Of a stretch of DNA of 64,000 nucleotides, positions 1-64,000 are shown one piece after another (within the stretch, counting starts at the first letter, position 1; every line of letters starts with the position of its first letter). The DNA comes from Nitrospiraceae bacterium. GTDB lineage: Bacteria > Nitrospirota > Nitrospiria > Nitrospirales > Nitrospiraceae. The notes under the pieces were generated by a model, which worked only from the letters and a program-made list of their open reading frames with translations, made no database searches and had not been told where the DNA came from. The stretch covers positions 310,001 to 374,000 of the forward strand of contig CAKKRE010000016.1 of assembly GCA_919902505.1 (NCBI GenBank). Reading direction: 5' to 3'. A program made the translations under genes and the position numbers.

Positions 1-315
1 CAACATCGAAATCTGCACGCCGAGGAATCCTCCCATCGCCGCGCCAGCTCCCGCCCCAAACGAGACTTTTTCGAATCCCGCGACCAGCCACGCCAGCAAG
101 CCACCCAGAACTGTCCCGACTAAAATGCTGACCAGGAATCGACGCCCACCGAGAAAACCGACGACGGCACCAAGCGCCAACCCGAGACCGGAGGCCAGGG
201 GAATGGACGAGCCGCCCAAAATAGTCCCAATCAGGGCTCCGACGGTGCCCATGACGACCACTCCAAAGACGACGTCGAACCACGCCCTACGTGACGGTCG
301 GGTCATCGCTTCCAT
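1..315 (-). CDS. Small glycine-rich membrane protein (partial, runs off window start)
   Basis: An open frame of 105 codons starts at ATG 315 and is still open at base 1, so the C-terminus is missing. The visible protein has a short basic start (MEAMTRPSRRAW) followed by three or four hydrophobic stretches rich in Gly and small residues (GTVGALIGTILGGSS, GLALGAVVGFLGG, GTVLGGLLAWLVAGF, GAGAGAAMGGFLG). These look like glycine-zipper membrane helices. I do not recognise the family. It is the last visible gene of a minus-strand run that includes the bd-like oxidase and DUF3047 genes, 34 bp after the DUF3047 stop, so it is probably co-transcribed with them. Function unknown. Confidence 0.6.
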   Translation of the reverse strand, partial: MEAMTRPSRRAWFDVVFGVVVMGTVGALIGTILGGSSIPLASGLGLALGAVVGFLGGRRFLVSILVGTVLGGLLAWLVAGFEKVSFGAGAGAAMGGFLGVQISML

Positions 316-349
316 AGACGCCCCATCTGTCCGCGGGACAAGCATACAC

Positions 350-1012
350 TCACTTGGCCTGACTCACCGTGACCGCACCAAAATCGATCTCGACTCCAGG
401 GCCGGCAAACAGGGAGATGCCCCAGGCTTTTTCCGCCGGCTCATGCTTATGAATGCGCTTGAAGTCCTCGTACACATTCACGCGTTCTTCGACCCATTCC
501 CCGACCGGAAGCACGCCGCTCTGTACAACCAACTCAGATCCGCTGAACATCCCACCCTCCACGAACGTCCCCTCCGGCTTTCCGGCACTCCAGATGTATT
601 TCGTGAACACCGGAATAAACATCAGATCGGTATCCAACGAGGCATAGAGCGCCGCGATCGGCTCCGAACCGGTTGGGGCCTTATGGAGACGCCACCGCCA
701 GGTCAGTACGGGATAGGTCTTCGGATCCCAGTCGATTTTGCGTTTCTTTACACGCTGCCCCGCATCTTTGGCGGCGAGAAACTTCTTCCCGTCCTGCGAC
801 TGAATCCTATAAGCGTCACGCCCCTTCGCTTGGCTACGCTGGTTCTCATGCTGCCAATCGATCGGAAACCCATCCTGATCCGCCGACTGAAAATCCTCCA
901 GCACCAACACACCGGCCTCACCCGCATAGGCCGGGGCATCAGATCCCATCGCACCGCACAAGCCCACCACACCCCATAATCCGATCGCCGCAACAACCAT
1001 CCTCATAGCCAT
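350..1012 (-). CDS. DUF3047 family secreted protein
   Basis: A protein of about 220 residues with a cleavable signal peptide (hydrophobic VVAAIGLWGVVGLCGAM, then an Ala-rich cleavage region near APAYAGE). The mature part starts VLVLEDFQSADQDGFPIDW and carries the WRWR segment and the GMFSGSELVVQSG region I associate with DUF3047, a periplasmic family of unknown function. The chosen ATG at 1012 has a GAGGG ribosome site 8 nt upstream; ATG 1027 and TTG 1030 are alternative in-frame starts. The gene follows the bd-like oxidase gene by a short gap. Its product may be a periplasmic accessory of that membrane complex, which is inference from position. Confidence 0.75.
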   Translation of the reverse strand: MAMRMVVAAIGLWGVVGLCGAMGSDAPAYAGEAGVLVLEDFQSADQDGFPIDWQHENQRSQAKGRDAYRIQSQDGKKFLAAKDAGQRVKKRKIDWDPKTYPVLTWRWRLHKAPTGSEPIAALYASLDTDLMFIPVFTKYIWSAGKPEGTFVEGGMFSGSELVVQSGVLPVGEWVEERVNVYEDFKRIHKHEPAEKAWGISLFAGPGVEIDFGAVTVSQAK

Positions 1013-1035
1013 CTCACATTCCCTCATCAACGTCC

Positions 1036-2904
1036 CTATCCCTCATGAGACGGAGACGGCAGAAAGCCTGCCTCCTTCTCCGCACTCACATCTTCATGCA
1101 TCACCGGCTGCTGCCCGCGCTGACAGACCCAAAACAGGAAGAATACCGCCCCCCAAAACAGGGCCATGTTGATCGTGACCATTTTTGCCGCGAATCCAAG
1201 CGATGGCGTAAACGCCCAGGGGGACGTATCCGGCATCAACTCGTTGACGTGCCAGGCCAACCGGCCGGAAGAGCGGATATACCCCATCAACCCCATGACC
1301 CAGGTGAACGCGGCCGCTAATCCAAACAAGCCAACCATTCCGCGAACCGAAATCTGGCCCCACTGTACAGGACCGTGGATCGTGGCACCACGCAACATAC
1401 GCCGGTTCAGCAGCAAACCCAGCGTGACCACGAGCAATGTGGTGATGGCCTGCGGGCCGGACAGCCCTACGCGCAGACTGGCAGGAAGATAAAATCCATA
1501 GACCGATAGACCGATGATGTGCGCCGTTCCGAGGCCGAACAGAGCCCCCAGGATAACATTTCCTGCTTTGGCCCACGAGATCGTCATCGTCCGATTTGCG
1601 CGTCGATAAAAAATGTAACTCAAGGCGGTGATGCAGATCATCACGTTGACCGCGCCGTTCTTCGACGACATGACGCCGTAGTTTCCAATGACCGGATGCT
1701 GCGCCCCGCCCATGGCTTTGACTTCTGTCCCCGTCATCAAAATGGTGTGAGGCGTCAACCAGATAAACAGACAACCCGTCAGCGCAAGCAGGAGATACTG
1801 ATAGTAGGGCTGATAGCGCTCACCGCCGCGAATCCGTCCCATGCTCTGCCAGAGATAGTAATTCACGCCGAGAAAGAGCGCGCCGATCAGAAGCGCCTGC
1901 ACCACGAAGAGCCAGGTCAGCAACCCGCCCATCATCGTGACACCCATGCTTTGACTGTACGCATAGACGGAACGCATCAACCAATAACCGGCGAACGGCA
2001 TCGGCAACAAGGCGCAGACCGTCACAAACAAGAACACGTAGCCGACCCAATCGTAATACGCTCGCTCCTCCTGACTCTTGCCGGAAAAAAACCGATAACA
2101 GGCATAGGCCAGGACGACCGCGCCACCCGACATGATGTCCGCGAGGAATCGATGCAAGTTCAGGGGATTCCAGAGTGCCGAGCGGAGCAGATGCCAGGGA
2201 TTCCCCAAATACCGCCCCTGTCCGTCGACGCCGGAGGGCGCCATCATGAAGGCGGACCAGGCATTGGCCAATAACAACAGCGACGTGCCGAACACCACCG
2301 CAAGCACGCCAATCGACAGGTGGACCCACTTCGATCCCGGCGCTGCCAGACGATCCCAACTGTAGTAGTACGCGATCGTCAAAAATGTCGTCCCGACAAA
2401 CACGAGTGCGTACAGAGGCATCATGACCTTGAAGGTGCCTCCCATGTACTGCATGAAGCTGGGATACAGCGTGATAAACATCGTCAGCATCACGCTCCCC
2501 ACCGCTGCGGTCACGGAAAGCGCGAGCAGCGCCACCTTCAACAGATCTTGCGCCAACCCGTCATAACGCACGGCCATCGCGGGATTCCTCGCGACCAACC
2601 CTAGAAATTCCAAGAGGACGCAAAAGATCGGCAAGGCCAGGACGAACCCCCCGAAATACGTATGCTGCTGAATGATAAACCACATCAGCAACCGGCTATC
2701 GAGCGACCCGACTTGCGGATAGTGGTTCTCATTCGCCGTCGGCGCCGAAGGACCGTCCGGCACTCCGGGCGTATGGAAATACACATCTGTGGAGGGGTCG
2801 GCGGCCACCAGCGGTAGCGGACTCAGCAACAGAACGCTCGCAGCCACCAGCAACGCGCACAGCAACAACAGGATCATGGACGGAAGCGGAAGGCGTTTGA
2901 TCAT
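1036..2904 (-). CDS. Cytochrome bd-like oxidase subunit I (divergent)
   Basis: 622 residues with about 14 hydrophobic segments. An N-terminal signal-like helix and a periplasmic stretch come first, then a bd-type helix with a candidate haem-ligand His (QQHTYFGGFVLALP). Further signatures are LLLLANAWSAFM (compare NANSWM of CydA), LHRFLADIMSGG and PMPFAGYWLM. It is longer than typical CydA and has an extended C-terminal half. Divergent bd-like subunits are a known expansion in Nitrospira and have been proposed as terminal oxidases or quinol modules; the substrate is unproven. The start at 2904 overlaps the stop of the upstream membrane-protein gene (ATGA), so the two are translationally coupled. 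No CydB-like partner is obvious. Confidence 0.82.
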   Translation of the reverse strand: MIKRLPLPSMILLLLCALLVAASVLLLSPLPLVAADPSTDVYFHTPGVPDGPSAPTANENHYPQVGSLDSRLLMWFIIQQHTYFGGFVLALPIFCVLLEFLGLVARNPAMAVRYDGLAQDLLKVALLALSVTAAVGSVMLTMFITLYPSFMQYMGGTFKVMMPLYALVFVGTTFLTIAYYYSWDRLAAPGSKWVHLSIGVLAVVFGTSLLLLANAWSAFMMAPSGVDGQGRYLGNPWHLLRSALWNPLNLHRFLADIMSGGAVVLAYACYRFFSGKSQEERAYYDWVGYVFLFVTVCALLPMPFAGYWLMRSVYAYSQSMGVTMMGGLLTWLFVVQALLIGALFLGVNYYLWQSMGRIRGGERYQPYYQYLLLALTGCLFIWLTPHTILMTGTEVKAMGGAQHPVIGNYGVMSSKNGAVNVMICITALSYIFYRRANRTMTISWAKAGNVILGALFGLGTAHIIGLSVYGFYLPASLRVGLSGPQAITTLLVVTLGLLLNRRMLRGATIHGPVQWGQISVRGMVGLFGLAAAFTWVMGLMGYIRSSGRLAWHVNELMPDTSPWAFTPSLGFAAKMVTINMALFWGAVFFLFWVCQRGQQPVMHEDVSAEKEAGFLPSPSHEG

Positions 2905-4007
2905 GACGACGCTCTCTGGCTGTTCTTGTCAAAGACAGCCGCAGATCCACTCAATGCCGTACCAGCAATGGCTTCGCGGGACTTGCCGAGAATGCCCATG
3001 ACGAATGGGCAGCGCAACAAGGCGCTGGGCACTCCTCCAGACTGACGATTTTCGATATCCCGCCGATGTCCCAGGTAATAGCAGTACAGCGCCATCACGC
3101 CACCGACGAGGCCGGCGACGCCAGCGAAGAGTCCGGGTGAACTCATCGGCTGTTTCAACACATACAGACAACCGCCGACCAACACCAGATAGTAGGTCGA
3201 GGCGAAAGCCAGCCCGGGCCACCACCAAAACTTCATCAATTCACCCCAGCGGGTCGAGGACAATCCGGCCGTCCAGGGCCCCCCGTTTCCTTGCCCGGCG
3301 AAAAACGCCAAGAGGCCGACCGTTCCCGCCGCCATCGTCACGACAGCGCCTTGCGCCAACACGGCCATGTCACCGCTAACGAGCGCCGCCAGAAGCAGCG
3401 AGAGACTCACACAACTGACAACCCCTGCCGCCATCCACCTCGCCAGTGCCGGCGTCACTCGTACCAGCAGAGCACGAAGCCCCGCGCCATCAGGAAACGT
3501 GACGAACGGCCGCCCGCTGGCTTCAAGCCATCGCACATACCCGATCTCAAATGCATCGCGCGCGACCGCCGTACTGGGAATAATCATCGCCATCATGGCC
3601 GGGCCATCGGGATGCTTGGCATAGTCATATCCAACCAGCCAGAGTAGCGCCAGCACGAGCAGCGACAACTGCACGCCGTACACAAAACCGATCCAGGCTA
3701 GAATCCATCCGATACGCCGGGCTCCATCCGCGCTCACTAGTTGCGCAAACGGCACCCCTCGACCGACGCGATAGGCACAGATCGCCGTCACCAGCGACAC
3801 CAGGCCACTCAGGAGCAGCAGCGTCACCGGCTCTGCCAGCGACATGCCATGCTTCGCCGCCCGGTACACCGCAAACGCCACCAGCCCCGGGACAAACATG
3901 ACCAGGCGCTTTCTTGTTCGAACCGAATCTTCGGTGACGGCCAGCGTCAAACTGGGAAGGACTCGTAATGCCAATCGGTGCAACATGTTGTCAATCGCCA
4001 AGCACAA
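2901..4007 (-). CDS. Polytopic membrane protein, unknown family
   Basis: 368 residues with about eight hydrophobic helices (for example GLVAFAVYRAA, LLLLSGLVSLVTAICAY, ILAWIGFVYGVQLSLLVLAL, AGVAGLVGGVMALYCYYLG). I see no cofactor motif and no close family resemblance. The C-terminal tail is soluble and small-residue-rich. The stop overlaps the start of the bd-like oxidase gene by 4 nt, so the two products are probably made in fixed ratio and may sit in the same membrane complex. The start could also be Met8 (3986). The partner role is inference from coupling. Confidence 0.65.
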   Translation of the reverse strand: MCLAIDNMLHRLALRVLPSLTLAVTEDSVRTRKRLVMFVPGLVAFAVYRAAKHGMSLAEPVTLLLLSGLVSLVTAICAYRVGRGVPFAQLVSADGARRIGWILAWIGFVYGVQLSLLVLALLWLVGYDYAKHPDGPAMMAMIIPSTAVARDAFEIGYVRWLEASGRPFVTFPDGAGLRALLVRVTPALARWMAAGVVSCVSLSLLLAALVSGDMAVLAQGAVVTMAAGTVGLLAFFAGQGNGGPWTAGLSSTRWGELMKFWWWPGLAFASTYYLVLVGGCLYVLKQPMSSPGLFAGVAGLVGGVMALYCYYLGHRRDIENRQSGGVPSALLRCPFVMGILGKSREAIAGTALSGSAAVFDKNSQRASS

Positions 4008-4062
4008 TGATATGGGACGCGGGAGCGACGCCGTGGACTCCGCGCAAGAGCCGCCTTAGCAT

Positions 4063-4563
4063 TTACGCGTCATCGCGCTGAGCCGCCATGCCGAAATATC
4101 GCGCCTTCACTTCTTCCATCAGCGCGACGGTCACAGCGCGTTCACCACGATCCACCGCCGTTCGTTCCAACTCAACGCGCGCCATGGCCCGAACCGGCGC
4201 CGGCACATTGGCGAGACGCTGCTCTGCATCCGGGTCCCATGAGACCATATCGCCCGTTTTCGCCTGATCGATCAAATCGTAGGTAATCACCCGCTGCCGT
4301 CTGGCCCGGGCAAATCCTTCCACCAATTCACGCAGGACTGGAACGGCATAGGGCGGAACGCGATCCAGCCGATGCCGAGCATCATCAGTCCACATCAGAC
4401 GATCGACTAAGCCGTCAACCTGCCCCACCGGCACGTCGACCCCCACTACCCACTGGCAGGGCCGACACTCCGAGCGGACAAACCACGTGGGATCGCCCTC
4501 ACAGGAGATGCGCTCCTCAACACCCTCGGTATGCATCCATCCGCCACACCCGCACACAAGCAT
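4063..4563 (-). CDS. PCP_red-domain protein with N-terminal Cys cluster
   Basis: 166 residues. The N-terminus has Cys residues arranged like a metal site (VCGCGG, ISCEGD, SECRPCQW). Two tandem helical repeats follow: DARHRLDRVPPYAVPVLREL at about residues 60-105 and DAEQRLANVPAPVRAMARVE at about 110-160. Both match the proto-chlorophyllide reductase 57-kDa subunit domain (PCP_red), which also occurs in non-phototrophs next to redox genes. A reductase activity should not be assumed from the name. The gene lies between the DUF420 gene and the bd-like oxidase pair in one minus-strand run. A redox-sensing or metal-binding accessory role is plausible but inferred. Confidence 0.75.
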   Translation of the reverse strand: MLVCGCGGWMHTEGVEERISCEGDPTWFVRSECRPCQWVVGVDVPVGQVDGLVDRLMWTDDARHRLDRVPPYAVPVLRELVEGFARARRQRVITYDLIDQAKTGDMVSWDPDAEQRLANVPAPVRAMARVELERTAVDRGERAVTVALMEEVKARYFGMAAQRDDA

Positions 4564-4598
4564 ATCGACCCTCAGCGCTTCATCTCCACTCGACGTTC

Positions 4599-5315
4599 CT
4601 ACCCGATTTTCCCCGGATAGAGGACGTACAACATGGCATAGGTAAAGGTTCCAGTCAGAAAGAGGATGCAGTAGACGATCATGGTGAAACGGCCGAGGGC
4701 GCGGTGCCGCTGCCCGCCATCAGGCCAGATCCGTTGAATACCCATCTCCACGGCAAACACGATCGCGACCAGGGTGAGAAACCCGATATAGACCTCCAGC
4801 TTTCGCATGGAAAACCCGGCAGACATGACGCGTGTTCCGAATAACAGCATCACCACTGCCAGAAGCACCGCAAATATCAGGCTCACCTTCTTCCACGATG
4901 TCAGCAGCCGAGCTGCACTCAGCACCCGTGCGCCGCTCAGAAATTGCTGCGAACGGAACCCCAGCACAATCATGTACACGGCCATGACCAACCCGATGAT
5001 CACCAGAATGATATGGATTGTCAGGACGGGGATGAACACGTAGTCGTACAGGGCCTGAGAGCCGCCGAACCCTTCTTTGCCTTCGAAGGCCAACACACCC
5101 AACTGCCGGAACAGATAGTACGCGGTGAAGAATCCGACCATGGTCACCATCCCGCCCAACATGAGCCAGTGATGGTGATGTCCACGATGCTGCTTAGCCT
5201 GCAACCATCCGATGATGAAGAGGCCGGTAAACAGCGTGGCCATCAACTGACTGAGATCGGCCCCCATCGTGGCATGGGTGCCGAAGAATCCAGGCTGACG
5301 CAAAAAATCAAACAT
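4599..5315 (-). CDS. DUF420-like membrane protein
   Basis: 238 residues with six or seven hydrophobic helices and several His residues at helix ends, including the HRGHHHHWLML cluster near residue 45 and IHIILVIIG. The pattern (MATLFTGLFIIGW, then LGGMVTMVGFFTAYYLFR, then YDYVFIPVLTIHIIL) matches the DUF420 family, whose members often accompany haem-copper or bd-type oxidases and haem-handling genes. The clustered His residues could bind haem or copper. It is 11 bp downstream of the methyltransferase gene and 35 bp upstream of the PCP_red gene, so it belongs to the same operon as the bd-like oxidase. Confidence 0.75.
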   Translation of the reverse strand: MFDFLRQPGFFGTHATMGADLSQLMATLFTGLFIIGWLQAKQHRGHHHHWLMLGGMVTMVGFFTAYYLFRQLGVLAFEGKEGFGGSQALYDYVFIPVLTIHIILVIIGLVMAVYMIVLGFRSQQFLSGARVLSAARLLTSWKKVSLIFAVLLAVVMLLFGTRVMSAGFSMRKLEVYIGFLTLVAIVFAVEMGIQRIWPDGGQRHRALGRFTMIVYCILFLTGTFTYAMLYVLYPGKIG

Positions 5316-5326
5316 GGTACATCTTC

Positions 5327-6316
5327 TTACCCGGCACTATGTCTGACACCCTGCACCACCGCCGTCCGCTCGATTTCCTCAACCGAGACATAGCCCCCAT
5401 CGTGCATCCACTGCATAGCTTCTGCGGTGCGGTAGCAGGCGCCTTGTTCAGTATTGACGAGAATATGGACGGCAAACGCCGCCGTCCAGGCAGGGCTCGT
5501 ACCCGAGGCATCCAAGAACCGGTCTTTGATGATCAAGCGCCCACCGGGAGTCAGGTGGCTATAGATTTTCTTCACCAGCGCGGCATTGGTTGCCAGATCC
5601 TGATAGTGAAGGATATCGGACATCAACACCACGTCATAGGGACCACCCAACGAATCGCGGTTAAAGTCACCGGCCTTCAGGGAAATCCTGCCCTCAAGCC
5701 CCGCGTCCTTCACGGTCCGCTCGGTCAACGGGAGCGTCGTCTGCAGATCGAAGACCGTCGCCGAAAGTTGCGGGTATACCTGGCAAAACGCAATGGCATT
5801 GGTCCCGGCCCCACCCCCGAGATCGAGCATCGTCCGTGCCTGACCGAGCGCAAGGCGTTTCGCCAAATCTGGGCCACTTTGCTGCCCGATCCGATGCAAG
5901 ACGGACAACACATTGGCGCCCAGCGCGGGATCCGTCTCGAAGACATGTTGGGACACCGGCGATCGGCCTGTTTTCACGGCCTCCTCCAGCTTGCCCCAAT
6001 TGCCCCATTCGGCATCATGCAACAGCAGCAAGTGCCCGATATATTGCGGCCCGTGCTTGACGAGATGCGTCGTGGCTACCGGCGTGTTGGCATAGAGATC
6101 GCCGGTCTTCGACAGAAGCCTGATCGCCACCAGCGCATTCAGGAGCAGCTCCAGCGCCCGCACGTCGGCACCGAGTTTTTCGGCCGCTTCAGAGGCGGTA
6201 CGGCCTCGTCCATCCAGCGCCGAAAAGACGTCTAACTTCACGGCTGTCAAAAGAATTTTCGTTTCCCAGTAGTACCCTAACTGGAACACTTCGGCGAGAG
6301 ACAATTCACGAGGCAC
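5327..6316 (-). CDS. SAM-dependent O-methyltransferase (dimerisation domain + class I MTase)
   Basis: 329 residues. The N-terminal part (about 1-95) is a winged-helix dimerisation domain as in acetylserotonin or hydroxyneurosporene O-methyltransferases (SLAEVFQLGYYWETKILLTA). The C-terminal part is a class I methyltransferase with the SAM-binding LDLGGGAGTNAI motif near residue 165, an acidic strand end (ATVFDLQTTL), and DVVLMSDILHYQD and LIIKDRFLD. The small-molecule substrate is unknown; methylation of a quinone or tetrapyrrole would suit the neighbours but is speculation. It appears to be the first gene of the minus-strand operon that ends with the bd-like oxidase and DUF3047 genes. Confidence 0.8.
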   Translation of the reverse strand: MPRELSLAEVFQLGYYWETKILLTAVKLDVFSALDGRGRTASEAAEKLGADVRALELLLNALVAIRLLSKTGDLYANTPVATTHLVKHGPQYIGHLLLLHDAEWGNWGKLEEAVKTGRSPVSQHVFETDPALGANVLSVLHRIGQQSGPDLAKRLALGQARTMLDLGGGAGTNAIAFCQVYPQLSATVFDLQTTLPLTERTVKDAGLEGRISLKAGDFNRDSLGGPYDVVLMSDILHYQDLATNAALVKKIYSHLTPGGRLIIKDRFLDASGTSPAWTAAFAVHILVNTEQGACYRTAEAMQWMHDGGYVSVEEIERTAVVQGVRHSAG

Positions 6317-6524
6317 AGATCACCCACTCAGATAATGTGGTGTTGAAATTTGGCATCTTACCCAGTTCAGAAAGGGAAACGCAAGGCGAGTGGCGGGCAG
6401 GGAACACCCGCCGAAAACCAATACCGATGCGGATTGGCTGGATGGATGATACGGATGAAATCGATGGACTCAGAGGCAGGAAACACCTGATGTAACGAAG
6501 AGAAAGATCGCTCGCGGTGCGACA

Positions 6525-6564
6525 CAAACAAAAGGGGCAGTGGCCCGATGTGAACCACTGCCCC
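6525..6564 (-). terminator. Rho-independent terminator after the 6600 cupredoxin gene
   Basis: A 10-bp perfect stem (GGGGCAGTGG / CCACTGCCCC, arms 6534-6543 and 6555-6564) with an 11-nt loop. Read on the minus strand it is followed by TTTTGTTTG. It lies 35 bp after the cupredoxin stop codon. Confidence 0.85.
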
Positions 6565-6599
6565 TCAGTCAGCGGGCTATCCCGCCGTTGAAAACAAGA

Positions 6600-7397
6600 C
6601 TACTTGATCTCGGCCTTCAACGTGGCCGATCCACCCTCTGCAACCTCGACTTCGAATTCATTCAGCTTGCCCCTGCCGACAAACGGGTGCCACACCACCA
6701 CTTTGTGCTTTCCGGCAGGAACGCCCTGAATCTCGAACGATCCATCATCCTTCACCACTGCATGGTACGGATTCCAGACAGGGAGGAAGAAGGACTGCAT
6801 GAACTCGTGCTGGTCGCACTGCAAACGATAGAAGCCCAGCTTTTCCGCGCCGCCCTTGAATGAAACGGGCTTCTCCAACTTGTCACCCTTCTTGGCCAGA
6901 CCGATATTGAAACCGGTGGCCGAGCTGGAGCCCTTCACCACGAAGCTGTGCGGGTTGTGAAGCACACCCAGCACTGACTTGGGATCATCGGGGTCGGCAT
7001 CGCGATTCTCGGTACGGAAATTCTTCGTATTGACCACCACACCGCTAAAGGGCAAGAATTCGCAGAATTCCGCGACCGTGTCCGTGCCCTTGAATCCGTC
7101 CACGAATGCCTGGTCCTCGATATCGACCACGGAGACGACGGCGCCCTTCAGACCGCCATCCTTGCCGACTTCAATGGTCTTGAGGAAGCGCTTGTCGCCA
7201 TCCATGAGGCTCTTGTTCGGGTTCTTCGGACAGAACTTCGGGTTCGGGAACTTGGCAAAAGAGAATTCCTTCTGCTCGGCCTTCCCGGCGTAGGTTACTT
7301 TCCCTGCAATCGTGCCTCCGGCAAACGAGGCGAGGGGCGCAGCCAAAAATGCCGCGGCCGCAACGCCGAATACTACTTTCATCGCACCCTTCTTCAT
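6600..7397 (-). CDS. Secreted cupredoxin-like protein with carboxypeptidase-regulatory-like tail
   Basis: 265 residues with a clear signal peptide (MKKGAMKVVFGVAAAAFLAAPLASFAGG). A type-1 copper ligand set is visible: His in LHNPHSFVVKG and the cluster CDQHEFM near residue 192, which is Cys-X2-His-X2-Met with amicyanin-like spacing. The C-terminal 60 residues (DDGSFEIQGVPAGKHKVVVW) form a carboxypeptidase-regulatory/SpaA-like beta domain. Such proteins are often auto-annotated as methylamine utilisation proteins. Its own promoter (7548-7577), an AAGGAGG ribosome site and a strong terminator suggest a separate, well-expressed unit. An electron-carrier role between the copper oxidase and the respiratory chain is inferred. 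Confidence 0.8.
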   Translation of the reverse strand: MKKGAMKVVFGVAAAAFLAAPLASFAGGTIAGKVTYAGKAEQKEFSFAKFPNPKFCPKNPNKSLMDGDKRFLKTIEVGKDGGLKGAVVSVVDIEDQAFVDGFKGTDTVAEFCEFLPFSGVVVNTKNFRTENRDADPDDPKSVLGVLHNPHSFVVKGSSSATGFNIGLAKKGDKLEKPVSFKGGAEKLGFYRLQCDQHEFMQSFFLPVWNPYHAVVKDDGSFEIQGVPAGKHKVVVWHPFVGRGKLNEFEVEVAEGGSATLKAEIK

Positions 7398-7547
7398 GTC
7401 ACTGCCTCCTTGTAATGAACATTAACCGAACGACCACACCGTCACCACTCAATCAGAAGGGGCCGGTGACTATTGTCCCCTCATCATAACAATCTCGATC
7501 AATTGACGTGGCTCCACGTCGACTACGCTTAGGCCTCTGAACATTTC

Positions 7548-7577
7548 TCTATACTGGAATCATACTCACACTGTCAA
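7548..7577 (-). promoter_or_regulatory. Sigma-70-type promoter for the 6600 cupredoxin gene
   Basis: On the minus strand TTGACA (7577-7572), an 18-nt spacer and TATAGA (7553-7548) form a near-consensus promoter. The predicted start near 7541 gives a leader of roughly 145 nt before ATG 7397. Confidence 0.55.
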
Positions 7578-7602
7578 CTTGAAATCCAGCCGCCAAAGCC
7601 TC

Positions 7603-9000
7603 TTACGATTTCGCGCGATTAGGTGATGGTTTCGCATGATTGAGAATGCGCGCAATCGACCCACCCACGGTGGCCCGAACGGCATCATCTTCATCATGCA
7701 AGGCCAACTTCAACATCGGCAATATCTCCGCCTCTCCAATCTGCCCGAGCGCCCTGGCCGCGGCGATCCGAGGGCGCGGAATCGGATCCTTCAGCATGCC
7801 GGAAAGAAACTCAATCGCGGCCTTCATATTGGCGCCATGCGCCCTCCCTGCTGCCTTGCTGGCTGCGGAGCGGGTTCCGGGATCATGATTTTGCGCCAAT
7901 TCGTACAGTGCCTCTCCAACGGATTCAAACGGTTCCTCGACCCGTAACAGCGCCGACACAACTGCCGCCTTGACCACCGGGTTCGGATCAGCCAGCGCCT
8001 TCCTCAGGGCAACCAGTGAATCTTTCACGCCTAATTCGCCCAGACTGATCGCCGCCGACGTTTTCACGGCTGGAATTTTATCCTCCAGCGCATGCTCCAG
8101 CGCAGGGATCCCCTGCACCTTCCCAAGGTCCCCCAAGGCTGAAGCGGCGGCCCCGCGCACAGATGGCTGCGTATTGGTGATTGCCTCCAGTAGAACCGAC
8201 AGTCCGCGCGCGTCCTTCAACTCCCCCACCATCCGCAGCGCTGTGGCGCGCTCTTCCGGATTCGGGGCGGAGGCGGCCTTCAGTATCGTATCCCACATCG
8301 CCGTCTGCCCGGTATGGTACAACGCTCCCGCCGCCGCGAGCCGCACCGCCGGCTGTTCGTCCTTCAAAGCTTTCTCAAGTAGCGGGATCACCGAGCGGTC
8401 ACCGCTCTTCCCCAGCACCTTCAGGACAGTCGCCTTGACCAGCCCGGCCTGATCTTCCAAGGCATTACGCAAGCGCGGCGAACGACGCCCCGCCTCCAGC
8501 TTCCCCAGAGCTTCTGCCGCCAAGGCGCGCACCAGTCCGGATCCGTCACTGAGTCCATCCTCCAGTGCGGGAATCATCTCCGGGGCATCCACATCTTTCA
8601 GCGCCGTGTAGGCCGCGCCGCGCATCTGCTCTCGCATGTCTTTCAGGAGCACATACACAAACCCCAACGCCACTTCTTTCAGCAGCGCCCGGTCCTCCTG
8701 CTTCAAGTCCTGCTCGAGACGCTCGTACTCGACTAATGCGTCCTTGGGCTTTCCTAAAAAAATCAATGAACGAGTCTTGAGCCGCCGGGCATCCGGTTGA
8801 GGCCCCTGCTCTTTGGTCACTTGCTCGACGAGATCGAGGGCCTCCTGATACTGCTTCTTGTCGAATGCCGCCTGCGCCTCCTTCAGCGAGCGTGCGGACG
8901 CGGCCGACGGCCAGAGGCACAAGAGCACTCCGGACACAACCGCGACGGTTATCCATCCACTTACGTTTCCAAGCCAACACGACTTACTGTGCAATGCCAT
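7603..9000 (-). CDS. Secreted TPR + HEAT-repeat protein
   Basis: 465 residues. The start has an N-terminal hydrophobic segment (VSGWITVAVVSGVLLCLWPSAASA) that looks like a signal peptide. About 80 residues of TPR-like helices follow (AQAAFDKKQYQEALDLVEQV). From about residue 120 to the end there are at least eight HEAT/PBS-lyase-type repeats of about 31 residues with the pattern AxxALGxLGxxxxxPxLxxAL. This is a protein-binding scaffold with no catalytic site visible. It is the last gene of the copper-protein operon, 29 bp after the lipoprotein-carrier-like gene. A role in assembling periplasmic cuproproteins is only inference. Confidence 0.85.
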   Translation of the reverse strand: MALHSKSCWLGNVSGWITVAVVSGVLLCLWPSAASARSLKEAQAAFDKKQYQEALDLVEQVTKEQGPQPDARRLKTRSLIFLGKPKDALVEYERLEQDLKQEDRALLKEVALGFVYVLLKDMREQMRGAAYTALKDVDAPEMIPALEDGLSDGSGLVRALAAEALGKLEAGRRSPRLRNALEDQAGLVKATVLKVLGKSGDRSVIPLLEKALKDEQPAVRLAAAGALYHTGQTAMWDTILKAASAPNPEERATALRMVGELKDARGLSVLLEAITNTQPSVRGAAASALGDLGKVQGIPALEHALEDKIPAVKTSAAISLGELGVKDSLVALRKALADPNPVVKAAVVSALLRVEEPFESVGEALYELAQNHDPGTRSAASKAAGRAHGANMKAAIEFLSGMLKDPIPRPRIAAARALGQIGEAEILPMLKLALHDEDDAVRATVGGSIARILNHAKPSPNRAKS

Positions 9001-9029
9001 GCAATCCCTTCCTGGCCCTACGCCGAAGC

Positions 9030-9635
9030 CTATCCTCGTTCTTGTGTCGCAGCTGCCGGAGCCCAGCGTTGATATCCCGTCGGTGCCTCAAAATAGTAGT
9101 CCGGCTGAGGGGAGAGACGGATTCGCGAATACTCAATCGACCAGTCCCGATCCTGACTGACCAATTTCAAGACCACGCCGGTCTCAACGTCCACCCATTC
9201 ATAAAACCGTTCATCCCGGCCGTTATAGTCCACCCGCACCTCGTAGAGTTTGGACGCACGGCCGATGGTCGTGGCATCGCCCACCAACATCCGGCTCTTT
9301 TCTCCCGGAAGGCTTGGCTGAATCGGCAGGATTTCTTCGGGCTTGACGGGAACCGGAAGAATTTGCCGGCGCTGAGCCAGCAAAAACCACGACTCGTGCT
9401 TATCCAATCGGATGATTTCTATACTGGAATAGCCCAGCTCGGTCTTGACCGCGTACTTGTACTCCAGTCGGATACGATCGCCTTTTGCGAAAACCTGAGC
9501 CTCAAAACGACGCCCTTCAACCCGCTTCACCAAAGAGGCAGAGAATTCCGCCGGAGTGGCGGGAGATCCGCCATTCGCATCCGCGGCATCACTGACACCG
9601 GGCCAACAAAGACACGCCGAAAGGGCCACTCTCAC
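9030..9635 (-). CDS. LolA-like / outer-membrane lipoprotein-sorting-type secreted protein
   Basis: About 201 residues from GTG 9635. A longer frame reaches ATG 9809, but that part lies inside the preceding gene, so I chose the start before the hydrophobic signal VALSACLCWPGVSDA. The mature protein has the beta-rich pattern of DUF4412/LolA-like carriers: FSASLVKRVEGRRFEAQVFA, KGDRIRLEYKY, IIRLDKHESWFL, GRASKLYEVRVDYNG and FYEWVDVETGVVLKL. These features usually mark a periplasmic lipid or lipoprotein carrier fold. The exact start is uncertain because no strong ribosome site is evident. It sits between two copper-protein genes and the HEAT gene and is probably co-transcribed with them. Confidence 0.65.
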   Translation of the reverse strand: MRVALSACLCWPGVSDAADANGGSPATPAEFSASLVKRVEGRRFEAQVFAKGDRIRLEYKYAVKTELGYSSIEIIRLDKHESWFLLAQRRQILPVPVKPEEILPIQPSLPGEKSRMLVGDATTIGRASKLYEVRVDYNGRDERFYEWVDVETGVVLKLVSQDRDWSIEYSRIRLSPQPDYYFEAPTGYQRWAPAAATQERG

Positions 9636-9666
9636 GCACCACCGTGAGAGGCACCCCCACCTGCGC

Positions 9667-10593
9667 TTAGTGCTGATGCTCCACCAACGGCTCAATCTCC
9701 ACGGGATGGCCAAGAGACTCCAGCCCGAAACGAGGATTGTCCATGACCCTGTAGGCAGTCCGAGTTCCCCTAGGAGCAGGAAGCGCCACTTGTTCCACCG
9801 TCGTCCCATCCGGACCGACCGTAATCGTCCGCGTCACCCCGGGCCCTGCCTGCGGATGCCAGACTACCATCTGATAGGTCCCAGGCGGGACATTCTCAAT
9901 CCTGAACGCGCCTTGGTCATCCGTCACCGCGTAGTAGGGGTTGTTCACGGCCATCGCCCAGCTTTCCATGTAGGCGTGAAAGCCACACTGCATATAAAAC
10001 GTCCGCCGCCCCTTGTTCAGATAGACCGGTCCTACCAGAGACTTTCCCGGTGCATGGTTGTGAATCGCATGCATGTTTCCCCGTTGATGCTGTTGATTTA
10101 GAATCAAGGGCGTATTGAACAACACTCGCGCCCCGGCCTCGGGGGAAGTTTCATAGCCCTGAATGTCGTGCATGACCGGGTCCATATTGACCACTTCCAC
10201 CGCATGGCCGTTGCGCACGATCGTCATCCAGGGGCCGAACATACAATCCCGCGCCTCGATCAGGGGCACCGAGAGATCGAATGGCTTCCCGGACTCAACC
10301 CCTTCGAGCAGCACCACGGCATTTTTCAAACCGCTCTCGGCGTTTACGATGAAGTCGCGCAGGAGACGCCAGCCCTTCCCGTTCGAAATCCGCCCACAAT
10401 AGGTCGGGTCCGGGAAGGTGATGAGATTAAACGCCTTCGGGTCCGGAACGGCGCCCGACAAGGTCACTCGTCCTTCAAGCGTCCCGCCATGCTGAACCTC
10501 GACAATATCATAGGCAGAGACGGGGGGCACGACCTGACACAACCAGACGACGAGCGCAAGACAACGGAGCAGGCTGGAACGAGTCAATCTCAT
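9667..10593 (-). CDS. Secreted amicyanin-like cupredoxin with carboxypeptidase-regulatory-like tail
   Basis: 308 residues with a signal peptide ending near VVPPVSAYD. It shares family features with the gene upstream: HGGTLEGRVTLSG, ITFPDPTYCGRIS, the Cu-ligand His in NMDPVMHDIQGYET near residue 142, and CGFHAYM near residue 201 (Cys-X2-His-X2-Met). The C-terminal segment (GAFRIENVPPGTYQMVVWHP) is the same beta domain as in the 6600 protein. It is predicted to be a periplasmic type-1 copper electron carrier. The gene lies 29 bp downstream of its paralog and is probably a tandem duplicate. Confidence 0.8.
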   Translation of the reverse strand: MRLTRSSLLRCLALVVWLCQVVPPVSAYDIVEVQHGGTLEGRVTLSGAVPDPKAFNLITFPDPTYCGRISNGKGWRLLRDFIVNAESGLKNAVVLLEGVESGKPFDLSVPLIEARDCMFGPWMTIVRNGHAVEVVNMDPVMHDIQGYETSPEAGARVLFNTPLILNQQHQRGNMHAIHNHAPGKSLVGPVYLNKGRRTFYMQCGFHAYMESWAMAVNNPYYAVTDDQGAFRIENVPPGTYQMVVWHPQAGPGVTRTITVGPDGTTVEQVALPAPRGTRTAYRVMDNPRFGLESLGHPVEIEPLVEHQH

Positions 10594-10622
10594 GATCTCC
10601 CTCTTCCCTCTTCGAACAGACC

Positions 10623-11531
10623 TTAGGGAACCTGACGCTGCAATGTCGGACGAATATCCACAACCTTTCCAAGTGACTCAGGGCCGTAATGCGGGTTCTG
10701 TTCGATTTCATGCACGCTTCGCCGCCCCTTCGGAGCCTTAAAGTCGAAATCGACGGTCGACAGCCCATTTTCCGTGACGGTCACCTTCTTCTGCAACATC
10801 GTGCCGACCCCGGGGTGCCAGACCATCAGCGTATAGTCGCCCGATGGGACGTCCGTCAAACTGAAGGTGCCGTCGTCCCCCGTCAGCGCGAAATAGGGGT
10901 TATCGACGGCGAATCCCCAGCTCTCCATATAGGCATGGAACCCGCACCGCATCACGAACATCCGCCGTCCCTTGGTCATATGAATTACTTCGGTGACCGG
11001 CTCGCCCGCGAGATGCTCATGACTTTCCGCGCTCACGAGACGTTTGTGGTGGGGATTCATCGGCAACGGGGTGTTGAACAGGACGCGAGGACCGAGTTGC
11101 GAGGTCTCATAGGCCTGAACGTCGTGCATGACCGGATCCATGTTCATAACCGCCACTTCAGAACCATCTTTCACAACCGTGACAAAAGGAAGGAACCGGC
11201 AATCACGCGCTTCGATGGTCAAGGGTTCGAACTTGAATGGCTTCCCCTTCGTCACATCGGTCAAAACGACGACGACATCCTTCAGACCTTGGCTGGAAGC
11301 CATTGAAAATTCATCAAGAACTCGCCAACCCGTTCCGGTCGATATGCGACCGCAATAGACCGGATCCGGAAAGGTGATCATGTTATATCCCTTCGGGGTT
11401 GGTTTTCCCCCGGTCATGGTGACTGTTCCTTTTATGGTACCGCCATCCATGGCCGCGATCTCCTCATAAGCTCACGATGGAGACCAGCAGACACTGACAG
11501 CGCAGAGCACGGCACTGCCGACTAATCGCAT
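10623..11531 (-). pseudogene. Cupredoxin paralog interrupted by an in-frame TGA after the signal peptide
   Basis: ATG 11531 has a good ribosome site (CCGGAGGAATGAC) and opens a signal peptide, MRLVGSAVLCAVSVCWSPS. This is followed in the same frame by TGA at 11474-11472. After the stop the same frame continues AYEEIAAMDGGTIKGTVTM, which aligns with the paralog's AYDIVEVQHGGTLEGRVTL, and runs intact to 10623 with the copper ligands (NMDPVMHDVQ, CGFHAYM). So only the stop separates secretion signal from mature domain. A downstream ATG at 11450 with GAGGAG upstream could give a 275-residue cytoplasmic product. The choices are recent nonsense mutation, sequencing error or readthrough; I favour mutation or error. 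The homologous domain itself is well conserved. Confidence 0.75.
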
Positions 11532-11624
11532 GTCATTCCTCCGGAAATAAGTATGATATCGATACCGGCAGTACCGACAGAAAGTCAGACATATCGGCTC
11601 ATCATACACAATCCCCGGCGGACA

Positions 11625-11656
11625 ACAAAAGGGGGGAGCCCTTTCAGGCTCCCCCC
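11625..11656 (-). terminator. Rho-independent terminator after the multicopper oxidase gene
   Basis: A 10-bp perfect GC-rich stem (arms 11631-11640 and 11647-11656, GGGGGGAGCC / GGCTCCCCCC) with a 6-nt loop, followed on the minus strand by TTTTGTTG. It lies between the oxidase stop at 11690 and the next cupredoxin gene, so the oxidase is mostly monocistronic. Confidence 0.85.
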
Positions 11657-11689
11657 TCCTCACCTCATCTCGTGAGAGATGCGATCAGT

Positions 11690-14600
11690 CTACTTGGCCG
11701 CGACAGGAATCGCGTGCGCAACCGGCTGCTCAACCGCGGCACTCTTGGTGCCGGCGCTCGCGCCAGCCAATGGCAGCAGTCGCGTATCACCGGACGGCAA
11801 TACCCGCACATAACCCCACTGACCGGACTGCGAGTACGGCAAGCGCTGGTTGCTGTACACATAATCCCCGGGCAGACGATACATTCCACCCGCCGAAGGG
11901 AGGAACGCGTCGATCGTCTCAGAACCGGAGAACTCCACGACACTGATCAGGTCAGCGCCCCGCATAAACGGCTCGATCGGCCATTCGTGCTTCTCAACAC
12001 TGAACATGCCGTTCTGCTCGTTGCTGACACCCAACACATGAATGCGCACCGGGTCTCCGGCATGCGCCTCGATGACTGGGGTGGCCGGATCTTCCGGCTT
12101 GTCCGCCTTACAAGGTTGGAACACCTTGCCGAGCGAGCAACCCTGCTCTTCACGGAACTTGTACGGTTCCGACCGGTAATTGACGCCGGTCAAGCCCGCC
12201 ACGTTCTGCACGTAGGGCATGAAGCTCGTGCCGATGATGTTATCTTCATCCTGGAAGAACAACGCCACGTCACGATAGTTTGCCCGCATTTCATTGCCCG
12301 GCACCGAGCGATCGATGATGACATCGGCCGCCCAGGCATTCTTATTGGACAGATCCGCGCCGGTCTTGGGATCACGATACTTCGATCCCTTGGGTCCGAC
12401 GACGACGGCACCGAACAACCCGTTCCTCGGATTGGTCATCACATTGCCCCAATCCCACACCAACGAAGTGGTCTCGCCGTTAAACGGATCCGCATAGTAC
12501 GTGTACTCACGCTCGCCCCCCGGTGCGACCGTCTGGTCCCCCGGATTGTTCCCTACGTTCGCGCCCATGGAATCCTTCGGATCGAAGGCCAGGCCGATCG
12601 CAGAGAAGGAGGCCTTGCTGTCTTTCATCTTGTTCTTCAAATGGACCTTGACGCAATCACCGCTGTTCACACGCAGCGTCAGCGGCATCGGGTGTGCACC
12701 GCCGGCCACTTTCGCGGTGTCCTCTTCCAACGCATAGATTTTCGCTTCAGCGTTGGTCATGAGGATCCGCCGCTCAAAGTCCACTTCGATGGATTCCGGC
12801 GCCTTGGCATTGAACTTCATGCCGGCGTAGTCCATCGCGACGACGTTGAACTGCTTCACGGGAGCATCGGCAGGACAGACCGGCAGAGGCTTCGGAATCT
12901 CCCCTTTGATCGAGAAGCCCGCGGGCAACTTCTTCAAATCAGCCTGCTCCTTATCCAATACACGGATGATGCCCCAGCCACCCTCGGAGAACTTCGAGGA
13001 CCGACCGTTGAAGTGAATGTAATCGCCGGCTTGATGCCGTGACCCACCCGCCTCAGGAACCACCAGGTCATACCGCTCAGCGATACCGATATGGATCGAG
13101 TTCTTTCGATTGGCATCCGACGCATACCGCTCGGTCCAGAACGTGTGGCCGGACAGGGTCCAGACCATCGACTCGTTCATGAGGGTGTGCAACAGACGGA
13201 ACACCATCGTGTCGCCGACATAGGCACGCAAGGTCGGCGTGTACGGATCACCGTGGACCAGGCTGCTGAAAATCTGTGACGAATCAGGGTTGGTCGCCAA
13301 CCGCTGCGCGACCGGCGCCGCCCTGAAATTCAAGCCGCTGCCGGTGGTATGCGTACCACCGTTCAAGAACGGCATCGGCGTCATATAGATCTTCTCCGGC
13401 ATCATGAACGAGACGGTCTTTCCTGCCTCGAGCGCTACTTCGATCGGCTGCCCGGGAGGATTGCCCGCCGTCACGATGTTGACGGTGTGCGGCACGGTGT
13501 CGTGCACTTGGACCATCAATTCACGGAAGCTGTTGTTCACGCCATGACCGACCGGCTCGTTCGTGTGAATGTCCGCGATCGGTCCGCTGCGGATCAACTT
13601 TCCAGTCTTTGGATCATGATACGTCGATCCAACCGGTTCGGCGATGAAGGTGCCGAAGCCGCCGTGCGGCCAGGTGGTCGCGCCGAACGCGTGGTCGTGC
13701 CAGAACACGGTACCCACGTCCGCATCGACCCAGAACCGCTGACGCACGAACTCGACCGTGACGATGTCATTGGCCGGGTGATCGTTCTTCAGCCCTTTGG
13801 CTAACGTGATCGTATTGCCATTGATCGCCTTGATGCGGGAAATTTCATTCCCCTTCACATTGTCGGCACCGACGAGAAGGAGTGTGCCGACATGGAACGG
13901 CTTGGCATTCTTCACCGTGATCGTGTTCGCGCCCTTCTTAGCGGCGGCGGTCACGACGGTGTTCATCGGGGCGGGAAGCCCCTTCGCATTCTTCTTCTCC
14001 AGCATCGTGAACGGACGCACGGATTGCTCATAGGAGAATCCGGTGATCACGCCGTCGGACGCCTGGTTGTCGAACTGCAGGAAATGCCAATGGGTGTTGA
14101 TCTTCGACGACTGGAAGTTGGTGTAGTCATCGTCGTCCCACTCGCTGGTCAGGGTCCAGTCCAAGCAATCGTAGATGTTGCCACGGACGACCAGCGGATA
14201 CTTCAGATCATCGTTCTTCCGAATCTCCGCCTCTTCTTCGTGCAAGACATAGATCAAGCCGTTCGGATCGATGACCGGCGGCTCCTTGCCCGTCTTCTTG
14301 GCGATGGTGATCGGGAGCTTAATGAAGTGGACATTGTAGTGCTTCCGTCCGGCATTCTCCGGGCAGAGACTCCAATTGCCGTTTTCGCCAGGCAGAGCCT
14401 GATCGACGCTTTCCTCACCGTTGGCATCCCGGCGGATCATCTCCAACCAGGGTGCACCCACGTGGTTCGGGGAGAACATGACGCGTCTCCCGAAATGCGG
14501 GGTGAGGTGAGGCCAGGCCACTTTACCGGTCAACGGCTCGAACGTGATCGGATGCCGCTTGCCCGGATGGGTCGACTTATACTTTGGATTGTCGATCGTG

Positions 14601-16555
14601 CTTTCCGGTTCGCTCAATGCACGGGTGCCTTCCCAGGCCCAATCCAACACCGTGGCATCATAGGACACGGTCTGTCCCTTTTCGTCGTTCTTGTGTCCCG
14701 GCTTGCCCATCGTCGGGAGCTGCATTTCGACCCAGTCCTTGATCGTGATCGTGGCCGGATTGGACTTCCAATCGCTCTTGCCCTTCTCGACGATCTTGAA
14801 GGACTTGCCGAACCAATCCACAGTCTGACCGACTAACTTATCCGACGTGATCGGACCCTTGATACGACCTTTCCGATCAGGCAACTCAAGCAGATCCGGC
14901 ATGACGTCATTACGCATGTCGCCCTGTTGAAGGGTGTTGTATACCCGCCAGTATCCCCACATGCCCGCCACATAATGGTGCGCCACGTGGCAATGGAACA
15001 GGAAGTCGCCGGCCAACTGCTGGCACAGGCCGGAGCCGCACTCCGTCTCGAGGTCCAACGCTTCCGACGGCCCAATGACTTCGACGTCGACACGATCCGT
15101 CTTGGCACGGATGACCGGATACTTGACCGGTCCGTTTCCGGCGGTCGTCCACAGATTCATGTCATCAATGGCGCGCGGACTGCGTGGCCACCGGATGGTG
15201 CCGCCATGCGGGTGGTGGCTATGGAACACTTCCGATCCGCCATGGACCAGGCGGAACTTCGCCGGGTCGCCCATGTACGAGCGCGGGATCGTGGGAGACG
15301 GATCGCCGAAGGTGTACGAGCTGTACCCCATCGACTCGTCTTCGAATCCGAAGTACTCGTGCTGCACGTGCATGTTGTTGATTCCGAACGGCTCGCTGCG
15401 ATAGTTGATCGCACGACCGCCCGGACGATAGGCGTCGGTCAGCGGGTCACGCTGAGGAAGAAAGTCCCCTTTCTTATTGACGGGGCGGAAGGCTTCGTCG
15501 CCGACCTCGTGATAGTACAGGACGAATTCACGGAAGTCCGGACCGGTCCCGTTCTTGATCATGACCTGCCAGCCGCTCGAAGTGGGCGTGGGCGCCCCGC
15601 TCCCCAACGCTTCCAGATATTCGGATCCGCGCGGCTCGACGACAAAGGACCCGAAGAGGCCCATCACGGTCAACTCGCGGTCATTGGCGAAGGTGTGGAA
15701 CTGCCGGACACCTTCCTGGGTGCTCGGATGAATGTACCATTCGAACTCTCCGCTCTTATCCTTCTGGACGATGCTATCGGAGTTCGTAGTGGCGGCGGCG
15801 GCACCGGTGGCGCTCACCACCATGCTGGAGCCATGGATGTGAAGGCTGACGTCTTCGCCACCCTCCAACTTGTTGCTCAACTTGATCTTGACGCAATCCC
15901 CCTGGTTGCCGCGAATCGTCAGCGGCTGAATCCACTGGGCCTGCACACCGGGAATCACCGCGCCTGGATCGAAGCCTTCCTTGTCACGGGCTTCCCGATT
16001 CTTCGTTTCTTCCGCCCGAACCTTGTCGAGATTCTCGTCCAGCGTATACATATAGCCGGGATAAAAATCGAGCCACTGGTTCAGCGTGATCTCGACGTTG
16101 ATCGCCGACACGTTGTATTGCTTGACCGGTGCGGAAGCCGGGCACTTCCCGCCTCCCGACAATGCCACTGGCTCCACTCGTGGGTCGGACATCAACAGGA
16201 GGTCCTGACCGCCTGCCCCATATTGGTGCATCATGGTCTGGGTATTGAACATACCCGTATTGACCTGCTGCGCCTGCGGGTCATGGGTCAAATGCTCCAT
16301 GATCCGTTGGTGCTGCTGCTCAACCATCGCAGAACGCTCGGGCTTTCCAGCCATCGCATCTTCGACGATCGTCTGCCCCTTCAACTTCTCCGCCCAAGAC
16401 GGGAGTTGATGGGACATCGCTGTTTGTTGCGGCGCCGCATGGTCCACATGCGGCTGAGTTTCAGCCGATGCGGCTAGCGGAAGACACACAAGCGCACCAC
16501 CAGCGATAACGCTGAGGGCGCGCGATGTGACACGAGTGAACCAATGACAATCCAT
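11690..16555 (-). CDS. Giant multicopper oxidase, MnxG/MofA-like
   Basis: 1621 residues with a signal peptide (VIAGGALVCLPLAASAE). All four multicopper oxidase copper motifs are present but in permuted order: HSHHPH (HxxHxH) near residue 447, HCHVAHHYVAGM (HCHx3Hx4M with axial Met) near 522, then HWH near 822 and WHDHAFG near 953. The same order, trinuclear half-sites split with the type-1 site early, is what I recall for MnxG, the bacterial Mn(II) oxidase. The length is close to MofA of Leptothrix. The remaining third (about 1100-1600) holds further cupredoxin-like domains. The product would be extracytoplasmic and oxidise metals or organic donors with O2. Substrate is not determinable; Mn(II), Fe(II) or Cu(I) are candidates. 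It has its own promoter and terminator, and its AAGGAGG ribosome site precedes ATG 16555. Confidence 0.88.
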   Translation of the reverse strand: MDCHWFTRVTSRALSVIAGGALVCLPLAASAETQPHVDHAAPQQTAMSHQLPSWAEKLKGQTIVEDAMAGKPERSAMVEQQHQRIMEHLTHDPQAQQVNTGMFNTQTMMHQYGAGGQDLLLMSDPRVEPVALSGGGKCPASAPVKQYNVSAINVEITLNQWLDFYPGYMYTLDENLDKVRAEETKNREARDKEGFDPGAVIPGVQAQWIQPLTIRGNQGDCVKIKLSNKLEGGEDVSLHIHGSSMVVSATGAAAATTNSDSIVQKDKSGEFEWYIHPSTQEGVRQFHTFANDRELTVMGLFGSFVVEPRGSEYLEALGSGAPTPTSSGWQVMIKNGTGPDFREFVLYYHEVGDEAFRPVNKKGDFLPQRDPLTDAYRPGGRAINYRSEPFGINNMHVQHEYFGFEDESMGYSSYTFGDPSPTIPRSYMGDPAKFRLVHGGSEVFHSHHPHGGTIRWPRSPRAIDDMNLWTTAGNGPVKYPVIRAKTDRVDVEVIGPSEALDLETECGSGLCQQLAGDFLFHCHVAHHYVAGMWGYWRVYNTLQQGDMRNDVMPDLLELPDRKGRIKGPITSDKLVGQTVDWFGKSFKIVEKGKSDWKSNPATITIKDWVEMQLPTMGKPGHKNDEKGQTVSYDATVLDWAWEGTRALSEPESTIDNPKYKSTHPGKRHPITFEPLTGKVAWPHLTPHFGRRVMFSPNHVGAPWLEMIRRDANGEESVDQALPGENGNWSLCPENAGRKHYNVHFIKLPITIAKKTGKEPPVIDPNGLIYVLHEEEAEIRKNDDLKYPLVVRGNIYDCLDWTLTSEWDDDDYTNFQSSKINTHWHFLQFDNQASDGVITGFSYEQSVRPFTMLEKKNAKGLPAPMNTVVTAAAKKGANTITVKNAKPFHVGTLLLVGADNVKGNEISRIKAINGNTITLAKGLKNDHPANDIVTVEFVRQRFWVDADVGTVFWHDHAFGATTWPHGGFGTFIAEPVGSTYHDPKTGKLIRSGPIADIHTNEPVGHGVNNSFRELMVQVHDTVPHTVNIVTAGNPPGQPIEVALEAGKTVSFMMPEKIYMTPMPFLNGGTHTTGSGLNFRAAPVAQRLATNPDSSQIFSSLVHGDPYTPTLRAYVGDTMVFRLLHTLMNESMVWTLSGHTFWTERYASDANRKNSIHIGIAERYDLVVPEAGGSRHQAGDYIHFNGRSSKFSEGGWGIIRVLDKEQADLKKLPAGFSIKGEIPKPLPVCPADAPVKQFNVVAMDYAGMKFNAKAPESIEVDFERRILMTNAEAKIYALEEDTAKVAGGAHPMPLTLRVNSGDCVKVHLKNKMKDSKASFSAIGLAFDPKDSMGANVGNNPGDQTVAPGGEREYTYYADPFNGETTSLVWDWGNVMTNPRNGLFGAVVVGPKGSKYRDPKTGADLSNKNAWAADVIIDRSVPGNEMRANYRDVALFFQDEDNIIGTSFMPYVQNVAGLTGVNYRSEPYKFREEQGCSLGKVFQPCKADKPEDPATPVIEAHAGDPVRIHVLGVSNEQNGMFSVEKHEWPIEPFMRGADLISVVEFSGSETIDAFLPSAGGMYRLPGDYVYSNQRLPYSQSGQWGYVRVLPSGDTRLLPLAGASAGTKSAAVEQPVAHAIPVAAK

Positions 16556-16712
16556 GGACCGGCCTCCTTGGATAGAGTTTGGAAAGAAACAGTTGGAAAA
16601 TTATGAGCGCTTACGATCAGAACATGACAACCTCAACACTAGAGATACGCCTTCTGGCTGTAATCCTGCGGCATCACGCACGCAGAGCACTCCGTTGAAA
16701 AACAAGTGCCGG

Positions 16713-16741
16713 AGATTACTGAAGTCACCCGCCTCTGTCAA
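16713..16741 (-). promoter_or_regulatory. Sigma-70-type promoter for the multicopper oxidase
   Basis: On the minus strand TTGACA (16741-16736), a 17-nt spacer and TAATCT (16718-16713). The start near 16706 would leave a leader of about 150 nt. The rest of the 356-bp divergent gap (16556-16911) shows no gene. Confidence 0.5.
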
Positions 16742-16876
16742 CCCCCGCACCTGCTCGCACAACACATGATGCCAAGCGGTCGCACGCTCACGTGATCGAC
16801 TTCAATACAGGTTTTCCCCCGGGGCGAACTCTGAGGTTGCCGCGCCTTGCCACCGCCAACAACATTTCCCAGTCCA

Positions 16877-16906
16877 TTGTCTCTCTTCCGCAACTTGGGG
16901 CATAAT
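16877..16906 (+). promoter_or_regulatory. Promoter giving a possibly leaderless transcript for the APC permease
   Basis: TTGTCT (16877-16882), 18 nt and CATAAT (16901-16906) lie so close to ATG 16912 that transcription would start at or next to the start codon. No ribosome site is visible before that ATG. Confidence 0.4.
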
Positions 16907-16911
16907 GACCC

Positions 16912-18726
16912 ATGATCTTGAAACGCTGGCTTGTCGGCCTGCCACTCAAGACGAAGGAAGCCGCTCACGAACGCCTTTCTAAGCGACTCGCCCTAGCCGT
17001 CTTTTCCTCCGATGCCTTGTCCTCGGTGGCCTATGCCACGGAGGAAATTCTGCTCGTCCTGACGCTGGCCGGCGCAGCCATGGTCGGCTATTCCATCCCG
17101 CTCAGCCTCTCCATCATCGGTCTGCTGATTATCCTGACCATGTCCTATCGGCAGATTATTTTTGAATATCCGGAGGGTGGCGGCGCCTACATCGTGGGCA
17201 AGTCGAACCTCGGCGAATGGCCGGGACTGGTCGCGGCCGCGGCCTTAATGATCGATTATGTGTTGACCGTCGCCGTCAGCGTCGCGGCGGGAATGGCCGC
17301 GCTCACCTCCGCCGTCCCGACGCTCCTTCCCCATCGCGAAGCCCTCTGCGTCGCCGCAATCCTTCTGGTGACCGTCGTCAACTTGCGAGGTGTCCGCGAA
17401 TCGGGGCAGTTCTTCGCCGTGCCGACCTATATTTTCATCGCAACCATCGCAGCCATGCTCGGCGTCGGCGTCGTCCAGATTCTGTTCGGCCATGCGGCAC
17501 GTGTCGAGCCGCTCCCCAGCATGGCGCCCACGGAGCCGTTGACTCTGTTTCTCCTGCTTCGCGCCTTTTCTTCCGGCTGTACCGCGCTCACCGGCGTCGA
17601 GGTCATCTCGAACGGTGTCTCGGCGTTCAAGAAGCCTGAACCGAAGAACGCCGCGTTTACCATGATCGGCATGGCGGCGATTCTCGGCACCATGTTCATC
17701 GGCATCAGCGCCATGGCCTACTACTTCGGAATCGTGCCCAAAGGCGATGAGACCGTGGTCTCTCAAATCGCACGCGCCATCTTCGGAACAGGCCCGCTCT
17801 ACTTTCTTGTGCAGGCATCGACCATGGTCATTTTGATTCTGGCCGCCAATAGCAGTTTCAACGGATTTCCGCGCCTGGCCTCGATCCTGGCCCGCGACAG
17901 CTATATGCCGCACCAAATGTCCATGATGGGCGACCGGCTGGTCTTCTCGAACGGCGTCATCATTCTCGGCGTCTTCTCCTGCCTGCTGATCGTCCTGTTC
18001 AACGGCAACACCCATGCGCTGATCCCCCTCTATGCCGTCGGTGTGTTCCTCTCCTTCACGATCTCCCAGGCCGGAATGGTGAAACGCTGGCTCGTCAAGA
18101 AGGGACCGCACTGGGAAAAGAAGCTGTTGGTCAACGGCATCGGCGCCGTGACCACCGCCATTGCCACATTGATTATCGCCAGCACCAAGTTCGCCCATGG
18201 CGCGTGGATCGTCATCGTACTCATCCCGCTGCTCATTACGTTTTTTCGCGCGATCCGCTCCCATTACAAGGCCGTCTCGGAACAAGTCGCACTATCCCGT
18301 GGACACCGCCCACCCATGCCCCGGCGCAACATCGTCGTACTCCCGATCGGCGGGGTCAATCGGGCCGTCATTCGCGCCGTAGACTATGCGCGGAGCCGTT
18401 CCGGAGACATTCGTGCGGTGCTCGTCGATGTGGATCCGGAAGAGACCGCCCGGGTGGAAATTCAATGGGCCCAGTGGGGTTGCGGCGTACCGCTCACGGT
18501 GCTGCCCTCTCCTTACCGGTCGGTATTGAGTTCCCTACTCGACTATCTCGAACAGGTGTTGCAGAAAGATCAGGAATGTTGGGTCACGGTGGTGATCCCT
18601 GAAATTCTCCCCGCCCGTTGGTGGCAAAATATTCTGCACAATCAGCGAGCCTTCATGCTGAAAGGCGCCCTCCTGTTTAAGGATCGCGTCATCCTAACCG
18701 ACGTGCCCTACCACCTCACGAGGTGA
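16912..18726 (+). CDS. APC-family amino acid permease
   Basis: 604 residues. The first about 450 form roughly 12 transmembrane helices of the amino acid-polyamine-organocation superfamily: SKRLALAVFSSDALSSVAYATEE at the start, the helix-1 break region, YPEGGGAYIVGKSNLGEWPG, and FSSGCTALTGVEVISNGVSAF. The last about 150 are a soluble cytoplasmic domain starting NIVVLPIGGVNRAVIRAVDYA. This domain resembles the universal-stress-like tail seen in this permease group. Proteins of this type are often found in bacteria with YdaO-like or potassium-transporter annotations; the transported solute cannot be fixed. The last codons overlap the start of the next gene. No ribosome site precedes the start codon. 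Confidence 0.85.
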   Translation: MILKRWLVGLPLKTKEAAHERLSKRLALAVFSSDALSSVAYATEEILLVLTLAGAAMVGYSIPLSLSIIGLLIILTMSYRQIIFEYPEGGGAYIVGKSNLGEWPGLVAAAALMIDYVLTVAVSVAAGMAALTSAVPTLLPHREALCVAAILLVTVVNLRGVRESGQFFAVPTYIFIATIAAMLGVGVVQILFGHAARVEPLPSMAPTEPLTLFLLLRAFSSGCTALTGVEVISNGVSAFKKPEPKNAAFTMIGMAAILGTMFIGISAMAYYFGIVPKGDETVVSQIARAIFGTGPLYFLVQASTMVILILAANSSFNGFPRLASILARDSYMPHQMSMMGDRLVFSNGVIILGVFSCLLIVLFNGNTHALIPLYAVGVFLSFTISQAGMVKRWLVKKGPHWEKKLLVNGIGAVTTAIATLIIASTKFAHGAWIVIVLIPLLITFFRAIRSHYKAVSEQVALSRGHRPPMPRRNIVVLPIGGVNRAVIRAVDYARSRSGDIRAVLVDVDPEETARVEIQWAQWGCGVPLTVLPSPYRSVLSSLLDYLEQVLQKDQECWVTVVIPEILPARWWQNILHNQRAFMLKGALLFKDRVILTDVPYHLTR

Positions 18727-18728
18727 GC

Positions 18729-19850
18729 ATGCGCAATACAGAATCCACGGGTTCAGCGAACGGACGGAAGGCGCGAGCCTGTCTCCTTGCGCTCACGCTG
18801 TTGCTGTGCGTGCCTGAGTTGCCGGCATTGGCCTTTAAGATTGTCGCTCCCGCCGACGGTGCAGTCTTGACCTCCGGCCAGGCAGTTCCTGTCGAGGTTG
18901 AAGCTGGGCGGGAGGCAGGCCTCGTCGAAGTCCGCTATTACTGGTATCCGGAGCAGACCGAGGCCCTGGTAGAACAGGGAGAAGATCGGGCAGGGAAGGC
19001 CTCCCAAGGAAGCATGGCCACAGAGAAATATTGGCAGAAAGACAGCATCACCGGGGCGCCTGTCGTGGCCCTGCCGGCGCTGACCTCAACAGTCGACCGC
19101 GTGCCTCCTTATGGTGGCGCGTTGCCTGTCCCGTCGGACGCCATCGGCCGCATGCGACTCCTGGCCATCGCCGATATTTCACAAGGCCGGCTTGGCCGCA
19201 AGACCGTGTTCGACGAAGTCTTTGTCACCGTCCAGCCTGCAGTTGACCTGCTGTCCATCGATTTCGAGACCGAGAAACCGCTGCAGCTTGGTCGTACCGG
19301 ACAATCCTCCGCCTACGGGCACGTCGACTCCCTCGGCAAGATCTTTGAACTCCCCGTCGTGGGTGAATTCGCCGACGGGGTCATGCGCCCCCTCTCGTCG
19401 CCCAGTACCGGCACGAAGTACAGCTCCGGCGACGACCATATTCTTAAAGTCTTGCCGGAAGGGCTGCTACAGATTGTCGGTAACGGCAAGACCTCGCTCA
19501 CCGTGACGAACCGCGGCAAACAAGCGACGCTCGACGTGCGTGTGGAGGTCAATCCCGAGCCGAACGAACCCCCGACTGCCGATGCCGGCGCCGCCAAAAC
19601 GGTCAAGGCCGGCACGAAGGTGCGATTGAATGGATTACAAAGTCGGGACCCCGAAGGTGAAGCCCTGTTCTACGCCTGGAGTCAGGTGCGTGGCAGCAAA
19701 GTCGCGATGCTCGATGTCAACATGGCAGAACCCTCGTTTACCGCGCCCTACGTCTCTGAAACCCGCACCTTTCGCTTTAAGCTGCGCGTGACGGATAAAA
19801 AGGGTGCCGATAGTGTGCCGGCGTATGTAGACATCACCGTCGAACCTTAG
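18729..19850 (+). CDS. Secreted Ig-like / K319-type beta-domain protein
   Basis: About 373 residues; a GTG at 18723 overlapping the permease stop is the alternative start. A signal peptide (ACLLALTLLLCVPELPALA) is followed by a beta-rich region (FKIVAPADGAVLTSGQAVPV). Around residues 190-280 there is a Big_2-like strand pattern (LQIVGNGKTSLTVTNRGKQA). The C-terminal 90 residues form a PKD/REJ-like domain (PPTADAGAAKTVKAGTKVRL, RDPEGEALFYAWSQV, FRFKLRVTDKKGADS). This is a periplasmic or surface adhesin-like protein with no catalytic motif. It is translationally coupled to the APC permease, which may mean a shared envelope function; that is inference. Confidence 0.72.
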   Translation: MRNTESTGSANGRKARACLLALTLLLCVPELPALAFKIVAPADGAVLTSGQAVPVEVEAGREAGLVEVRYYWYPEQTEALVEQGEDRAGKASQGSMATEKYWQKDSITGAPVVALPALTSTVDRVPPYGGALPVPSDAIGRMRLLAIADISQGRLGRKTVFDEVFVTVQPAVDLLSIDFETEKPLQLGRTGQSSAYGHVDSLGKIFELPVVGEFADGVMRPLSSPSTGTKYSSGDDHILKVLPEGLLQIVGNGKTSLTVTNRGKQATLDVRVEVNPEPNEPPTADAGAAKTVKAGTKVRLNGLQSRDPEGEALFYAWSQVRGSKVAMLDVNMAEPSFTAPYVSETRTFRFKLRVTDKKGADSVPAYVDITVEP

Positions 19851-19977
19851 GCAGGCTGCTGAAAAAGGCCCCCGGCGGCGTTCTCAGTCGTGCGCTTCCT
19901 TGCGACGTACCATAAAGGTACGCCTCAGTCACCGCACTCCTTGCGGCCTCGTTGGATGACCTGTTTGAGCAGCCTGC
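19851..19977 (+). repeat. 127-bp palindromic repeat (MITE/REP-like)
   Basis: The ends are perfect 10-bp inverted repeats, GCAGGCTGCT (19851-19860) and AGCAGCCTGC (19968-19977). A smaller internal palindrome, GTACC-ATAAA-GGTAC, is also present. The element starts directly after the TAG stop of the preceding gene. Sequences of this build are, from memory, dispersed in Nitrospira genomes. It could also act as a terminator. No flanking target duplication is clear. Confidence 0.65.
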
Positions 19978-20436
19978 AAGAATAGAATGTAAGCGCATCG
20001 AACCTAGGAGCCTGTCCGAGTAATGCGGGACACCGCAGCAAGCTCAGGAGAATGTGCGCCGTGTGCAAACGTAGGCCACCTGGCAGGACCCGAACCGAGG
20101 CACTCACAACCTATCAACTCACCAACCTTCCGCTACGATGATAGTGATGGCTGCGAGACAGGGTTCGCTCTCCTGGTACAGTCTCGCAGGAGACGGGCGG
20201 TAACAATATTCCGTCATCGTTGAATACGCCTACTTCAAAAATCTACTTACCGTATCCACTTAGATACTCATCGTATCTTGTTGGATACGATGAGTAGGAC
20301 CATCACCAGACGACATTCCCGCCTCATGCTCATTGCACGGCAGCAAAAAATTTCACCGTACCTACCCTTACCGACAAATGCTCCACTGAACTGTCGTGCC
20401 AGGAACGGTACGGCGTGGCAGCAACCATGACAGCAC
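19978..20436. other. Intergenic region with two hairpins, no convincing gene
   Basis: About 460 bp between the palindromic repeat and the HExxH gene. It holds a 9-bp inverted repeat CTGCGAGAC / GTCTCGCAG (20151-20159 and 20181-20189) and the strong hairpin at 20265-20296. Small open frames here lack ribosome sites and resemble nothing I know. I looked for a RiPP-like precursor peptide and saw none convincing. Confidence 0.5.
20265..20296. repeat. Perfect 13-bp hairpin
   Basis: TACTCATCGTATC (20265-20277), loop TTGTTG, GATACGATGAGTA (20284-20296). A further GTATC / GATAC pair lies just upstream. There is no T-run on either side, so an operator or structured RNA is as likely as a terminator. 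Confidence 0.7.
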
Positions 20437-21987
20437 TTACACTAAATTGAACGCCTCCCCCGCACGGGCCAACTCGGCTCGATGGCGGCGCAAGGCGGGA
20501 CCGAACGACGACCGGCTCACATCTTTCTCATGGGTCAGCATCTGTTGTTCGATGTGCGCCAACGCATCGGCCAACTGCGCCACCACTCGTGTTCCCCCGC
20601 GGGTCAGCCATTTGAAGTGGCCGCCCGCAAGGTCGAGATCCTTCAGGGAATAACGCACCGAGTCGATTTCTTCGAGGCAACGGTAGCGAGCTCTCTCAAG
20701 ATCGCGCAGGCTCAGGCCGGCCTTTTTCCATCGTGCATTCCCTGCCCGACCAGACCCCCAGGTCACCAGCCTCTCGAACAGCATCGCCCCCATGGTGAAC
20801 GTGAAGGTCGCGTGAAGAATCCCTCTCAGCGGCCGCAGACTGCGCCGCCAGGGTGAATAAAAAATCTCCTGGTTGTGATCGTGTTGATACATCACGTCTT
20901 TGCGTAGCAGCAAATTGAGGTGATGGTGGCTGTTCTCGTGGATCAGATCGTCGATCAAGTCGAGCCGGTCACGGTCAAAACAATTGATGGCCGACAGTCC
21001 GGGGCGATGCCGGTAGCTGAAGCTCACCACACCGGAGGCTTTGAGCGGCACGACACGCGAGGTCAATAACGCCAGCAGCCGATCCCCCTCCGGCCAGGCC
21101 GACGCAATAACAGACAGTGCCCGTCGCATGCGTGCGGCAATCTCCGGCCTCGTCGGCCGCACCGCCACCGGCGTCTTGTCCTTTCCATAGACCAGTGTCG
21201 GCCCGAGTATAAGCGCGCCATATTGGCTCTCCCTGAGGCACAGGGGCTCCATACGCCGCCAATGCCACCGCGCCTTCTTGTCGTATGCAACCATGGCATA
21301 GTCCTGATCGCCGACCAGCAGATCGATCCCGGATGGTTTGATCAGAAATTCTCCCTGCCCGCCAGCGCGCTTGAGCGCCGATTGAACCGAGCCTGGAGCC
21401 GCATAGGACAAGCCCGCTATGCCGACTGCGCAGACCCAGGGCAATTCGACGCGCTCCATATTTGCGTTCAAATCACAGGGCACCAGCCACGCGTCCTTAC
21501 CCTGCCCGGCTACCCACGCACAAGCCAGCTGGGGAGCAAAGCAGACAGACTCTTGCGTGATTTCCCGCGCCAATCGCTGGCAAAATGCGGTCAGTCGGGA
21601 AAGAAGCAGGCGAGGCTCAGGCTTGCCGTTGGGGAAAATCTCATCGGCATACCCGTGCTCGTAGAACTTTTCCCTAAACTCCACGCGGAGCTGCTCGGCA
21701 ATCTCTCCGCGAGATCGCTCCTGCCGCACCTGCACCAGGATGTCGACGAAATACAGCAAGTCGTTCAGCGACTCGATCCACCCGACCACCTTCCAATTGC
21801 TGTAATCCTCCGACGTGTACGACTGTCCCAACGTACGAAACCAATCGACCGGCAACCCGAACATGCAGACAGCGTCGGCATAATTCCGTTCAAAATCCTG
21901 GCATACTTCCTTGAGCAACCCTCGCATCGAGCGCCGAAATTCCGATATCAGCCGTTCGAGTACCCGCGCATCTAATAACGTCATCAA
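20437..21987 (-). CDS. HExxH-motif peptide-modification enzyme (mod_HExxH / aKG-HExxH peptide hydroxylase-like)
   Basis: 516 residues. The key segment is LIDDLIHENSHHHLNLLL, with HENSH fitting HExxH near residue 349. It is followed by IFYSPWRRSLRPLRGILHAT and a helical FTFTMGAMLFERL region. This SPWR...RPL.G.LH arrangement is the hallmark I know for the HEXXH putative peptide modification family; some members have been shown to be 2-oxoglutarate/iron peptide beta-hydroxylases in RiPP pathways. The usual neighbours (precursor peptide, other modifying enzymes, exporter) are not evident, so this is an orphan. The gene is alone between two hairpins, and an AAAGG ribosome site precedes ATG 21987. 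Substrate unknown. Confidence 0.8.
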   Translation of the reverse strand: MMTLLDARVLERLISEFRRSMRGLLKEVCQDFERNYADAVCMFGLPVDWFRTLGQSYTSEDYSNWKVVGWIESLNDLLYFVDILVQVRQERSRGEIAEQLRVEFREKFYEHGYADEIFPNGKPEPRLLLSRLTAFCQRLAREITQESVCFAPQLACAWVAGQGKDAWLVPCDLNANMERVELPWVCAVGIAGLSYAAPGSVQSALKRAGGQGEFLIKPSGIDLLVGDQDYAMVAYDKKARWHWRRMEPLCLRESQYGALILGPTLVYGKDKTPVAVRPTRPEIAARMRRALSVIASAWPEGDRLLALLTSRVVPLKASGVVSFSYRHRPGLSAINCFDRDRLDLIDDLIHENSHHHLNLLLRKDVMYQHDHNQEIFYSPWRRSLRPLRGILHATFTFTMGAMLFERLVTWGSGRAGNARWKKAGLSLRDLERARYRCLEEIDSVRYSLKDLDLAGGHFKWLTRGGTRVVAQLADALAHIEQQMLTHEKDVSRSSFGPALRRHRAELARAGEAFNLV

Positions 21988-22020
21988 CTGCAGCCTTTCT
22001 GGATCACATAGGGTGTCGCG

Positions 22021-22043
22021 CGGGCACTCTACGCGAGTGCCCG
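22021..22043. repeat. 9-bp hairpin upstream of the HExxH gene
   Basis: CGGGCACTC (22021-22029), loop TACGC, GAGTGCCCG (22035-22043), lying 33 nt before the HExxH start codon on its transcribed side. It has no T-run; a regulatory leader structure is possible. Confidence 0.55.
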
Positions 22044-22188
22044 TCGGCTGACAAGCCAGCGGGTGGCAACCGACTGCGGGAATGAAGTCACCTGCGATGA
22101 AGCGGTGAGAACAGGGGCAGAACTGTCGGGAGAGCGGGCAAGCCTGGCGGAGGACGATTCGTCGAGGCTGCTGCGTCGGCGGAACAAC

Positions 22189-22216
22189 CCCGCGAAACCG
22201 GCGCCGGTTTCGCGGG
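22189..22216 (-). terminator. Perfect 28-bp palindrome after the zinc-ribbon gene
   Basis: CCCGCGAAACCGGC at 22189-22202 and its exact reverse complement at 22203-22216 form a very stable stem 7 bp beyond the zinc-ribbon stop. It is followed on the minus strand by GTTGTT, a poor T-run, so termination is likely but not textbook. Confidence 0.65.
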
Positions 22217-22223
22217 GGAAGGC

Positions 22224-22451
22224 CTACGCCGTCAGCTTGATCAGATCAAAGAGGAACGGCTTCTCGGGAGCCGAGGCCGGAACAGGGTGGAGATGAGAAT
22301 TCTGCACCATCCGATGGCGCTGGATCAGCGTATCGACCACATTGCCGCAGCTCAGGCACCGGTGCGCACTGAGCCGCATGGGGTGATAACTTTCCTGCAG
22401 ATCGATCAAATCATCCGTCACCATCAAACCATCACAGCGCGTGCACGTCAT
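22224..22451 (-). CDS. Small zinc-ribbon protein
   Basis: 75 residues from ATG 22451, chosen because of the ribosome site GGGAGG 6 nt upstream; a longer frame to 22601 has no ribosome site. Two Cys pairs (CTRCDG at the start and CLSCGN about residue 31) make a four-Cys zinc ribbon. The acidic and hydrophobic segment DDLIDLQESY lies between them. The C-terminal half (VDTLIQRHRMVQ) is helical. I know this type as short conserved hypothetical proteins of Nitrospira and relatives. Function unknown, perhaps nucleic-acid binding or regulation. It is divergent from rqcH and ends in a strong stem-loop. Confidence 0.75.
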   Translation of the reverse strand: MTCTRCDGLMVTDDLIDLQESYHPMRLSAHRCLSCGNVVDTLIQRHRMVQNSHLHPVPASAPEKPFLFDLIKLTA

Positions 22452-22773
22452 GAGTCGCCTCCCTTCGGACAGCTGGTGAGATCTCCCGTCCTGTCCGGAA
22501 AAACCTCGTGCCCATGTGAACAACTCAACAACCGTCAGGCCTGAAAAGAAGCAATGTGGATGCCACTGATCGCACCGGGCCATTTCTTCACCTGGCCGCA
22601 AGATGCGACCACACCAAAACCGATCCTCTCACGACAAATTGACTCGGCTGTGACCGAATTGGTCTCATGGGACAAAAATGGGTACAATCGACTAACTCCG
22701 CTGAAAACCTATCTACCCCCTGTTGGATCAGGGGTCAGATCTATCCCTGCGGACCAGGAGTAACGTACCGAAA

Positions 22774-24228
22774 ATGGCGCTCAGCGCGACAGAAATTGGT
22801 TCCATTGTTCAGGAACTGGCGCCGGCCCTGGCCGACGGCTGGATCCAGAAAATCTCCCAACCACTCCCTGACGGCCTGTTGCTGGAGATTCGTGTGCCCG
22901 GCCACACTCGCCGATTGCTCTGTTCCTTGCGCGACGGAACGGCACGGATACACCTCGTGCGCGAAAGCCTTCCCAACCCGCCGACCCCGCCCTCGTTCTG
23001 CCAACTGCTGCGGGCACGCATACAAGGCGCGCGTATCGACGGCATCACACATGTCCCCGGCGACCGAATCGTTCGGCTGGACCTGACAAGCCGGGATGGG
23101 CCGGTGACCTTGATCGCGGAACTGTTCGGTCGAAACGCAGACCTGTTGTTCCTGAATGGAGAAGGACGAGTGCTCGCCACACTTCGCCACAACAAAGACC
23201 GTGTGGGCCAGGCCTACCTGGCTCCAACTGCCGCCGCGCCTCGCCCCTCAGAGAACGAGGGTGCCACGCCCACACTGGAAACTCCGCCGCCGACCGACTC
23301 TGATCCCTTCCCGCTCTCCTCCAGGTTGGCAACTCTTTATCGGGAGCGCGAAGCGGAGCTGTCGCACCTCGCCCAGGTCCGACAGCGCGAAGCGGCACTA
23401 CGAAAAGCCCTCAAAAAGCTTCTGCGTCGGATGGAAGGGCTCCGTCGCGATCTCGAACAGGCGGGACGATACGAACCCTACGCGCGATACGGCGAACTGT
23501 TGAAAGCCAATCTCGGCTTACTGAAGAAAGGAATGACCGCCGTCTCAGTTGTGGATTATTACGATGAACGACTGCCGGAATTGTCGATTCCGCTCGATCC
23601 CACCAAGGGGCCACAGGCCAACATGGATGCGTACTTCGCTAAATATCGGAAATTCGTGTCCGCCCAACGAGAAATTTCACCACGCGTGGCAACCATTGAG
23701 ACGGACGTGCAGCAGCTCCAAGCTGAATTGGAGACCATCAAGAATGGAACCTGGCAGGCGCCCAATCATGATCGACGAACCACGCCAGCAACAATATCTC
23801 GCCCAGAGCGGAAGCAAACCGCCATCGAGGAACGCCGGGGACCGTTTCGACGCTTCATCTCTTCGGACGGCCATCCGATCTTTGTCGGGCGCAATGCCCG
23901 TGAGAATGACGAACTTACGTTCGGCCTCGCCAAAAGCGAGGATCTCTGGCTGCATGCGCGCGGCACACCGGGCTCGCATGTCGTCGTGCGCTTGGAGAAG
24001 GGCACCGATCCGCCTCCTGAGACGATACGGGACGCAGCCACGCTCGCCCTGTTGTATAGCGATCTGAAAAAAAGCGGAAAGGGTGACGTCATTTACACCC
24101 GACGTAAGTGGGTCAAGAAGGCCAAGGGCCAGGCGCCAGGAGCGGTCACCGTCACCCAGGAGAAAACCATCTACGTCACCCTCGACAAACCGCGCCTGGA
24201 TGCGCTCAAGGCGCGAGGCGCGCACTGA
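22774..24228 (+). CDS. rqcH: RqcH/NFACT-family ribosome quality control protein
   Basis: 484 residues from ATG 22774; a TTG frame starts at 22723. The N-terminal NFACT-N domain (SATEIGSIVQELAPALADGW, RIHLVRESLPNPPTPPSFCQ) is followed by an HhH-like region with DRIVRLDL and ELFGRNADLLFL. A coiled coil follows at about residues 190-330 (REREAELSHLAQVRQREAAL). The C-terminal NFACT-R domain contains GHPIFVGRNARENDELTF and LWLHARGTPGSHVV, the conserved DLWLHAR core. RqcH/Rqc2 binds stalled 50S subunits carrying peptidyl-tRNA and recruits tRNA-Ala to add C-terminal alanine tails. It is shorter than many homologs (about 570) but has all the domains. Confidence 0.9.
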   Translation: MALSATEIGSIVQELAPALADGWIQKISQPLPDGLLLEIRVPGHTRRLLCSLRDGTARIHLVRESLPNPPTPPSFCQLLRARIQGARIDGITHVPGDRIVRLDLTSRDGPVTLIAELFGRNADLLFLNGEGRVLATLRHNKDRVGQAYLAPTAAAPRPSENEGATPTLETPPPTDSDPFPLSSRLATLYREREAELSHLAQVRQREAALRKALKKLLRRMEGLRRDLEQAGRYEPYARYGELLKANLGLLKKGMTAVSVVDYYDERLPELSIPLDPTKGPQANMDAYFAKYRKFVSAQREISPRVATIETDVQQLQAELETIKNGTWQAPNHDRRTTPATISRPERKQTAIEERRGPFRRFISSDGHPIFVGRNARENDELTFGLAKSEDLWLHARGTPGSHVVVRLEKGTDPPPETIRDAATLALLYSDLKKSGKGDVIYTRRKWVKKAKGQAPGAVTVTQEKTIYVTLDKPRLDALKARGAH

Positions 24229-24242
24229 CGACAAATGCTCAG

Positions 24243-24292
24243 TGTTCAAATTCTCAATTTTCAATTCAACATTGAGAATTGCGCATTGAACA
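24243..24292. repeat. Nested inverted repeat between rqcH and the sigma-54 activator gene
   Basis: Outer arms TGTTCAA / TTGAACA (about 24243-24249 and 24286-24292) enclose inner arms ATTCTCAAT (24250-24258) / ATTGAGAAT (24271-24279). It could end rqcH transcription or act in the control of the activator gene. Confidence 0.55.
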
Positions 24293-24334
24293 TTTCCCCT
24301 CTTCCCTGACTGCCTTTCTATCGATAACCGAGAC

Positions 24335-26395
24335 ATGCTAGAGTGCCCACATATGGGCACCACCGCAGACCCACGAGATCAATTTCGCATTCTGAACACA
24401 CTGCTCCAAGCGAAAACGCTTCGGCAGTTCGATGAACGCCTCCAACAGGAACTTGCACCGCTCTTGGGCTGCGAGATCATCGGCCTCTACCTCTATAGTG
24501 AAAGCACGGGGGCCTTCTCGCCCGTCTCGGAAAACCTCCGCACACCGGCGTCGCCCGCCTATCCGATCGATCAGTTGCCCGCCGCCGGTACCATCAAAGA
24601 AGCAGCCGTGCTTGCCGGGCAGGCCATCTTCACACACGACTTGAGTGCCTCGCCCTGGGCCGAGGCGCAGGCCATCGACCCCACAACCTGCCAAGCCACC
24701 TCGGTCCTGGTGTCCCCGATCAGGATACCGGCTGAATCCAGGCCCTGCGCCACCGCCAAGACCTTGGCTGTTATTGTAGCCGTCTCGCCTGGAAGACCCG
24801 GCCTATTTTCCGAAGCGGACCGGGTGTTTCTCGACATGCTCGGCCTTCATATTGCGCCGGTCCTGACCGCCGTTTTGGCAGCCGAAGAACGCGACACCTT
24901 AGTTGCGATCAACAGCCAGGTCGTACTGGGCACCATGACCCTGGATAATCTTCTGAGCTCGATACAGCCCATTCTCCGTGAGGTCATCCACCACGACGTG
25001 ACCGGCCTCGTGAGGTTCATCGGTGCGCCCAACCGTCCCTGGTTCGAGATCGTGTCCTGTGAAGGCGTCGCCGTCGACCAGGAGGCGCTGAAACAATTTC
25101 CCTTCGAGCGGATGGCGCCGGCCGAAATCCTGGCCACCGGAAAGCCCCTGCTGCTCACCGGATACAACCAGGAACGATTTGCGGAACATATGTATTTCGA
25201 GTCGCTCGGCGTGTTCTCTGCCATGCTCTGCCCGCTGCTCGTCCAGGGAGCGCCGTACGGCTTTCTGGCCATCGGCAGCAGACGGCGGAACGCCTTCTCC
25301 GAACGCGACCTGGCGCTGGCCGAACAGATCGGCTTTCATTTGTCGCACGCCATCGCCAATCTCTCGGCCTACGACCAGATCCGTCAGCTCAAGGATCAGC
25401 TGGAACAGGAAAATGTCTATCTGCGTGAGGAGATGGGCGCCTCTCTCGACCTGAAAAGCCTGATCGGCAACAGCGCCGCGCTGCAGAAATCGCTCAGGGC
25501 CATTGAACAAGTGGCACCGACCGATTCGACCGTCCTCATTACCGGGGAGACCGGGACAGGCAAGGAACTGGTAGCTCAAGCCATCCATCGGCTCTCGCCG
25601 CGCCAACACAAGGCGCTGATTACCGTGAACTGCGCCGCGCTCCCGCCCACGCTCATCGAGTCCGAACTCTTCGGTCACGAACGGGGTGCCTTCACCAACG
25701 CCACCGCCCGTAAACTGGGACGCTTTGAACTGGCGCACAGCGGCACGATTTTCCTCGATGAAGTGGGGGAACTCCCCATCGATGTACAAATGAAACTCCT
25801 GCGCGTGCTGGAGGCCCAGGAATTCAACCGGGTCGGTGGAAGCCAGACTATTCGAGTCGATGTGCGCGTGCTGGCCGCCACCAACGTCGATCTGGATCAG
25901 GCCATCAAACGGGGCTCCTTTCGCGCCGACCTCTTCTATCGCCTCAACGTCTTCCCGCTTCGCCTTCCGACCTTGCGCGAGCGCCGCGAGGACATCCCGC
26001 TGCTGGCCCGCCACTTTGTGAAGAAGTACAGCTTGCGCCATCGGAAGCCAGTCACGCGCATGAACAGTGCGGCGTTCAACGCCCTGTCCGGCTATGACTG
26101 GCCCGGGAATGTCCGGGAGCTGGAACATGTGATCGAGCGCGCCGTCATCGTGAGCCAAGGCTCGACGATCACGGTGGACGAACTTGATGGATTGGGCCGC
26201 GGAGAAGAATCAGCCCTCGAGCCGCGCACACTCGCAGCAGCTGAACGGGCCCACATCGTCGAAGCACTGTCTCGAACTAATTGGATCCTGGCGGGTAAGC
26301 AAGGAGCGGCGGAGAAATTGGGACTGAAACGGTCCACGCTCCAACACCGCATGAAGAAGCTGGACATCAGCCGCCCCCCTCGACATGCCTCGTAA
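24335..26395 (+). CDS. Sigma-54-dependent activator with two GAF domains (variant GAFTNA loop)
   Basis: 686 residues from ATG 24335; ATG 24353 is an alternative. Two GAF-like sensor domains (about 15-175 and 185-345) precede a helical linker (YDQIRQLKDQLEQENVYLRE) and the AAA+ domain. The AAA+ domain has Walker A GETGTGKE near 405, GAFTNA near 451 and Walker B FLDEVGEL. It also has the FYRLNVFPLRLPTLRERRED region. A Fis-type helix-turn-helix ends the protein (GAAEKLGLKRSTLQHRMKKL). The architecture resembles FhlA/NorR-type activators. The GAFTGA loop that touches sigma-54 reads GAFTNA here. The gene is bracketed by two copies of an 18-bp palindrome, one over its start, and is followed by a sigma-54 promoter. 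Ligand unknown. Confidence 0.92.
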   Translation: MLECPHMGTTADPRDQFRILNTLLQAKTLRQFDERLQQELAPLLGCEIIGLYLYSESTGAFSPVSENLRTPASPAYPIDQLPAAGTIKEAAVLAGQAIFTHDLSASPWAEAQAIDPTTCQATSVLVSPIRIPAESRPCATAKTLAVIVAVSPGRPGLFSEADRVFLDMLGLHIAPVLTAVLAAEERDTLVAINSQVVLGTMTLDNLLSSIQPILREVIHHDVTGLVRFIGAPNRPWFEIVSCEGVAVDQEALKQFPFERMAPAEILATGKPLLLTGYNQERFAEHMYFESLGVFSAMLCPLLVQGAPYGFLAIGSRRRNAFSERDLALAEQIGFHLSHAIANLSAYDQIRQLKDQLEQENVYLREEMGASLDLKSLIGNSAALQKSLRAIEQVAPTDSTVLITGETGTGKELVAQAIHRLSPRQHKALITVNCAALPPTLIESELFGHERGAFTNATARKLGRFELAHSGTIFLDEVGELPIDVQMKLLRVLEAQEFNRVGGSQTIRVDVRVLAATNVDLDQAIKRGSFRADLFYRLNVFPLRLPTLRERREDIPLLARHFVKKYSLRHRKPVTRMNSAAFNALSGYDWPGNVRELEHVIERAVIVSQGSTITVDELDGLGRGEESALEPRTLAAAERAHIVEALSRTNWILAGKQGAAEKLGLKRSTLQHRMKKLDISRPPRHAS
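24343..24360. promoter_or_regulatory. Palindromic operator, copy 1 (over the activator start)
   Basis: GTGCCCACATATGGGCAC. The outer 7 bp pair perfectly. It matches copy 2 at 16 of 18 positions and covers the translation start region of the sigma-54 activator. Binding there would fit autorepression. Confidence 0.6.
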
Positions 26396-26413
26396 GTGCC
26401 CGCATGTGGGCAC
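26396..26413. promoter_or_regulatory. Palindromic upstream activator site, copy 2
   Basis: GTGCCCGCATGTGGGCAC starts one base after the activator's last codon and stop. Its centre lies about 165 bp upstream of the predicted transcription start of the efflux operon. That is a normal distance for a sigma-54 enhancer. Confidence 0.65.
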
Positions 26414-26542
26414 GCACCCCTAGGCCTTGCCGAACTCTCGGCACTTCCCCCTACTGATCAACTTCGGTCACGATTTGCGCTTACCCTCCATTCGCCTGAC
26501 CTTTCAGTGACTTACTCGCCTAAATGATCCCGTTCTCCACGC

Positions 26543-26558
26543 TGGCATCGCCCCTGCT
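26543..26558 (+). promoter_or_regulatory. Sigma-54 promoter (-24/-12) of the efflux operon
   Basis: TGGCATCGCCCCTGCT has the obligatory GG-N10-GC spacing, with the TGGCA and TGC cores intact. Transcription would start near 26569, only about 3 nt before ATG 26572, so the first gene may have little or no leader. Confidence 0.65.
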
Positions 26559-26571
26559 CTAGCATTCCTCC

Positions 26572-26988
26572 ATGAAGAACGTTGCTTCGAGGCTGACACC
26601 AGAAACCGTCAGCCATCAGATCGAGGCCTATGTCGCCGCGCGACAGGCAGAATTGCTCCCGTCGGGCGAGGCCAGCAAAGACGGGCGCCGGTTCTCCTGG
26701 TGCGGGGAAATTCTGGACTTTCTGACCGAAGGACTTACGGAGCGGTTCGCCGCAAGAGGCATTACCTTCACCGATGCATTTCCAGGCCCTCTACGGCTGA
26801 TGGACGAAGACCAACAACCGAACGGACAACATGTACGGCGTTTCTGGACTGTCGCCCTGCACCATGGCTGTCCTGTCGCCAAAATCTGCACCTATTTTTT
26901 CCACCGGCATGATCAAGTGAGCCTTCCGCAATTGCCGCGCGTGGTGGCCCATGCCCCAACCGACACTGCTCAGGAGGAGCACGAATGA
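26572..26988 (+). CDS. Hypothetical protein, first gene of the sigma-54-controlled efflux operon
   Basis: 138 residues, soluble, with no signal peptide and no transmembrane segment. The N-terminal half is helical (LTPETVSHQIEAYVAARQAE). The second half is His-rich around a CPVAKICTYFFHRHD segment, which could bind metal but has no standard spacing. I do not recognise the family. The stop overlaps the permease start by 4 nt (ATGA), so it is part of the operon. No ribosome site precedes the ATG, which fits a near-leaderless transcript from the sigma-54 promoter just upstream. A downstream in-frame start cannot be excluded. Possible role: a cytosolic sensor or adaptor of the transporter (inference). 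Confidence 0.6.
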   Translation: MKNVASRLTPETVSHQIEAYVAARQAELLPSGEASKDGRRFSWCGEILDFLTEGLTERFAARGITFTDAFPGPLRLMDEDQQPNGQHVRRFWTVALHHGCPVAKICTYFFHRHDQVSLPQLPRVVAHAPTDTAQEEHE

Positions 26989-28115
26989 ATTACGTCGCCC
27001 TCAGAATGCTCTTCGGCGATCGGGCGAAATACCTCATGCTGCTGTGCGGCCTCACTTTCGCGGTCATGTTGATCGTTCAACAAGGCTCAATTTTTTGGGG
27101 GCTCATGATCTGGTCCCAATCGAGTATCAGCAATCTCAACGTGCCGATCTGGGTGACGGATCCCGGCATTGCGCAGGTCGATGAAGTCAAACCGATCGCC
27201 GACACCACGGTCGATCGCGTCCGCAGCATCCCCGGTGTGGAATGGGCTGTTCCCCTGTATAAGGGGCTCTTACGGGCCAGGCTTGCGAACGGCGAGTATC
27301 ACCAAATCACTTTGACCGGCCTGGACTCTGCCACCTTGATCGGCCGCCCGGCGGAAGTGCTGGAGGGACGATTCGAAGATCTCCGGCAACCTGACGCCGT
27401 GGCCCTCGATCAATGGGCCGTCGAACGCATGGGTGGGCCAACAGTCATCACGGTCGGCACGGTGTTCGAACTCAACGACAAGCTGGCCCGCGTCGTGGCC
27501 ATTGCCAAAACGCAGAAAACTTTCACCAACATTCCCGTTGTCTACACCACTTACGAACGGGCGTTGCGGTATGTGCCACGGGAACGCCGCACCCTCTCCT
27601 ACGTCCTCGCGAAAGCCAAAGACGGCGCGCCGGTGGACGAGGTGATCCAACGTATCCGCGACCACACGGGACTGGGCGCCTTCACCGCCGACGCCTTCGG
27701 ATGGAAAACGATCGGCTGGGTGCTGAAGAACACCGGCATCGGAATCAACTTCGGCACCACCATTTTTCTGGGGTTCGTGGTCGGCATGGCTATCGCGGGG
27801 CAAACGTTCTATCTCTTTACGGTCGAAAACCTGCGGCAGTTCGGCGCGCTCAAAGCCATGGGCGCGTCCACCGCAACTTTAGCGCGCATGATTCTCCTGC
27901 AAGCCTTCACTGTCGGGATCACAGGATACGGGGTCGGCATCGGACTCGCCACCGTCTTCGGTCTCCTGACCGCACAAGAGGGTCAGCTGCCGTTCCTGGA
28001 AACCTGGCCGCTGCTTCTGTTGGTCTTTGTGGCTCTACTCATGATCTGCGCCTTGTCGGCGCTGATCAGCATCATCAAACTGGCCCGGCTTGAACCGGCG
28101 ATTGTGTTTCGATGA
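26985..28115 (+). CDS. ABC transporter permease, FtsX/DevC-like
   Basis: 376 residues. One N-terminal transmembrane helix (LLCGLTFAVMLIVQQGSIFW) is followed by a large periplasmic MacB-PCD-like domain of about 200 residues (SIPGVEWAVPLYKGLLRARL). The three C-terminal FtsX helices are at about 255-370 (GTTIFLGFVVGMAIAGQTFYL, LQAFTVGITGYGVGIGLATV, LLLLVFVALLMICALSALIS). This is the DevC/MacB topology (4 helices). AGGAGG lies 6-8 nt before ATG 26985. With the next three genes it makes a tripartite efflux pump. Confidence 0.88.
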   Translation: MNYVALRMLFGDRAKYLMLLCGLTFAVMLIVQQGSIFWGLMIWSQSSISNLNVPIWVTDPGIAQVDEVKPIADTTVDRVRSIPGVEWAVPLYKGLLRARLANGEYHQITLTGLDSATLIGRPAEVLEGRFEDLRQPDAVALDQWAVERMGGPTVITVGTVFELNDKLARVVAIAKTQKTFTNIPVVYTTYERALRYVPRERRTLSYVLAKAKDGAPVDEVIQRIRDHTGLGAFTADAFGWKTIGWVLKNTGIGINFGTTIFLGFVVGMAIAGQTFYLFTVENLRQFGALKAMGASTATLARMILLQAFTVGITGYGVGIGLATVFGLLTAQEGQLPFLETWPLLLLVFVALLMICALSALISIIKLARLEPAIVFR

Positions 28116-28879
28116 CTGCCATGGATGGTGCGTCACAGTCACAGGGGCGCACGGAAGAAAGCAACGGAGCCCGGCAGGCCATCGCCGTGCAGGTCCGAGG
28201 ACTCGTCAAGTCGTTCGGGTCCGGCGACACCACCGTCACGGTGCTCAAGGGCATCGACCTCGACGTGTATTTCGGCGAGCTGCTGCTGCTCGTCGGAGAA
28301 TCAGGGGGAGGAAAGACCACACTGCTCTCGGCCATAGCCGGAATCCTGGATATCGATGCCGGCGATCTCGACGTATTGGGATCTTCGCTGACCAACATGT
28401 CACCCGGCACACGCACTCGTTTTCGCGGACAAACCATGGGGTTCATCTATCAACAGTTTAATCTCCTGCCCGCCTTGACGGCGGCGGAGAACATCGCCAT
28501 TCCACTCTTGATTCAGGGCATTCGTAAAAACGAGGCGATCGCACGAGGGCGGCTGATGCTGGAACGTGTCGGGCTTGGCGACCGGACGGAGTTTCTGCCA
28601 CGCAATCTCTCCGGCGGCCAGCAGCAACGCGTCGCTATTGCCCGGGCGTTGGTCAATGAGCCGCAACTGCTGGTGTGCGATGAACCGACCGCCGCCCTGG
28701 ATGGGCCCAATGGGCAGAAAATCATGGAGTTGATTCGAGATGTGGGGCGGGCCCCGGACCGCTGCGTCATCGTCGTCACCCATGACAGCCGCGTTTTTCA
28801 GTTCGGTGACCGCATGGCGGAGTTGACCGACGGCCGCATTGTGGGCATTCACCCGATCCAGAAAGAGGGGACCGTATGA
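28112..28879 (+). CDS. ABC transporter ATP-binding protein, DevA/LolD-like
   Basis: 255 residues. Walker A is GESGGGKTT near residue 67, then Q-loop YQQFNLLPALTAAENIA, signature LSGGQQQRVAIARAL, Walker B LLVCDEPTAALD and H-loop VIVVTHDSR. The LNLLPALTAxENI pattern is typical of the MacB/LolD/DevA branch that powers mechanotransmission rather than classical transport. The N-terminal about 25 residues are a non-conserved extension, so translation might begin further in. Overlaps of 4 nt on both sides couple it to the permease and to the fusion protein. Confidence 0.9.
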   Translation: MTAMDGASQSQGRTEESNGARQAIAVQVRGLVKSFGSGDTTVTVLKGIDLDVYFGELLLLVGESGGGKTTLLSAIAGILDIDAGDLDVLGSSLTNMSPGTRTRFRGQTMGFIYQQFNLLPALTAAENIAIPLLIQGIRKNEAIARGRLMLERVGLGDRTEFLPRNLSGGQQQRVAIARALVNEPQLLVCDEPTAALDGPNGQKIMELIRDVGRAPDRCVIVVTHDSRVFQFGDRMAELTDGRIVGIHPIQKEGTV

Positions 28880-29868
28880 CCATCCTCAACCGCTTCAGCG
28901 TCTGGCTCGCCATCGCAGGCGCAGCGCTTGCCGCCTGGGTCGTTCTGACCGCCGGCAAGAACCAGCCCATGCCGACACCGGTCGTGGAACCACCCCGGTC
29001 CCCCTATGAAACGACCGTTGCCGCGACCGGCATTATCGAAGCCGCCAACGAAAACGTCCGCATCGGCCCCCCGACCGCTGGACTGGTGACGAACGTATTC
29101 GTGGCGGTTGGCGACCGGGTTCGTGAGGGCAATCCCTTGCTTCAACTGGATGATCGAGACATCCGCGCACAACTGGTAGCCCGCCAAGCCGCGATTCCAC
29201 CGGCGGAAGCCCAAATCGAAGAGCAGAAGTACCGCATCGGGGATCTCGACACGCAGCTCAAGCGGTTGAAATCGGTTCGGGACAGTCGGGCAGTCAGCGA
29301 AGACGATGTCAAGCGCACCTGGTACGCCTCGGAAATGGCGAAACGTGCCATGAGTCGCTATGAGGCGGCCTTGAAACAGGTCATCGCCCAGCGCGATGAA
29401 ACACAGATGCTCTTGGAGCGGCTGACGGTCCGGGCGCCGCGCGCCGCAACGATCTTACAGGTCAATATTCGCGCCGGTGAGTTCGCCCTGACGACCGGAG
29501 CAGTCGAGCCGCTCATGCTCCTGGGCGACATGCAGCAGTTGCAAGTCCGCGCAGAGGTCGATGAGATCAATGCTCCCCTGGTGGCCCCCGATCAGCCCGG
29601 TATCGCCTACCTGAAAGGCAACACGGCCCAGGCCATTCCGCTGACATTCATGCGCATCGAGCCCTACATCGTCCCCAAGAAATCTCTGACCGGAGACAAC
29701 AATGAACGCGTCGACACGCGTGTGCTTCAAATCATCTACCGCTTCGAGCGGCCGACGTTTCCAATCTATGCCGGGCAGCAGGTCGATGTGTTCATCAATC
29801 GCGCGGCCACCGGAACACAGGCCCAGGCAGCGGGCGGGCCTCGTCCCGTTGAGGAACCGAGCAAATGA
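28876..29868 (+). CDS. Periplasmic adaptor (HlyD/DevB-like membrane fusion protein)
   Basis: 330 residues. An N-terminal signal anchor (FSVWLAIAGAALAAWVVLTA) is followed by a first biotinyl-lipoyl half (ETTVAATGIIEAANENVRIG). A coiled-coil hairpin spans about residues 100-185, and the second lipoyl half is RAPRAATILQVNIRAGEFA. The beta-barrel part contains QLQVRAEVDEINAPLV. The region from IEPYIVPKKSLTGDNNERVD and VLQIIYRF to the C-terminus is the DevB type. It links the inner-membrane ABC module with the outer-membrane channel encoded next, and it overlaps both neighbours by 4 nt. Confidence 0.88.
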   Translation: MTILNRFSVWLAIAGAALAAWVVLTAGKNQPMPTPVVEPPRSPYETTVAATGIIEAANENVRIGPPTAGLVTNVFVAVGDRVREGNPLLQLDDRDIRAQLVARQAAIPPAEAQIEEQKYRIGDLDTQLKRLKSVRDSRAVSEDDVKRTWYASEMAKRAMSRYEAALKQVIAQRDETQMLLERLTVRAPRAATILQVNIRAGEFALTTGAVEPLMLLGDMQQLQVRAEVDEINAPLVAPDQPGIAYLKGNTAQAIPLTFMRIEPYIVPKKSLTGDNNERVDTRVLQIIYRFERPTFPIYAGQQVDVFINRAATGTQAQAAGGPRPVEEPSK

Positions 29869-31385
29869 AGCGAGTCACGTCCCTCGGCCAACTCGCGGTT
29901 TCAGCCCTGCTGATTATGGTGTCGCTGCCGACCGCCGGTTGCCTGCAAGGCCAGGATTACCGCCGTCCACCGGTCGAGACACCGGCTGACTGGACACGCA
30001 TGGCCTCAGGCCCTTTGGCTGCCGGAGCGACCGATAAAATTCCGGAAGCGGACTGGTGGCACGCGTTCCGCAGCCAGGAGTTAACCCAGTTCATCGAACG
30101 AGCACTCGCACAAAATCATGACGTCCGCCGCGCCGTGTCGCGTGTGATGGAGGGACGGGCATCTGTCATGACAGCCGGCGCCGGCCTCTATCCACAATTG
30201 AATGTGCAAGGCAGCTACAGCAATATCGTCGTATCGAAGAACACCCTCGCAGGATTGGGATTAGCCACCGGCCAACAACCGGGCCCTCAGGTCTTTGCCA
30301 AGCCCGGAAGCAGTTTCGATCTCTGGAACGGAGCAGCCGACCTCCGCTGGGAGCTGGATGTCTGGGGTCGCATCCGTCGCGGGATGGAAGCCGCCTCGGC
30401 AGATGCGCAGGCGATCGAACAGGATGCCCGCGCGATCGCGCTCACTTTGATCGGCGATGTCGGGCAGTCGTACTTTCGAATTCGTGAGTTGGATGAGCAA
30501 ATTGACATCGCCCAACGCGCCCTCACGCTCCGACGGGACTCACTCGACATCATCACCAAGCGGGCATCGGTGGGCCTGGCTTCCGATCTGGATGTGAAAC
30601 GAACGGAAGTCCTCGTCGCGGAAAGCGCGGGACAGATCCCGGATCTGATGCGTCTGCGCGCCGTAGAATTACACCGGTTGGAAGTGCTGACGGGATCGGC
30701 CCCGGGCAGCATAGTCTTGGCCCCGACATCGTTGCGGAAGGTCATCGTACAGCCGGAAATTCCCGTCGGCCTCCCGTCGCAATTGTTGGAGCGGCGACCC
30801 GACATCCTGCAGGCGGAGGCCTCCCTCGTGGCCGCCAACGCCCGCATCGGTCAAGCGCGGGCCTATTTCTTCCCCACACTGTCCATCACGGGGCAGGGAG
30901 GCCTACAAAGTGCCGAGTTCGCAAACTGGTTCTCGGGAAACAGCGCGAATTTCAGTATTGGCCCATCGGTCACCCTCCCCATTTTCCTGGGTGGGACCAA
31001 CGTCGCGAGGCTGGATGCGGCCGAATCCCGGTATCAGCAAATGTTGGAAGGCTACCAACAAACGATTCTGCTCGCCTTCCGCGAAGTGGCGGACCTCCTG
31101 GTGTCGATACACTCACGCACGGAACAACTCGCACGACAGCGTGAACAGTCGACGGCAGCCACGGCGGCCGTCGGGCTGGCGGAGGTACGCTATCGCAAGG
31201 GATTGGTCAATTACCTTGACGTCCTCGACGCCCAACGAACGATGCTGGCCGCAGAAACACAGCTTGCGCAAACCGAACGCGCCCGTCTCACCGACATGGT
31301 CGGCCTCTACAAGGCCCTCGGCGGCGGATGGCAGACGCCGACCAGCAACTCTTCCGCTTCGACCAACAGTTCCGCCGCACACTGA
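29865..31385 (+). CDS. Outer-membrane efflux lipoprotein (NodT/TolC family)
   Basis: 506 residues. A lipobox ends the signal (MVSLPTAGC), so the protein is probably acylated. Two OEP repeats follow, with the hallmark coiled-coil segments (FIERALAQNHDVRRAVSRVM, ELDEQIDIAQRALTLRRDSL, LLERRPDILQAEASLVAANA, YRKGLVNYLDVLDAQRTMLA). LERRPDI is characteristic of the NodT/OprM subfamily. It completes a trans-envelope efflux system with the three upstream genes. The Ser/Ala-rich tail (TPTSNSSASTNSSAAH) is low complexity. The exported substrate is unknown; export of a lipid, glycolipid or toxic compound is possible. Confidence 0.9.
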   Translation: MKRVTSLGQLAVSALLIMVSLPTAGCLQGQDYRRPPVETPADWTRMASGPLAAGATDKIPEADWWHAFRSQELTQFIERALAQNHDVRRAVSRVMEGRASVMTAGAGLYPQLNVQGSYSNIVVSKNTLAGLGLATGQQPGPQVFAKPGSSFDLWNGAADLRWELDVWGRIRRGMEAASADAQAIEQDARAIALTLIGDVGQSYFRIRELDEQIDIAQRALTLRRDSLDIITKRASVGLASDLDVKRTEVLVAESAGQIPDLMRLRAVELHRLEVLTGSAPGSIVLAPTSLRKVIVQPEIPVGLPSQLLERRPDILQAEASLVAANARIGQARAYFFPTLSITGQGGLQSAEFANWFSGNSANFSIGPSVTLPIFLGGTNVARLDAAESRYQQMLEGYQQTILLAFREVADLLVSIHSRTEQLARQREQSTAATAAVGLAEVRYRKGLVNYLDVLDAQRTMLAAETQLAQTERARLTDMVGLYKALGGGWQTPTSNSSASTNSSAAH

Positions 31386-31574
31386 TCCTTCTGTCTCCTC
31401 CTTTTTTCCCAGACAGCAAATCCGACCGGCAACCGAGACTTTCAACTTGAATTTATTGCGCGGATAAGGCTATCTGACAGGATGCACTCCCGTGCCCTCG
31501 ATCGAGCGGCGGACCAGACACCGGCCACGTCCACTCGTAATATTTTTCGTGCGACTTCTCGGAAGGAGCCTCCC

Positions 31575-32471
31575 ATGCGAGACGGTGTCCGCGGCCATAC
31601 CCTGGCCCGACCGATTCACCCTGTCCTCATTCTTGCGATATTTGGAATGACCGTGCCGGTCGCGACGCATTCCATTGCAGCTCCGACGGAAAAACCGGCT
31701 GCTAAGTCTGCCATGCCCGACAAGAGCGGCATGGAAGAGGAGCAAATTCTTTCCGCCACCGACAAAATTACACAACCGGTAGACACCGACGCAGAAGCGA
31801 TGCGCCACAACGATCTCGGCGTGGCCTTTGTCTTCAAGGGCGACCTGGGGCAAGCCATCGATGAATTCAAACATGCACTTCGGCTTCAACCGAATTACTT
31901 TGCCGCCCACCTTAACCTGGCGAATACCCTGCTCGATGTCGGGCGGAACGACGCAGCGATGGTGGAATTCAAAGAAGCGCTGCGCCTCAAACCCGACGAT
32001 CCGAAAACCCACAATGATCTGGGCGTCGCGCTGAAAGAAATGGGAAACCTGGAAGGCGCCGTGGGGGAGTTCAGAACCGTCTTACGCCATAACCCCAGCG
32101 ACGTGAACGCCCACAACAATCTCGGCGTGACGCTCAAAGCCATGGGTGATCTCGATGGAGCCATCGCAGAATATCGCACGGCCGCAAGCCTCCAACCGAA
32201 CGACGTGAACGCGCACTTTAATTTAGGGCTGGGACTGATGGAAAAACGCCAGCCGGAAGCGGCCGTCAGCGAGTTCCGCACCGCGCTGCACCTGCGGCCC
32301 AACGATGCAAAGATCCGCCTCAACCTCGGCAATGCCCTGGCAGGCATGGGACAGCGGATGGAAGCGGCCCAGGAATTGAGACAGTACCTTCGCCTTGAAC
32401 TCGACACACCCGCCAATCGGCGATGGCTGGAACAGGCCGAAGCCAAGCTCCGTGAACTGGAGATGCCGTAG
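31575..32471 (+). CDS. Secreted TPR-repeat protein
   Basis: 298 residues from ATG 31575, which has AAGGAG 6-7 nt upstream; the frame extends to 31482 without a ribosome site. A signal-like segment (HPVLILAIFGMTVPVATHSIA) precedes a linker and about six regular 34-residue TPRs from residue 75 (NDLGVAFVFKGDLGQAIDEF, HLNLANTLLDVGRNDAAMVE, and so on). The repeats are very uniform, with N-NLG and L-P signatures. This is a periplasmic protein-protein interaction scaffold. It is separate from the efflux operon by 190 bp that hold no gene. No partner can be named. Confidence 0.85.
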   Translation: MRDGVRGHTLARPIHPVLILAIFGMTVPVATHSIAAPTEKPAAKSAMPDKSGMEEEQILSATDKITQPVDTDAEAMRHNDLGVAFVFKGDLGQAIDEFKHALRLQPNYFAAHLNLANTLLDVGRNDAAMVEFKEALRLKPDDPKTHNDLGVALKEMGNLEGAVGEFRTVLRHNPSDVNAHNNLGVTLKAMGDLDGAIAEYRTAASLQPNDVNAHFNLGLGLMEKRQPEAAVSEFRTALHLRPNDAKIRLNLGNALAGMGQRMEAAQELRQYLRLELDTPANRRWLEQAEAKLRELEMP

Positions 32472-32618
32472 CACTCGCCTCGTTCGCCGATGCGGATATG
32501 CCTGAATACGTACCCGGGAGTCATCGTCGACCTGCCTGAACTGTCTCACTCTCCTCTCGCCGATCGCCACCCATTTAGTGTACAGTCCTCAACGCTTCCG
32601 CCCGGACGGGGAACTTCG

Positions 32619-33494
32619 ATGCACAACCATTTCACGGGGGGCGCCATCGGCAGATTCACGCACGTGAGAGGCTGGATCCTGGCCGTCCTGTGCGGGATAA
32701 CTCTGTGGCCCGGCCAATCTCTTCCGGCAGAGCAGGAAGATCGGGAGACGTCCCACACCAGGCAATGGGATTTTGACTCGATCGCTCCGGGAACGCTCCC
32801 CAGTTCGTTCGTGATCGGCACACTCTTCGATGGCCGCCCAGCCGGCGACTGGAAAATCCTCATCACCGACCGCGCGAAGAGCCCCTCCCAAGTGCTCGCA
32901 CAACTGCAGCCGAAAGGAACGGATCAGGCGCACAAGCTCCTCCTCATGGCAGGAACCGAGAGTACCAACATCGATGTCGAAGTGTCGTATTTAGCGGTGG
33001 CGGGAAAAGCCGATTTCGGCGGCGGCCTTGTGTGGCATGCAACAGATGACCGCAACTACTACTTATTGAGAGCCAGCTCGGTCGAACAAAAAATACGCCT
33101 CTACCGTGTCGTGAAGGGAGTACAGCAGATCGTCAAGCAGATCGACCGCCCAGTCTCTGCAACCGGATGGCACAAATTGCGCATCGTACAACGTGGCTGC
33201 GAGCTCAAAGCCCTCTATGACGATGCCATGCTTTTTCACGTGTGCGACCAGACGTTTTCCAACGGACGGATCGGGCTCTGGACGAAAGCCGATGCCGTGA
33301 CCTATTTCGACGACCTGGTCCTTCGACTCCTCGATGCACCCTTCCGAGCGGTCATCCCTCGCACTGAGCAGCCACCGCATCACCATCTGCCTCCAAGGCA
33401 CAAAAAAGGGGCAGCCACCAGAAAGATGACTGCCCCACGAGCTGATACGAAATTAGGCGTTACCAGCGATCGCGCTTGCCCCCGCGATCGTTGA
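32619..33494 (+). CDS. Secreted DUF1080/LamG-like protein
   Basis: About 291 residues from ATG 32619; a frame start at 32490 lacks a signal peptide. After a hydrophobic leader (GWILAVLCGITLWPGQSLPA) comes a jelly-roll domain: WDFDSIAPGTLPSSFVIGTL, then VSYLAVAGKADFGGGLVWHA, YYLLRASSVEQKIRLYRVV, HKLRIVQRGCELKALYDDAM and FSNGRIGLWTKADAVTYFDD. This is the DUF1080 (3-keto-disaccharide hydrolase-type) or concanavalin-like fold that binds sugars; catalytic function is not evident. The basic tail runs over the terminator and the end of the convergent RRM gene, so the last about 30 codons may not be functionally constrained. Confidence 0.72.
   Translation: MHNHFTGGAIGRFTHVRGWILAVLCGITLWPGQSLPAEQEDRETSHTRQWDFDSIAPGTLPSSFVIGTLFDGRPAGDWKILITDRAKSPSQVLAQLQPKGTDQAHKLLLMAGTESTNIDVEVSYLAVAGKADFGGGLVWHATDDRNYYLLRASSVEQKIRLYRVVKGVQQIVKQIDRPVSATGWHKLRIVQRGCELKALYDDAMLFHVCDQTFSNGRIGLWTKADAVTYFDDLVLRLLDAPFRAVIPRTEQPPHHHLPPRHKKGAATRKMTAPRADTKLGVTSDRACPRDR
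33402..33436 (-). terminator. Rho-independent terminator of the RRM gene
   Basis: A 10-bp stem (arms 33408-33417 and 33427-33436, GGGGCAG-type) with a 9-nt loop, followed on the minus strand by TTTTTT. It lies inside the 3' end of the convergent DUF1080-like gene. Confidence 0.85.
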
Positions 33495-33786
33495 ATCCCC
33501 CGCCGCCGCTCCGCCCAGGTCCACCGCCAGAACGGGGCTCCTGAGGACGCGCTTCATTGACCGTCAATGTCCGGCCACCCATGTCCGTCCCATTGAGAGC
33601 CGAAATCGCCTTCTGCGCCTCGTCTGAAGAGGCCATTTCGACGAATCCGAAACCTCTCGATTGGCCGGTAAACTTGTCCGTGATGATACGGGCCGATTCA
33701 ACTGCCCCGTGCACCGCGAACAAATCGCTTAACTGCTGTTCGGTTGCCGAATAGGGCAACCCGCCAACATAAATTTTAGAACCCAT
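33460..33786 (-). CDS. RRM-domain RNA-binding protein
   Basis: 108 residues from ATG 33786, which has GAGGAGG upstream; a frame starts 27 nt earlier. A single RNA recognition motif has RNP2 IYVGGLPYS at the start and RNP1 RGFGFVEM near residue 43. A Gly/Arg-rich tail (SGGGPGRSGGGGFNDRGGKR) follows. Bacterial RRM proteins of this form are often cold- or stress-responsive RNA chaperones. The gene ends in a strong terminator and overlaps the convergent secreted-protein gene by 35 bp. Confidence 0.92.
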   Translation of the reverse strand: MGSKIYVGGLPYSATEQQLSDLFAVHGAVESARIITDKFTGQSRGFGFVEMASSDEAQKAISALNGTDMGGRTLTVNEARPQEPRSGGGPGRSGGGGFNDRGGKRDRW

Positions 33787-34576
33787 GTGGGTCCTCCTCT
33801 TGGGTAGTGACATTGTCTTGAACGAAGGAAAGAAAGGGAAAGGACGGGCCGAAGACGCTAGGTAACGGGGCGACTTGGGTCTGGCTTTCGATTAGATTCC
33901 CGGGCAAGGCAACATCGAGTCAGGCCTGAACTATTTCAACGCATCTCTCACCAGGCCCCAGCGGGAGACGCGGAATAGTACCATGCGTCCCCCCGCCAAA
34001 CAAGCCATGAAATGGAGCCGATCTACCGTTCTACCTTCGACCGGCATCGGTCGGACCGCGACAAGACCAACCGACTCTCAGGCACTCGACGGCACGACAG
34101 TCGCGGTGCCGAGCGGAAAATCCCCTCTCACGTACGGCGCAAATCCCTCATTGCAGATCGCAGCGGTTATCCTATTACCAGCGACAGCGATAGCGGCAGC
34201 CGACTACAGCCGGTACTTGTTACACCGTCTCGGTGGGATCAGAAAAGCCCGGAGAAAATGAAACTCGCAGAGAATGCCCCCTCGTTAGCCGCGCGCAAAC
34301 AGATTTTTCTTGTCCAGTATTACTGGACATATGCTAATATGCGGCGGTGAGGTACCGCCTACGTATTAAGCTCAATGGCCGCCCGCAGCTAGAGGGAATT
34401 GGATCTCGCTCATTCCCCCTACTCACTCGCAAACACAGATACAGGATTATGACGCCTAGTGCCCTGCTTGCGGAATATTCGACAACTCATCGATCGGCAG
34501 CAGGCACGATCGATGAACGCACTCGGAAATCGTCGGCCGCCTCCACTGCGCAGCCCCAGAAACGAGACAGCGCCAC
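33787..34576. other. Long intergenic region with a palindrome and no certain gene
   Basis: About 790 bp between the RRM and acetyltransferase genes. The open frames here (for example 33983-34261, 34012-34350) look random. A GTG frame 34347-34580 (77 codons, basic, low complexity) ends by overlapping the acetyltransferase ATG. It could be a leader peptide or chance. The notable element is the palindrome at 34311-34329 next to a possible -10 (TAATAT, 34335-34340). Confidence 0.45.
34311..34329. promoter_or_regulatory. Perfect 19-bp palindrome, candidate operator
   Basis: TGTCCAGTATTACTGGACA is a perfect inverted repeat around a single central base. It overlaps a likely promoter (extended -10 TGCTAATAT at 34332-34340) reading toward the acetyltransferase/FkbH/ACP cluster. 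Dimeric HTH repressors or LuxR-type factors use sites of this size. The regulator is not identified. Confidence 0.5.
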
Positions 34577-35197
34577 ATGACCGTTCGATCCATACTCATA
34601 CACGTGACAGGGGTGCCGATGCTGGGGACACTCGTCAGGTTCTATCGAGGCATACAGGAACTACGAAACCAGGTCATTGAAGACTGGACCGTGAACAGCC
34701 GCGACTGGACGATGCCCGGATTTCGAGCGATCGCCGTGCATCGCCTCGGCACCTGGCTCGCGAATCGGCGCAGCGGCGTTGTCAAATCCGGACTGCTCAC
34801 GGTGTACCGTGTGCTGTATCGCTATGTGCGCAATCATTACGGGATCGAAATTCCATTGACGGTCACAATCGGCCGGAGACTCTGGCTTGTCCACCAACAC
34901 GGAATCGTCTTTCATTGGAAATCCGAGATTGGAGATGACTGCCTGATCCGCCACGGCGCCACAATCGGGGCGGGATATGGCGGACAAAAGACGTTGCACA
35001 AGGGTCCGAAACTTGGACAACGAGTGGAAGTGGGCCCCGGCGCGGTGATCTTTGCCGGAGTCAAAATCGGCGACGATGCGGTCATCGGCCCGAATGCGGT
35101 GGTGATGTCGGATGTTCCGGCCGGCGCAAGAGTGTTTGCCGAGGCGCCTCGGGTCATACATTTGCCGACCGCTCATCAGGCAGCTCGCAAGAAATAA
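34577..35197 (+). CDS. Serine-acetyltransferase-like left-handed beta-helix acetyltransferase
   Basis: 206 residues from ATG 34577; ATG 34619 (MLGTLVRFYRG) is a possible better start. An N-terminal helical part (QVIEDWTVNSRDWTMPGFR) precedes the hexapeptide-repeat beta-helix (GIEIPLTVTIGRRLWLVHQH, RHGATIGAGYGGQKTLHKGP, VEVGPGAVIFAGVKIGDDAV, IGPNAVVMSDVPAGA). This is the CysE/SAT-like branch that acetylates serine or, in glycan clusters, sugars. Next to FkbH, ACP and Wzt genes, an acyl-modifying role in a surface molecule is as plausible as cysteine synthesis. The cluster reads in one direction from here. Confidence 0.82.
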   Translation: MTVRSILIHVTGVPMLGTLVRFYRGIQELRNQVIEDWTVNSRDWTMPGFRAIAVHRLGTWLANRRSGVVKSGLLTVYRVLYRYVRNHYGIEIPLTVTIGRRLWLVHQHGIVFHWKSEIGDDCLIRHGATIGAGYGGQKTLHKGPKLGQRVEVGPGAVIFAGVKIGDDAVIGPNAVVMSDVPAGARVFAEAPRVIHLPTAHQAARKK

Positions 35198-35321
35198 CGC
35201 CCTACGGCCGGAGAATGAATACGAAGAAACCGAGCGCTATTCACCGTCCAGGGATTAACTCAACCACAGCCGCCTCTTATCCGGCGAGTGTACTGCGTAT
35301 AGAAATGACAGGCCGTCCCTC

Positions 35322-37319
35322 ATGAATATTGCCCGGGCACAATGCGCCGCTTCAGCTCTCACGCCTGAGGCACGTGGCGACGCCTTCCGTAAGAAGGGGC
35401 AGGTCGAACAGGCGATCGAGGCCTATCTGGAGGGTGTGGCGGCTCCCCCATCGGCTGCGCTGTGCCTCAAACTTGCGCGATGTTACGAGCAGATGGCGAA
35501 CTATGCGGAGGCCTGTCGATGGGCTCTTTCCATCGTCGATGCAGGCGATGATTTTACGTCCTGGCAAGCAGGCTGGACATCGTTTCAACGCAATGCACAG
35601 AAGGCCCGGCGACCGGCGGTCAGGTCGGTCAAAGTCGCGCTCCTCGGAAGCTATACCACAACCCAACTGGGCCCGATGTTGTGCCTTGCGGCGGGGAAAC
35701 TCGGTATCCACATCGACCTGTATGAAAGCCGGTACGGGCAATACCAGCAGGACATTCTCGACCACAAGAGCGCCCTCTATGCGTTTAACCCGAATATCGT
35801 CCTCCTTGCGGTTCACGAGGGGGACCTCCATCTTCCTGAATACAGTCAGCGCCCTGAAGAGGACGTTCGACAAGAAGTGAGTCGCTGGACCGGCCTCTGG
35901 CAGATGGTGACCGAACGCTCCCGCGCCCGAATCGTTCAACATAACTTTGCGCTGCCCTGTGAGGTGCCCACAGGCCATCTGGCCACCAGACTTTCCGGAT
36001 CTCGATACATGATGACGCAGGCCGTCAATACGAGGCTGGGGGAAGCGGCTGCGAACACCGTCTCCCTGGTAGATTGCGAGCGTCTTTCGGCGCTCATTGG
36101 AAAACAGCGATGGTGCGATCCACGCTATTGGAATGTGTCGAAACAAGCCGTTGCGCTGGAGGCCCTGCCCCTGCTCGGAAGACATACCGCGGCTGTGATT
36201 GCGTCGGATCTCGGGCTCAGCCGTAAATGTCTGGTGCTGGATTTGGACAATACGTTGTGGGGCGGTGTCATTGCGGAAGACGGATTAGCGGGCATCAAGT
36301 TAGGGCAAGGGCCGGACGGTGAGGCCTTTGTGGCATTTCAGGAGTATCTGCTGAAGCTCAAACGCAAAGGCGTGATCCTGACGGTCTGCTCGAAGAATAA
36401 CCACGCCGATGCCATACAGCCCTTCGAAACACATCCGGAGATGCGACTGAAGCTGCAGGACATCGCCCTCTTCATTGCCAATTGGGAGTCCAAGCCCGAC
36501 AACATCCGCACCATCGCCAAGACGCTGCAAATCGGCTTGGATGCATTAGTTTTCGTCGACGATAACCCTGTCGAACGCGAGATCGTGCGCAAGTTCTTAC
36601 CCGAAGTCGATGTCATCCCGCTGCCGGAAGACCCCTCCTATTACCTCAGAACGCTGGCGGACTATCTCCTGCTCGAGACGAGCTCATTGACCGCCGAAGA
36701 CACGGAGCGGACCGACCAATATCGAGCCCGAGCACAGATCATGGAGTTGGAAGTGGCGGCCGGTTCCATTGAAGATTTTTACCGCAGCCTTCGGATGCAG
36801 GCCATCGTGGTGCCGTTCGATGCATCGCAGTTGCCGCGCATTACCCAACTTATCGGCAAAACTAATCAATTCAATCTCACCACTCGGCGTCACGGCATGG
36901 CACAATTGGAAGCCTTCGTCCTGGACAAGAGTTATGTCCATTTGGCGCTGCGGTTGCGTGATCGCTACACCGACCATGGACTGGTCAGTGTGATGATCGC
37001 GCGACAACAGGGAGACATCCTCGATATCGACACGTGGCTCATGAGCTGTCGGGTCATCGGCCGGACCGTAGAGACGACCATGCTGGAACAGCTCTGTCGG
37101 CGCGCCGCGCAGCTTGGATGCACCTCGCTTCGAGGCACCTACATTCCAACGCAAAAGAATGCGATGGCAGCGGACGCCTATGCCAAGCATGGCTTCGAGC
37201 GAGTCGGGGACAATGAAGGATCCGAAGTCTGGACCTACGACCTGACGACCAAAGGCCTGATCGTCAATGCGTTCGTGAAACCTGTCGACTCCTGGGAGCT
37301 CGCTGATGGCGCCTCCTGA
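35322..37319 (+). CDS. FkbH-like protein (HAD subfamily IIIC phosphatase + GNAT-like domain)
   Basis: 665 residues. The first about 95 residues are TPR-like helices (ARCYEQMANYAEACRWALSI). An SGNH/flavodoxin-like middle part follows. The HAD domain starts at about residue 300 (CLVLDLDNTLWGG, the DxDNT nucleophile motif; ILTVCSKNN; VFVDDNPVERE). The C-terminal GNAT-like domain starts at about residue 520 (LRDRYTDHGLVSVMIA, CTSLRGTYIPTQKNAMAADA). FkbH proteins take 1,3-bisphosphoglycerate and load glyceryl onto an acyl carrier protein. The ACP needed for that is encoded 1.7 kb downstream. The stop overlaps the next start. Confidence 0.9.
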   Translation: MNIARAQCAASALTPEARGDAFRKKGQVEQAIEAYLEGVAAPPSAALCLKLARCYEQMANYAEACRWALSIVDAGDDFTSWQAGWTSFQRNAQKARRPAVRSVKVALLGSYTTTQLGPMLCLAAGKLGIHIDLYESRYGQYQQDILDHKSALYAFNPNIVLLAVHEGDLHLPEYSQRPEEDVRQEVSRWTGLWQMVTERSRARIVQHNFALPCEVPTGHLATRLSGSRYMMTQAVNTRLGEAAANTVSLVDCERLSALIGKQRWCDPRYWNVSKQAVALEALPLLGRHTAAVIASDLGLSRKCLVLDLDNTLWGGVIAEDGLAGIKLGQGPDGEAFVAFQEYLLKLKRKGVILTVCSKNNHADAIQPFETHPEMRLKLQDIALFIANWESKPDNIRTIAKTLQIGLDALVFVDDNPVEREIVRKFLPEVDVIPLPEDPSYYLRTLADYLLLETSSLTAEDTERTDQYRARAQIMELEVAAGSIEDFYRSLRMQAIVVPFDASQLPRITQLIGKTNQFNLTTRRHGMAQLEAFVLDKSYVHLALRLRDRYTDHGLVSVMIARQQGDILDIDTWLMSCRVIGRTVETTMLEQLCRRAAQLGCTSLRGTYIPTQKNAMAADAYAKHGFERVGDNEGSEVWTYDLTTKGLIVNAFVKPVDSWELADGAS

Positions 37320-38877
37320 ATCGCCGTCCGGGGTTCGCGCCTCCCCGCCACATTTGAGCACAGTGTGTTTCACGCCGCAGGATCTCGCCCAGTTCAGCGC
37401 AGCCAGCGGGGATCGAAACCCCCTACATCTCTCCGAAGAATATGCGCGAGCCACACCCTACGGTGAGCCGGTGGTATTCGGCATGCTCGGCGTACTGGCG
37501 GCCCTCGGCCATCTCACCGACCGCCAGGATCGGCTCCTGCAACGCCTCTCGGTCGAGTTTCGCAATCCCCTCGCCGTCGGCATACCTTATCGCCTGGAGG
37601 CGCTCGAAACCTCGGCAGAACGGGCATGCGTAAAACTCTATGACGCCACACGCCTGATGCTGAAGGCGACGTTCTTCTTTGTGTCGGGCCATGGAGACGT
37701 GAGCGCGACGAACGTGCGGGAAGCGGCCTGCTTCACGGAAGCAAAGGATCGAAAGAAGGAGGACCTTCCGGCAGGCACCCGCGTCACCGGCCTATACGGG
37801 CCGGCAACCAGCGAACTGGCAGAGGTGATCGCTCGCTGGAGACTCTCCGAAAAAGGCATTACCGCGATGCAGATCACTGCGATGCTGTGGGCCAGCTTTG
37901 TCGTCGGCATGGAACTCCCCGGGAAACGTGCCGTCTTCTGGCGATTGGAACTCACCTTTCATCCCGAAGACAGACCACCGGACACTCCGCTTTCCTATGA
38001 TGTGACGGTTCAGGACTTCGACGAACGATTTGACCTCTTGCACAGCGCAGGCACGCTCTCCGCGACCGACACCCGTTGCGCGACGGCCGGCATGTGGGCT
38101 TTTGTACGACAGGATTCTCCGCAGCCCTCCCTTCATCGGCTTACAGATCTGTTACCGAGATCAGACCGGCTGAAGGGGAAGGTTGCGTTAGTCATCGGTG
38201 GAAGCCGTGGACTCGGTGCGGCAATCACTCAGGCGCTGGCGTCGCAGGGCTGCACGGTATTTCTGAACTACCATCAATGCAGGGCGGAGGCGGAAAAGAT
38301 TCGGGCGAGCCTTGGAGACGCCTCCCGTCTCATCGAATTAGCTCAGGGGGATGCGTCGGAGATCGAATGGTGCCGAACGTTACGGCAGAGAATTGTCGAG
38401 CGATACGGCGGGCTTGATCTGCTGATAGGCAATGCATCGCCGCCCATCCGCCCGCTCTCGTTCGTGCCGGAGAAGGTCGCGCAGCTTCAGACCTTCCTCG
38501 CGCAGAGTGTCGCGCTGGCCAGTATGCCCATGGCCACGTTTCTCAACGACTTGTCCGAACGCTCGGGCTGGAACGTGCTTGTCTCTTCGGCGTTTGTGAA
38601 AGATCGTCCTGCGGAATGGCCCCACTATGTCACTGCGAAATGTGCGATCGAGGGCCTGGCGCAGTGGGCGGCGGTTCACTCTCCGAAGGTCCATACCCTT
38701 ATCGTCAGACCACCGAAGTTGTTGACGGATCAAACCAACACCACGGTGGGACGGCAGGGCGCGATGGAGGTCGAACGAGCCGCCGCTGCGATCGTCGCAC
38801 GGATCACTTGCCCCGAATCGTCACCCACCGTACAGATACTCGAGACGTTTGAGCTGAATCCTGAGGCTTCGCGATGA
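37306..38877 (+). CDS. MaoC-like hydratase fused to short-chain dehydrogenase
   Basis: 523 residues in three parts. A hot-dog MaoC-like domain spans about 20-130 (FSAASGDRNPLHLSEEYAR, PYGEPVVFGMLGVL, the D-xN-PLH motif). A middle second hot-dog-like part spans about 150-270. An SDR domain runs from about residue 285 (KVALVIGGSRGLGAAITQ cofactor site, NASPPIRPL, catalytic Ser in VSSAFV, YVTAK for Tyr-x3-Lys). It would dehydrate or hydrate and reduce acyl-ACP or acyl-CoA intermediates, as in polyketide-like chain processing. The start lies 14 bp inside the FkbH-like gene, so the two are coupled. Its fused build is unusual and may mean a dedicated beta-processing unit. Confidence 0.85.
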   Translation: MAPPESPSGVRASPPHLSTVCFTPQDLAQFSAASGDRNPLHLSEEYARATPYGEPVVFGMLGVLAALGHLTDRQDRLLQRLSVEFRNPLAVGIPYRLEALETSAERACVKLYDATRLMLKATFFFVSGHGDVSATNVREAACFTEAKDRKKEDLPAGTRVTGLYGPATSELAEVIARWRLSEKGITAMQITAMLWASFVVGMELPGKRAVFWRLELTFHPEDRPPDTPLSYDVTVQDFDERFDLLHSAGTLSATDTRCATAGMWAFVRQDSPQPSLHRLTDLLPRSDRLKGKVALVIGGSRGLGAAITQALASQGCTVFLNYHQCRAEAEKIRASLGDASRLIELAQGDASEIEWCRTLRQRIVERYGGLDLLIGNASPPIRPLSFVPEKVAQLQTFLAQSVALASMPMATFLNDLSERSGWNVLVSSAFVKDRPAEWPHYVTAKCAIEGLAQWAAVHSPKVHTLIVRPPKLLTDQTNTTVGRQGAMEVERAAAAIVARITCPESSPTVQILETFELNPEASR

Positions 38878-38999
38878 CCCTCCGGAACCATTGCGCGACG
38901 AGCAGATCGACCTCCCGCTGCGGCTGCCTCAAGCAGCGTCACGGAACAGGGGTTATGGGAAGATGGTTTCCCAGCGACGACATGATGATGGACATGTGA
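38874..38999 (+). CDS. Possible 41-codon small ORF coupled to the MaoC-SDR gene
   Basis: A 41-residue frame whose ATG overlaps the SDR stop (ATGA) and that ends 27 bp before the ACP start. The predicted product is Cys/Arg/Met-rich (SRSTSRCGCLKQRHG, then SDDMMMDM) and resembles nothing known to me. It could also be a spacer or a decayed frame. Kept only because of the coupling. Confidence 0.2.
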   Translation: MTLRNHCATSRSTSRCGCLKQRHGTGVMGRWFPSDDMMMDM

Positions 39000-39026
39000 C
39001 GATACCACTGAGAGTTGGGGGAATGA

Positions 39027-39263
39027 ATGGAGCTGCACGATCGACTTGAAGAAGTGTTTCGCCAAGTGTTCGACAATGAGACCCTCACGTTGACCAATGA
39101 GATGACGGCACCCGATATCGAAGGCTGGGACTCCGTGGCCCATATCAATCTGATGTTCGGCATCGAACAGGCGTTCGGAGTTCGGTTCAAGGGCAATGAG
39201 TTGGCCGAAATGAAGAATATCGGCGAACTCAAGCAATTCCTGATCGGCAAGGGAGCCAGCTAA
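39027..39263 (+). CDS. Acyl carrier protein
   Basis: 78 residues with the phosphopantetheine site in GWDSVAHINLM (Ser in DSV). The four-helix pattern is intact (LHDRLEEVFRQVFDNETLTL at the start, IEQAFGVRFKGNELAEMKNI later). It is close to the ACPs that accompany FkbH-like proteins. It should carry glyceryl or another acyl group for the FkbH-like enzyme and the MaoC-SDR fusion upstream. GGGGGA precedes ATG 39027. It is the last gene before the MITE. Confidence 0.92.
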   Translation: MELHDRLEEVFRQVFDNETLTLTNEMTAPDIEGWDSVAHINLMFGIEQAFGVRFKGNELAEMKNIGELKQFLIGKGAS

Positions 39264-39328
39264 CCCATACCGCCGCCACGGGTCGATCAACGAACGAAGC
39301 AACAGGAACCTTCGCCGATCTGATTTAG

Positions 39329-39426
39329 GGAAGGTCTGATTAATTGGAAGAACAAGACAGCGACGAGTTAGATTCCCTGTGTTTTAGACGCCGACTGATC
39401 AAAATTGGGAATTAATCAGACCTTCC
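39329..39426. mobile_element. 98-bp MITE with IS5-type ends, target duplication TTAG
   Basis: Perfect 17-bp terminal inverted repeats GGAAGGTCTGATTAATT (39329-39345) and its complement (39410-39426) enclose 64 bp without a reading frame. The element is flanked by direct repeats TTAG (39325-39328 and 39427-39430). The GGAAGGT end and a YTAR-type 4-bp target are typical of the IS5 family. No transposase is present, so it is a non-autonomous element. It lies directly before the ATG of the Wzt-like gene. Confidence 0.85.
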
Positions 39427-39430
39427 TTAG

Positions 39431-40702
39431 ATGAGCAACACCGCTGTCAGCGTCACCGGTCTCTCCAAGCGCTATCGCCTGGGGACGACGCATGCTCAAG
39501 ACGGCTCCCTGGCCGGCGCCTTGACGCGTGGGCTCCGCCGCCTCATCGGTGGGCCGCCGGCGTCCTCCCAGACCCCTGACACGCTGTGGGCGCTGCGCGA
39601 CGTGTCGTTTGAAATCAAAAAAGGCGAAGTCTTCGGAGTCATCGGCACCAACGGCTCGGGTAAAAGCACACTCCTCAAGATCCTCTCGCGGGTGACGGAA
39701 CCCACCCAAGGCCGTGCGCTCATCCACGGCCGATTTTGTGGCTTATTGGAAGTGGGCACGGGCTTTCATCCGGAACTGACCGGTCGCGATAACGTCTTCA
39801 TGAGCGGCGCGATTCTCGGCATGAAGCGGCAGGAGATCGCCCGCAAGTTCGACGAGATCGTGGCGTTTGCCGAAGTGGAGCAGTTCATCGACACGCCGGT
39901 GAAACATTATTCCAGCGGCATGTATGTCCGGTTAGGGTTCTCCGTGCTGGCCCATATGGATCCGGACATTCTGATCGTCGATGAGGTGTTGGCGGTCGGG
40001 GACGTCCGGTTTCAAAAGAAGTGCATGGGGAAGATGGAAGATGTGGGGCAGCATGGGCGGACGGTGATCCTTGTCTCCCACGACATGCCGGCCATCACGC
40101 GGATGTGTGCCCGCGCGATTCTGCTGAACAAGGGGGAGGTCGTGCAGGCAGGGCCGGCGCATGAGGTGGTGAATCACTACCTCCATGCCGGACACATCCA
40201 GCCCGCAGTGGAATGGCCGGATCCAACCCAGGCCCCGGGCAATGACGTCGTTCGCTTGCGCGCCGTGCGGGTCCAGACTGAGTCCGGCATCATCACGGAC
40301 CGATTCGACATTCGAAAACCGATTGATCTCGAAGTGGAATTCGACGTCGTGAAAGGCGGGCATATCTTTGTGCCGGTCTTCAATCTCTACAATGAGGAAG
40401 ATGTCCTTGTTTTTATTGCCCATGACCGGGACCAGGCCTGGCAGCGGACCCCTCGCCCGACGGGTCGCTATACTTCCACGGCCAGAATTCCAGGAAACTG
40501 GCTTGCCGAAGGAATGATGTCGGTCTCATCCCTGATGATGACCGAAGATCCTTTTCGCATGCACCTCCATGCTCCCCGGGCGATTGGATTTCGTGTGGAC
40601 GACAGCGGGACCGGCGATACGGCGCGAGGAGATTTTCACGGTCGGTGGCCGGGAGTCGTTCGGCCGTTGTTGGAGTGGAGAACCACGTATATACCGGGAT
40701 AA
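39431..40702 (+). CDS. Wzt/TagH-like ABC transporter ATP-binding protein with C-terminal substrate domain
   Basis: 423 residues. ATPase domain 1-240: Walker A GTNGSGKST near 75, signature YSSGMYVRLGFSVLAH (Wzt-type variant), Walker B ILIVDEVLAVGD and H-loop VSHD. The C-terminal 170 residues form a Wzt_C-like beta domain (IDLEVEFDVVKGGHIFVPVF, YNEEDVLVFIAHDRD) that in Wzt binds the modified end of the glycan. The matching permease (Wzm) is not in the flanking sequence. The original ribosome site has been displaced by the MITE; the bases before ATG (CCTTCCTTAG) contain no good Shine-Dalgarno sequence. Expression may thus be lowered. Confidence 0.88.
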   Translation: MSNTAVSVTGLSKRYRLGTTHAQDGSLAGALTRGLRRLIGGPPASSQTPDTLWALRDVSFEIKKGEVFGVIGTNGSGKSTLLKILSRVTEPTQGRALIHGRFCGLLEVGTGFHPELTGRDNVFMSGAILGMKRQEIARKFDEIVAFAEVEQFIDTPVKHYSSGMYVRLGFSVLAHMDPDILIVDEVLAVGDVRFQKKCMGKMEDVGQHGRTVILVSHDMPAITRMCARAILLNKGEVVQAGPAHEVVNHYLHAGHIQPAVEWPDPTQAPGNDVVRLRAVRVQTESGIITDRFDIRKPIDLEVEFDVVKGGHIFVPVFNLYNEEDVLVFIAHDRDQAWQRTPRPTGRYTSTARIPGNWLAEGMMSVSSLMMTEDPFRMHLHAPRAIGFRVDDSGTGDTARGDFHGRWPGVVRPLLEWRTTYIPG

Positions 40703-40873
40703 GAACCTGCAGCGCCACAGCAGGGCGGTCCCATGGCGACAACAGGCTTCCCCGTTGTGAGGAAGGCGAATAGGGCCGAGAAGATTCTGCCTCTCCGGAT
40801 GTCTTGCGACAGGCCCATAAACGTGCTACACCAACCGCGCGAGTCCTGGGCAGGACCCAAAGGATAGGACGAG

Positions 40874-41482
40874 GTGGAGAAAAAATCTAAGAAGAAGGCC
40901 CCGCGGGAGAGCGAAGCAACCGATGACCGAAAAAAAACGCATGTCGGCGACATCGTCCGCCGTCTCCGCAAAAGCCGTTACCTCTCTGTCCGAACCCTGG
41001 CGGACAAATGCGGCTTCTCCCCCAGTTTTATCTCCCAGGTCGAACTCCGGCAGGCCTCACCCTCTATTGCCTCCACCGAGCGGATCGCATCGGCGCTCGG
41101 CGTAACCCTCGGAGAATTTTTCAGAACGACCAGTCCATCACATGCGGCTGTCATCCGCGCCGATGCCAGGCCGGTAGTGGAAAGCGAATGGTCTCGGGCC
41201 AGAATCGAAGCGATCGGACCAATCAGCGAAGACAGTCAGCTGGAGCCCATGGTCATTACACTGGAGTCGGGTGGGGCCAGCGGATCACGTCCGTATGTAC
41301 GGCGCGCGGAACAATTGGCAGTCGTGCTTCAGGGTACCGTCGAACTGACATTGGAAGAAAACACGTACAGCCTCAAACGAGGGGATGCCGCCTGCATTCC
41401 TTCTGACATCCATCATTGTTGGCGCAACACGAGCAGAAAACCGGCCCAAGTCCTCATCGTGACCGCCCATCGACACTTGTAG
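40874..41482 (+). CDS. XRE-family transcriptional regulator with cupin domain
   Basis: 202 residues from GTG 40874 (GAGGTG context). After a Lys-rich start comes an XRE helix-turn-helix at about 25-80 (IVRRLRKSRYLSVRTLADKC, FSPSFISQVELRQASPSI). A cupin barrel follows at about 125-195 (RRAEQLAVVLQGTVELTLEE, YSLKRGDAACIPSDIHHCWR). This architecture (SutR/PuuR-like) usually senses a small metabolite through the cupin. The 171-bp gap before it shows no other gene. Its target may be the surface-glycan cluster upstream or the convergent minus-strand operon. The palindrome at 34311 is a candidate site but no link is shown. Confidence 0.9.
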   Translation: MEKKSKKKAPRESEATDDRKKTHVGDIVRRLRKSRYLSVRTLADKCGFSPSFISQVELRQASPSIASTERIASALGVTLGEFFRTTSPSHAAVIRADARPVVESEWSRARIEAIGPISEDSQLEPMVITLESGGASGSRPYVRRAEQLAVVLQGTVELTLEENTYSLKRGDAACIPSDIHHCWRNTSRKPAQVLIVTAHRHL

Positions 41483-41609
41483 CCCTTCTCCCATTCTCGA
41501 CGGCTGAAAAGGGGCTTCGTCGTTCGTCATTGACACGCTGGCCGCCGACCCCACCGTCTCATTTTAATCTCCAACAGATGTTCCCGGAGCAAGGCCGACG
41601 GCAGGCCAA

Positions 41610-42284
41610 TCAGGCATGTTCGGTCATGAACCAGCCGGCAATCGAGAGGCGCTTATGGTCTCCCGCCGTTTGGTCCACCCGGCACACCCGATGGAACCGC
41701 GGCACGGTAAACATGACCAATGCCCCCGGCTTGGGAGCGATGCAATGCGTAATGGCCAGATCCGGCTTTCCGTCTTTGGGTTCGCCGGTCGCCGAGTAGA
41801 TCATCAACTCTCCGCCCCAATCGCATTCCCATTCTTCATGGAAATAACTCACCATGGCGAGGCGGCGACGGGGAGCGGGCTTCCCACCGACCGGATGGCC
41901 TTGATCCGTATCATCGTGGGTCAGAAGGCAGTCACCCGCACCATAGGAGTAATAGCTGAACCCCAAATGACGCCCGGTGATGTTCGGAAACGACTCGATA
42001 TACTGCTGAATGCAGGGCATCTCCAACCGGCTCAGCAGGAGTTGACCTTGCGGTTGGGCGATCTCGGCCTTCGCCCAGTTCCCGGAATTGGGGAAGTCCT
42101 GCCGCACGTACGACAAATCTTGCAACTGATTCCAATTCGCACGATTCATCGCCTGTCGAAACTGAGCCCGCTCCTCGGCGGACCAAAAACTCTCGATGAC
42201 GAGAACCGGCGTCTGATGAAACGAAAAGGATTCGAGACCCACCGGCAGCAGTGCCGGTCTGACTTGCCCTGACTTGATCTTCAT
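41610..42284 (-). CDS. 2OG-Fe(II) oxygenase (prolyl-4-hydroxylase-like)
   Basis: 224 residues. The iron ligands are visible: HDDTD in YGAGDCLLTHDDTDQGHP (HxD) and the distal His in MFTVPRFHRVCRV. The 2OG-binding basic residue is probably the Arg in KRLSIAGW. The double-stranded beta-helix pattern matches P4H-type enzymes that hydroxylate peptides or free residues. It is the last gene of the minus-strand operon, 34 bp after the ABC permease stop. The substrate is unknown; a partner role with the exporter or its cargo is inferred from the coupling only. Confidence 0.88.
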   Translation of the reverse strand: MKIKSGQVRPALLPVGLESFSFHQTPVLVIESFWSAEERAQFRQAMNRANWNQLQDLSYVRQDFPNSGNWAKAEIAQPQGQLLLSRLEMPCIQQYIESFPNITGRHLGFSYYSYGAGDCLLTHDDTDQGHPVGGKPAPRRRLAMVSYFHEEWECDWGGELMIYSATGEPKDGKPDLAITHCIAPKPGALVMFTVPRFHRVCRVDQTAGDHKRLSIAGWFMTEHA

Positions 42285-42318
42285 CCTACTACTCCCACAT
42301 TCCCGTTCGGTCTATCAC

Positions 42319-43110
42319 CTACTCACCGACCCGCACCAAGGATCCCCGCTCCTTGCACACACTGAAGGTGTGATGAAACCACATGATGACCGCTCCAAGA
42401 TACACAACATTCAACCCGCTGGCCAGGCTCAGACTGCTCAAGGGAGCCACATGGGTGGCCAGAAGACCGCGCATGCCCTCAAACACATGCGCGGCCGGAT
42501 TGATCGAGGCCACGGCTCTCAGCCAGGACGGCAGGACCTCCATGGGATAAAACACGCAGGAGATCGGCTGAAACAGAAAGACCATGCTCCAGGCCAACAC
42601 TTCCGCCTCCTGGCCAAACCGCATGATCAGCGACGTTGTGAACACACCGATGATCCAGCCTGTCAACACAAGATTCATGATGAACGGGATCAGCCAGAGG
42701 CCGATGATAAAGACGTTGTACCCGTAAAACATCCAGGCGCAGACCGACATGACCATCGACACCGCGGTCACTTTAAACAGGCTCATCACCATGGTCGCCG
42801 CCAGAAATTCGCTCGGCGTGAGCGGGCTGGCGAAGAGGTTCATCAGATTACGCGCCCAGATTTCTTCGAGAAACGAAATGGTAATACCCTGCTGCGAGCG
42901 AAATAACACGTCCCAGAGAATCAACGCCCCGAGGAGGAACGTGACCACCGCCGGCATCTGCCCTTGAAACGTCGCTAGATAGACGGTGATGAATCCCCAG
43001 ACCACCAGGTCCAGAAACGGCCAGTAGATGATCTCCATCACCCGCGGGAGACTACGACGGTAGAGATACAGGTGACGAATCACCAGGGCTGCAATACGAT
43101 GATAGGCCAT
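42319..43110 (-). CDS. ABC-2 type transporter permease
   Basis: 263 residues with six hydrophobic helices: IIYWPFLDLVVWGFITVYLA; FLLGALILWDVLFRSQQGIT; then TAVSMVMSVCAWMFYGYNVF; WLIPFIMNLVLTGWIIGVF; a short SWMVFLFQPISCVFYPMEVL element; and LASGLNVVYLGAVIMWFHH. The PISCVFYPMEVLPSW segment is typical of the ABC-2 membrane family. It pairs with the ATPase at 43633-44361. The gene is 6 bp after the Cys/His-tailed membrane-protein gene, so the three form one exporter unit. Confidence 0.85.
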   Translation of the reverse strand: MAYHRIAALVIRHLYLYRRSLPRVMEIIYWPFLDLVVWGFITVYLATFQGQMPAVVTFLLGALILWDVLFRSQQGITISFLEEIWARNLMNLFASPLTPSEFLAATMVMSLFKVTAVSMVMSVCAWMFYGYNVFIIGLWLIPFIMNLVLTGWIIGVFTTSLIMRFGQEAEVLAWSMVFLFQPISCVFYPMEVLPSWLRAVASINPAAHVFEGMRGLLATHVAPLSSLSLASGLNVVYLGAVIMWFHHTFSVCKERGSLVRVGE

Positions 43111-43116
43111 CGGCAG

Positions 43117-43587
43117 CTAGGGCTTCCCTTCACAAGGCTTCTCGTGGCAGGACTGCTCGTAACAGGGCTTCTGGTGACAGGGCGGCTCCTCAACAGGTTT
43201 CTCGTGGCAATGCCCGCATCCCTCCTCATGCACACCAAGCAGTTGATGCACCATGAGGCGGCTGCCTTCCAGGAACGCCGGACCGATCCGCCGGCCATCC
43301 TCCAAACGACAGAACCCGGCGACAAGCAGCGCCAGCGGAAGCCCGGCCAGACCGACATGCAGCGAAGAACTACTTAACCTCGCCGGATCCACCGTCCAGA
43401 GCACTCCCGCCATCGACACCCCCGCAATGGCCGTGCTGCTGACGCTGCTCATGAAGATCGCCCATCCGCACGTCTCTCGTACCAGGCCGATGGCGCCGAC
43501 GACGAGCCACAACAATCCCCACCCCGACATCAGGCCCAACCCGCCGATGAGCAGGCCCACTCCGAACGACACTCCTGCGTCAAGCAT
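43117..43587 (-). CDS. Membrane protein with repetitive Cys/His-rich C-terminal tail
   Basis: 156 residues. Three or four hydrophobic helices fill residues 1-115 (GVGLLIGGLGLMSGWGLLWL, AGLPLALLVAGFCRLED). The last about 35 residues repeat CHEKP-like units: GCGHCHEKPVEEP, then PPCHQKPCYEQSC, then HEKPCEGKP. They contain six Cys and several His, with Pro/Glu/Lys between. The composition fits binding of soft metals (Cu, Zn) or haem-like ligands. It lies between the ATPase and permease genes of an ABC exporter. I do not recognise the family; the tail repeats are also visible in the DNA as an imperfect repeat around 43127-43215. The function suggested, metal capture for an export step, is inference. 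Confidence 0.75.
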   Translation of the reverse strand: MLDAGVSFGVGLLIGGLGLMSGWGLLWLVVGAIGLVRETCGWAIFMSSVSSTAIAGVSMAGVLWTVDPARLSSSSLHVGLAGLPLALLVAGFCRLEDGRRIGPAFLEGSRLMVHQLLGVHEEGCGHCHEKPVEEPPCHQKPCYEQSCHEKPCEGKP

Positions 43588-43632
43588 GACTGCCCGTACT
43601 CCCTTCCACCAAGAAGCGATCCCGATTTGACG

Positions 43633-44361
43633 CTACTGCTCGCGCGCTAACTTGAGAAACACATCTTCCAGATCGGCCTGTCCGAATCTGGCCACAATGT
43701 CCTTCGCCGTGCCCTCTGCAACGATTTTGCCCCGCTGCAGGAAGATGATACGATCCGACATTTCCTCCATCTCCCGCATGTTGTGGGAGGTGTAGAGAAT
43801 GCTGAGTCCGGTGGCCTGCCGTTCCTCCAGGAGGATGGCGCGGATTTTGTGCGCGATGTCCGGATCGAGGCTGGCCGTGGGCTCATCGAGAAACAGCACC
43901 TTGGGTTCCGTGAGCAACGCTTTGGCCAATGTGAGCCTGGTCATCTGCCCGGACGAAAGTTTGCGGGTAAGCTTGCTCCGCCACTCACCCATCTCCAGCT
44001 TCTTCACCATCTCGTCGATGCGACCGGCAATATTGGACATCCCGTACAACCGAGCGACGACGCTCAGATTTTCCTCCACCGTCAGAGAATAGGGCAACGA
44101 GATGTACGTGGAGGAAAAATTCACCTGCTGAAGAATCGCCTCCCGATTGGTCTGCAAGTCGAGTCCGAACATCCGGATTGAGCCGGAACTGGGCGTGACC
44201 AGTCCCAGCATCATCTGAAACGTCGTCGTTTTTCCGGCGCCATTCGGGCCCAACAGCCCGAGAATCTCACCCCGGCCGATGTCGAACGAAATTCCGTCCA
44301 CTGCCGTGAACCCGCCGAAGCGTTTGGTCAGATTGCGCACTTCGACGACCGAGGGCGACAT
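43633..44361 (-). CDS. ABC transporter ATP-binding protein (ABC-2 exporter type)
   Basis: 242 residues. Walker A is LGPNGAGKTTT near 38, Q-loop area VNFSSTYISLPYSLTVEENL, signature LSSGQMTRLTLAKALL, Walker B VLFLDEPTASLD and H-loop LYTSHNMREME. This is the CcmA/DrrA/NosF-like branch that powers ABC-2 permeases. Signature LSSGQ is a small variant of LSGGQ. It is 20 bp downstream of the hexaheme cytochrome gene and upstream of the Cys/His-tailed membrane-protein gene. That order suggests a metal- or cofactor-related exporter, by analogy with NosFY. Confidence 0.9.
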   Translation of the reverse strand: MSPSVVEVRNLTKRFGGFTAVDGISFDIGRGEILGLLGPNGAGKTTTFQMMLGLVTPSSGSIRMFGLDLQTNREAILQQVNFSSTYISLPYSLTVEENLSVVARLYGMSNIAGRIDEMVKKLEMGEWRSKLTRKLSSGQMTRLTLAKALLTEPKVLFLDEPTASLDPDIAHKIRAILLEERQATGLSILYTSHNMREMEEMSDRIIFLQRGKIVAEGTAKDIVARFGQADLEDVFLKLAREQ

Positions 44362-44381
44362 GAAGCGAGTATTCCCGTGGA

Positions 44382-45086
44382 TTAAAACGATAAGAATTCT
44401 GTGAGTTTCTCAGGCAGATGGCACGTCTCGCACTTCCGGCTCAGGACTCTACCTTCATACTCGGTTTTATTGTCGTGGCAGCGGAAGCAATCCGCCTGCG
44501 CCCGCTTGTGCAGGACGGAACCTTCCGGATGTTCAGGCTTCCAGGGCCGGCTATCCGCCGACACGTGCCCGCGAGGAATTACAATCGGATATCCTTTAAT
44601 CGCCCGTTCGTGCACGACCGCTGCGTGACAGGTCGTGCAGCCCTCGCCCTGCCCTCGATTTCCGAACGCGTCCATATGCTTGCGATGGCTCATGACCAAT
44701 CCCACATCTTTCACAGGTGCGGGCAGATCCCGAGTCGCAATCTCCGACACCCTGAGGATGTTCCGATGGCAACTCAGACACACGCCCGAATCGACATGCG
44801 CTTGCAGATTGTGGGGCTCGGTCGGTTTGCCGAAGAGATAGATCGCCACATCCCTGGTTCCATGCCACGCCTTGTCCTGCAACCAACCTGACACGCCGGG
44901 CCTGACATGGCACGCCACACACTCCACCTCTTTATGGGATGATTCCAGCCAGCGCTCATAGGCCGGTCGGATAGTGTGACAGCTGGCACAAAATTTCGGG
45001 TGGTTGGTCAGCGGAACCGCAACTCCCCCTAAAGCCACTGCGCCGGCCACGATCGCTCCGAGCACAATGACGGAGGATTTACGCAT
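44382..45086 (-). CDS. Hexaheme NapC/NirT-type cytochrome c
   Basis: 234 residues. An uncleaved N-terminal helix (SVIVLGAIVAGAVALGGVAV) anchors a periplasmic domain with six CxxCH motifs: CASCH (33-37), CVACH (56-60), CLSCH (103-107), CTTCH (150-154), CFRCH (200-204) and CETCH (219-223). NapC/NirT proteins usually carry four or five haems, so six is more than normal. Spacing of the first two resembles the NrfH/NapC core. A quinol-to-periplasm electron path is likely. Its start overlaps the mobB stop by 8 nt, linking it to molybdenum-cofactor genes. The electron acceptor is unknown. Confidence 0.9.
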   Translation of the reverse strand: MRKSSVIVLGAIVAGAVALGGVAVPLTNHPKFCASCHTIRPAYERWLESSHKEVECVACHVRPGVSGWLQDKAWHGTRDVAIYLFGKPTEPHNLQAHVDSGVCLSCHRNILRVSEIATRDLPAPVKDVGLVMSHRKHMDAFGNRGQGEGCTTCHAAVVHERAIKGYPIVIPRGHVSADSRPWKPEHPEGSVLHKRAQADCFRCHDNKTEYEGRVLSRKCETCHLPEKLTEFLSF

Positions 45087-45594
45087 CGTCCCGTTGGGGT
45101 TTCGGAAAGTGACGGATGATCAATGCCGCGACACCGGCGACATCGTCGGGGTCGAGGAGCGGGACCGAGGTCTCGACCGGCTTGTTGGACACCACAGCCA
45201 GTAGACCGTCCTGCGAAACCGGCACCTCGCCGATCTGGTCGCGGACCACCACGATCTTGGGATACCCTTCGCTCCGCCAGCCTTCAGCGAGGATCAAGTC
45301 GTAGGACGGATCCAGATATCGTTCACGAACATCCTCGACGTTCATATGGTCCGACACATCGGCGAACATGGCGAGGCTGCTCTTGGAAATGATGACCACA
45401 CTGCTCGCCCCGGCTTGTTTGTGCCGCCAGCTGTCTTTTCCTTCGGTATCCAGATCGAATCCATGCCCGGCATGTTTGACGGTCGCCACCTTATATCCCG
45501 CCCTGACCAGCTCCGGGATAACACGCTCGATCAGCGTCGTCTTGCCGCTATTGGATCGTCCGACAAAAGATAAAATCGGCACGGACATGACCAT
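45079..45594 (-). CDS. mobB: MobB, molybdopterin-guanine dinucleotide biosynthesis adaptor
   Basis: 171 residues from ATG 45594, which has AAAGGAAC upstream; a longer frame to 45828 runs into moeA and is rejected. The P-loop GRSNSGKTT is at 12-20, then HAGHGFDLDTEGKDSWRHKQ and the acidic YDLILAEGWRSEGYPKI, all MobB hallmarks. It is a GTP-binding protein that assists insertion of GMP onto molybdopterin to make bis-MGD. It follows moeA by 14 bp and overlaps the cytochrome gene. It fits a need for a MGD-containing enzyme such as nitrite oxidoreductase. Confidence 0.92.
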   Translation of the reverse strand: MVMSVPILSFVGRSNSGKTTLIERVIPELVRAGYKVATVKHAGHGFDLDTEGKDSWRHKQAGASSVVIISKSSLAMFADVSDHMNVEDVRERYLDPSYDLILAEGWRSEGYPKIVVVRDQIGEVPVSQDGLLAVVSNKPVETSVPLLDPDDVAGVAALIIRHFPKPQRDDA

Positions 45595-45608
45595 GTTCCT
45601 TTCGCGGC

Positions 45609-46907
45609 TCAACAACAGGCAGGACGATGACCGGTCGATGCCATCGGGGCCGCTTGCTCCAGCCATGCCGATCCACTGAGAAGCTGTACGGTGACTGAGT
45701 CGCCGGGATTGATCCGTTCCACCTCGACGGGAATGTCGATCAGACAATTGGCTTTCACCATGGAGGTGAGAATGCCTGACCCCTGATCGCCTGTCGTCCG
45801 GACTTTGAAGACCCCGTCTTCCCGCCACAACACCCCGCGGAGAAAATGACGACGATCGGTTCGCTTCGAAAACTTCTCCTGAAACACCGCTTCAAGCAGC
45901 GGACGCCCATATCCTCGCGCCCCGGCCAGTTTCAGCATGGCAGGCCGAACCAATTGTTCGAAGGTCACCATCGAGGAGACGGGATTTCCCGGTAACCCGA
46001 ACGCCAGTTTGCCTTGAATCTTCCCGAATGCGAGGGGCTGGCCTGGGCGGATCGCCAGCTTCCAGAAATTCATCTCGGCGCCTAAATCCCGGAAGACGGC
46101 TTTCGTGAAGTCGTAGTCCCCCATCGACACGCCGCCTGAGAGCACCAGAATATCGGCATTCAATCCGTGCGAAATCTTTTCTTTCAATGCGGCCGGCGTG
46201 TCCCGCGCGATCCCCAGTAGAATCGGCACGCCGCCGGCTTCCTGCACTGCAGCGGCAATCCCGTAGCTGTTCGAGTTGATGATTTTCTCTTCGCTGAAGC
46301 GCTCATCCAGGTCGGCTAACTCATCGCCGGTCGATAAGATCGCGACACGCGGCCGCTGATAGACCAACACGAAAGATTTGGCCAGGATGGCCAGCATTCC
46401 CGCTTCGCCGGAACGGATTGGTGTGCCCTTAGGAATGATGCAATCGCCCTTTTTCACATCCTCACCCTGCGGCCTGATATTGGAGCCACGGGGTTCCGGC
46501 TTGAAGACGCGCACCGAATCGGGCGTATGTTCCGTGTCCTCGACCTTGAGTACGGTATCCGCGCCCTTTGGAATCGGCGCGCCGGTCATGATCCGGATGG
46601 CTTGGCCCCGCCCCACGGATTTGGTGGGCATCTTTCCGGCCGGCACATCCTCGATCACCGTCAACGTGACCGGCTTGGAGATCGCATGCTCCTGCTGAAT
46701 ATCCTCCGCCCGCACCGCGAATCCGTCCATCGCGGAATTGTCCCACGGCGGATTATGGCGTTCGGCAATGATATCCTCACCGAGCACGCGCCCCAGGGTA
46801 TCCAGAATCGAGATCTTTTCAAGCCCCAGCGGAGTGGCGGCGTCCAGCACAATGCGCTGAGCTTCTTGGAGCGGAGTCAATCCGGTTGTCGCATCGGGAG
46901 CTTTCAC
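45609..46907 (-). CDS. moeA: MoeA, molybdopterin molybdenumtransferase
   Basis: 432 residues, usual length. Domain order is MoeA-N (EAQRIVLDAATPLGLEKISI), the MoCF core with the catalytic loop NSAMDGFAVRAEDI, IMTGAPIPKGADTVLKVEDT, ILSTGDELADLDE, and LSGGVSMGDYDFTK, FGLPGNPVSSMVTFEQLVRP, then the C-terminal domain (GDQGSGILTSMVKANCLI). It inserts Mo into adenylylated molybdopterin. It lies 14 bp after mrp and before mobB in one run. No anomaly is visible. Confidence 0.96.
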   Translation of the reverse strand: MKAPDATTGLTPLQEAQRIVLDAATPLGLEKISILDTLGRVLGEDIIAERHNPPWDNSAMDGFAVRAEDIQQEHAISKPVTLTVIEDVPAGKMPTKSVGRGQAIRIMTGAPIPKGADTVLKVEDTEHTPDSVRVFKPEPRGSNIRPQGEDVKKGDCIIPKGTPIRSGEAGMLAILAKSFVLVYQRPRVAILSTGDELADLDERFSEEKIINSNSYGIAAAVQEAGGVPILLGIARDTPAALKEKISHGLNADILVLSGGVSMGDYDFTKAVFRDLGAEMNFWKLAIRPGQPLAFGKIQGKLAFGLPGNPVSSMVTFEQLVRPAMLKLAGARGYGRPLLEAVFQEKFSKRTDRRHFLRGVLWREDGVFKVRTTGDQGSGILTSMVKANCLIDIPVEVERINPGDSVTVQLLSGSAWLEQAAPMASTGHRPACC

Positions 46908-46921
46908 GCGTCACCGTCCCA

Positions 46922-47878
46922 TCAATGTTGTTGACGTGGCGCCAGCTTGACCAGCGATCCGCTCTTCTTGCAGAAGGTTTCGACCTGGTTGGCGATATCA
47001 TGATAGGCCTGCGCGGTCGCCGAATCGGAATTAAAGAGCGCAAACGGCTCACCGGCATCACTCTGCGTCACGACATCAGGGTCTAACGGAATCCGCCCCA
47101 GGAAGGGAACGCCCATGTCCAAAGCCGAGGCTTCGCCGCCGCCCTTACGGAAGACATTCACTTCCTTGTGGCAATGGGGGCATTCCAAGCCGCTCATGTT
47201 CTCCACGATGCCGATGATCGGCACTTCGCTGTCTTTGCAGAAGGTCACCGATTTGCGAGAATCCAACAGCGCGACTTCTTGCGGCGTCGTAATGATCACG
47301 GCTCCGCTGACACCGCCCAAGAGATCGATGGTCGTCACCGACTCATTGCCGGTGCCGGGGGGAAGATCGATCAACAGGAAATTGAGATCCTGCCATTCCA
47401 CCCCTCCCAACAGCTGATTGATGAATTCATACTTATAGGCATCGCGCCAGATGATCGGATCATCGGAGTTCTGCAACAGGAACGACATCGACGCGATCTT
47501 CATGTTGTAGGCTTGAAACGGAATGATTCCCCCGGACGTACTGATCTTCAGCTTCTGTCCTTCCGCCCCGACCATCTTGGGAATGTTGGGACCATGAATG
47601 TCCATGTCGCAAATCCCGACATGCCAGCCTTTGAGCGCGAGGCTGACCGCCAGGTTGGTGGTGCAGGTGCTTTTCCCCACTCCACCCTTGTTGCTCATGA
47701 CCAGGACCTTGTATTCGATCCGTTCCATGCGTTTCGCGACGAGCCACCGGCTGTGGCCTTCCTTGTCTTTCTGACAGGTTTCATTCTCGTCGCAAATGGC
47801 GCAGGCCCACATATAGGTGCAGGCATCTCCGCCGCTGCTGGAACCGGGCTGTGAAATGACGTTTAACTCGCGTGGCAT
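46922..47878 (-). CDS. mrp: Mrp/NBP35-family Fe-S carrier ATPase
   Basis: 318 residues. The N-terminal Cys cluster (DACTYMWACAICDENETCQK) resembles the NBP35-type [4Fe-4S] site rather than the DUF59 of ApbC. The deviant Walker A GGVGKSTC near residue 67 is followed by DMDIHGPNIPKMVG and LLIDLPPGTGNE. The C-terminal CxxC (LECPHCHKE) that binds the bridging cluster is present. It should carry Fe-S clusters to apo-enzymes. The Cys-rich extra N-terminus may add a second site. Position before moeA and after tatC supports a role in maturation of a Mo/Fe-S exported enzyme. Confidence 0.93.
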   Translation of the reverse strand: MPRELNVISQPGSSSGGDACTYMWACAICDENETCQKDKEGHSRWLVAKRMERIEYKVLVMSNKGGVGKSTCTTNLAVSLALKGWHVGICDMDIHGPNIPKMVGAEGQKLKISTSGGIIPFQAYNMKIASMSFLLQNSDDPIIWRDAYKYEFINQLLGGVEWQDLNFLLIDLPPGTGNESVTTIDLLGGVSGAVIITTPQEVALLDSRKSVTFCKDSEVPIIGIVENMSGLECPHCHKEVNVFRKGGGEASALDMGVPFLGRIPLDPDVVTQSDAGEPFALFNSDSATAQAYHDIANQVETFCKKSGSLVKLAPRQQH

Positions 47879-47958
47879 CCTAGACTCCTCATAAAGCGTA
47901 TATCATGATGCGTGGGACGAACAGGTGCGTTCGTCACGTTGCTGATTCCTGCCCTGCG

Positions 47959-48903
47959 TTACCCTCGACGACCAGTCGGCACACCGACATATTCACTATC
48001 ACCGCCGCCGGACGGCATGGACGGTCCCGGCTTTCCGGGACCGGGGCTCGCCGTGGCGACCGCCGGCACAAGCGCCTCTTCGGGAGCGCCCGCCTTCTTC
48101 TTGTTGAAGATTCCGGCACTCACGATTCCGACCTCATAAAAAATGTACATCGGCAGCGCCATCAGGCACTGATTGAAGGGGTCCGGCGTCGGCGTCAGAA
48201 TCGCGGCGAAGATAAACGCCGCGAGGAAGGCCCACTTGCGATATCGTTTCAGCAGTGGGGCGTCCACCCAGCCAAGTTTGGCCAGCAGGGTAATCACCAA
48301 CGGCACTTCAAAAATGAGACCGAAGACCAGAAGGAACCACAGCGCGAATCCGACATATTGCGCAATCGACAGTTGCGGAATGAAGCCCGCATTCACGCCA
48401 TACGAAATCAAAAAGTTCAGAGCAAAGGGGAGCACGAAGAAAAACGAGAACAACAAGCCCAGGTAGAACGCCAGCGTACTCAGGATCACAAACGGACCGA
48501 CGAATCGCCGCTCCTGCGCGTGCAGACCCGGCACCACAAAATGCCAGAACTCGATGAGAATATACGGAGTCCCCAACACCAGGGCAAAGAGGCCGGCCAC
48601 CTTGACGTTCTGCCACAGCGCTTCAGCCGGTGCGAGAAAAACGAAGGGGACGGTGGGAAGATCGGTGGGGATCCAGGAAAGAGATCCGGGAACGAACATA
48701 TTCTGGAGCGGTACCCGGATCCACTTCACCAGCATATCGGCATAAAAAAACGTGCCGACAAAGATAATCGCCGTCACAATGACCGCACGGGTCAGCCGGA
48801 CTTGGAGCTCCACCAGGTGCTCCAAGACCGGCATTTTTTTATCTTCAAGCGGCTTAAAGACCGTATCTTGCAGCCACTCTTGAAACTTGAACCCGTCAGC
48901 CAT
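47959..48903 (-). CDS. tatC: TatC, twin-arginine translocase subunit, with Pro/Gly-rich tail
   Basis: 314 residues; usual TatC is about 250. The core is standard: MPVLEHLVELQVRLTRAVIV at the N-terminus with the conserved Glu (LEHLVEL), six helices, LGTPYILIEFWHFVVPGLH, LGLLFSFFFVLPFALNFLI, and AFIFAAILTPTPDPFNQCLM. The C-terminal about 50 residues (NKKKAGAPEEALVPAVATAS, then PGPGKPGPSMPSGGGDSEY) are a low-complexity cytoplasmic tail not needed in E. coli. It probably serves export of folded Mo/Fe-S proteins. tatA/B are not in the window. Confidence 0.95.
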   Translation of the reverse strand: MADGFKFQEWLQDTVFKPLEDKKMPVLEHLVELQVRLTRAVIVTAIIFVGTFFYADMLVKWIRVPLQNMFVPGSLSWIPTDLPTVPFVFLAPAEALWQNVKVAGLFALVLGTPYILIEFWHFVVPGLHAQERRFVGPFVILSTLAFYLGLLFSFFFVLPFALNFLISYGVNAGFIPQLSIAQYVGFALWFLLVFGLIFEVPLVITLLAKLGWVDAPLLKRYRKWAFLAAFIFAAILTPTPDPFNQCLMALPMYIFYEVGIVSAGIFNKKKAGAPEEALVPAVATASPGPGKPGPSMPSGGGDSEYVGVPTGRRG

Positions 48904-48910
48904 TCACAAT

Positions 48911-48965
48911 CGCTTTCAGCAGGAGGCCTTCAGCCATCAGCCGGAATTGGCCTGATAGCTGAAAG
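48911..48965. repeat. Inverted repeat between the protease gene and tatC
   Basis: GCTTTCAGC and GCTGAAAGC arms with further inner pairing (AGGCC / GGCCT). The stretch is made of GCTGA / TCAGC units. It sits in the 80-bp gap between the two genes and may attenuate or process the mRNA. Confidence 0.5.
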
Positions 48966-48983
48966 CTGTCCGCTGGTTGCTGT

Positions 48984-50519
48984 CTATTTCGGGTTGACGG
49001 CTACGAACAGATTGTTCCCCTGCCGACTCAGCAAGAGCACAACCATTTCGTCTTTCTTCACCTTGGCCGATGCCTTTTGGTAATCCTCAAGGCTCTTGAC
49101 CACTTCGTGGTTGACCTCTTGAATCACATCGCCACGCTGCAACCCTGCAGACTCGGCGGCGCTGCCGGCCTCAACCGAACTGACCACCACGCCGCTGGTT
49201 TTGGCGGGAATATTCAGCTGGCTCTGCATCGCGGCATCAAGCATCTGAACGCGCAAGGACGCCAAGACATTGTCCGGCGGCTTGACGGTCTCGGTCTGAG
49301 GCGCGGCAGGACCCGGCTCCCTCTTGGCAAGCACTTCGTCCGACGGCCGCTCAGCCACCTTGACCTTCAAGATCTGCTCTTTCCCTTCGCGCAAAATCTT
49401 GATGTCGGCGTCTTTCCCGACGCTCATGCGCGCCACCAGGTTCCGCAATTGGCTGACGCTCTGTACCTCTTTGCCGTTGAATGCAATGACCACATCGCCG
49501 CGCCGCATGCCGGCCGAATGAGAGGGCCCATTCTCGTTCACGTCGCTGATGAGCACGCCTTTGCGCTGCTCCGGCAACTTAAAGGATTTCGCCAGCGCCG
49601 GGGTAATTTCCTGAATGGCCACGCCCATCCAGCCGCGCACCACTTTGCCGGTCTTCGTCAAACTCTCCACGATATCGGTCGCGATGCTGCTCGGAATGGC
49701 AAAGCCGATGCCCTCGGATCCGCCGGTGCGGGAGAAGATCGCCGTGTTAATGCCGATCAACTTGCCCTGCATATTGACCAAGGCACCGCCGGAATTCCCC
49801 GGATTGATGGCCGCGTCGGTCTGAATAAAGTCTTCGTAATCGGCAATGCCCACGTTCCCGCGTCCCAGGGCACTGATAATGCCCAAGGTCACGGTGGAAC
49901 TCAGCCCGAACGGGCTGCCCACCGCGAGCACCACGTCACCGACCTGCAGTTCATCATAATCGGCCCACTTCATGGACTCGAGATCTTTGGCTTCGATCTT
50001 GATGATGGCCAAATCCGTCTTCGGATCGGTTCCGATGATCTTGGCTGGAAATTCACGACGGTCCGACAGGGTCACGGTGATTTGGGTCGCGCCTTCGACC
50101 ACGTGGTTATTCGTGACGATATACCCGTTCGCATCGAGGATCACACCGGATCCGGCGCTCTGCTCGGGGCGATGGGGACCACCACCCGGAGGTCCGGGAG
50201 GTCCACCGGGACCACCTGGCGGCTCCATGCCGGGCGGCTCATCACCGGGACCAGGAGGCGGGCCACCGAACGGTCCTCCGGGAGGAAGCTGGCGACGGCC
50301 TTCGCGACGACCCTCCCCTCCACCGGTGACCGCGATGTTGACGACCGCAGGCGTGACCGCCTTGACGATTTCTGAGAATCCCTGCGCAAACGCCGGGGGG
50401 ACACCCGCTGCCTGAGCCTGAGACCCGGGCTGCATTCCGCCGACTAAGAGCGTGGCAGCAATCATGGGGATCCCTGCCAGCACGGACAGCACTTTCCTGC
50501 GCCGATGTCGATACGTCAT
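48984..50519 (-). CDS. HtrA/DegP-type periplasmic serine protease with Pro/Gly-rich insert
   Basis: 511 residues from ATG 50519, which has AGAGGAG upstream; a frame starts at 50567. After a signal peptide (VLSVLAGIPMIAATLLVGGM) and a short region comes a strongly Pro/Gly-rich insert at about residues 77-123. The protease domain follows with the catalytic triad His (VTNNHVVEG), Asp (KTDLAIIKIE) and Ser (NPGNSGGALV). Two PDZ domains follow (GWMGVAIQEITPALAKSFKL, and LNIPAKTSGVVVSSVEAGSA). It degrades or refolds misfolded envelope proteins. It begins the minus-strand run with tatC, mrp, moeA and mobB and may serve quality control of the exported enzyme. The insert is unusual. Confidence 0.93.
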   Translation of the reverse strand: MTYRHRRRKVLSVLAGIPMIAATLLVGGMQPGSQAQAAGVPPAFAQGFSEIVKAVTPAVVNIAVTGGGEGRREGRRQLPPGGPFGGPPPGPGDEPPGMEPPGGPGGPPGPPGGGPHRPEQSAGSGVILDANGYIVTNNHVVEGATQITVTLSDRREFPAKIIGTDPKTDLAIIKIEAKDLESMKWADYDELQVGDVVLAVGSPFGLSSTVTLGIISALGRGNVGIADYEDFIQTDAAINPGNSGGALVNMQGKLIGINTAIFSRTGGSEGIGFAIPSSIATDIVESLTKTGKVVRGWMGVAIQEITPALAKSFKLPEQRKGVLISDVNENGPSHSAGMRRGDVVIAFNGKEVQSVSQLRNLVARMSVGKDADIKILREGKEQILKVKVAERPSDEVLAKREPGPAAPQTETVKPPDNVLASLRVQMLDAAMQSQLNIPAKTSGVVVSSVEAGSAAESAGLQRGDVIQEVNHEVVKSLEDYQKASAKVKKDEMVVLLLSRQGNNLFVAVNPK

Positions 50520-50648
50520 GTGTACTCCTCTGGAAGCCTGAAAATGAGGGACCATCCTCCGCGCCATCGTGAACGAATCATTCTACACTAATCACAGAAT
50601 CGCCTTCAAAGAGGAAAACGCAGGGCCGGTTTCTCTGAGGAACGGTAG

Positions 50649-51422
50649 TCATGGCCTGGACATGGCGGCCAACTCCAGGTCTCGCTGTTCGACCCAGGCA
50701 CGCTGCAGATTTCCGGCCAATCGCTTCGCCGCCTGCTCCATCGACACCACACGCAGCGTCACGGGGGCGCCTTCATAGGACGGCGGCCAGATGCGCCGCT
50801 CCGGATCCTGCGGCCGCAGATAAATCACCGGATACCATTGCGAAATCCCAGGCGCGGTGGGGCTGTCCAACGTCGCCATGGCTCGCCCCTCCGCCTGGAG
50901 AAGCTGCCGGCCTGTTCGTCCATCCAAAAAGGCTGCTTCCGCGAGGGACCAATTGTCGCGACGGAACCCAGGCTGCCGGTGCGTCGTCCAGCCGAGAAAC
51001 AGGGAGGCGGGGTACTCCTGCTCCGTGCTCGAGAGAACCACGACCAGGACATAGTCCACACTCTGCTGACGGGCAACGTCAGTCCAATTCGGCGGTGGCG
51101 CCCCCGCCGCTAACTCACCGAGATTCACGACCCGTTCAATGGCGATAGGGAAGCCCCGATTGACCTGCCCGCTGAGCGTCTCAGCCAGCCTTGCCTGAGC
51201 TTCTTCAGGCAAGCCCGGGGCAGCCTCCGGAGCCGATCGATCGGCTAGCATCACCAGCGCGGTTCGAAGCGGGCGTTGCACCGGCAGCCCGGGGCTTGTT
51301 GATTCGTCCGCCGCGACCGGAGAGACATACTGACTCAACCGGCTGGGCGGAGTTGCCACGGCACACCCGGCAAGCAACAGCGCCCCGACCAACCACATAA
51401 ACCTGTACTGTTTCCGCCTCAT
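50649..51422 (-). CDS. Secreted lipoprotein, unknown function
   Basis: 257 residues. A lipobox is clear: LVGALLLAGC with Cys 19 or 20. The mature protein begins AVATPPSRLSQYVSPVAADE and has a FlgO-like or GNA1162-like pattern (RTALVMLADRSAPEAAPGLP, VDYVLVVVLSSTEQEYPASL, FLDGRTGRQLLQAEGRAMAT). This resembles periplasmic lipoproteins that sense or assemble envelope complexes. The fit to a named family is loose. It is upstream of the protease gene by about 130 bp and may be co-transcribed. No catalytic residues are visible. Confidence 0.7.
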   Translation of the reverse strand: MRRKQYRFMWLVGALLLAGCAVATPPSRLSQYVSPVAADESTSPGLPVQRPLRTALVMLADRSAPEAAPGLPEEAQARLAETLSGQVNRGFPIAIERVVNLGELAAGAPPPNWTDVARQQSVDYVLVVVLSSTEQEYPASLFLGWTTHRQPGFRRDNWSLAEAAFLDGRTGRQLLQAEGRAMATLDSPTAPGISQWYPVIYLRPQDPERRIWPPSYEGAPVTLRVVSMEQAAKRLAGNLQRAWVEQRDLELAAMSRP

Positions 51423-51615
51423 CGCAACCTCCTGACCAGAGAGCTACGCCTGGGCACCTACAGTCTATGGGATTACGATCACCCCCGGTCGATGGCGCTG
51501 TCAAGACCCGGCACCCACGGCTTGCATTTCGCCCCTCGGTCAGATACGGTGGGCCACCTTTCGCCTTCAGCAGGCGAAGGGGTCCCGTCACACTCCGACA
51601 CGAGGCTGTCCCAAC

Positions 51616-52431
51616 GTGACACCGTGCTCGACTCAGACGCCTTCTCTTTCGATCATCATACCGGCCTATAACGAGGCGCGCCGTCTTCCACTCTGCCTGG
51701 AACGAGTCATTGCATACCTGGATCAGCGCGGCCGGACCTATGAAGTCCTCGTCGTCGATGACGGCAGCCACGACCAGACCGCGCAGGCCGTCGAGTCGGT
51801 GGCCCATCGCTGCCCGCACGTGCGACTCATTCGGTTGACCGGCAACATCGGCAAGGGCGCGGCCGTCCGCCGTGGCATGCAGGCCGCACGGGGCACGTAT
51901 CAATTGTTTGCGGACGCGGATGGGGCCGCACCGATCGAAGAACTGGCACGGCTGGAATCGGCGCTTCTGGCAGGAGCGGATCTCGCCATCGGATCACGGG
52001 CGCTGGCGTCCCAAGATCCCACGTTCACCGTCCAGGCACGGTGGCATCGAAGCCTGCTGGGAACCGTCTTCAACAACATCGTGCAGCGCCTGGGTCTTCG
52101 CGATATCGCCGATACTCAATGCGGATTCAAGCTGTTTCGTCGATCGATCGCTCAAGACTTATTTTCGGTCGCCTGTGTCGACGGGTATGCGTTCGACCTG
52201 GAGCTGCTCTACGTCGCGCGACAGCGCGGCTACCGGCTTGCGGAAGTCCCGATCAATTGGATCGACCAGCCGGGATCGAAAGTCCGCCCCTGGCGCGACG
52301 GACTCGTCATGCTGCAAGAACTCCTGGCCATCCGGAAACGTGACGCGCAAGGGCTCTACGAGCCCCGTCTTCGTCCCGCACCGAGCACCGGCGAACCAGC
52401 CTTAGCTTCCGTCGAACCCACCCATTTTTAG
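51616..52431 (+). CDS. GT2 glycosyltransferase, dolichyl-phosphate glucosyltransferase-like
   Basis: 271 residues, probably from GTG 51616. The GT-A fold motifs are LSIIIPAYNEARRLPLCLER, VLVVDDGSHDQTA (DDG), GAAVRRGMQAARG, LFADADGAAPIEEL (DxD-type DAD), and ADTQCGFKLFRRSIA. This matches the Alg5/DPG1-type or DPM-like branch that makes polyprenyl-phosphate sugars. The end is soluble with no C-terminal helices. The product would feed the GT-C-type membrane enzyme encoded convergently at 52449. A small hairpin (TTTCGCC / GGCGAA region near 51558-51580) precedes it. Specific sugar unknown. Confidence 0.85.
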   Translation: MTPCSTQTPSLSIIIPAYNEARRLPLCLERVIAYLDQRGRTYEVLVVDDGSHDQTAQAVESVAHRCPHVRLIRLTGNIGKGAAVRRGMQAARGTYQLFADADGAAPIEELARLESALLAGADLAIGSRALASQDPTFTVQARWHRSLLGTVFNNIVQRLGLRDIADTQCGFKLFRRSIAQDLFSVACVDGYAFDLELLYVARQRGYRLAEVPINWIDQPGSKVRPWRDGLVMLQELLAIRKRDAQGLYEPRLRPAPSTGEPALASVEPTHF

Positions 52432-52448
52432 CAGACCCATCCAACCGA

Positions 52449-53990
52449 TCACCCCTTCCGTCGCACGATCACCACCTTGGCATCGGCATAGATCGTCCTC
52501 CAGGCATGGTCCGCCTCCAAGGCCAGCGCGAGCGCGCTGCCCCGCTGGATCAGCCCCCAATCGACGGCGTAACGATCCAGCACCGCCAAACCTGGTGCGT
52601 CCTCACGATTCAGGTCTGCATAATCCTGAAAGATGCGCCGGTCGCCGATTCGCCAGGCCGGCATACGACCATCGATGAATATTTTCTCACTGGGAAGGTG
52701 CCAGAGCAGAAACCCGCCGTATCCGTAGTCGTTATAGAGCCTGGTTCCCACATCCTGCCGATGGCTCCGGATCCATCGCGCCGCTTCAATCGGATATTCC
52801 GTCTGTTCCAGATACACGTCAGGCGACTTCCCCGATAACCAGACATGCTCCAGATGTTCGCTCCCCAACGCAGAGAGGGCACCGGCCGTCCCAATGGTCA
52901 GCAGGAGCAGAGCCGTCGCAGCGTGCGTCCTCAGAATCGGTACCCACCGAACGCACGAGGCCACCGCAAGCGCGAGCAACTCTGCCACCAGCGGGAGGCT
53001 CACAATCAGGAACAGCGTGACGTTCCGCCAATGCCGTAGCGACAACCCCAACATGAGCAACAGCAGGGCCCATCGAACCGGCTCCACCCGGCGATACCAT
53101 CCGGCCATCAAGCACGCCAACCCGGCCAGATACATCCCGTAGGCCTTCCCCGCCCACCCCTGGAAAGACACCGGCTGCCATTCCCGTAACGTCTCAATCA
53201 TGAACCGATCGGTCAGGGACTCATAAATCTCCTGGTAGAGACGCCATCCATAAGGATTCAGGAAGGTGACTGCCACCGCAATGCCCAGCGCCAGCGCACA
53301 GCGGCGAAGATCGTCCCAACTGAGGACCGGCTCATCGAGCGACGCCGCGACCGCCGGCCGTCCGGCGCATATCGTCATCATGAAGGAGAGGCCCAACAGC
53401 ACACCCGACAGAAAAAGTCCCGCCGTAAACCCGCCATGCAGGTTCGCCCACAGCAGGAACAACGGGGGCAGTCCCCAGACCCATGTCCGCTGTCCAGCCT
53501 GAACGCGGCGCCATCCCCACAACAGAATCGCGACGCCGAGCAGACTGACCAGTTGCGTGCGCGCGCCAAGAAAGGGTAATGCCCCCCAAAGGCTCGCCAC
53601 CATGGCCGCCAAGCGATACGTCCGGTGCACTCTGGCCTGCGAGGCTGCCACCCACCAGGCGAGCGCCGTCACGCCACCAAAGAACAGGATCAGACCCAGA
53701 CCACCCGACGGGTCCATCACACGGTAGATCACCGCCAGCAGACCATCGGTCAACCAGGCATGCTCGATCCAATGCCAATCCGGCATGGTGTGGGAGTAGG
53801 GATCGGTCTCCGGCAACCGCCAGCCCTGGGCGACCAAATCCAGCCCGGCGCGCAGATGCCATCCCAGGTCCGGCTCTACCAGCGGCTGCAGCGTGAGATT
53901 CAGAATGAAGCCGACCAGAAGACAATCGAGCAAGAGCACGATCAGGCGATGAGGGGACGGATCTGAACAACGAACCGGTTCAGCAGGCAT
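52449..53990 (-). CDS. GT-C-like polytopic membrane protein (ArnT/PMT-type fold)
   Basis: 513 residues with about ten hydrophobic helices. The first loop carries EPDLGWHLRAGLDLVAQGWR and DPYSHTMPDWHWIEHAWL, the acidic and aromatic pattern of GT-C enzymes that use polyprenyl-phosphate sugars. C-terminal soluble part: RLYNDYGYGGFLLWHLPSEK and FIDGRMPAW. The family is often annotated as a hypothetical protein. It could glycosylate lipids or proteins outside the membrane with a donor from the GT2 enzyme. Its start region overlaps the stop of the carbamoyltransferase gene by 11 nt on the same strand, so they are coupled. Confidence 0.75.
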   Translation of the reverse strand: MPAEPVRCSDPSPHRLIVLLLDCLLVGFILNLTLQPLVEPDLGWHLRAGLDLVAQGWRLPETDPYSHTMPDWHWIEHAWLTDGLLAVIYRVMDPSGGLGLILFFGGVTALAWWVAASQARVHRTYRLAAMVASLWGALPFLGARTQLVSLLGVAILLWGWRRVQAGQRTWVWGLPPLFLLWANLHGGFTAGLFLSGVLLGLSFMMTICAGRPAVAASLDEPVLSWDDLRRCALALGIAVAVTFLNPYGWRLYQEIYESLTDRFMIETLREWQPVSFQGWAGKAYGMYLAGLACLMAGWYRRVEPVRWALLLLMLGLSLRHWRNVTLFLIVSLPLVAELLALAVASCVRWVPILRTHAATALLLLTIGTAGALSALGSEHLEHVWLSGKSPDVYLEQTEYPIEAARWIRSHRQDVGTRLYNDYGYGGFLLWHLPSEKIFIDGRMPAWRIGDRRIFQDYADLNREDAPGLAVLDRYAVDWGLIQRGSALALALEADHAWRTIYADAKVVIVRRKG

Positions 53991-55713
53991 GATTCGGGAT
54001 GGCCGGTGGAGATGATCTGCCCACCAGTAGATTGCCGAGGACTAACCACTCCACCTGAGTCCGCTGGAAGCAGCGCACCGCATCTTCGGGCGTACAGACG
54101 ATCGGCTCTTGCACATTGAACGACGTATTGAGCAGCACCGGAACGCCTGTGAGTCGCCCGAAGGTTGCGAGAAGATCATAGAACCGCGGATTGGCCTCAC
54201 GCGTCACCGTCTGAACCCGGGCCGTTCCATCGACGTGCGTGACGGCCGGAAGGATTCCTTTCGCCGAGGCCTTCACCCGCACAGTGAACTGCATGTAGGG
54301 CGATGGTGCCGGCAGCTCAAAAAATTCCTGCGCCCGATCAGCCAGCACCGAGGGGGCGAAGGGTCGAAATGCCTCCCGGCATTTTACTTTACTGTTGATC
54401 AACTCCCGCATGTCTTCCCGCCGCGGATCCGCCAACAGACTGCGATTGCCGAGCGCGCGAGGCCCCCACTCCATTCGACCTTGGTACCAGAAGACGAGGC
54501 GCCCTCGTGTCAGCTCTGCTGCGACCCGCTCGTACAACTGATCATCCGTCAGGGACTCGGCCACCAGCCCCGCTTGCGACAACGCCGCTCGACAAGCGGC
54601 CTCGTCGAATTGCGGCCCCAAGTAGGCATCGGGCAACCGCGGTCTTGTCGTGGTCCCTCCACGCCTCGCCGTCCACCACAGGGCTGCCCCGAGCGCCGCC
54701 CCCGAATCGCCGGCGGCCGGCGGCACATAGACCTCCTTAAACCCGAGTTCGGCGCGCAGCCGACCATTGGCCACACAGTTATAGGCAACCCCGCCTGCCA
54801 GACAGAGCGACTCAGCCCGCGTGAGGGAGCGCAAGTGGCGGCCGAGATGCAACAGCGTTTCCTCCAGAACCACCTGGGCACTGGCAGCCAGATCGCGGTG
54901 CCGTTGGGTGATTGCATCCGTCGAACGCCGCGACGCGCCGAACAGGCGAATGAATCCCTCCACAAAGAAGCCGGCCCTGGCGAGATGAAAATCAAGCAGT
55001 CGGACGTTCACTTCAAATCGACCTCGGGACAGCAGCCGCACAATGTTCTGACGCAAGACGGGAGCAAACGTCGGCTCCCCGGAGGACGCCAGGCCCATCA
55101 CAATGTATTCGTCCTGGTCGGGGCGAAACCCAAGAAAGGCCGTCATCGCCGCATAGAACTGCCCGAGCGAATGGGGAAGCGGAGTGCGATCCAGCACGGT
55201 GATCCGACTCCCTTCACCTGTCGCCATCAGGGTGGTATCGGCTTCAGACGCGCCATCCACCACGAGAATCGCCGACCGCTCGAAGGGCGACACGAGAAAC
55301 GAACTGGCAGCGTGGCACACATGGTGATCGAGAAAGACCGGTTGGATTGCGCCCGCATCCACGCGCCTCGTCAGTTCCTCCCGCAGTCGGAACAGTTCCA
55401 GCCACTCCCGGCTGACTCGCTCCAATGAGCGAGTCCCCTTCACTCGAAACAGTTGCGGGGACCGTATCATCGCCGTCAGGGCGAGCCACGCGCGCCGCCC
55501 GACCTGCCAATATTTCCAAGGGACGGCAATGGCTTCGACATCGCGAAGTGCGACTCCAGCCTCATGCAGGCAATACCGCATCGCCTGCACCGGCAGCGCC
55601 GTCACGTGCTTCCGACGAACGAACCGCTCCTCTTCCGCCGCCGCCACAATGCGACCCTCAGAAACGAGCGCCGCCGCCGCATCTCTCATATTGGAAAGGC
55701 CCAACACCAACAC
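53980..55713 (-). CDS. NodU/CmcH-family carbamoyltransferase
   Basis: 577 residues from GTG 55713; upstream codons of the frame look non-coding. The N-terminal actin-like fold (VLVLGLSNMRDAAAALVSEG, VAAAEEERFVRRKH) is followed by LDHHVCHAASSFLVSPFE (the conserved HHxCHA), VVDGASEADTTL, LAGGVAYNCVANGRL, and MEWGPRALGNRSLLADPRR. The C-terminal Carbam_trans_C part contains REAFRPFAPSVL and LNTSFNVQEPIVCTPEDA. It transfers carbamoyl from carbamoyl phosphate to a sugar or small-molecule hydroxyl. Coupled with GT-C-like and near GT2 genes, the substrate may be an envelope glycan or glycolipid (inference). Confidence 0.92.
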   Translation of the reverse strand: MLVLGLSNMRDAAAALVSEGRIVAAAEEERFVRRKHVTALPVQAMRYCLHEAGVALRDVEAIAVPWKYWQVGRRAWLALTAMIRSPQLFRVKGTRSLERVSREWLELFRLREELTRRVDAGAIQPVFLDHHVCHAASSFLVSPFERSAILVVDGASEADTTLMATGEGSRITVLDRTPLPHSLGQFYAAMTAFLGFRPDQDEYIVMGLASSGEPTFAPVLRQNIVRLLSRGRFEVNVRLLDFHLARAGFFVEGFIRLFGASRRSTDAITQRHRDLAASAQVVLEETLLHLGRHLRSLTRAESLCLAGGVAYNCVANGRLRAELGFKEVYVPPAAGDSGAALGAALWWTARRGGTTTRPRLPDAYLGPQFDEAACRAALSQAGLVAESLTDDQLYERVAAELTRGRLVFWYQGRMEWGPRALGNRSLLADPRREDMRELINSKVKCREAFRPFAPSVLADRAQEFFELPAPSPYMQFTVRVKASAKGILPAVTHVDGTARVQTVTREANPRFYDLLATFGRLTGVPVLLNTSFNVQEPIVCTPEDAVRCFQRTQVEWLVLGNLLVGRSSPPAIPNHAC

Positions 55714-55872
55714 GATGAATTCGCGTCCCTTCCGGTCATGATCCAACACACAGGCGGCGGTAGAATAAACGAGGCCTGTACGCGTCGCAAGCCGCACCGG
55801 CATTCGGTTGCAATGCCCCCTCCTTTCCTGTACCGTTCCTGCTTCAAAATACGGCGTAGAGGAGGCCTCGGC

Positions 55873-57744
55873 TTGAAGACGCACCGCGCACTCATTCTTG
55901 GAATGCTCTTAATCCCTGTGCTGACGTCCGCAGGCTGCGACAGTATCAAATCCCGTTTTTCCCGGCAGACGCTGCCGGATCTCGGCCCGCCGGTCCCTCT
56001 CACGGTTCACCTGGACGTTGACCCGTCGCTGTCTGCCGCCAAGACCGAATACATCGACGGCTGCGGCCGGATCCGGCCGTTTTCTATCGGTCCGACCGTA
56101 GAAGACATGCTGATACAAGCCGCCCATCAGACGTTTCGCGCCGTGGTGCTTCCCGGTAGTCATGACAGCGCCGGAAAACCGGACGTGACGGTGCGGATAC
56201 GCATGCTGGACCCTCGATTTAAGATTCAACCCGATGCGCTCTATGACCGTGCCCCCGCCGAACTCAGCCTGGATGCCCTCGCAGAGTTCTTCGATGCAGC
56301 CGGCGCACCACTGGCCGAGCGGCCCTTGCAATCCACACGCAAGGAGCGGCTGCAGCTTGAGCTCACCCAGCAACGCTGTGACTACATCGTTGATCCCCTG
56401 CTTCAGGACGCGTCCACCGTGCTGGCCACGCAGTTCATGCAGGAAGCACGTGTACTGTTGGACCCCACACATGCGGCAACGGCCGCGGCCCCACCCGCTT
56501 CCGTCGTGCCTACCGAGCCCGCCCAGAAACCAGCCGGCATCGTCCCTGCCAACTCGACCACCACGATGGCATCCCCCCTGTCATTTAAAGCCACGCTTCT
56601 CGATGAAAACAGCAACTTACTTCTCGAAGGCGGCGAACGGATCCGCGTACGGGTCGACATCGTCAACACCGGTTCCCAAGCGGTGCAGCCCATGACTGTT
56701 CAGCTCGCCGGCCCACCGGCGTTGATCGCACAATTCCCGGCGACGAAATTATCCACGGGCACCATCGAGGCAGGCGGCTCCAAGTCCATCGAGTTCATCG
56801 CCACCCTGCCGCAATCGCTGAACCCGCAGCAGGCGGAATTTCAGGTCTCCCTGGCAAGCGGATCCGGACAACCCGTTCCCGCCCCTCAGACGCTGCCGGC
56901 CTCGGTACGGCCGACCGGCATCACTACCGACGATGTGGACCAAGTTCCCGCTCCGACGACCGGGGGGCAGCGATCCGGCGACTATCTGTTGTCCATCGGC
57001 ATCAGCAGCTATCGCGAGCAGCACATCGACTCGCGCAAATACGCCGCCCTGGATGCCGAAATGGTCGCAACCTATTTACAGGCGCTGGGGGGGTTGCCCA
57101 AGAATAATGTGCGGTTGTTGCAAGACTGGAGCGCCTTACGCCCCGATATTGAGGAAGCGTTGCTCGATTGGCTTCCGTCAAAACTCACGCAGGACTCCCT
57201 CGTCACGGTGTACTTCGCCGGGCAGGCTGTCGTCTCGCCGACCGGAGACACCTTTCTGATTCCCTACGATGGCTCCCTGGGATCAACCTCCCGCCTGTAT
57301 CCGCTTAAAGATCTGGAGGCGGCACTGGAACGATTGAAGGCGAAGCAAGTCCTGTTCGTATTCGACGGGACCGTGCTCAAAAACGGCGCTGAGGGGCGAT
57401 CGAAGGTCGCGGCGCCGAAATGGACGGGAACGAGCGGAAAGGTGCTACACCTGATCGGCACCAGGGGTTTCGGAAAGAGCCTGGAGTCCGATACGTTGCG
57501 CCATGGTTTGTTCACCTATTACCTCTTGCGAGGCCTTCGTGGTGAAGCGGATCTCAATCGGAACGGAGAGGTGACGATCGGCGAGGTCACGGATTACCTT
57601 AACCGAAAGGTCCCGACGGCAGCTCGCAATACCTTCAAGCAGGAACAACAGCCGCAAGTGTTCCCTGCACTACGAGCCCCCGACAAGGGGATGGACGTGG
57701 TACTTACAAGACCACCGACGATTCCCGCGATCGACAAGCCCTGA
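55873..57744 (+). CDS. Lipoprotein with degenerate caspase-like (C14) domain
   Basis: 623 residues from TTG 55873, chosen because GAGGAGG lies 7 nt upstream and because it gives a direct lipobox signal peptide (MLLIPVLTSAGC); an ATG frame starts at 55453 in untranslated-looking sequence. Residues 25-180 form an envelope-lipoprotein-like region, then CARDB-like beta repeats (about 235-350, LEGGERIRVRVDIVNTGSQA). A caspase-like domain runs from about 370 (YLLSIGISSYREQHIDSRKY). The catalytic His motif (SGHG) is FAGQ near 447, and the Cys motif (DACxSG) is FDGTV near 495, so both catalytic residues are absent. A pseudo-protease scaffold in the envelope is likely. Confidence 0.82.
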   Translation: MKTHRALILGMLLIPVLTSAGCDSIKSRFSRQTLPDLGPPVPLTVHLDVDPSLSAAKTEYIDGCGRIRPFSIGPTVEDMLIQAAHQTFRAVVLPGSHDSAGKPDVTVRIRMLDPRFKIQPDALYDRAPAELSLDALAEFFDAAGAPLAERPLQSTRKERLQLELTQQRCDYIVDPLLQDASTVLATQFMQEARVLLDPTHAATAAAPPASVVPTEPAQKPAGIVPANSTTTMASPLSFKATLLDENSNLLLEGGERIRVRVDIVNTGSQAVQPMTVQLAGPPALIAQFPATKLSTGTIEAGGSKSIEFIATLPQSLNPQQAEFQVSLASGSGQPVPAPQTLPASVRPTGITTDDVDQVPAPTTGGQRSGDYLLSIGISSYREQHIDSRKYAALDAEMVATYLQALGGLPKNNVRLLQDWSALRPDIEEALLDWLPSKLTQDSLVTVYFAGQAVVSPTGDTFLIPYDGSLGSTSRLYPLKDLEAALERLKAKQVLFVFDGTVLKNGAEGRSKVAAPKWTGTSGKVLHLIGTRGFGKSLESDTLRHGLFTYYLLRGLRGEADLNRNGEVTIGEVTDYLNRKVPTAARNTFKQEQQPQVFPALRAPDKGMDVVLTRPPTIPAIDKP

Positions 57745-57871
57745 AGCACCATTCAATTCCTGCCAACTGCCTCGCCCGAATACCAACAACCTATCGCTAC
57801 ATCCAGGAGGGAGTGGCGCCGTCCCTCCTCGCCCGTTCCCTACACGGATTCGCAAACGGGCACTTCCCACA

Positions 57872-57910
57872 TAAAAGAAAGGGGGCGTCGAGGATACCCT
57901 CGACGCCCCC
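57872..57910 (-). terminator. Rho-independent terminator of the cytochrome c gene
   Basis: A perfect 13-bp stem (GGGGGCGTCGAGG and complement, arms 57881-57893 and 57898-57910) with loop ATAC. It is followed on the minus strand by TTTCTTTT. Confidence 0.9.
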
Positions 57911-57941
57911 ATCGATTCAGCCGATCGGCCGAAACGTTCGA

Positions 57942-58394
57942 CTACTCTTCCCCGCCTTTGCAGAAGCTGCGCTCATAGTTGATGATCGTCCAGGCTTCTT
58001 CTTCGTTGATGGCCGCAGGGATCAGGGACACCATACCGGTGCCTGCGCTGCCGTTCTTGATCACCCAGAACAGCTCGCCGTCTTTCCGTTTCTTGTGGAA
58101 CTTGCAGTTGGTGAAGTTACGCGGGCTCGGGTTGAGGATCGCGCCGGCAGGGCCGTCGCCTTTTCCTTCTTTCCCATGGCAATTGAAGCAGGTGCCTTTG
58201 CCCTCATACAGTGCCTTGCCCTTGGCAATGCTTTCCGGGGTTGAGGCAACCGGGTTCTTCATCGCCTTCGCATCCGCCATTTGATCCGGTGCAACACGGG
58301 GCTTCAACGGATCCTTTTCCTCGGCTCCCACCACCGCCACAGACAATAAGGTGACGGCCGCACACACTCCAACCAACTTAGAAAAATACCCCAT
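57942..58394 (-). CDS. Periplasmic monoheme cytochrome c
   Basis: 150 residues from ATG 58394, which has AAAGGAGG upstream; a frame starts at 58433. Signal peptide: LVGVCAAVTLLSVAVVGAEE. One haem motif is CFNCH near residue 70, in the pattern GKALYEGKGTCFNCHGKEGK. The axial Met is likely in GSAGTGMVSLIP near residue 118. Two extra Cys (FTNCKF, RSFCKG) could form a disulfide. It is a class I-type small carrier that would shuttle electrons between membrane donors and an oxidase. A near-consensus promoter (58495-58524) and a strong terminator show a single-gene, probably highly expressed unit. Confidence 0.93.
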   Translation of the reverse strand: MGYFSKLVGVCAAVTLLSVAVVGAEEKDPLKPRVAPDQMADAKAMKNPVASTPESIAKGKALYEGKGTCFNCHGKEGKGDGPAGAILNPSPRNFTNCKFHKKRKDGELFWVIKNGSAGTGMVSLIPAAINEEEAWTIINYERSFCKGGEE

Positions 58395-58494
58395 CAGAAC
58401 TCCTCCTTTGTGTTGAACCCACCGCGTGAACACCGACTCGCTTATCAGGAACAGCGTGGCAAAAAGCCGATGATAAGGGCGACAAAACAGGCGA

Positions 58495-58524
58495 ACTATA
58501 GCAACGCGTTTTCTGTCTTGTCAA
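58495..58524 (-). promoter_or_regulatory. Sigma-70-type promoter of the cytochrome c gene
   Basis: On the minus strand TTGACA (58524-58519), an 18-nt spacer and TATAGT (58500-58495). The predicted start near 58488 gives a 95-nt leader before ATG 58394. Confidence 0.65.
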
Positions 58525-58843
58525 GGGAACGGGCGGCCCTCGTTGCCCTCTCTCCGCCTCTGCCGACCTAGGGGGAACTCAAGGGGCGTGCCAGGAGAAG
58601 AAGTGGGAAAAGAGGCTGAAATTGTGGCTATTCTGAATGTTCAGGTCACGGGCAGGTACGTACCACAATTCAACCGTGACACCTTTGCGCCCCAGAGATC
58701 CCCTGCGCGCCCCATTCGTGCGTGCGAACGGAACCGGAGGAGTCGACCGGCGACCACTATGGTGGGGAGAAGAAACCGCGAGGGGGAGGACCACAAGCAC
58801 TCAAACCGGCAGCCGGGAACGAAACTCCACCCGACCACACCGC
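58525..58843. other. Intergenic region, nothing recognised
   Basis: About 320 bp between the cytochrome c promoter and the end of rodZ. The short open frames on both strands have no ribosome site and overlap one another. I see no RNA gene, repeat or other signal. Confidence 0.5.
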
Positions 58844-59791
58844 TCAACGCTTGAGCACGACATCACGCACAACCTTTCCGCTCGGGCCGAATGGCTTTTG
58901 CGGCTTGCCGTTTAATTCCGCGCGAACGCCTCCGGCATTGCCGAGTGTCACCGTAAACTGATCCTGCGCCTTCCATTGAGCCTTTTCACCAGGACGCAGC
59001 AACGCCTCCTGAGGACTACCGGAATCGACCTGCACCACGACCCAACTCAACTCGGTGGCATCAAGATCGAGCACGAGCGGACCTTCTGGCCCGGCGGGAC
59101 CATCAACAGACAGCCCTGCCAGAGGACCATCGGATCCGGCGAAGGAGGAAGGTTGAGCGGCCACCTGTTCCGGCTGAACCGGCATCGGTTTGACCGGAGG
59201 AGCGGGAGGAGGCGGCACTGCAGCGGCTACTTTTTCCTGCGCAGGCTTGGGGGGAACCGCCGCGGGTCCAGCCGGTTTCGTCACCGGCGGCGCGATGGGA
59301 GGCGGAAGTTCCAAGCCCTGGCGCGGCGCCTCGCGTGCATCCTTGGCAAACGGCGCACTTTTCTTACTGGTGGGCGGCTGGTCCGATCCGGAGCGCCTGA
59401 CCAAGGTAGAGGACTGTTCTCGACTGAGCAAAAACACCAGCGTCGCAATCGCCACGGCGATCGCAATCCCCACGGCTTTACGGTTGGCTTTGCGGCGCCG
59501 CTCCTCTTCTACCTGCCGCTGCCTCAGCCGTTCCCGCTCACCCTGTTTTTCATAGAATGCACCGGCGGACTGCACAAACCGATGGATGGCATCTTCTTCA
59601 TCGAGCCCCAACGATCGCGCATAGGAGCGCACAAAGCCGCGCGCGAAGACTTGGTCTGGCAACTTGGCGAAATTTCCCTCTTCGAGCGCTTTGACGAAAT
59701 CCGTGCGAATCCTGGTCTTCGAGGCCACCTCATCGACCGTCAGGCCTTTCGTCTCACGCACCTGCCGAAAAAATTCACCCACTGATTCCAT
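58844..59791 (-). CDS. rodZ: RodZ-like cytoskeletal HTH membrane protein
   Basis: 315 residues. N-terminal HTH_25 domain (VGEFFRQVRETKGLTVDEVA, FARGFVRSYARSLGLDEEDA). A basic stretch (RLRQRQVEEERRRKANRK) is followed by one transmembrane helix at about 108-125 (AVGIAIAVAIATLVFLL). A long Pro/Lys/Ala-rich periplasmic linker then leads to the DUF4115 beta domain (LVLDLDATELSWVVVQVDSG, PGEKAQWKAQDQFTVTLGNA). RodZ anchors MreB and controls rod shape. It is the last gene of a minus-strand run with a TPR lipoprotein upstream. Confidence 0.92.
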   Translation of the reverse strand: MESVGEFFRQVRETKGLTVDEVASKTRIRTDFVKALEEGNFAKLPDQVFARGFVRSYARSLGLDEEDAIHRFVQSAGAFYEKQGERERLRQRQVEEERRRKANRKAVGIAIAVAIATLVFLLSREQSSTLVRRSGSDQPPTSKKSAPFAKDAREAPRQGLELPPPIAPPVTKPAGPAAVPPKPAQEKVAAAVPPPPAPPVKPMPVQPEQVAAQPSSFAGSDGPLAGLSVDGPAGPEGPLVLDLDATELSWVVVQVDSGSPQEALLRPGEKAQWKAQDQFTVTLGNAGGVRAELNGKPQKPFGPSGKVVRDVVLKR

Positions 59792-59800
59792 GATATCCGC

Positions 59801-60502
59801 CTATGGTTTGAGCTGACCGAGGAGTTCCTGCGCCGCAGCTGTCTGTTCTCCGCCCTTGTCTAAGTTTGAGACCTTTGCGAGAGCCTCACGCGCCCGCACA
59901 TCGAATCCGAGTTTGTGATACACGCGCGCCAACTCCAACTGAAGCATGGCGGGAGGGACGTTCGGCGGCGTGACGGTCGTCGCGTCTTCCAACACTTCCA
60001 TGGCCCCCTGTAGATCGCCTTCGTGCATCAAGGCTTTCCCCAAGTGGAAGCGTGCCAGATCCGGTGTCGGATAGAGCGGATTACTGAGCGCCTGTCGATA
60101 CGCCGCAATGGCTTCTTTCCATCGATCCTGATTGGCCAGCACCTGCCCGAGGTAGGTGTTCGCCTCGGCATAATCACCGTCGATACGAATCGCCTCACGG
60201 AAAGATTCCTCGGCCAGCTTGAACCGCCCCTGCGAGGAGTAAATATGTCCCAAGCCGTAGTGCGCTTCCTTATTGTCGGAGTTGAGCTTCACCGCCTTCT
60301 GAAACGACACATAGGCCTGCTGTTGATCGGAACTGAGCCGGGCGACCCCTTCCTGATAGAACCCTTTCGACTTGCGCAGGTTCTCTTCGTTGGCGCACCC
60401 GCTCAGCACACACAAGCCCAGCAGCAACACCAACCAGCGTGACCTTGTGTCGATACAAACGGTGTACGCGGCGCGATCCTGCTCGCGGCGAGTTGTCATC
60501 AT
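59801..60502 (-). CDS. TPR lipoprotein, PilF-like
   Basis: 233 residues. Lipobox LLLGLCVLSGC near residue 35. Five or so TPR units follow (KSKGFYQEGVARLSSDQQQA, AHYGLGHIYSSQGRFKLAEE, ANTYLGQVLANQDRWKEAIA, ARFHLGKALMHEGDLQGAME, ELARVYHKLGFDVRAREALA). The pattern is like PilF/PilW, the outer-membrane lipoprotein that helps PilQ assembly, but no pilus genes are near. The start overlaps the stop of the PfkB gene by 4 nt. It could equally be a general envelope scaffold that works with RodZ. Confidence 0.85.
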   Translation of the reverse strand: MMTTRREQDRAAYTVCIDTRSRWLVLLLGLCVLSGCANEENLRKSKGFYQEGVARLSSDQQQAYVSFQKAVKLNSDNKEAHYGLGHIYSSQGRFKLAEESFREAIRIDGDYAEANTYLGQVLANQDRWKEAIAAYRQALSNPLYPTPDLARFHLGKALMHEGDLQGAMEVLEDATTVTPPNVPPAMLQLELARVYHKLGFDVRAREALAKVSNLDKGGEQTAAAQELLGQLKP

Positions 60503-61416
60503 ACCTCAATGTCCTCAAAGTGAGTGAGACGCTTGAATTCTTTGAAACGCGCCTCAATCTCTTTGTAATCCAGGATCCTCAATCGGTCAAGGCTAAAGGC
60601 TTCTACTGTAAACGAGGCCATGACGCTGCCGAAGATGATGGCTTGGCGCATCGCCTCGGGGGAGCGGTTTCCCGTCGCGGCCAGATAACCGAGGAATCCT
60701 CCGGCAAACGTGTCGCCCGCACCGGTAGGATCTCTCACATCGTCCAGCGGGAACGCCGGCGCCCCGAAGACTTGCTTGTCGTTGAACATCAAGACGCCAT
60801 ATTCACCGCGTTTGACGATCAAGTGCTTGGGGCCTCGCGCGAGAATCTTCTTGGCGACCTTGACGAGATTCGTGTCCTCTCCCAGGGCCCGCGCCTCGCC
60901 GTCGTTGATGATGAGAATGTCGATGTGTTGCAGCACATTCCAGAGTGCGTCACGCTTGCCGTTGATCCAGAAGTTCATCGTGTCGCAGGCGACCAGCGCA
61001 GGACGTTTCACCTGCTGCAAGACATCCAGCTGCAGATTCGGGTCGATGTTGCCCAGAAAGAGGACATCCGGCGAACTGTACTGAGCGGGAATCTTGGGGC
61101 GAAACGTCTCAAACACGTTCAAGCGGGTATCGAGCGTCTGCGCTTCGTTCAATTGGTGCGAGTAGGCCCCTTTCCAGCGGAACGTGGCACCCGGTCGCCG
61201 TTCCAATCCCGTCAGATCGATCTTCCGGCTCTTCAGGAACGCCACGTGTTGCTCCGGAAAATCTTCCCCGACGACCGCAATTAGATCGACCGAGGTGAAG
61301 TAACTCGCGGCCGTCGAAAAGTACGTCGCCGATCCCCCGAGCACTTCGGTGACCTCACCGAACGGCGTTTTGACAGTATCCAGCGCCACCGATCCCACGA
61401 CCAATAATTTACCCAT
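60499..61416 (-). CDS. PfkB-family carbohydrate/nucleoside kinase
   Basis: 305 residues. PfkB signature 1 region (VLGGSATYFSTAASYFTSVD) and signature 2 DPTGAGDTFAGGFLGYLA near residue 235 with the catalytic Asp in GAGD. Ribokinase-like fold. Within its family, the substrate loop (FGEVTEVLGGSATYFSTAA) is of the adenosine/sugar kinase group without a certain assignment. It is 3 bp downstream of the MTA phosphorylase gene. A role in salvage, phosphorylating a nucleoside or ribose product of that enzyme's pathway, is plausible (inference). Confidence 0.88.
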   Translation of the reverse strand: MGKLLVVGSVALDTVKTPFGEVTEVLGGSATYFSTAASYFTSVDLIAVVGEDFPEQHVAFLKSRKIDLTGLERRPGATFRWKGAYSHQLNEAQTLDTRLNVFETFRPKIPAQYSSPDVLFLGNIDPNLQLDVLQQVKRPALVACDTMNFWINGKRDALWNVLQHIDILIINDGEARALGEDTNLVKVAKKILARGPKHLIVKRGEYGVLMFNDKQVFGAPAFPLDDVRDPTGAGDTFAGGFLGYLAATGNRSPEAMRQAIIFGSVMASFTVEAFSLDRLRILDYKEIEARFKEFKRLTHFEDIEV

Positions 61417-61419
61417 GCC

Positions 61420-62319
61420 TCACCGTTTTCCTTTCCGCGTCCGCACCGAGGGAGCAATCAATAAGTTGAGCCGTCGCTTCGCCGTGGCAGAGATGCAATC
61501 CGGCACAGTCACGACGGCGGTCCGAAGCGCCTGATGACAGACACAAGTCCGGTCCGGCGCCAACTTGGGCACCGCCGCCTTCAACAGTTGTTTAGCCAGC
61601 GCGACATTCTTATGCAGCGTGGCCAGAATGGCCTCGACCGTGACGGCCTCTTCGGTGTCATGCCAGCAGTCATAATCCGTCGCGAGCGCAACGGTCGCGT
61701 AACAAAGTTCTGCTTCGCGGGCCAGTTTGGCTTCCGGCATGTTGGTCATGCCGATGACATCCACCCCCCACTGGCGATACAACCGGGACTCCGCCTTGGT
61801 AGAAAACTGGGGGCCTTCCATACACACGTAGGTACCGCCGCGTTGAAGCCGCGCCCCCACGGCTCGCCCTGCCTGCTCCAACACATCCGCCACCGACGAA
61901 CAGACCGGCTCACCGAACCCGACATGCGCCACCATGCCCTCGTCGAAAAACGTCGACACTCTGCGTTTCGTCAGATCGATGAACTGATCCGGCAACACCA
62001 CGTCGCCGGGACGGATGGATTCCTTCATGCTGCCGACGGCGCTGACCGAAATCACTTGTGTCACCCCGAGCGATTTCAACGCATAGATATTGGCGCGATA
62101 GTTGATGCTGCTGGGACTGAGCCGGTGCCCCCGCCCATGCCGGGAGAGAAACGCAACCCGGATGCCCCCCAACACCCCGACCCGAATGGCATCTGACGGC
62201 GCACCGAACGGGGTTCGAACGCGCACCTCCCGAACTCGCTCCAGTCCTTCAATGTCGTACAACCCACTGCCACCGATAATACCGATTGCGGCCTGCCCGG
62301 CCTTCTTTGATTCAGTCAT
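61420..62319 (-). CDS. mtnP: S-methyl-5'-thioadenosine phosphorylase
   Basis: 299 residues from ATG 62319, overlapping the miaA stop by ATGA; a longer frame to 62442 lies inside miaA. PNP/MTAP fold: GIIGGSGLYDIEG near the start, FLSRHGRGHRLSPSSINYRA, SVSAVGSMKESIRPGDVVLP, YVCMEGPQFSTKAESRLYR, VIGMTNMPEAKLAREAELCY, and ATDYDCWH. These are the phosphate and purine sites of MTAP. It cleaves MTA to adenine and methylthioribose-1-phosphate, for methionine and purine salvage. It is followed by the PfkB kinase. Confidence 0.94.
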   Translation of the reverse strand: MTESKKAGQAAIGIIGGSGLYDIEGLERVREVRVRTPFGAPSDAIRVGVLGGIRVAFLSRHGRGHRLSPSSINYRANIYALKSLGVTQVISVSAVGSMKESIRPGDVVLPDQFIDLTKRRVSTFFDEGMVAHVGFGEPVCSSVADVLEQAGRAVGARLQRGGTYVCMEGPQFSTKAESRLYRQWGVDVIGMTNMPEAKLAREAELCYATVALATDYDCWHDTEEAVTVEAILATLHKNVALAKQLLKAAVPKLAPDRTCVCHQALRTAVVTVPDCISATAKRRLNLLIAPSVRTRKGKR

Positions 62320-63347
62320 GCGGTCGATTCCTGTTCCATGATAAGCGACGGACACGGCATCCCGGCCGGCCGTCGAGGTGCTAGATCCTGTACAAACGAA
62401 CGAATCATCTCCAGCAGACGCCCGGCCACATCCTCCGAACAATCCTGCTCAGTGAGCTCACACCAGCGCAAGCCGGGCTCCTTCCGAAACCATGTCAACT
62501 GACGCTTGGCGAAATGTCTGGTATCACGCTTCAACAGGCGGAGCGCCTCAGCCCGGTCGTATTCGCCGGCCAGATAGCCGGCAACCTGCTGATACCCCAG
62601 CCCCTTCATCGCACCCAACTCCCGCCCATACCCGTCGGCCAGAAGCCGTTCGGTTTCCTCCACCACGCCTCGCGCAAACATCGACTCGACCCGGTCGTCG
62701 ATTCGGCGGTAGAGCTGCGCGCGATCCCGATTCAGACCGATGAGGAGCACCGAAAACTCCTGCTCGGCGAAACGATGCTGCCGCTGCACATCCGACAGAC
62801 GCTGTCCGGACAGATGATGAACTTCGAGCGCCCGCACGATTTTGACTTCGTCGTGGGGATGGAGCCGCGCGGCCGATTCGGGATCGACACGCGTCAATTC
62901 ACCGTGCAAGAAATAGCCGCCCTGCGCGCGGGCCTCCTGCAACAAGGACGCTCGATAGGCCTGATCCGCGCGCGGGGCATCGCACAATCCATGCATCAGC
63001 GTCCGAACGTACAGTCCTGTGCCACCGACGATCAACGGCAACCGGCCGGCGCCATACAGCCGCTGAACTTCCTGCAGCGCCAGCCGGCGATACTGCCCGG
63101 CGTTAAACGGCTCGTCGGGGTCGACCAGATCGATGAGGCGATGCGGCACGCCCTGTCGCTGCTCCGGCGTCGGCTTGTCGGTCGCAATGTCCATCCCGCG
63201 ATAGACCTGGCGCGAATCTGCCGTCAGCACATCCGTATCCAGCGCATGCGCCAGCCGAAGGCCGATCTCGCTCTTTCCCACCGCCGTCGGCCCGACCAGC
63301 AGCACCAGGGGCCGCGACGCTCGCTGCGATTCCGACAGTCGCACCAT
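62316..63347 (-). CDS. miaA: tRNA dimethylallyltransferase MiaA
   Basis: 343 residues from ATG 63347, with AGGGAG upstream; the frame extends to 63587 inside mutL and is rejected. The P-loop is GPTAVGKSE near residue 20, then DSRQVYRGMDIATDKPT, the conserved DLVDPDEPFNAGQYRR, LIVGGTGLYVRTL, and MKGLGYQQVAGYL. The C-terminal RDTRHFAKRQLTWFRKE is the tRNA-binding region. It transfers dimethylallyl to A37 of tRNAs that read UNN codons. It lies 17 bp after mutL and overlaps mtnP, a common order in bacteria. Confidence 0.96.
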   Translation of the reverse strand: MVRLSESQRASRPLVLLVGPTAVGKSEIGLRLAHALDTDVLTADSRQVYRGMDIATDKPTPEQRQGVPHRLIDLVDPDEPFNAGQYRRLALQEVQRLYGAGRLPLIVGGTGLYVRTLMHGLCDAPRADQAYRASLLQEARAQGGYFLHGELTRVDPESAARLHPHDEVKIVRALEVHHLSGQRLSDVQRQHRFAEQEFSVLLIGLNRDRAQLYRRIDDRVESMFARGVVEETERLLADGYGRELGAMKGLGYQQVAGYLAGEYDRAEALRLLKRDTRHFAKRQLTWFRKEPGLRWCELTEQDCSEDVAGRLLEMIRSFVQDLAPRRPAGMPCPSLIMEQESTA

Positions 63348-63364
63348 CCCCGGACTCCCTTTTC

Positions 63365-64000
63365 CTAGGCACGATCGAACAGACGAGCCAGTTCGTCGCC
63401 CGAGAGACGGAACGCCACGCGGCGGCCGTGCGGACAGGTCATGATCGACCCCTCGGCCACCCAATCCTGCGCCAGTTGCCTGATCTCGGGAAGCGCCATC
63501 GCCCGGCCCGCCCGAACAGCTCCGTGGCAAGCCAATGATGCAAGGATGGGCTTCACCTTCGTATCCAGCGAGGAAATCGAATCCCACTGCTCAAGATCGT
63601 CAATCAAATCTTGAACCAGCGCGGCCAGGTCAGGATGGCCCAACATCAGCGGCAGACTGCGGATTAAGAAGGAGGAGGGCCCGAATGGTTCGATGAGCAG
63701 CCCGAGTCGTTCCAGTTCCGCCAGATGGCGCTGAAGAATGAGGGCTTGTTGAACGGGCAACTCCAACGGTTCCGGCAACAGCAGCGGCTGGGACGGCAAG
63801 CTCTTGCCCTGCCAGGCTCGCAATAGTCGCTCAAATAAGACCCGCTCGTGGGCCGTATGTTGATCGATCACCTGGAGTTCGTCGCCCGCTTGCGCAATCA
63901 CATAGGTGCGGTGCATCTGGCCGAGCGGAACAATCTCCACGGCCTCGTCCGATTGATAAGGAGTGGCCCCCTCCCCGACAAACGAGGTTTGGCTCTCAGC
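63365..64000 (-). CDS. mutL: MutL, DNA mismatch repair (partial, C-terminal part)
   Basis: The frame has no stop up to base 64000, so the N-terminal ATPase region lies outside the window. What is seen is a linker and the C-terminal dimerisation/endonuclease domain: GQMHRTYVIAQAGDELQVID, then DQHTAHERVLFE, a good match to the endonuclease motif DQHA(x)2E(x)4E, and later LACHGAVRAGRAM and CPHGRRVAFRL. This places it in the nicking-endonuclease MutL group of bacteria without MutH. A GTG at 63940 is in frame but inside the coding part. miaA follows 17 bp downstream. Confidence 0.95.
   Translation of the reverse strand, partial: AESQTSFVGEGATPYQSDEAVEIVPLGQMHRTYVIAQAGDELQVIDQHTAHERVLFERLLRAWQGKSLPSQPLLLPEPLELPVQQALILQRHLAELERLGLLIEPFGPSSFLIRSLPLMLGHPDLAALVQDLIDDLEQWDSISSLDTKVKPILASLACHGAVRAGRAMALPEIRQLAQDWVAEGSIMTCPHGRRVAFRLSGDELARLFDRA

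Follow-up and report, generated by a model that had tools for sequence, protein, structure and literature searches.

A private in-frame TGA in the signal peptide of a cupredoxin-like gene of Nitrospira, probably a recent nonsense substitution

The question raised by this locus is whether a TGA lying in frame within a signal peptide is read through, newly acquired or erroneous. The gene lies in the window, a 64,000-nucleotide stretch of DNA from a Nitrospira genome that has the completely sequenced N. defluvii (FP929003) among its relatives. ATG 11531-11529 on the minus strand opens a frame of 19 hydrophobic codons (MRLVGSAVLCAVSVCWSPS). TGA at 11474-11472 follows in this frame, which then continues (AYEEIAAMDGGTIKG...) and stays open to a stop at 10623 (Table 1). 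A preliminary description had reported this stop behind a signal-peptide start and the frame continuing beyond it, both of which were confirmed from the sequence. The locus is not a chance open frame, because genus orthologs (83-96% identity) keep this signal peptide and have TGG where the window has TGA. When the window was inspected by eye against close relatives, over some 52-57 kb of coding sequence that could be compared, this TGA was the sole gene-disrupting stop. The other stops picked up by the scan (3966, 28515, 35938, 47905, 51331, 51467, and 54044) belonged to antisense frames, false upstream starts, and frame overlaps, and a TAG flagged in a more distant paralog (L005) was the terminal stop of that gene itself.

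Table 1. Features of the stop-bearing gene and its surroundings, with positions in the window.
Position	Strand	Feature	Remark
1036-2904		Cytochrome bd-like oxidase (PF01654)	
9667..10593	-	Tandem paralog, 308 aa, 49% identical, ...PVSAYDIVEVQHGGTLEG	Intact signal peptide; directly downstream
10623..11450	-	Open frame of 275 aa with a cupredoxin-like mature domain and a carboxypeptidase-regulatory-like C-terminal domain	Leaderless from ATG 11450
11460..11465	-	GAGGAG, possible Shine-Dalgarno site for ATG 11450	Glu-Glu codons in orthologs
11472..11474	-	In-frame TGA	TGG (Trp) in genus orthologs
11475..11531	-	Ancestral signal peptide, 19 codons, MRLVGSAVLCAVSVCWSPS	Kept in orthologs
11537..11542	-	GGAGGA, Shine-Dalgarno-like, ahead of ATG 11531	
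11601..11610	-	Conserved TGTGTATGAT, extended -10-like element (putative)	From alignment; intact here
11631..11656	-	Terminator-like hairpin, GGGGGGAGCC/GGCTCCCCCC, with TTTT behind it; conserved	Between oxidase and gene
11690..16555	-	MnxG-like multicopper oxidase, 1621 aa	Intact, upstream

To place the stop in its evolutionary context, the region was aligned across 29 orthologs at 73-96% identity, together with loci of named genomes. Wherever the N-terminus survives, the signal peptide of the orthologs is uninterrupted, supporting the earlier view that a genuine signal peptide begins with these 19 codons. Every genus ortholog examined carries TGG (Trp) at the codon, within SPSWA|YEE or close variants, including the four nearest relatives (95-96% identical), and more distant orthologs have W, S, L, R or others there. 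None of the aligned orthologs has a stop at this codon, and the window genome alone has TGA. In addition, many orthologs, some with as little as about 50% identity, have W[AS]Y[EDQ] where the signal peptide ends. Since TGG sits in a conserved signal-peptide end among the relatives, the ancestral protein was exported and the stop, as the alignments show, is derived and unique to the window genome. The pattern that would have all orthologs stop here and start at ATG 11450 is contradicted by the uninterrupted orthologs with TGG. The preliminary description had itself reasoned that a sense codon in orthologs would indicate mutation or error, and by that reasoning the TGG of the genus orthologs points to one or the other. 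A conserved stop with constraint on both sides, as expected of a programmed or functional readthrough gene, was not found, and a disrupting mutation set against functional orthologs, as expected of a pseudogene, was. The signal-peptide segment of the window gene further differs at several positions in this genome alone (L to S, the stop, V to A, and T to M), but these differences are only suggestive because the signal peptides of relatives also change fast.

Selection on the mature frame was assessed from branch changes, reconstructed codon-wise by parsimony on a tree of the oxidase and the paralog. In the mature frame, 6 nonsynonymous changes stood against 26 synonymous ones on the window branch, a proportion similar to that of the pooled functional branches (18:106; Fisher p=0.59) and different from the dead copy of genome G092 (22:21; p=0.007). 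The frame downstream of the stop was therefore under purifying selection until recently on this branch, in agreement with the earlier claim that the mature domain is intact. Because constraint held over most of the branch, the stop must be young, erroneous or tolerated. Such selection behind the stop, on the very branch that carries it, is expected of a readthrough gene, and the relaxed constraint of a pseudogene was not detected, so that the gene is at most a very young pseudogene. Counting against the explanation favoured below, constraint on the downstream frame is just as compatible with the full protein still being made via some readthrough.

The history of the gene in the genus bears on how much its interruption matters. 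An intact ortholog was present in 21 of the 28 other genus genomes, with five cases of loss and two genomes (G069 and G113) left out of the assessment. Three of these cases (L204, L205, and L206 in G089, G080, and G052, respectively) retain only C-terminal remnants between the oxidase and the paralog. The ortholog in G092 (L210; G092:C106, near 1233-2045) is a clear pseudogene, with an ATG-to-ACG change at its start, about 80 codons deleted from the N-terminal region, and H109Y, and its neighbour genes are 97-99% identical to those of the window. In G110, the ortholog (L203; G110:C583) is frameshifted around codon 45 and again around codon 160, and these shifts may be assembly errors because this genome is 66% complete and in about 600 contigs. 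The paralog was kept in all five cases (G052, G080, G089, G092, and G110). Repeated loss in the genus thus indicates that the first cupredoxin-like gene is dispensable, and its loss next to a retained neighbour suggests that the two are not equally needed. The tandem paralog of the window has the same layout as the stop-bearing gene without a stop, and the frame is alignable to it, as originally proposed, at 49% identity. Moreover, the window genome holds three intact relatives with signal peptides (49-54% identity, the tandem paralog included), which may cover for the stop-bearing gene.

Based on these observations, the stop most likely reflects an ordinary recent nonsense mutation or an erroneous base, and not a novel way of decoding. 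The best explanation, with a probability of roughly 0.7, is that a nonsense substitution recently turned TGG into TGA in this genome alone. It would have struck the signal peptide of a periplasmic cupredoxin-like gene that is dispensable and belongs to a bd-like-oxidase/multicopper-oxidase cluster, and the stop would then probably be an early step of the gene loss seen repeatedly in the genus. Nonsense substitutions in bacteria are common and short-lived (PMC7918605). The present case resembles those of Belinky et al. 2021 (PMC7918605) in being an in-frame stop in a constrained gene, found via close relatives and apparently short-lived, whereas that study kept only stops common to at least two species, which limits artefacts, and here a single genome is concerned. 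A sequencing or assembly error, with TGG in the real genome and the gene intact, deserves weight: only a single assembly (84 contigs) shows the stop, a lone transition separates it from the conserved codon, nothing else in the window is disrupted, and the frame behind the stop evolves normally. On the other hand, the window is otherwise free of disruptive errors against the four relatives, a random base change creates a stop in only about 3.5% of cases, and the genus shows an independent tendency to lose this gene. On balance, such an error is unlikely, though with an appreciable chance.

With regard to the protein, the preliminary description had held it to be a periplasmic copper protein, which is plausible but not proven. 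His109, Cys169, His172, and Met175, candidate ligands of a type 1 copper site, are invariant, and Foldseek listed plastocyanins, amicyanin, and nitrosocyanin as weak matches (all E above 0.001) to a middling AlphaFold model (pLDDT 69.5). No Pfam cupredoxin matched the protein, and its C-terminal domain is carboxypeptidase-regulatory/fn3-like. From the invariant residues and these weak matches, the protein is likely a cupredoxin and plausibly a copper protein.

Readthrough had been proposed as necessary for secretion, a requirement not borne out given no recognisable suppressor, a private stop, a repeatedly lost gene, and three further intact relatives in the genome. A tRNA-Sec or a UCA-anticodon tRNA would be the mark of a selenoprotein or of UGA reassignment. 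No tRNA-Sec scored above the family cut-off in the genome, and no stop anticodon, UCA included, occurred among the 42 tRNAs found. Among the 58 listed frames of the window, TGA is also the most frequent stop codon, closing 30 of them, and the genus orthologs have Trp at the position; although the codon is indeed TGA, its reading as selenocysteine or by general reassignment thus has next to no probability. The single tRNA-Trp (CCA) has, by inspection, a 5-bp anticodon stem (TCGGT/ACCGA, paired at all five positions) and not the 4-bp stem known from PMC13092985. Most genus members, those with TGG among them, share its exact sequence, which rules out a suppressor tRNA-Trp specific to this genome, and A24 in its D stem is common to relatives keeping TGG. 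General recoding is excluded, and basal leakiness alone remains.

Functional readthrough through such leakiness is possible. In E. coli reporters, TGA leaks more than the other stops, chiefly by insertion of Trp, and is leakier with G next (PMC11126739); the context here is TGA-G with Trp as the ancestral residue, and there is no positive support beyond this context. Under this alternative, leaky reading of UGA by tRNA-Trp(CCA) would export enough protein, Trp would restore the ancestral sequence, and the stop would act as a down-regulator, in line with the constraint on the downstream frame. A regulatory role has been proposed for nonsense codons in constrained genes (PMC7918605). However, the stop is kept in no relative, the gene is dispensable, the tRNA-Trp is that of relatives retaining TGG, and no special element was identified, which makes it improbable. 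The locus thus shares UGA at an ancestral Trp with G next with known UGA-to-Trp readthrough (the E. coli reporters and the 4-bp-stem tRNA-Trp), but differs in being a single site in one genome, with an ordinary 5-bp-stem tRNA-Trp and a stop that is not conserved. A literature search for papers on bacterial UGA readthrough in signal peptides returned nothing relevant.

Under the favoured nonsense substitution, the product depends on the start sites. The estimated Shine-Dalgarno energies were about -9.5 kcal/mol for ATG 11531 and about -8.6 kcal/mol for ATG 11450, both usable. ATG 11450 has its own AGGAG site at a spacing of 8-9 nt, a feature not stressed in the preliminary description, and the 21 nt between the end of the TGA and this codon are few enough for reinitiation. 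Ribosomes starting at ATG 11531 would halt after 19 codons, and some may initiate or reinitiate at ATG 11450, so that the main product is most likely a leaderless 275-aa protein. This protein would stay cytoplasmic, and its periplasmic function would be lost or strongly reduced. Alternatively, the gene may have been re-addressed, with ATG 11450 and its AGGAG now giving a functional cytoplasmic copper protein. This fits the constrained mature frame and the novelty of this ATG relative to the four closest relatives, which have ACG there; however, ATG is also found at that codon in three orthologs with intact signal peptides (L018, L026, and L079) and hence need not be compensatory, export signals are present in the intact orthologs examined, and loss of the gene recurs. 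Re-addressing is therefore very improbable. Equally slight is the chance that the opal codon works as a translational dial, in which rare UGA-G decoding as Trp by the ordinary tRNA-Trp would export some full-length protein, and ATG 11450, through initiation or reinitiation, would make a cytoplasmic form. By itself, the locus represents an ordinary private nonsense substitution together with a caution for annotation, as a gene caller would start the protein at ATG 11450 and miss its secreted ancestry.

Upstream of the gene, a strongly conserved hairpin with a T run, followed by TGTGTATGAT, occupies 11601-11656 between the oxidase and the gene in genus members. By appearance, this region may represent a terminator and a promoter of the gene's own, and a pattern scan of the minus strand reported neither the hairpin nor the -10-like element.

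By gene content, the surroundings recall the conserved cluster of nitrite oxidizers described with the Nitrospina gracilis genome (PMC3578206, Fig. 6), in which a bd-like oxidase, an MnxG-like (there Mn-oxidase-like) multicopper oxidase, and cupredoxin-like proteins also occur together. The MnxG-like oxidase of the window scored 134 bits against the NCBIfam MnxG model, far under its cut-off of 3100. It is 94-99% identical across the genus, and most genomes contain further copies at about 68-75% identity. One extra multicopper oxidase copy (L227; G080:C12:138419-143272) is out of frame in its middle part, with an open frame on either side, and the six in-frame TGAs reported for it stem from this part (two compensating indels or errors), not from recoding.
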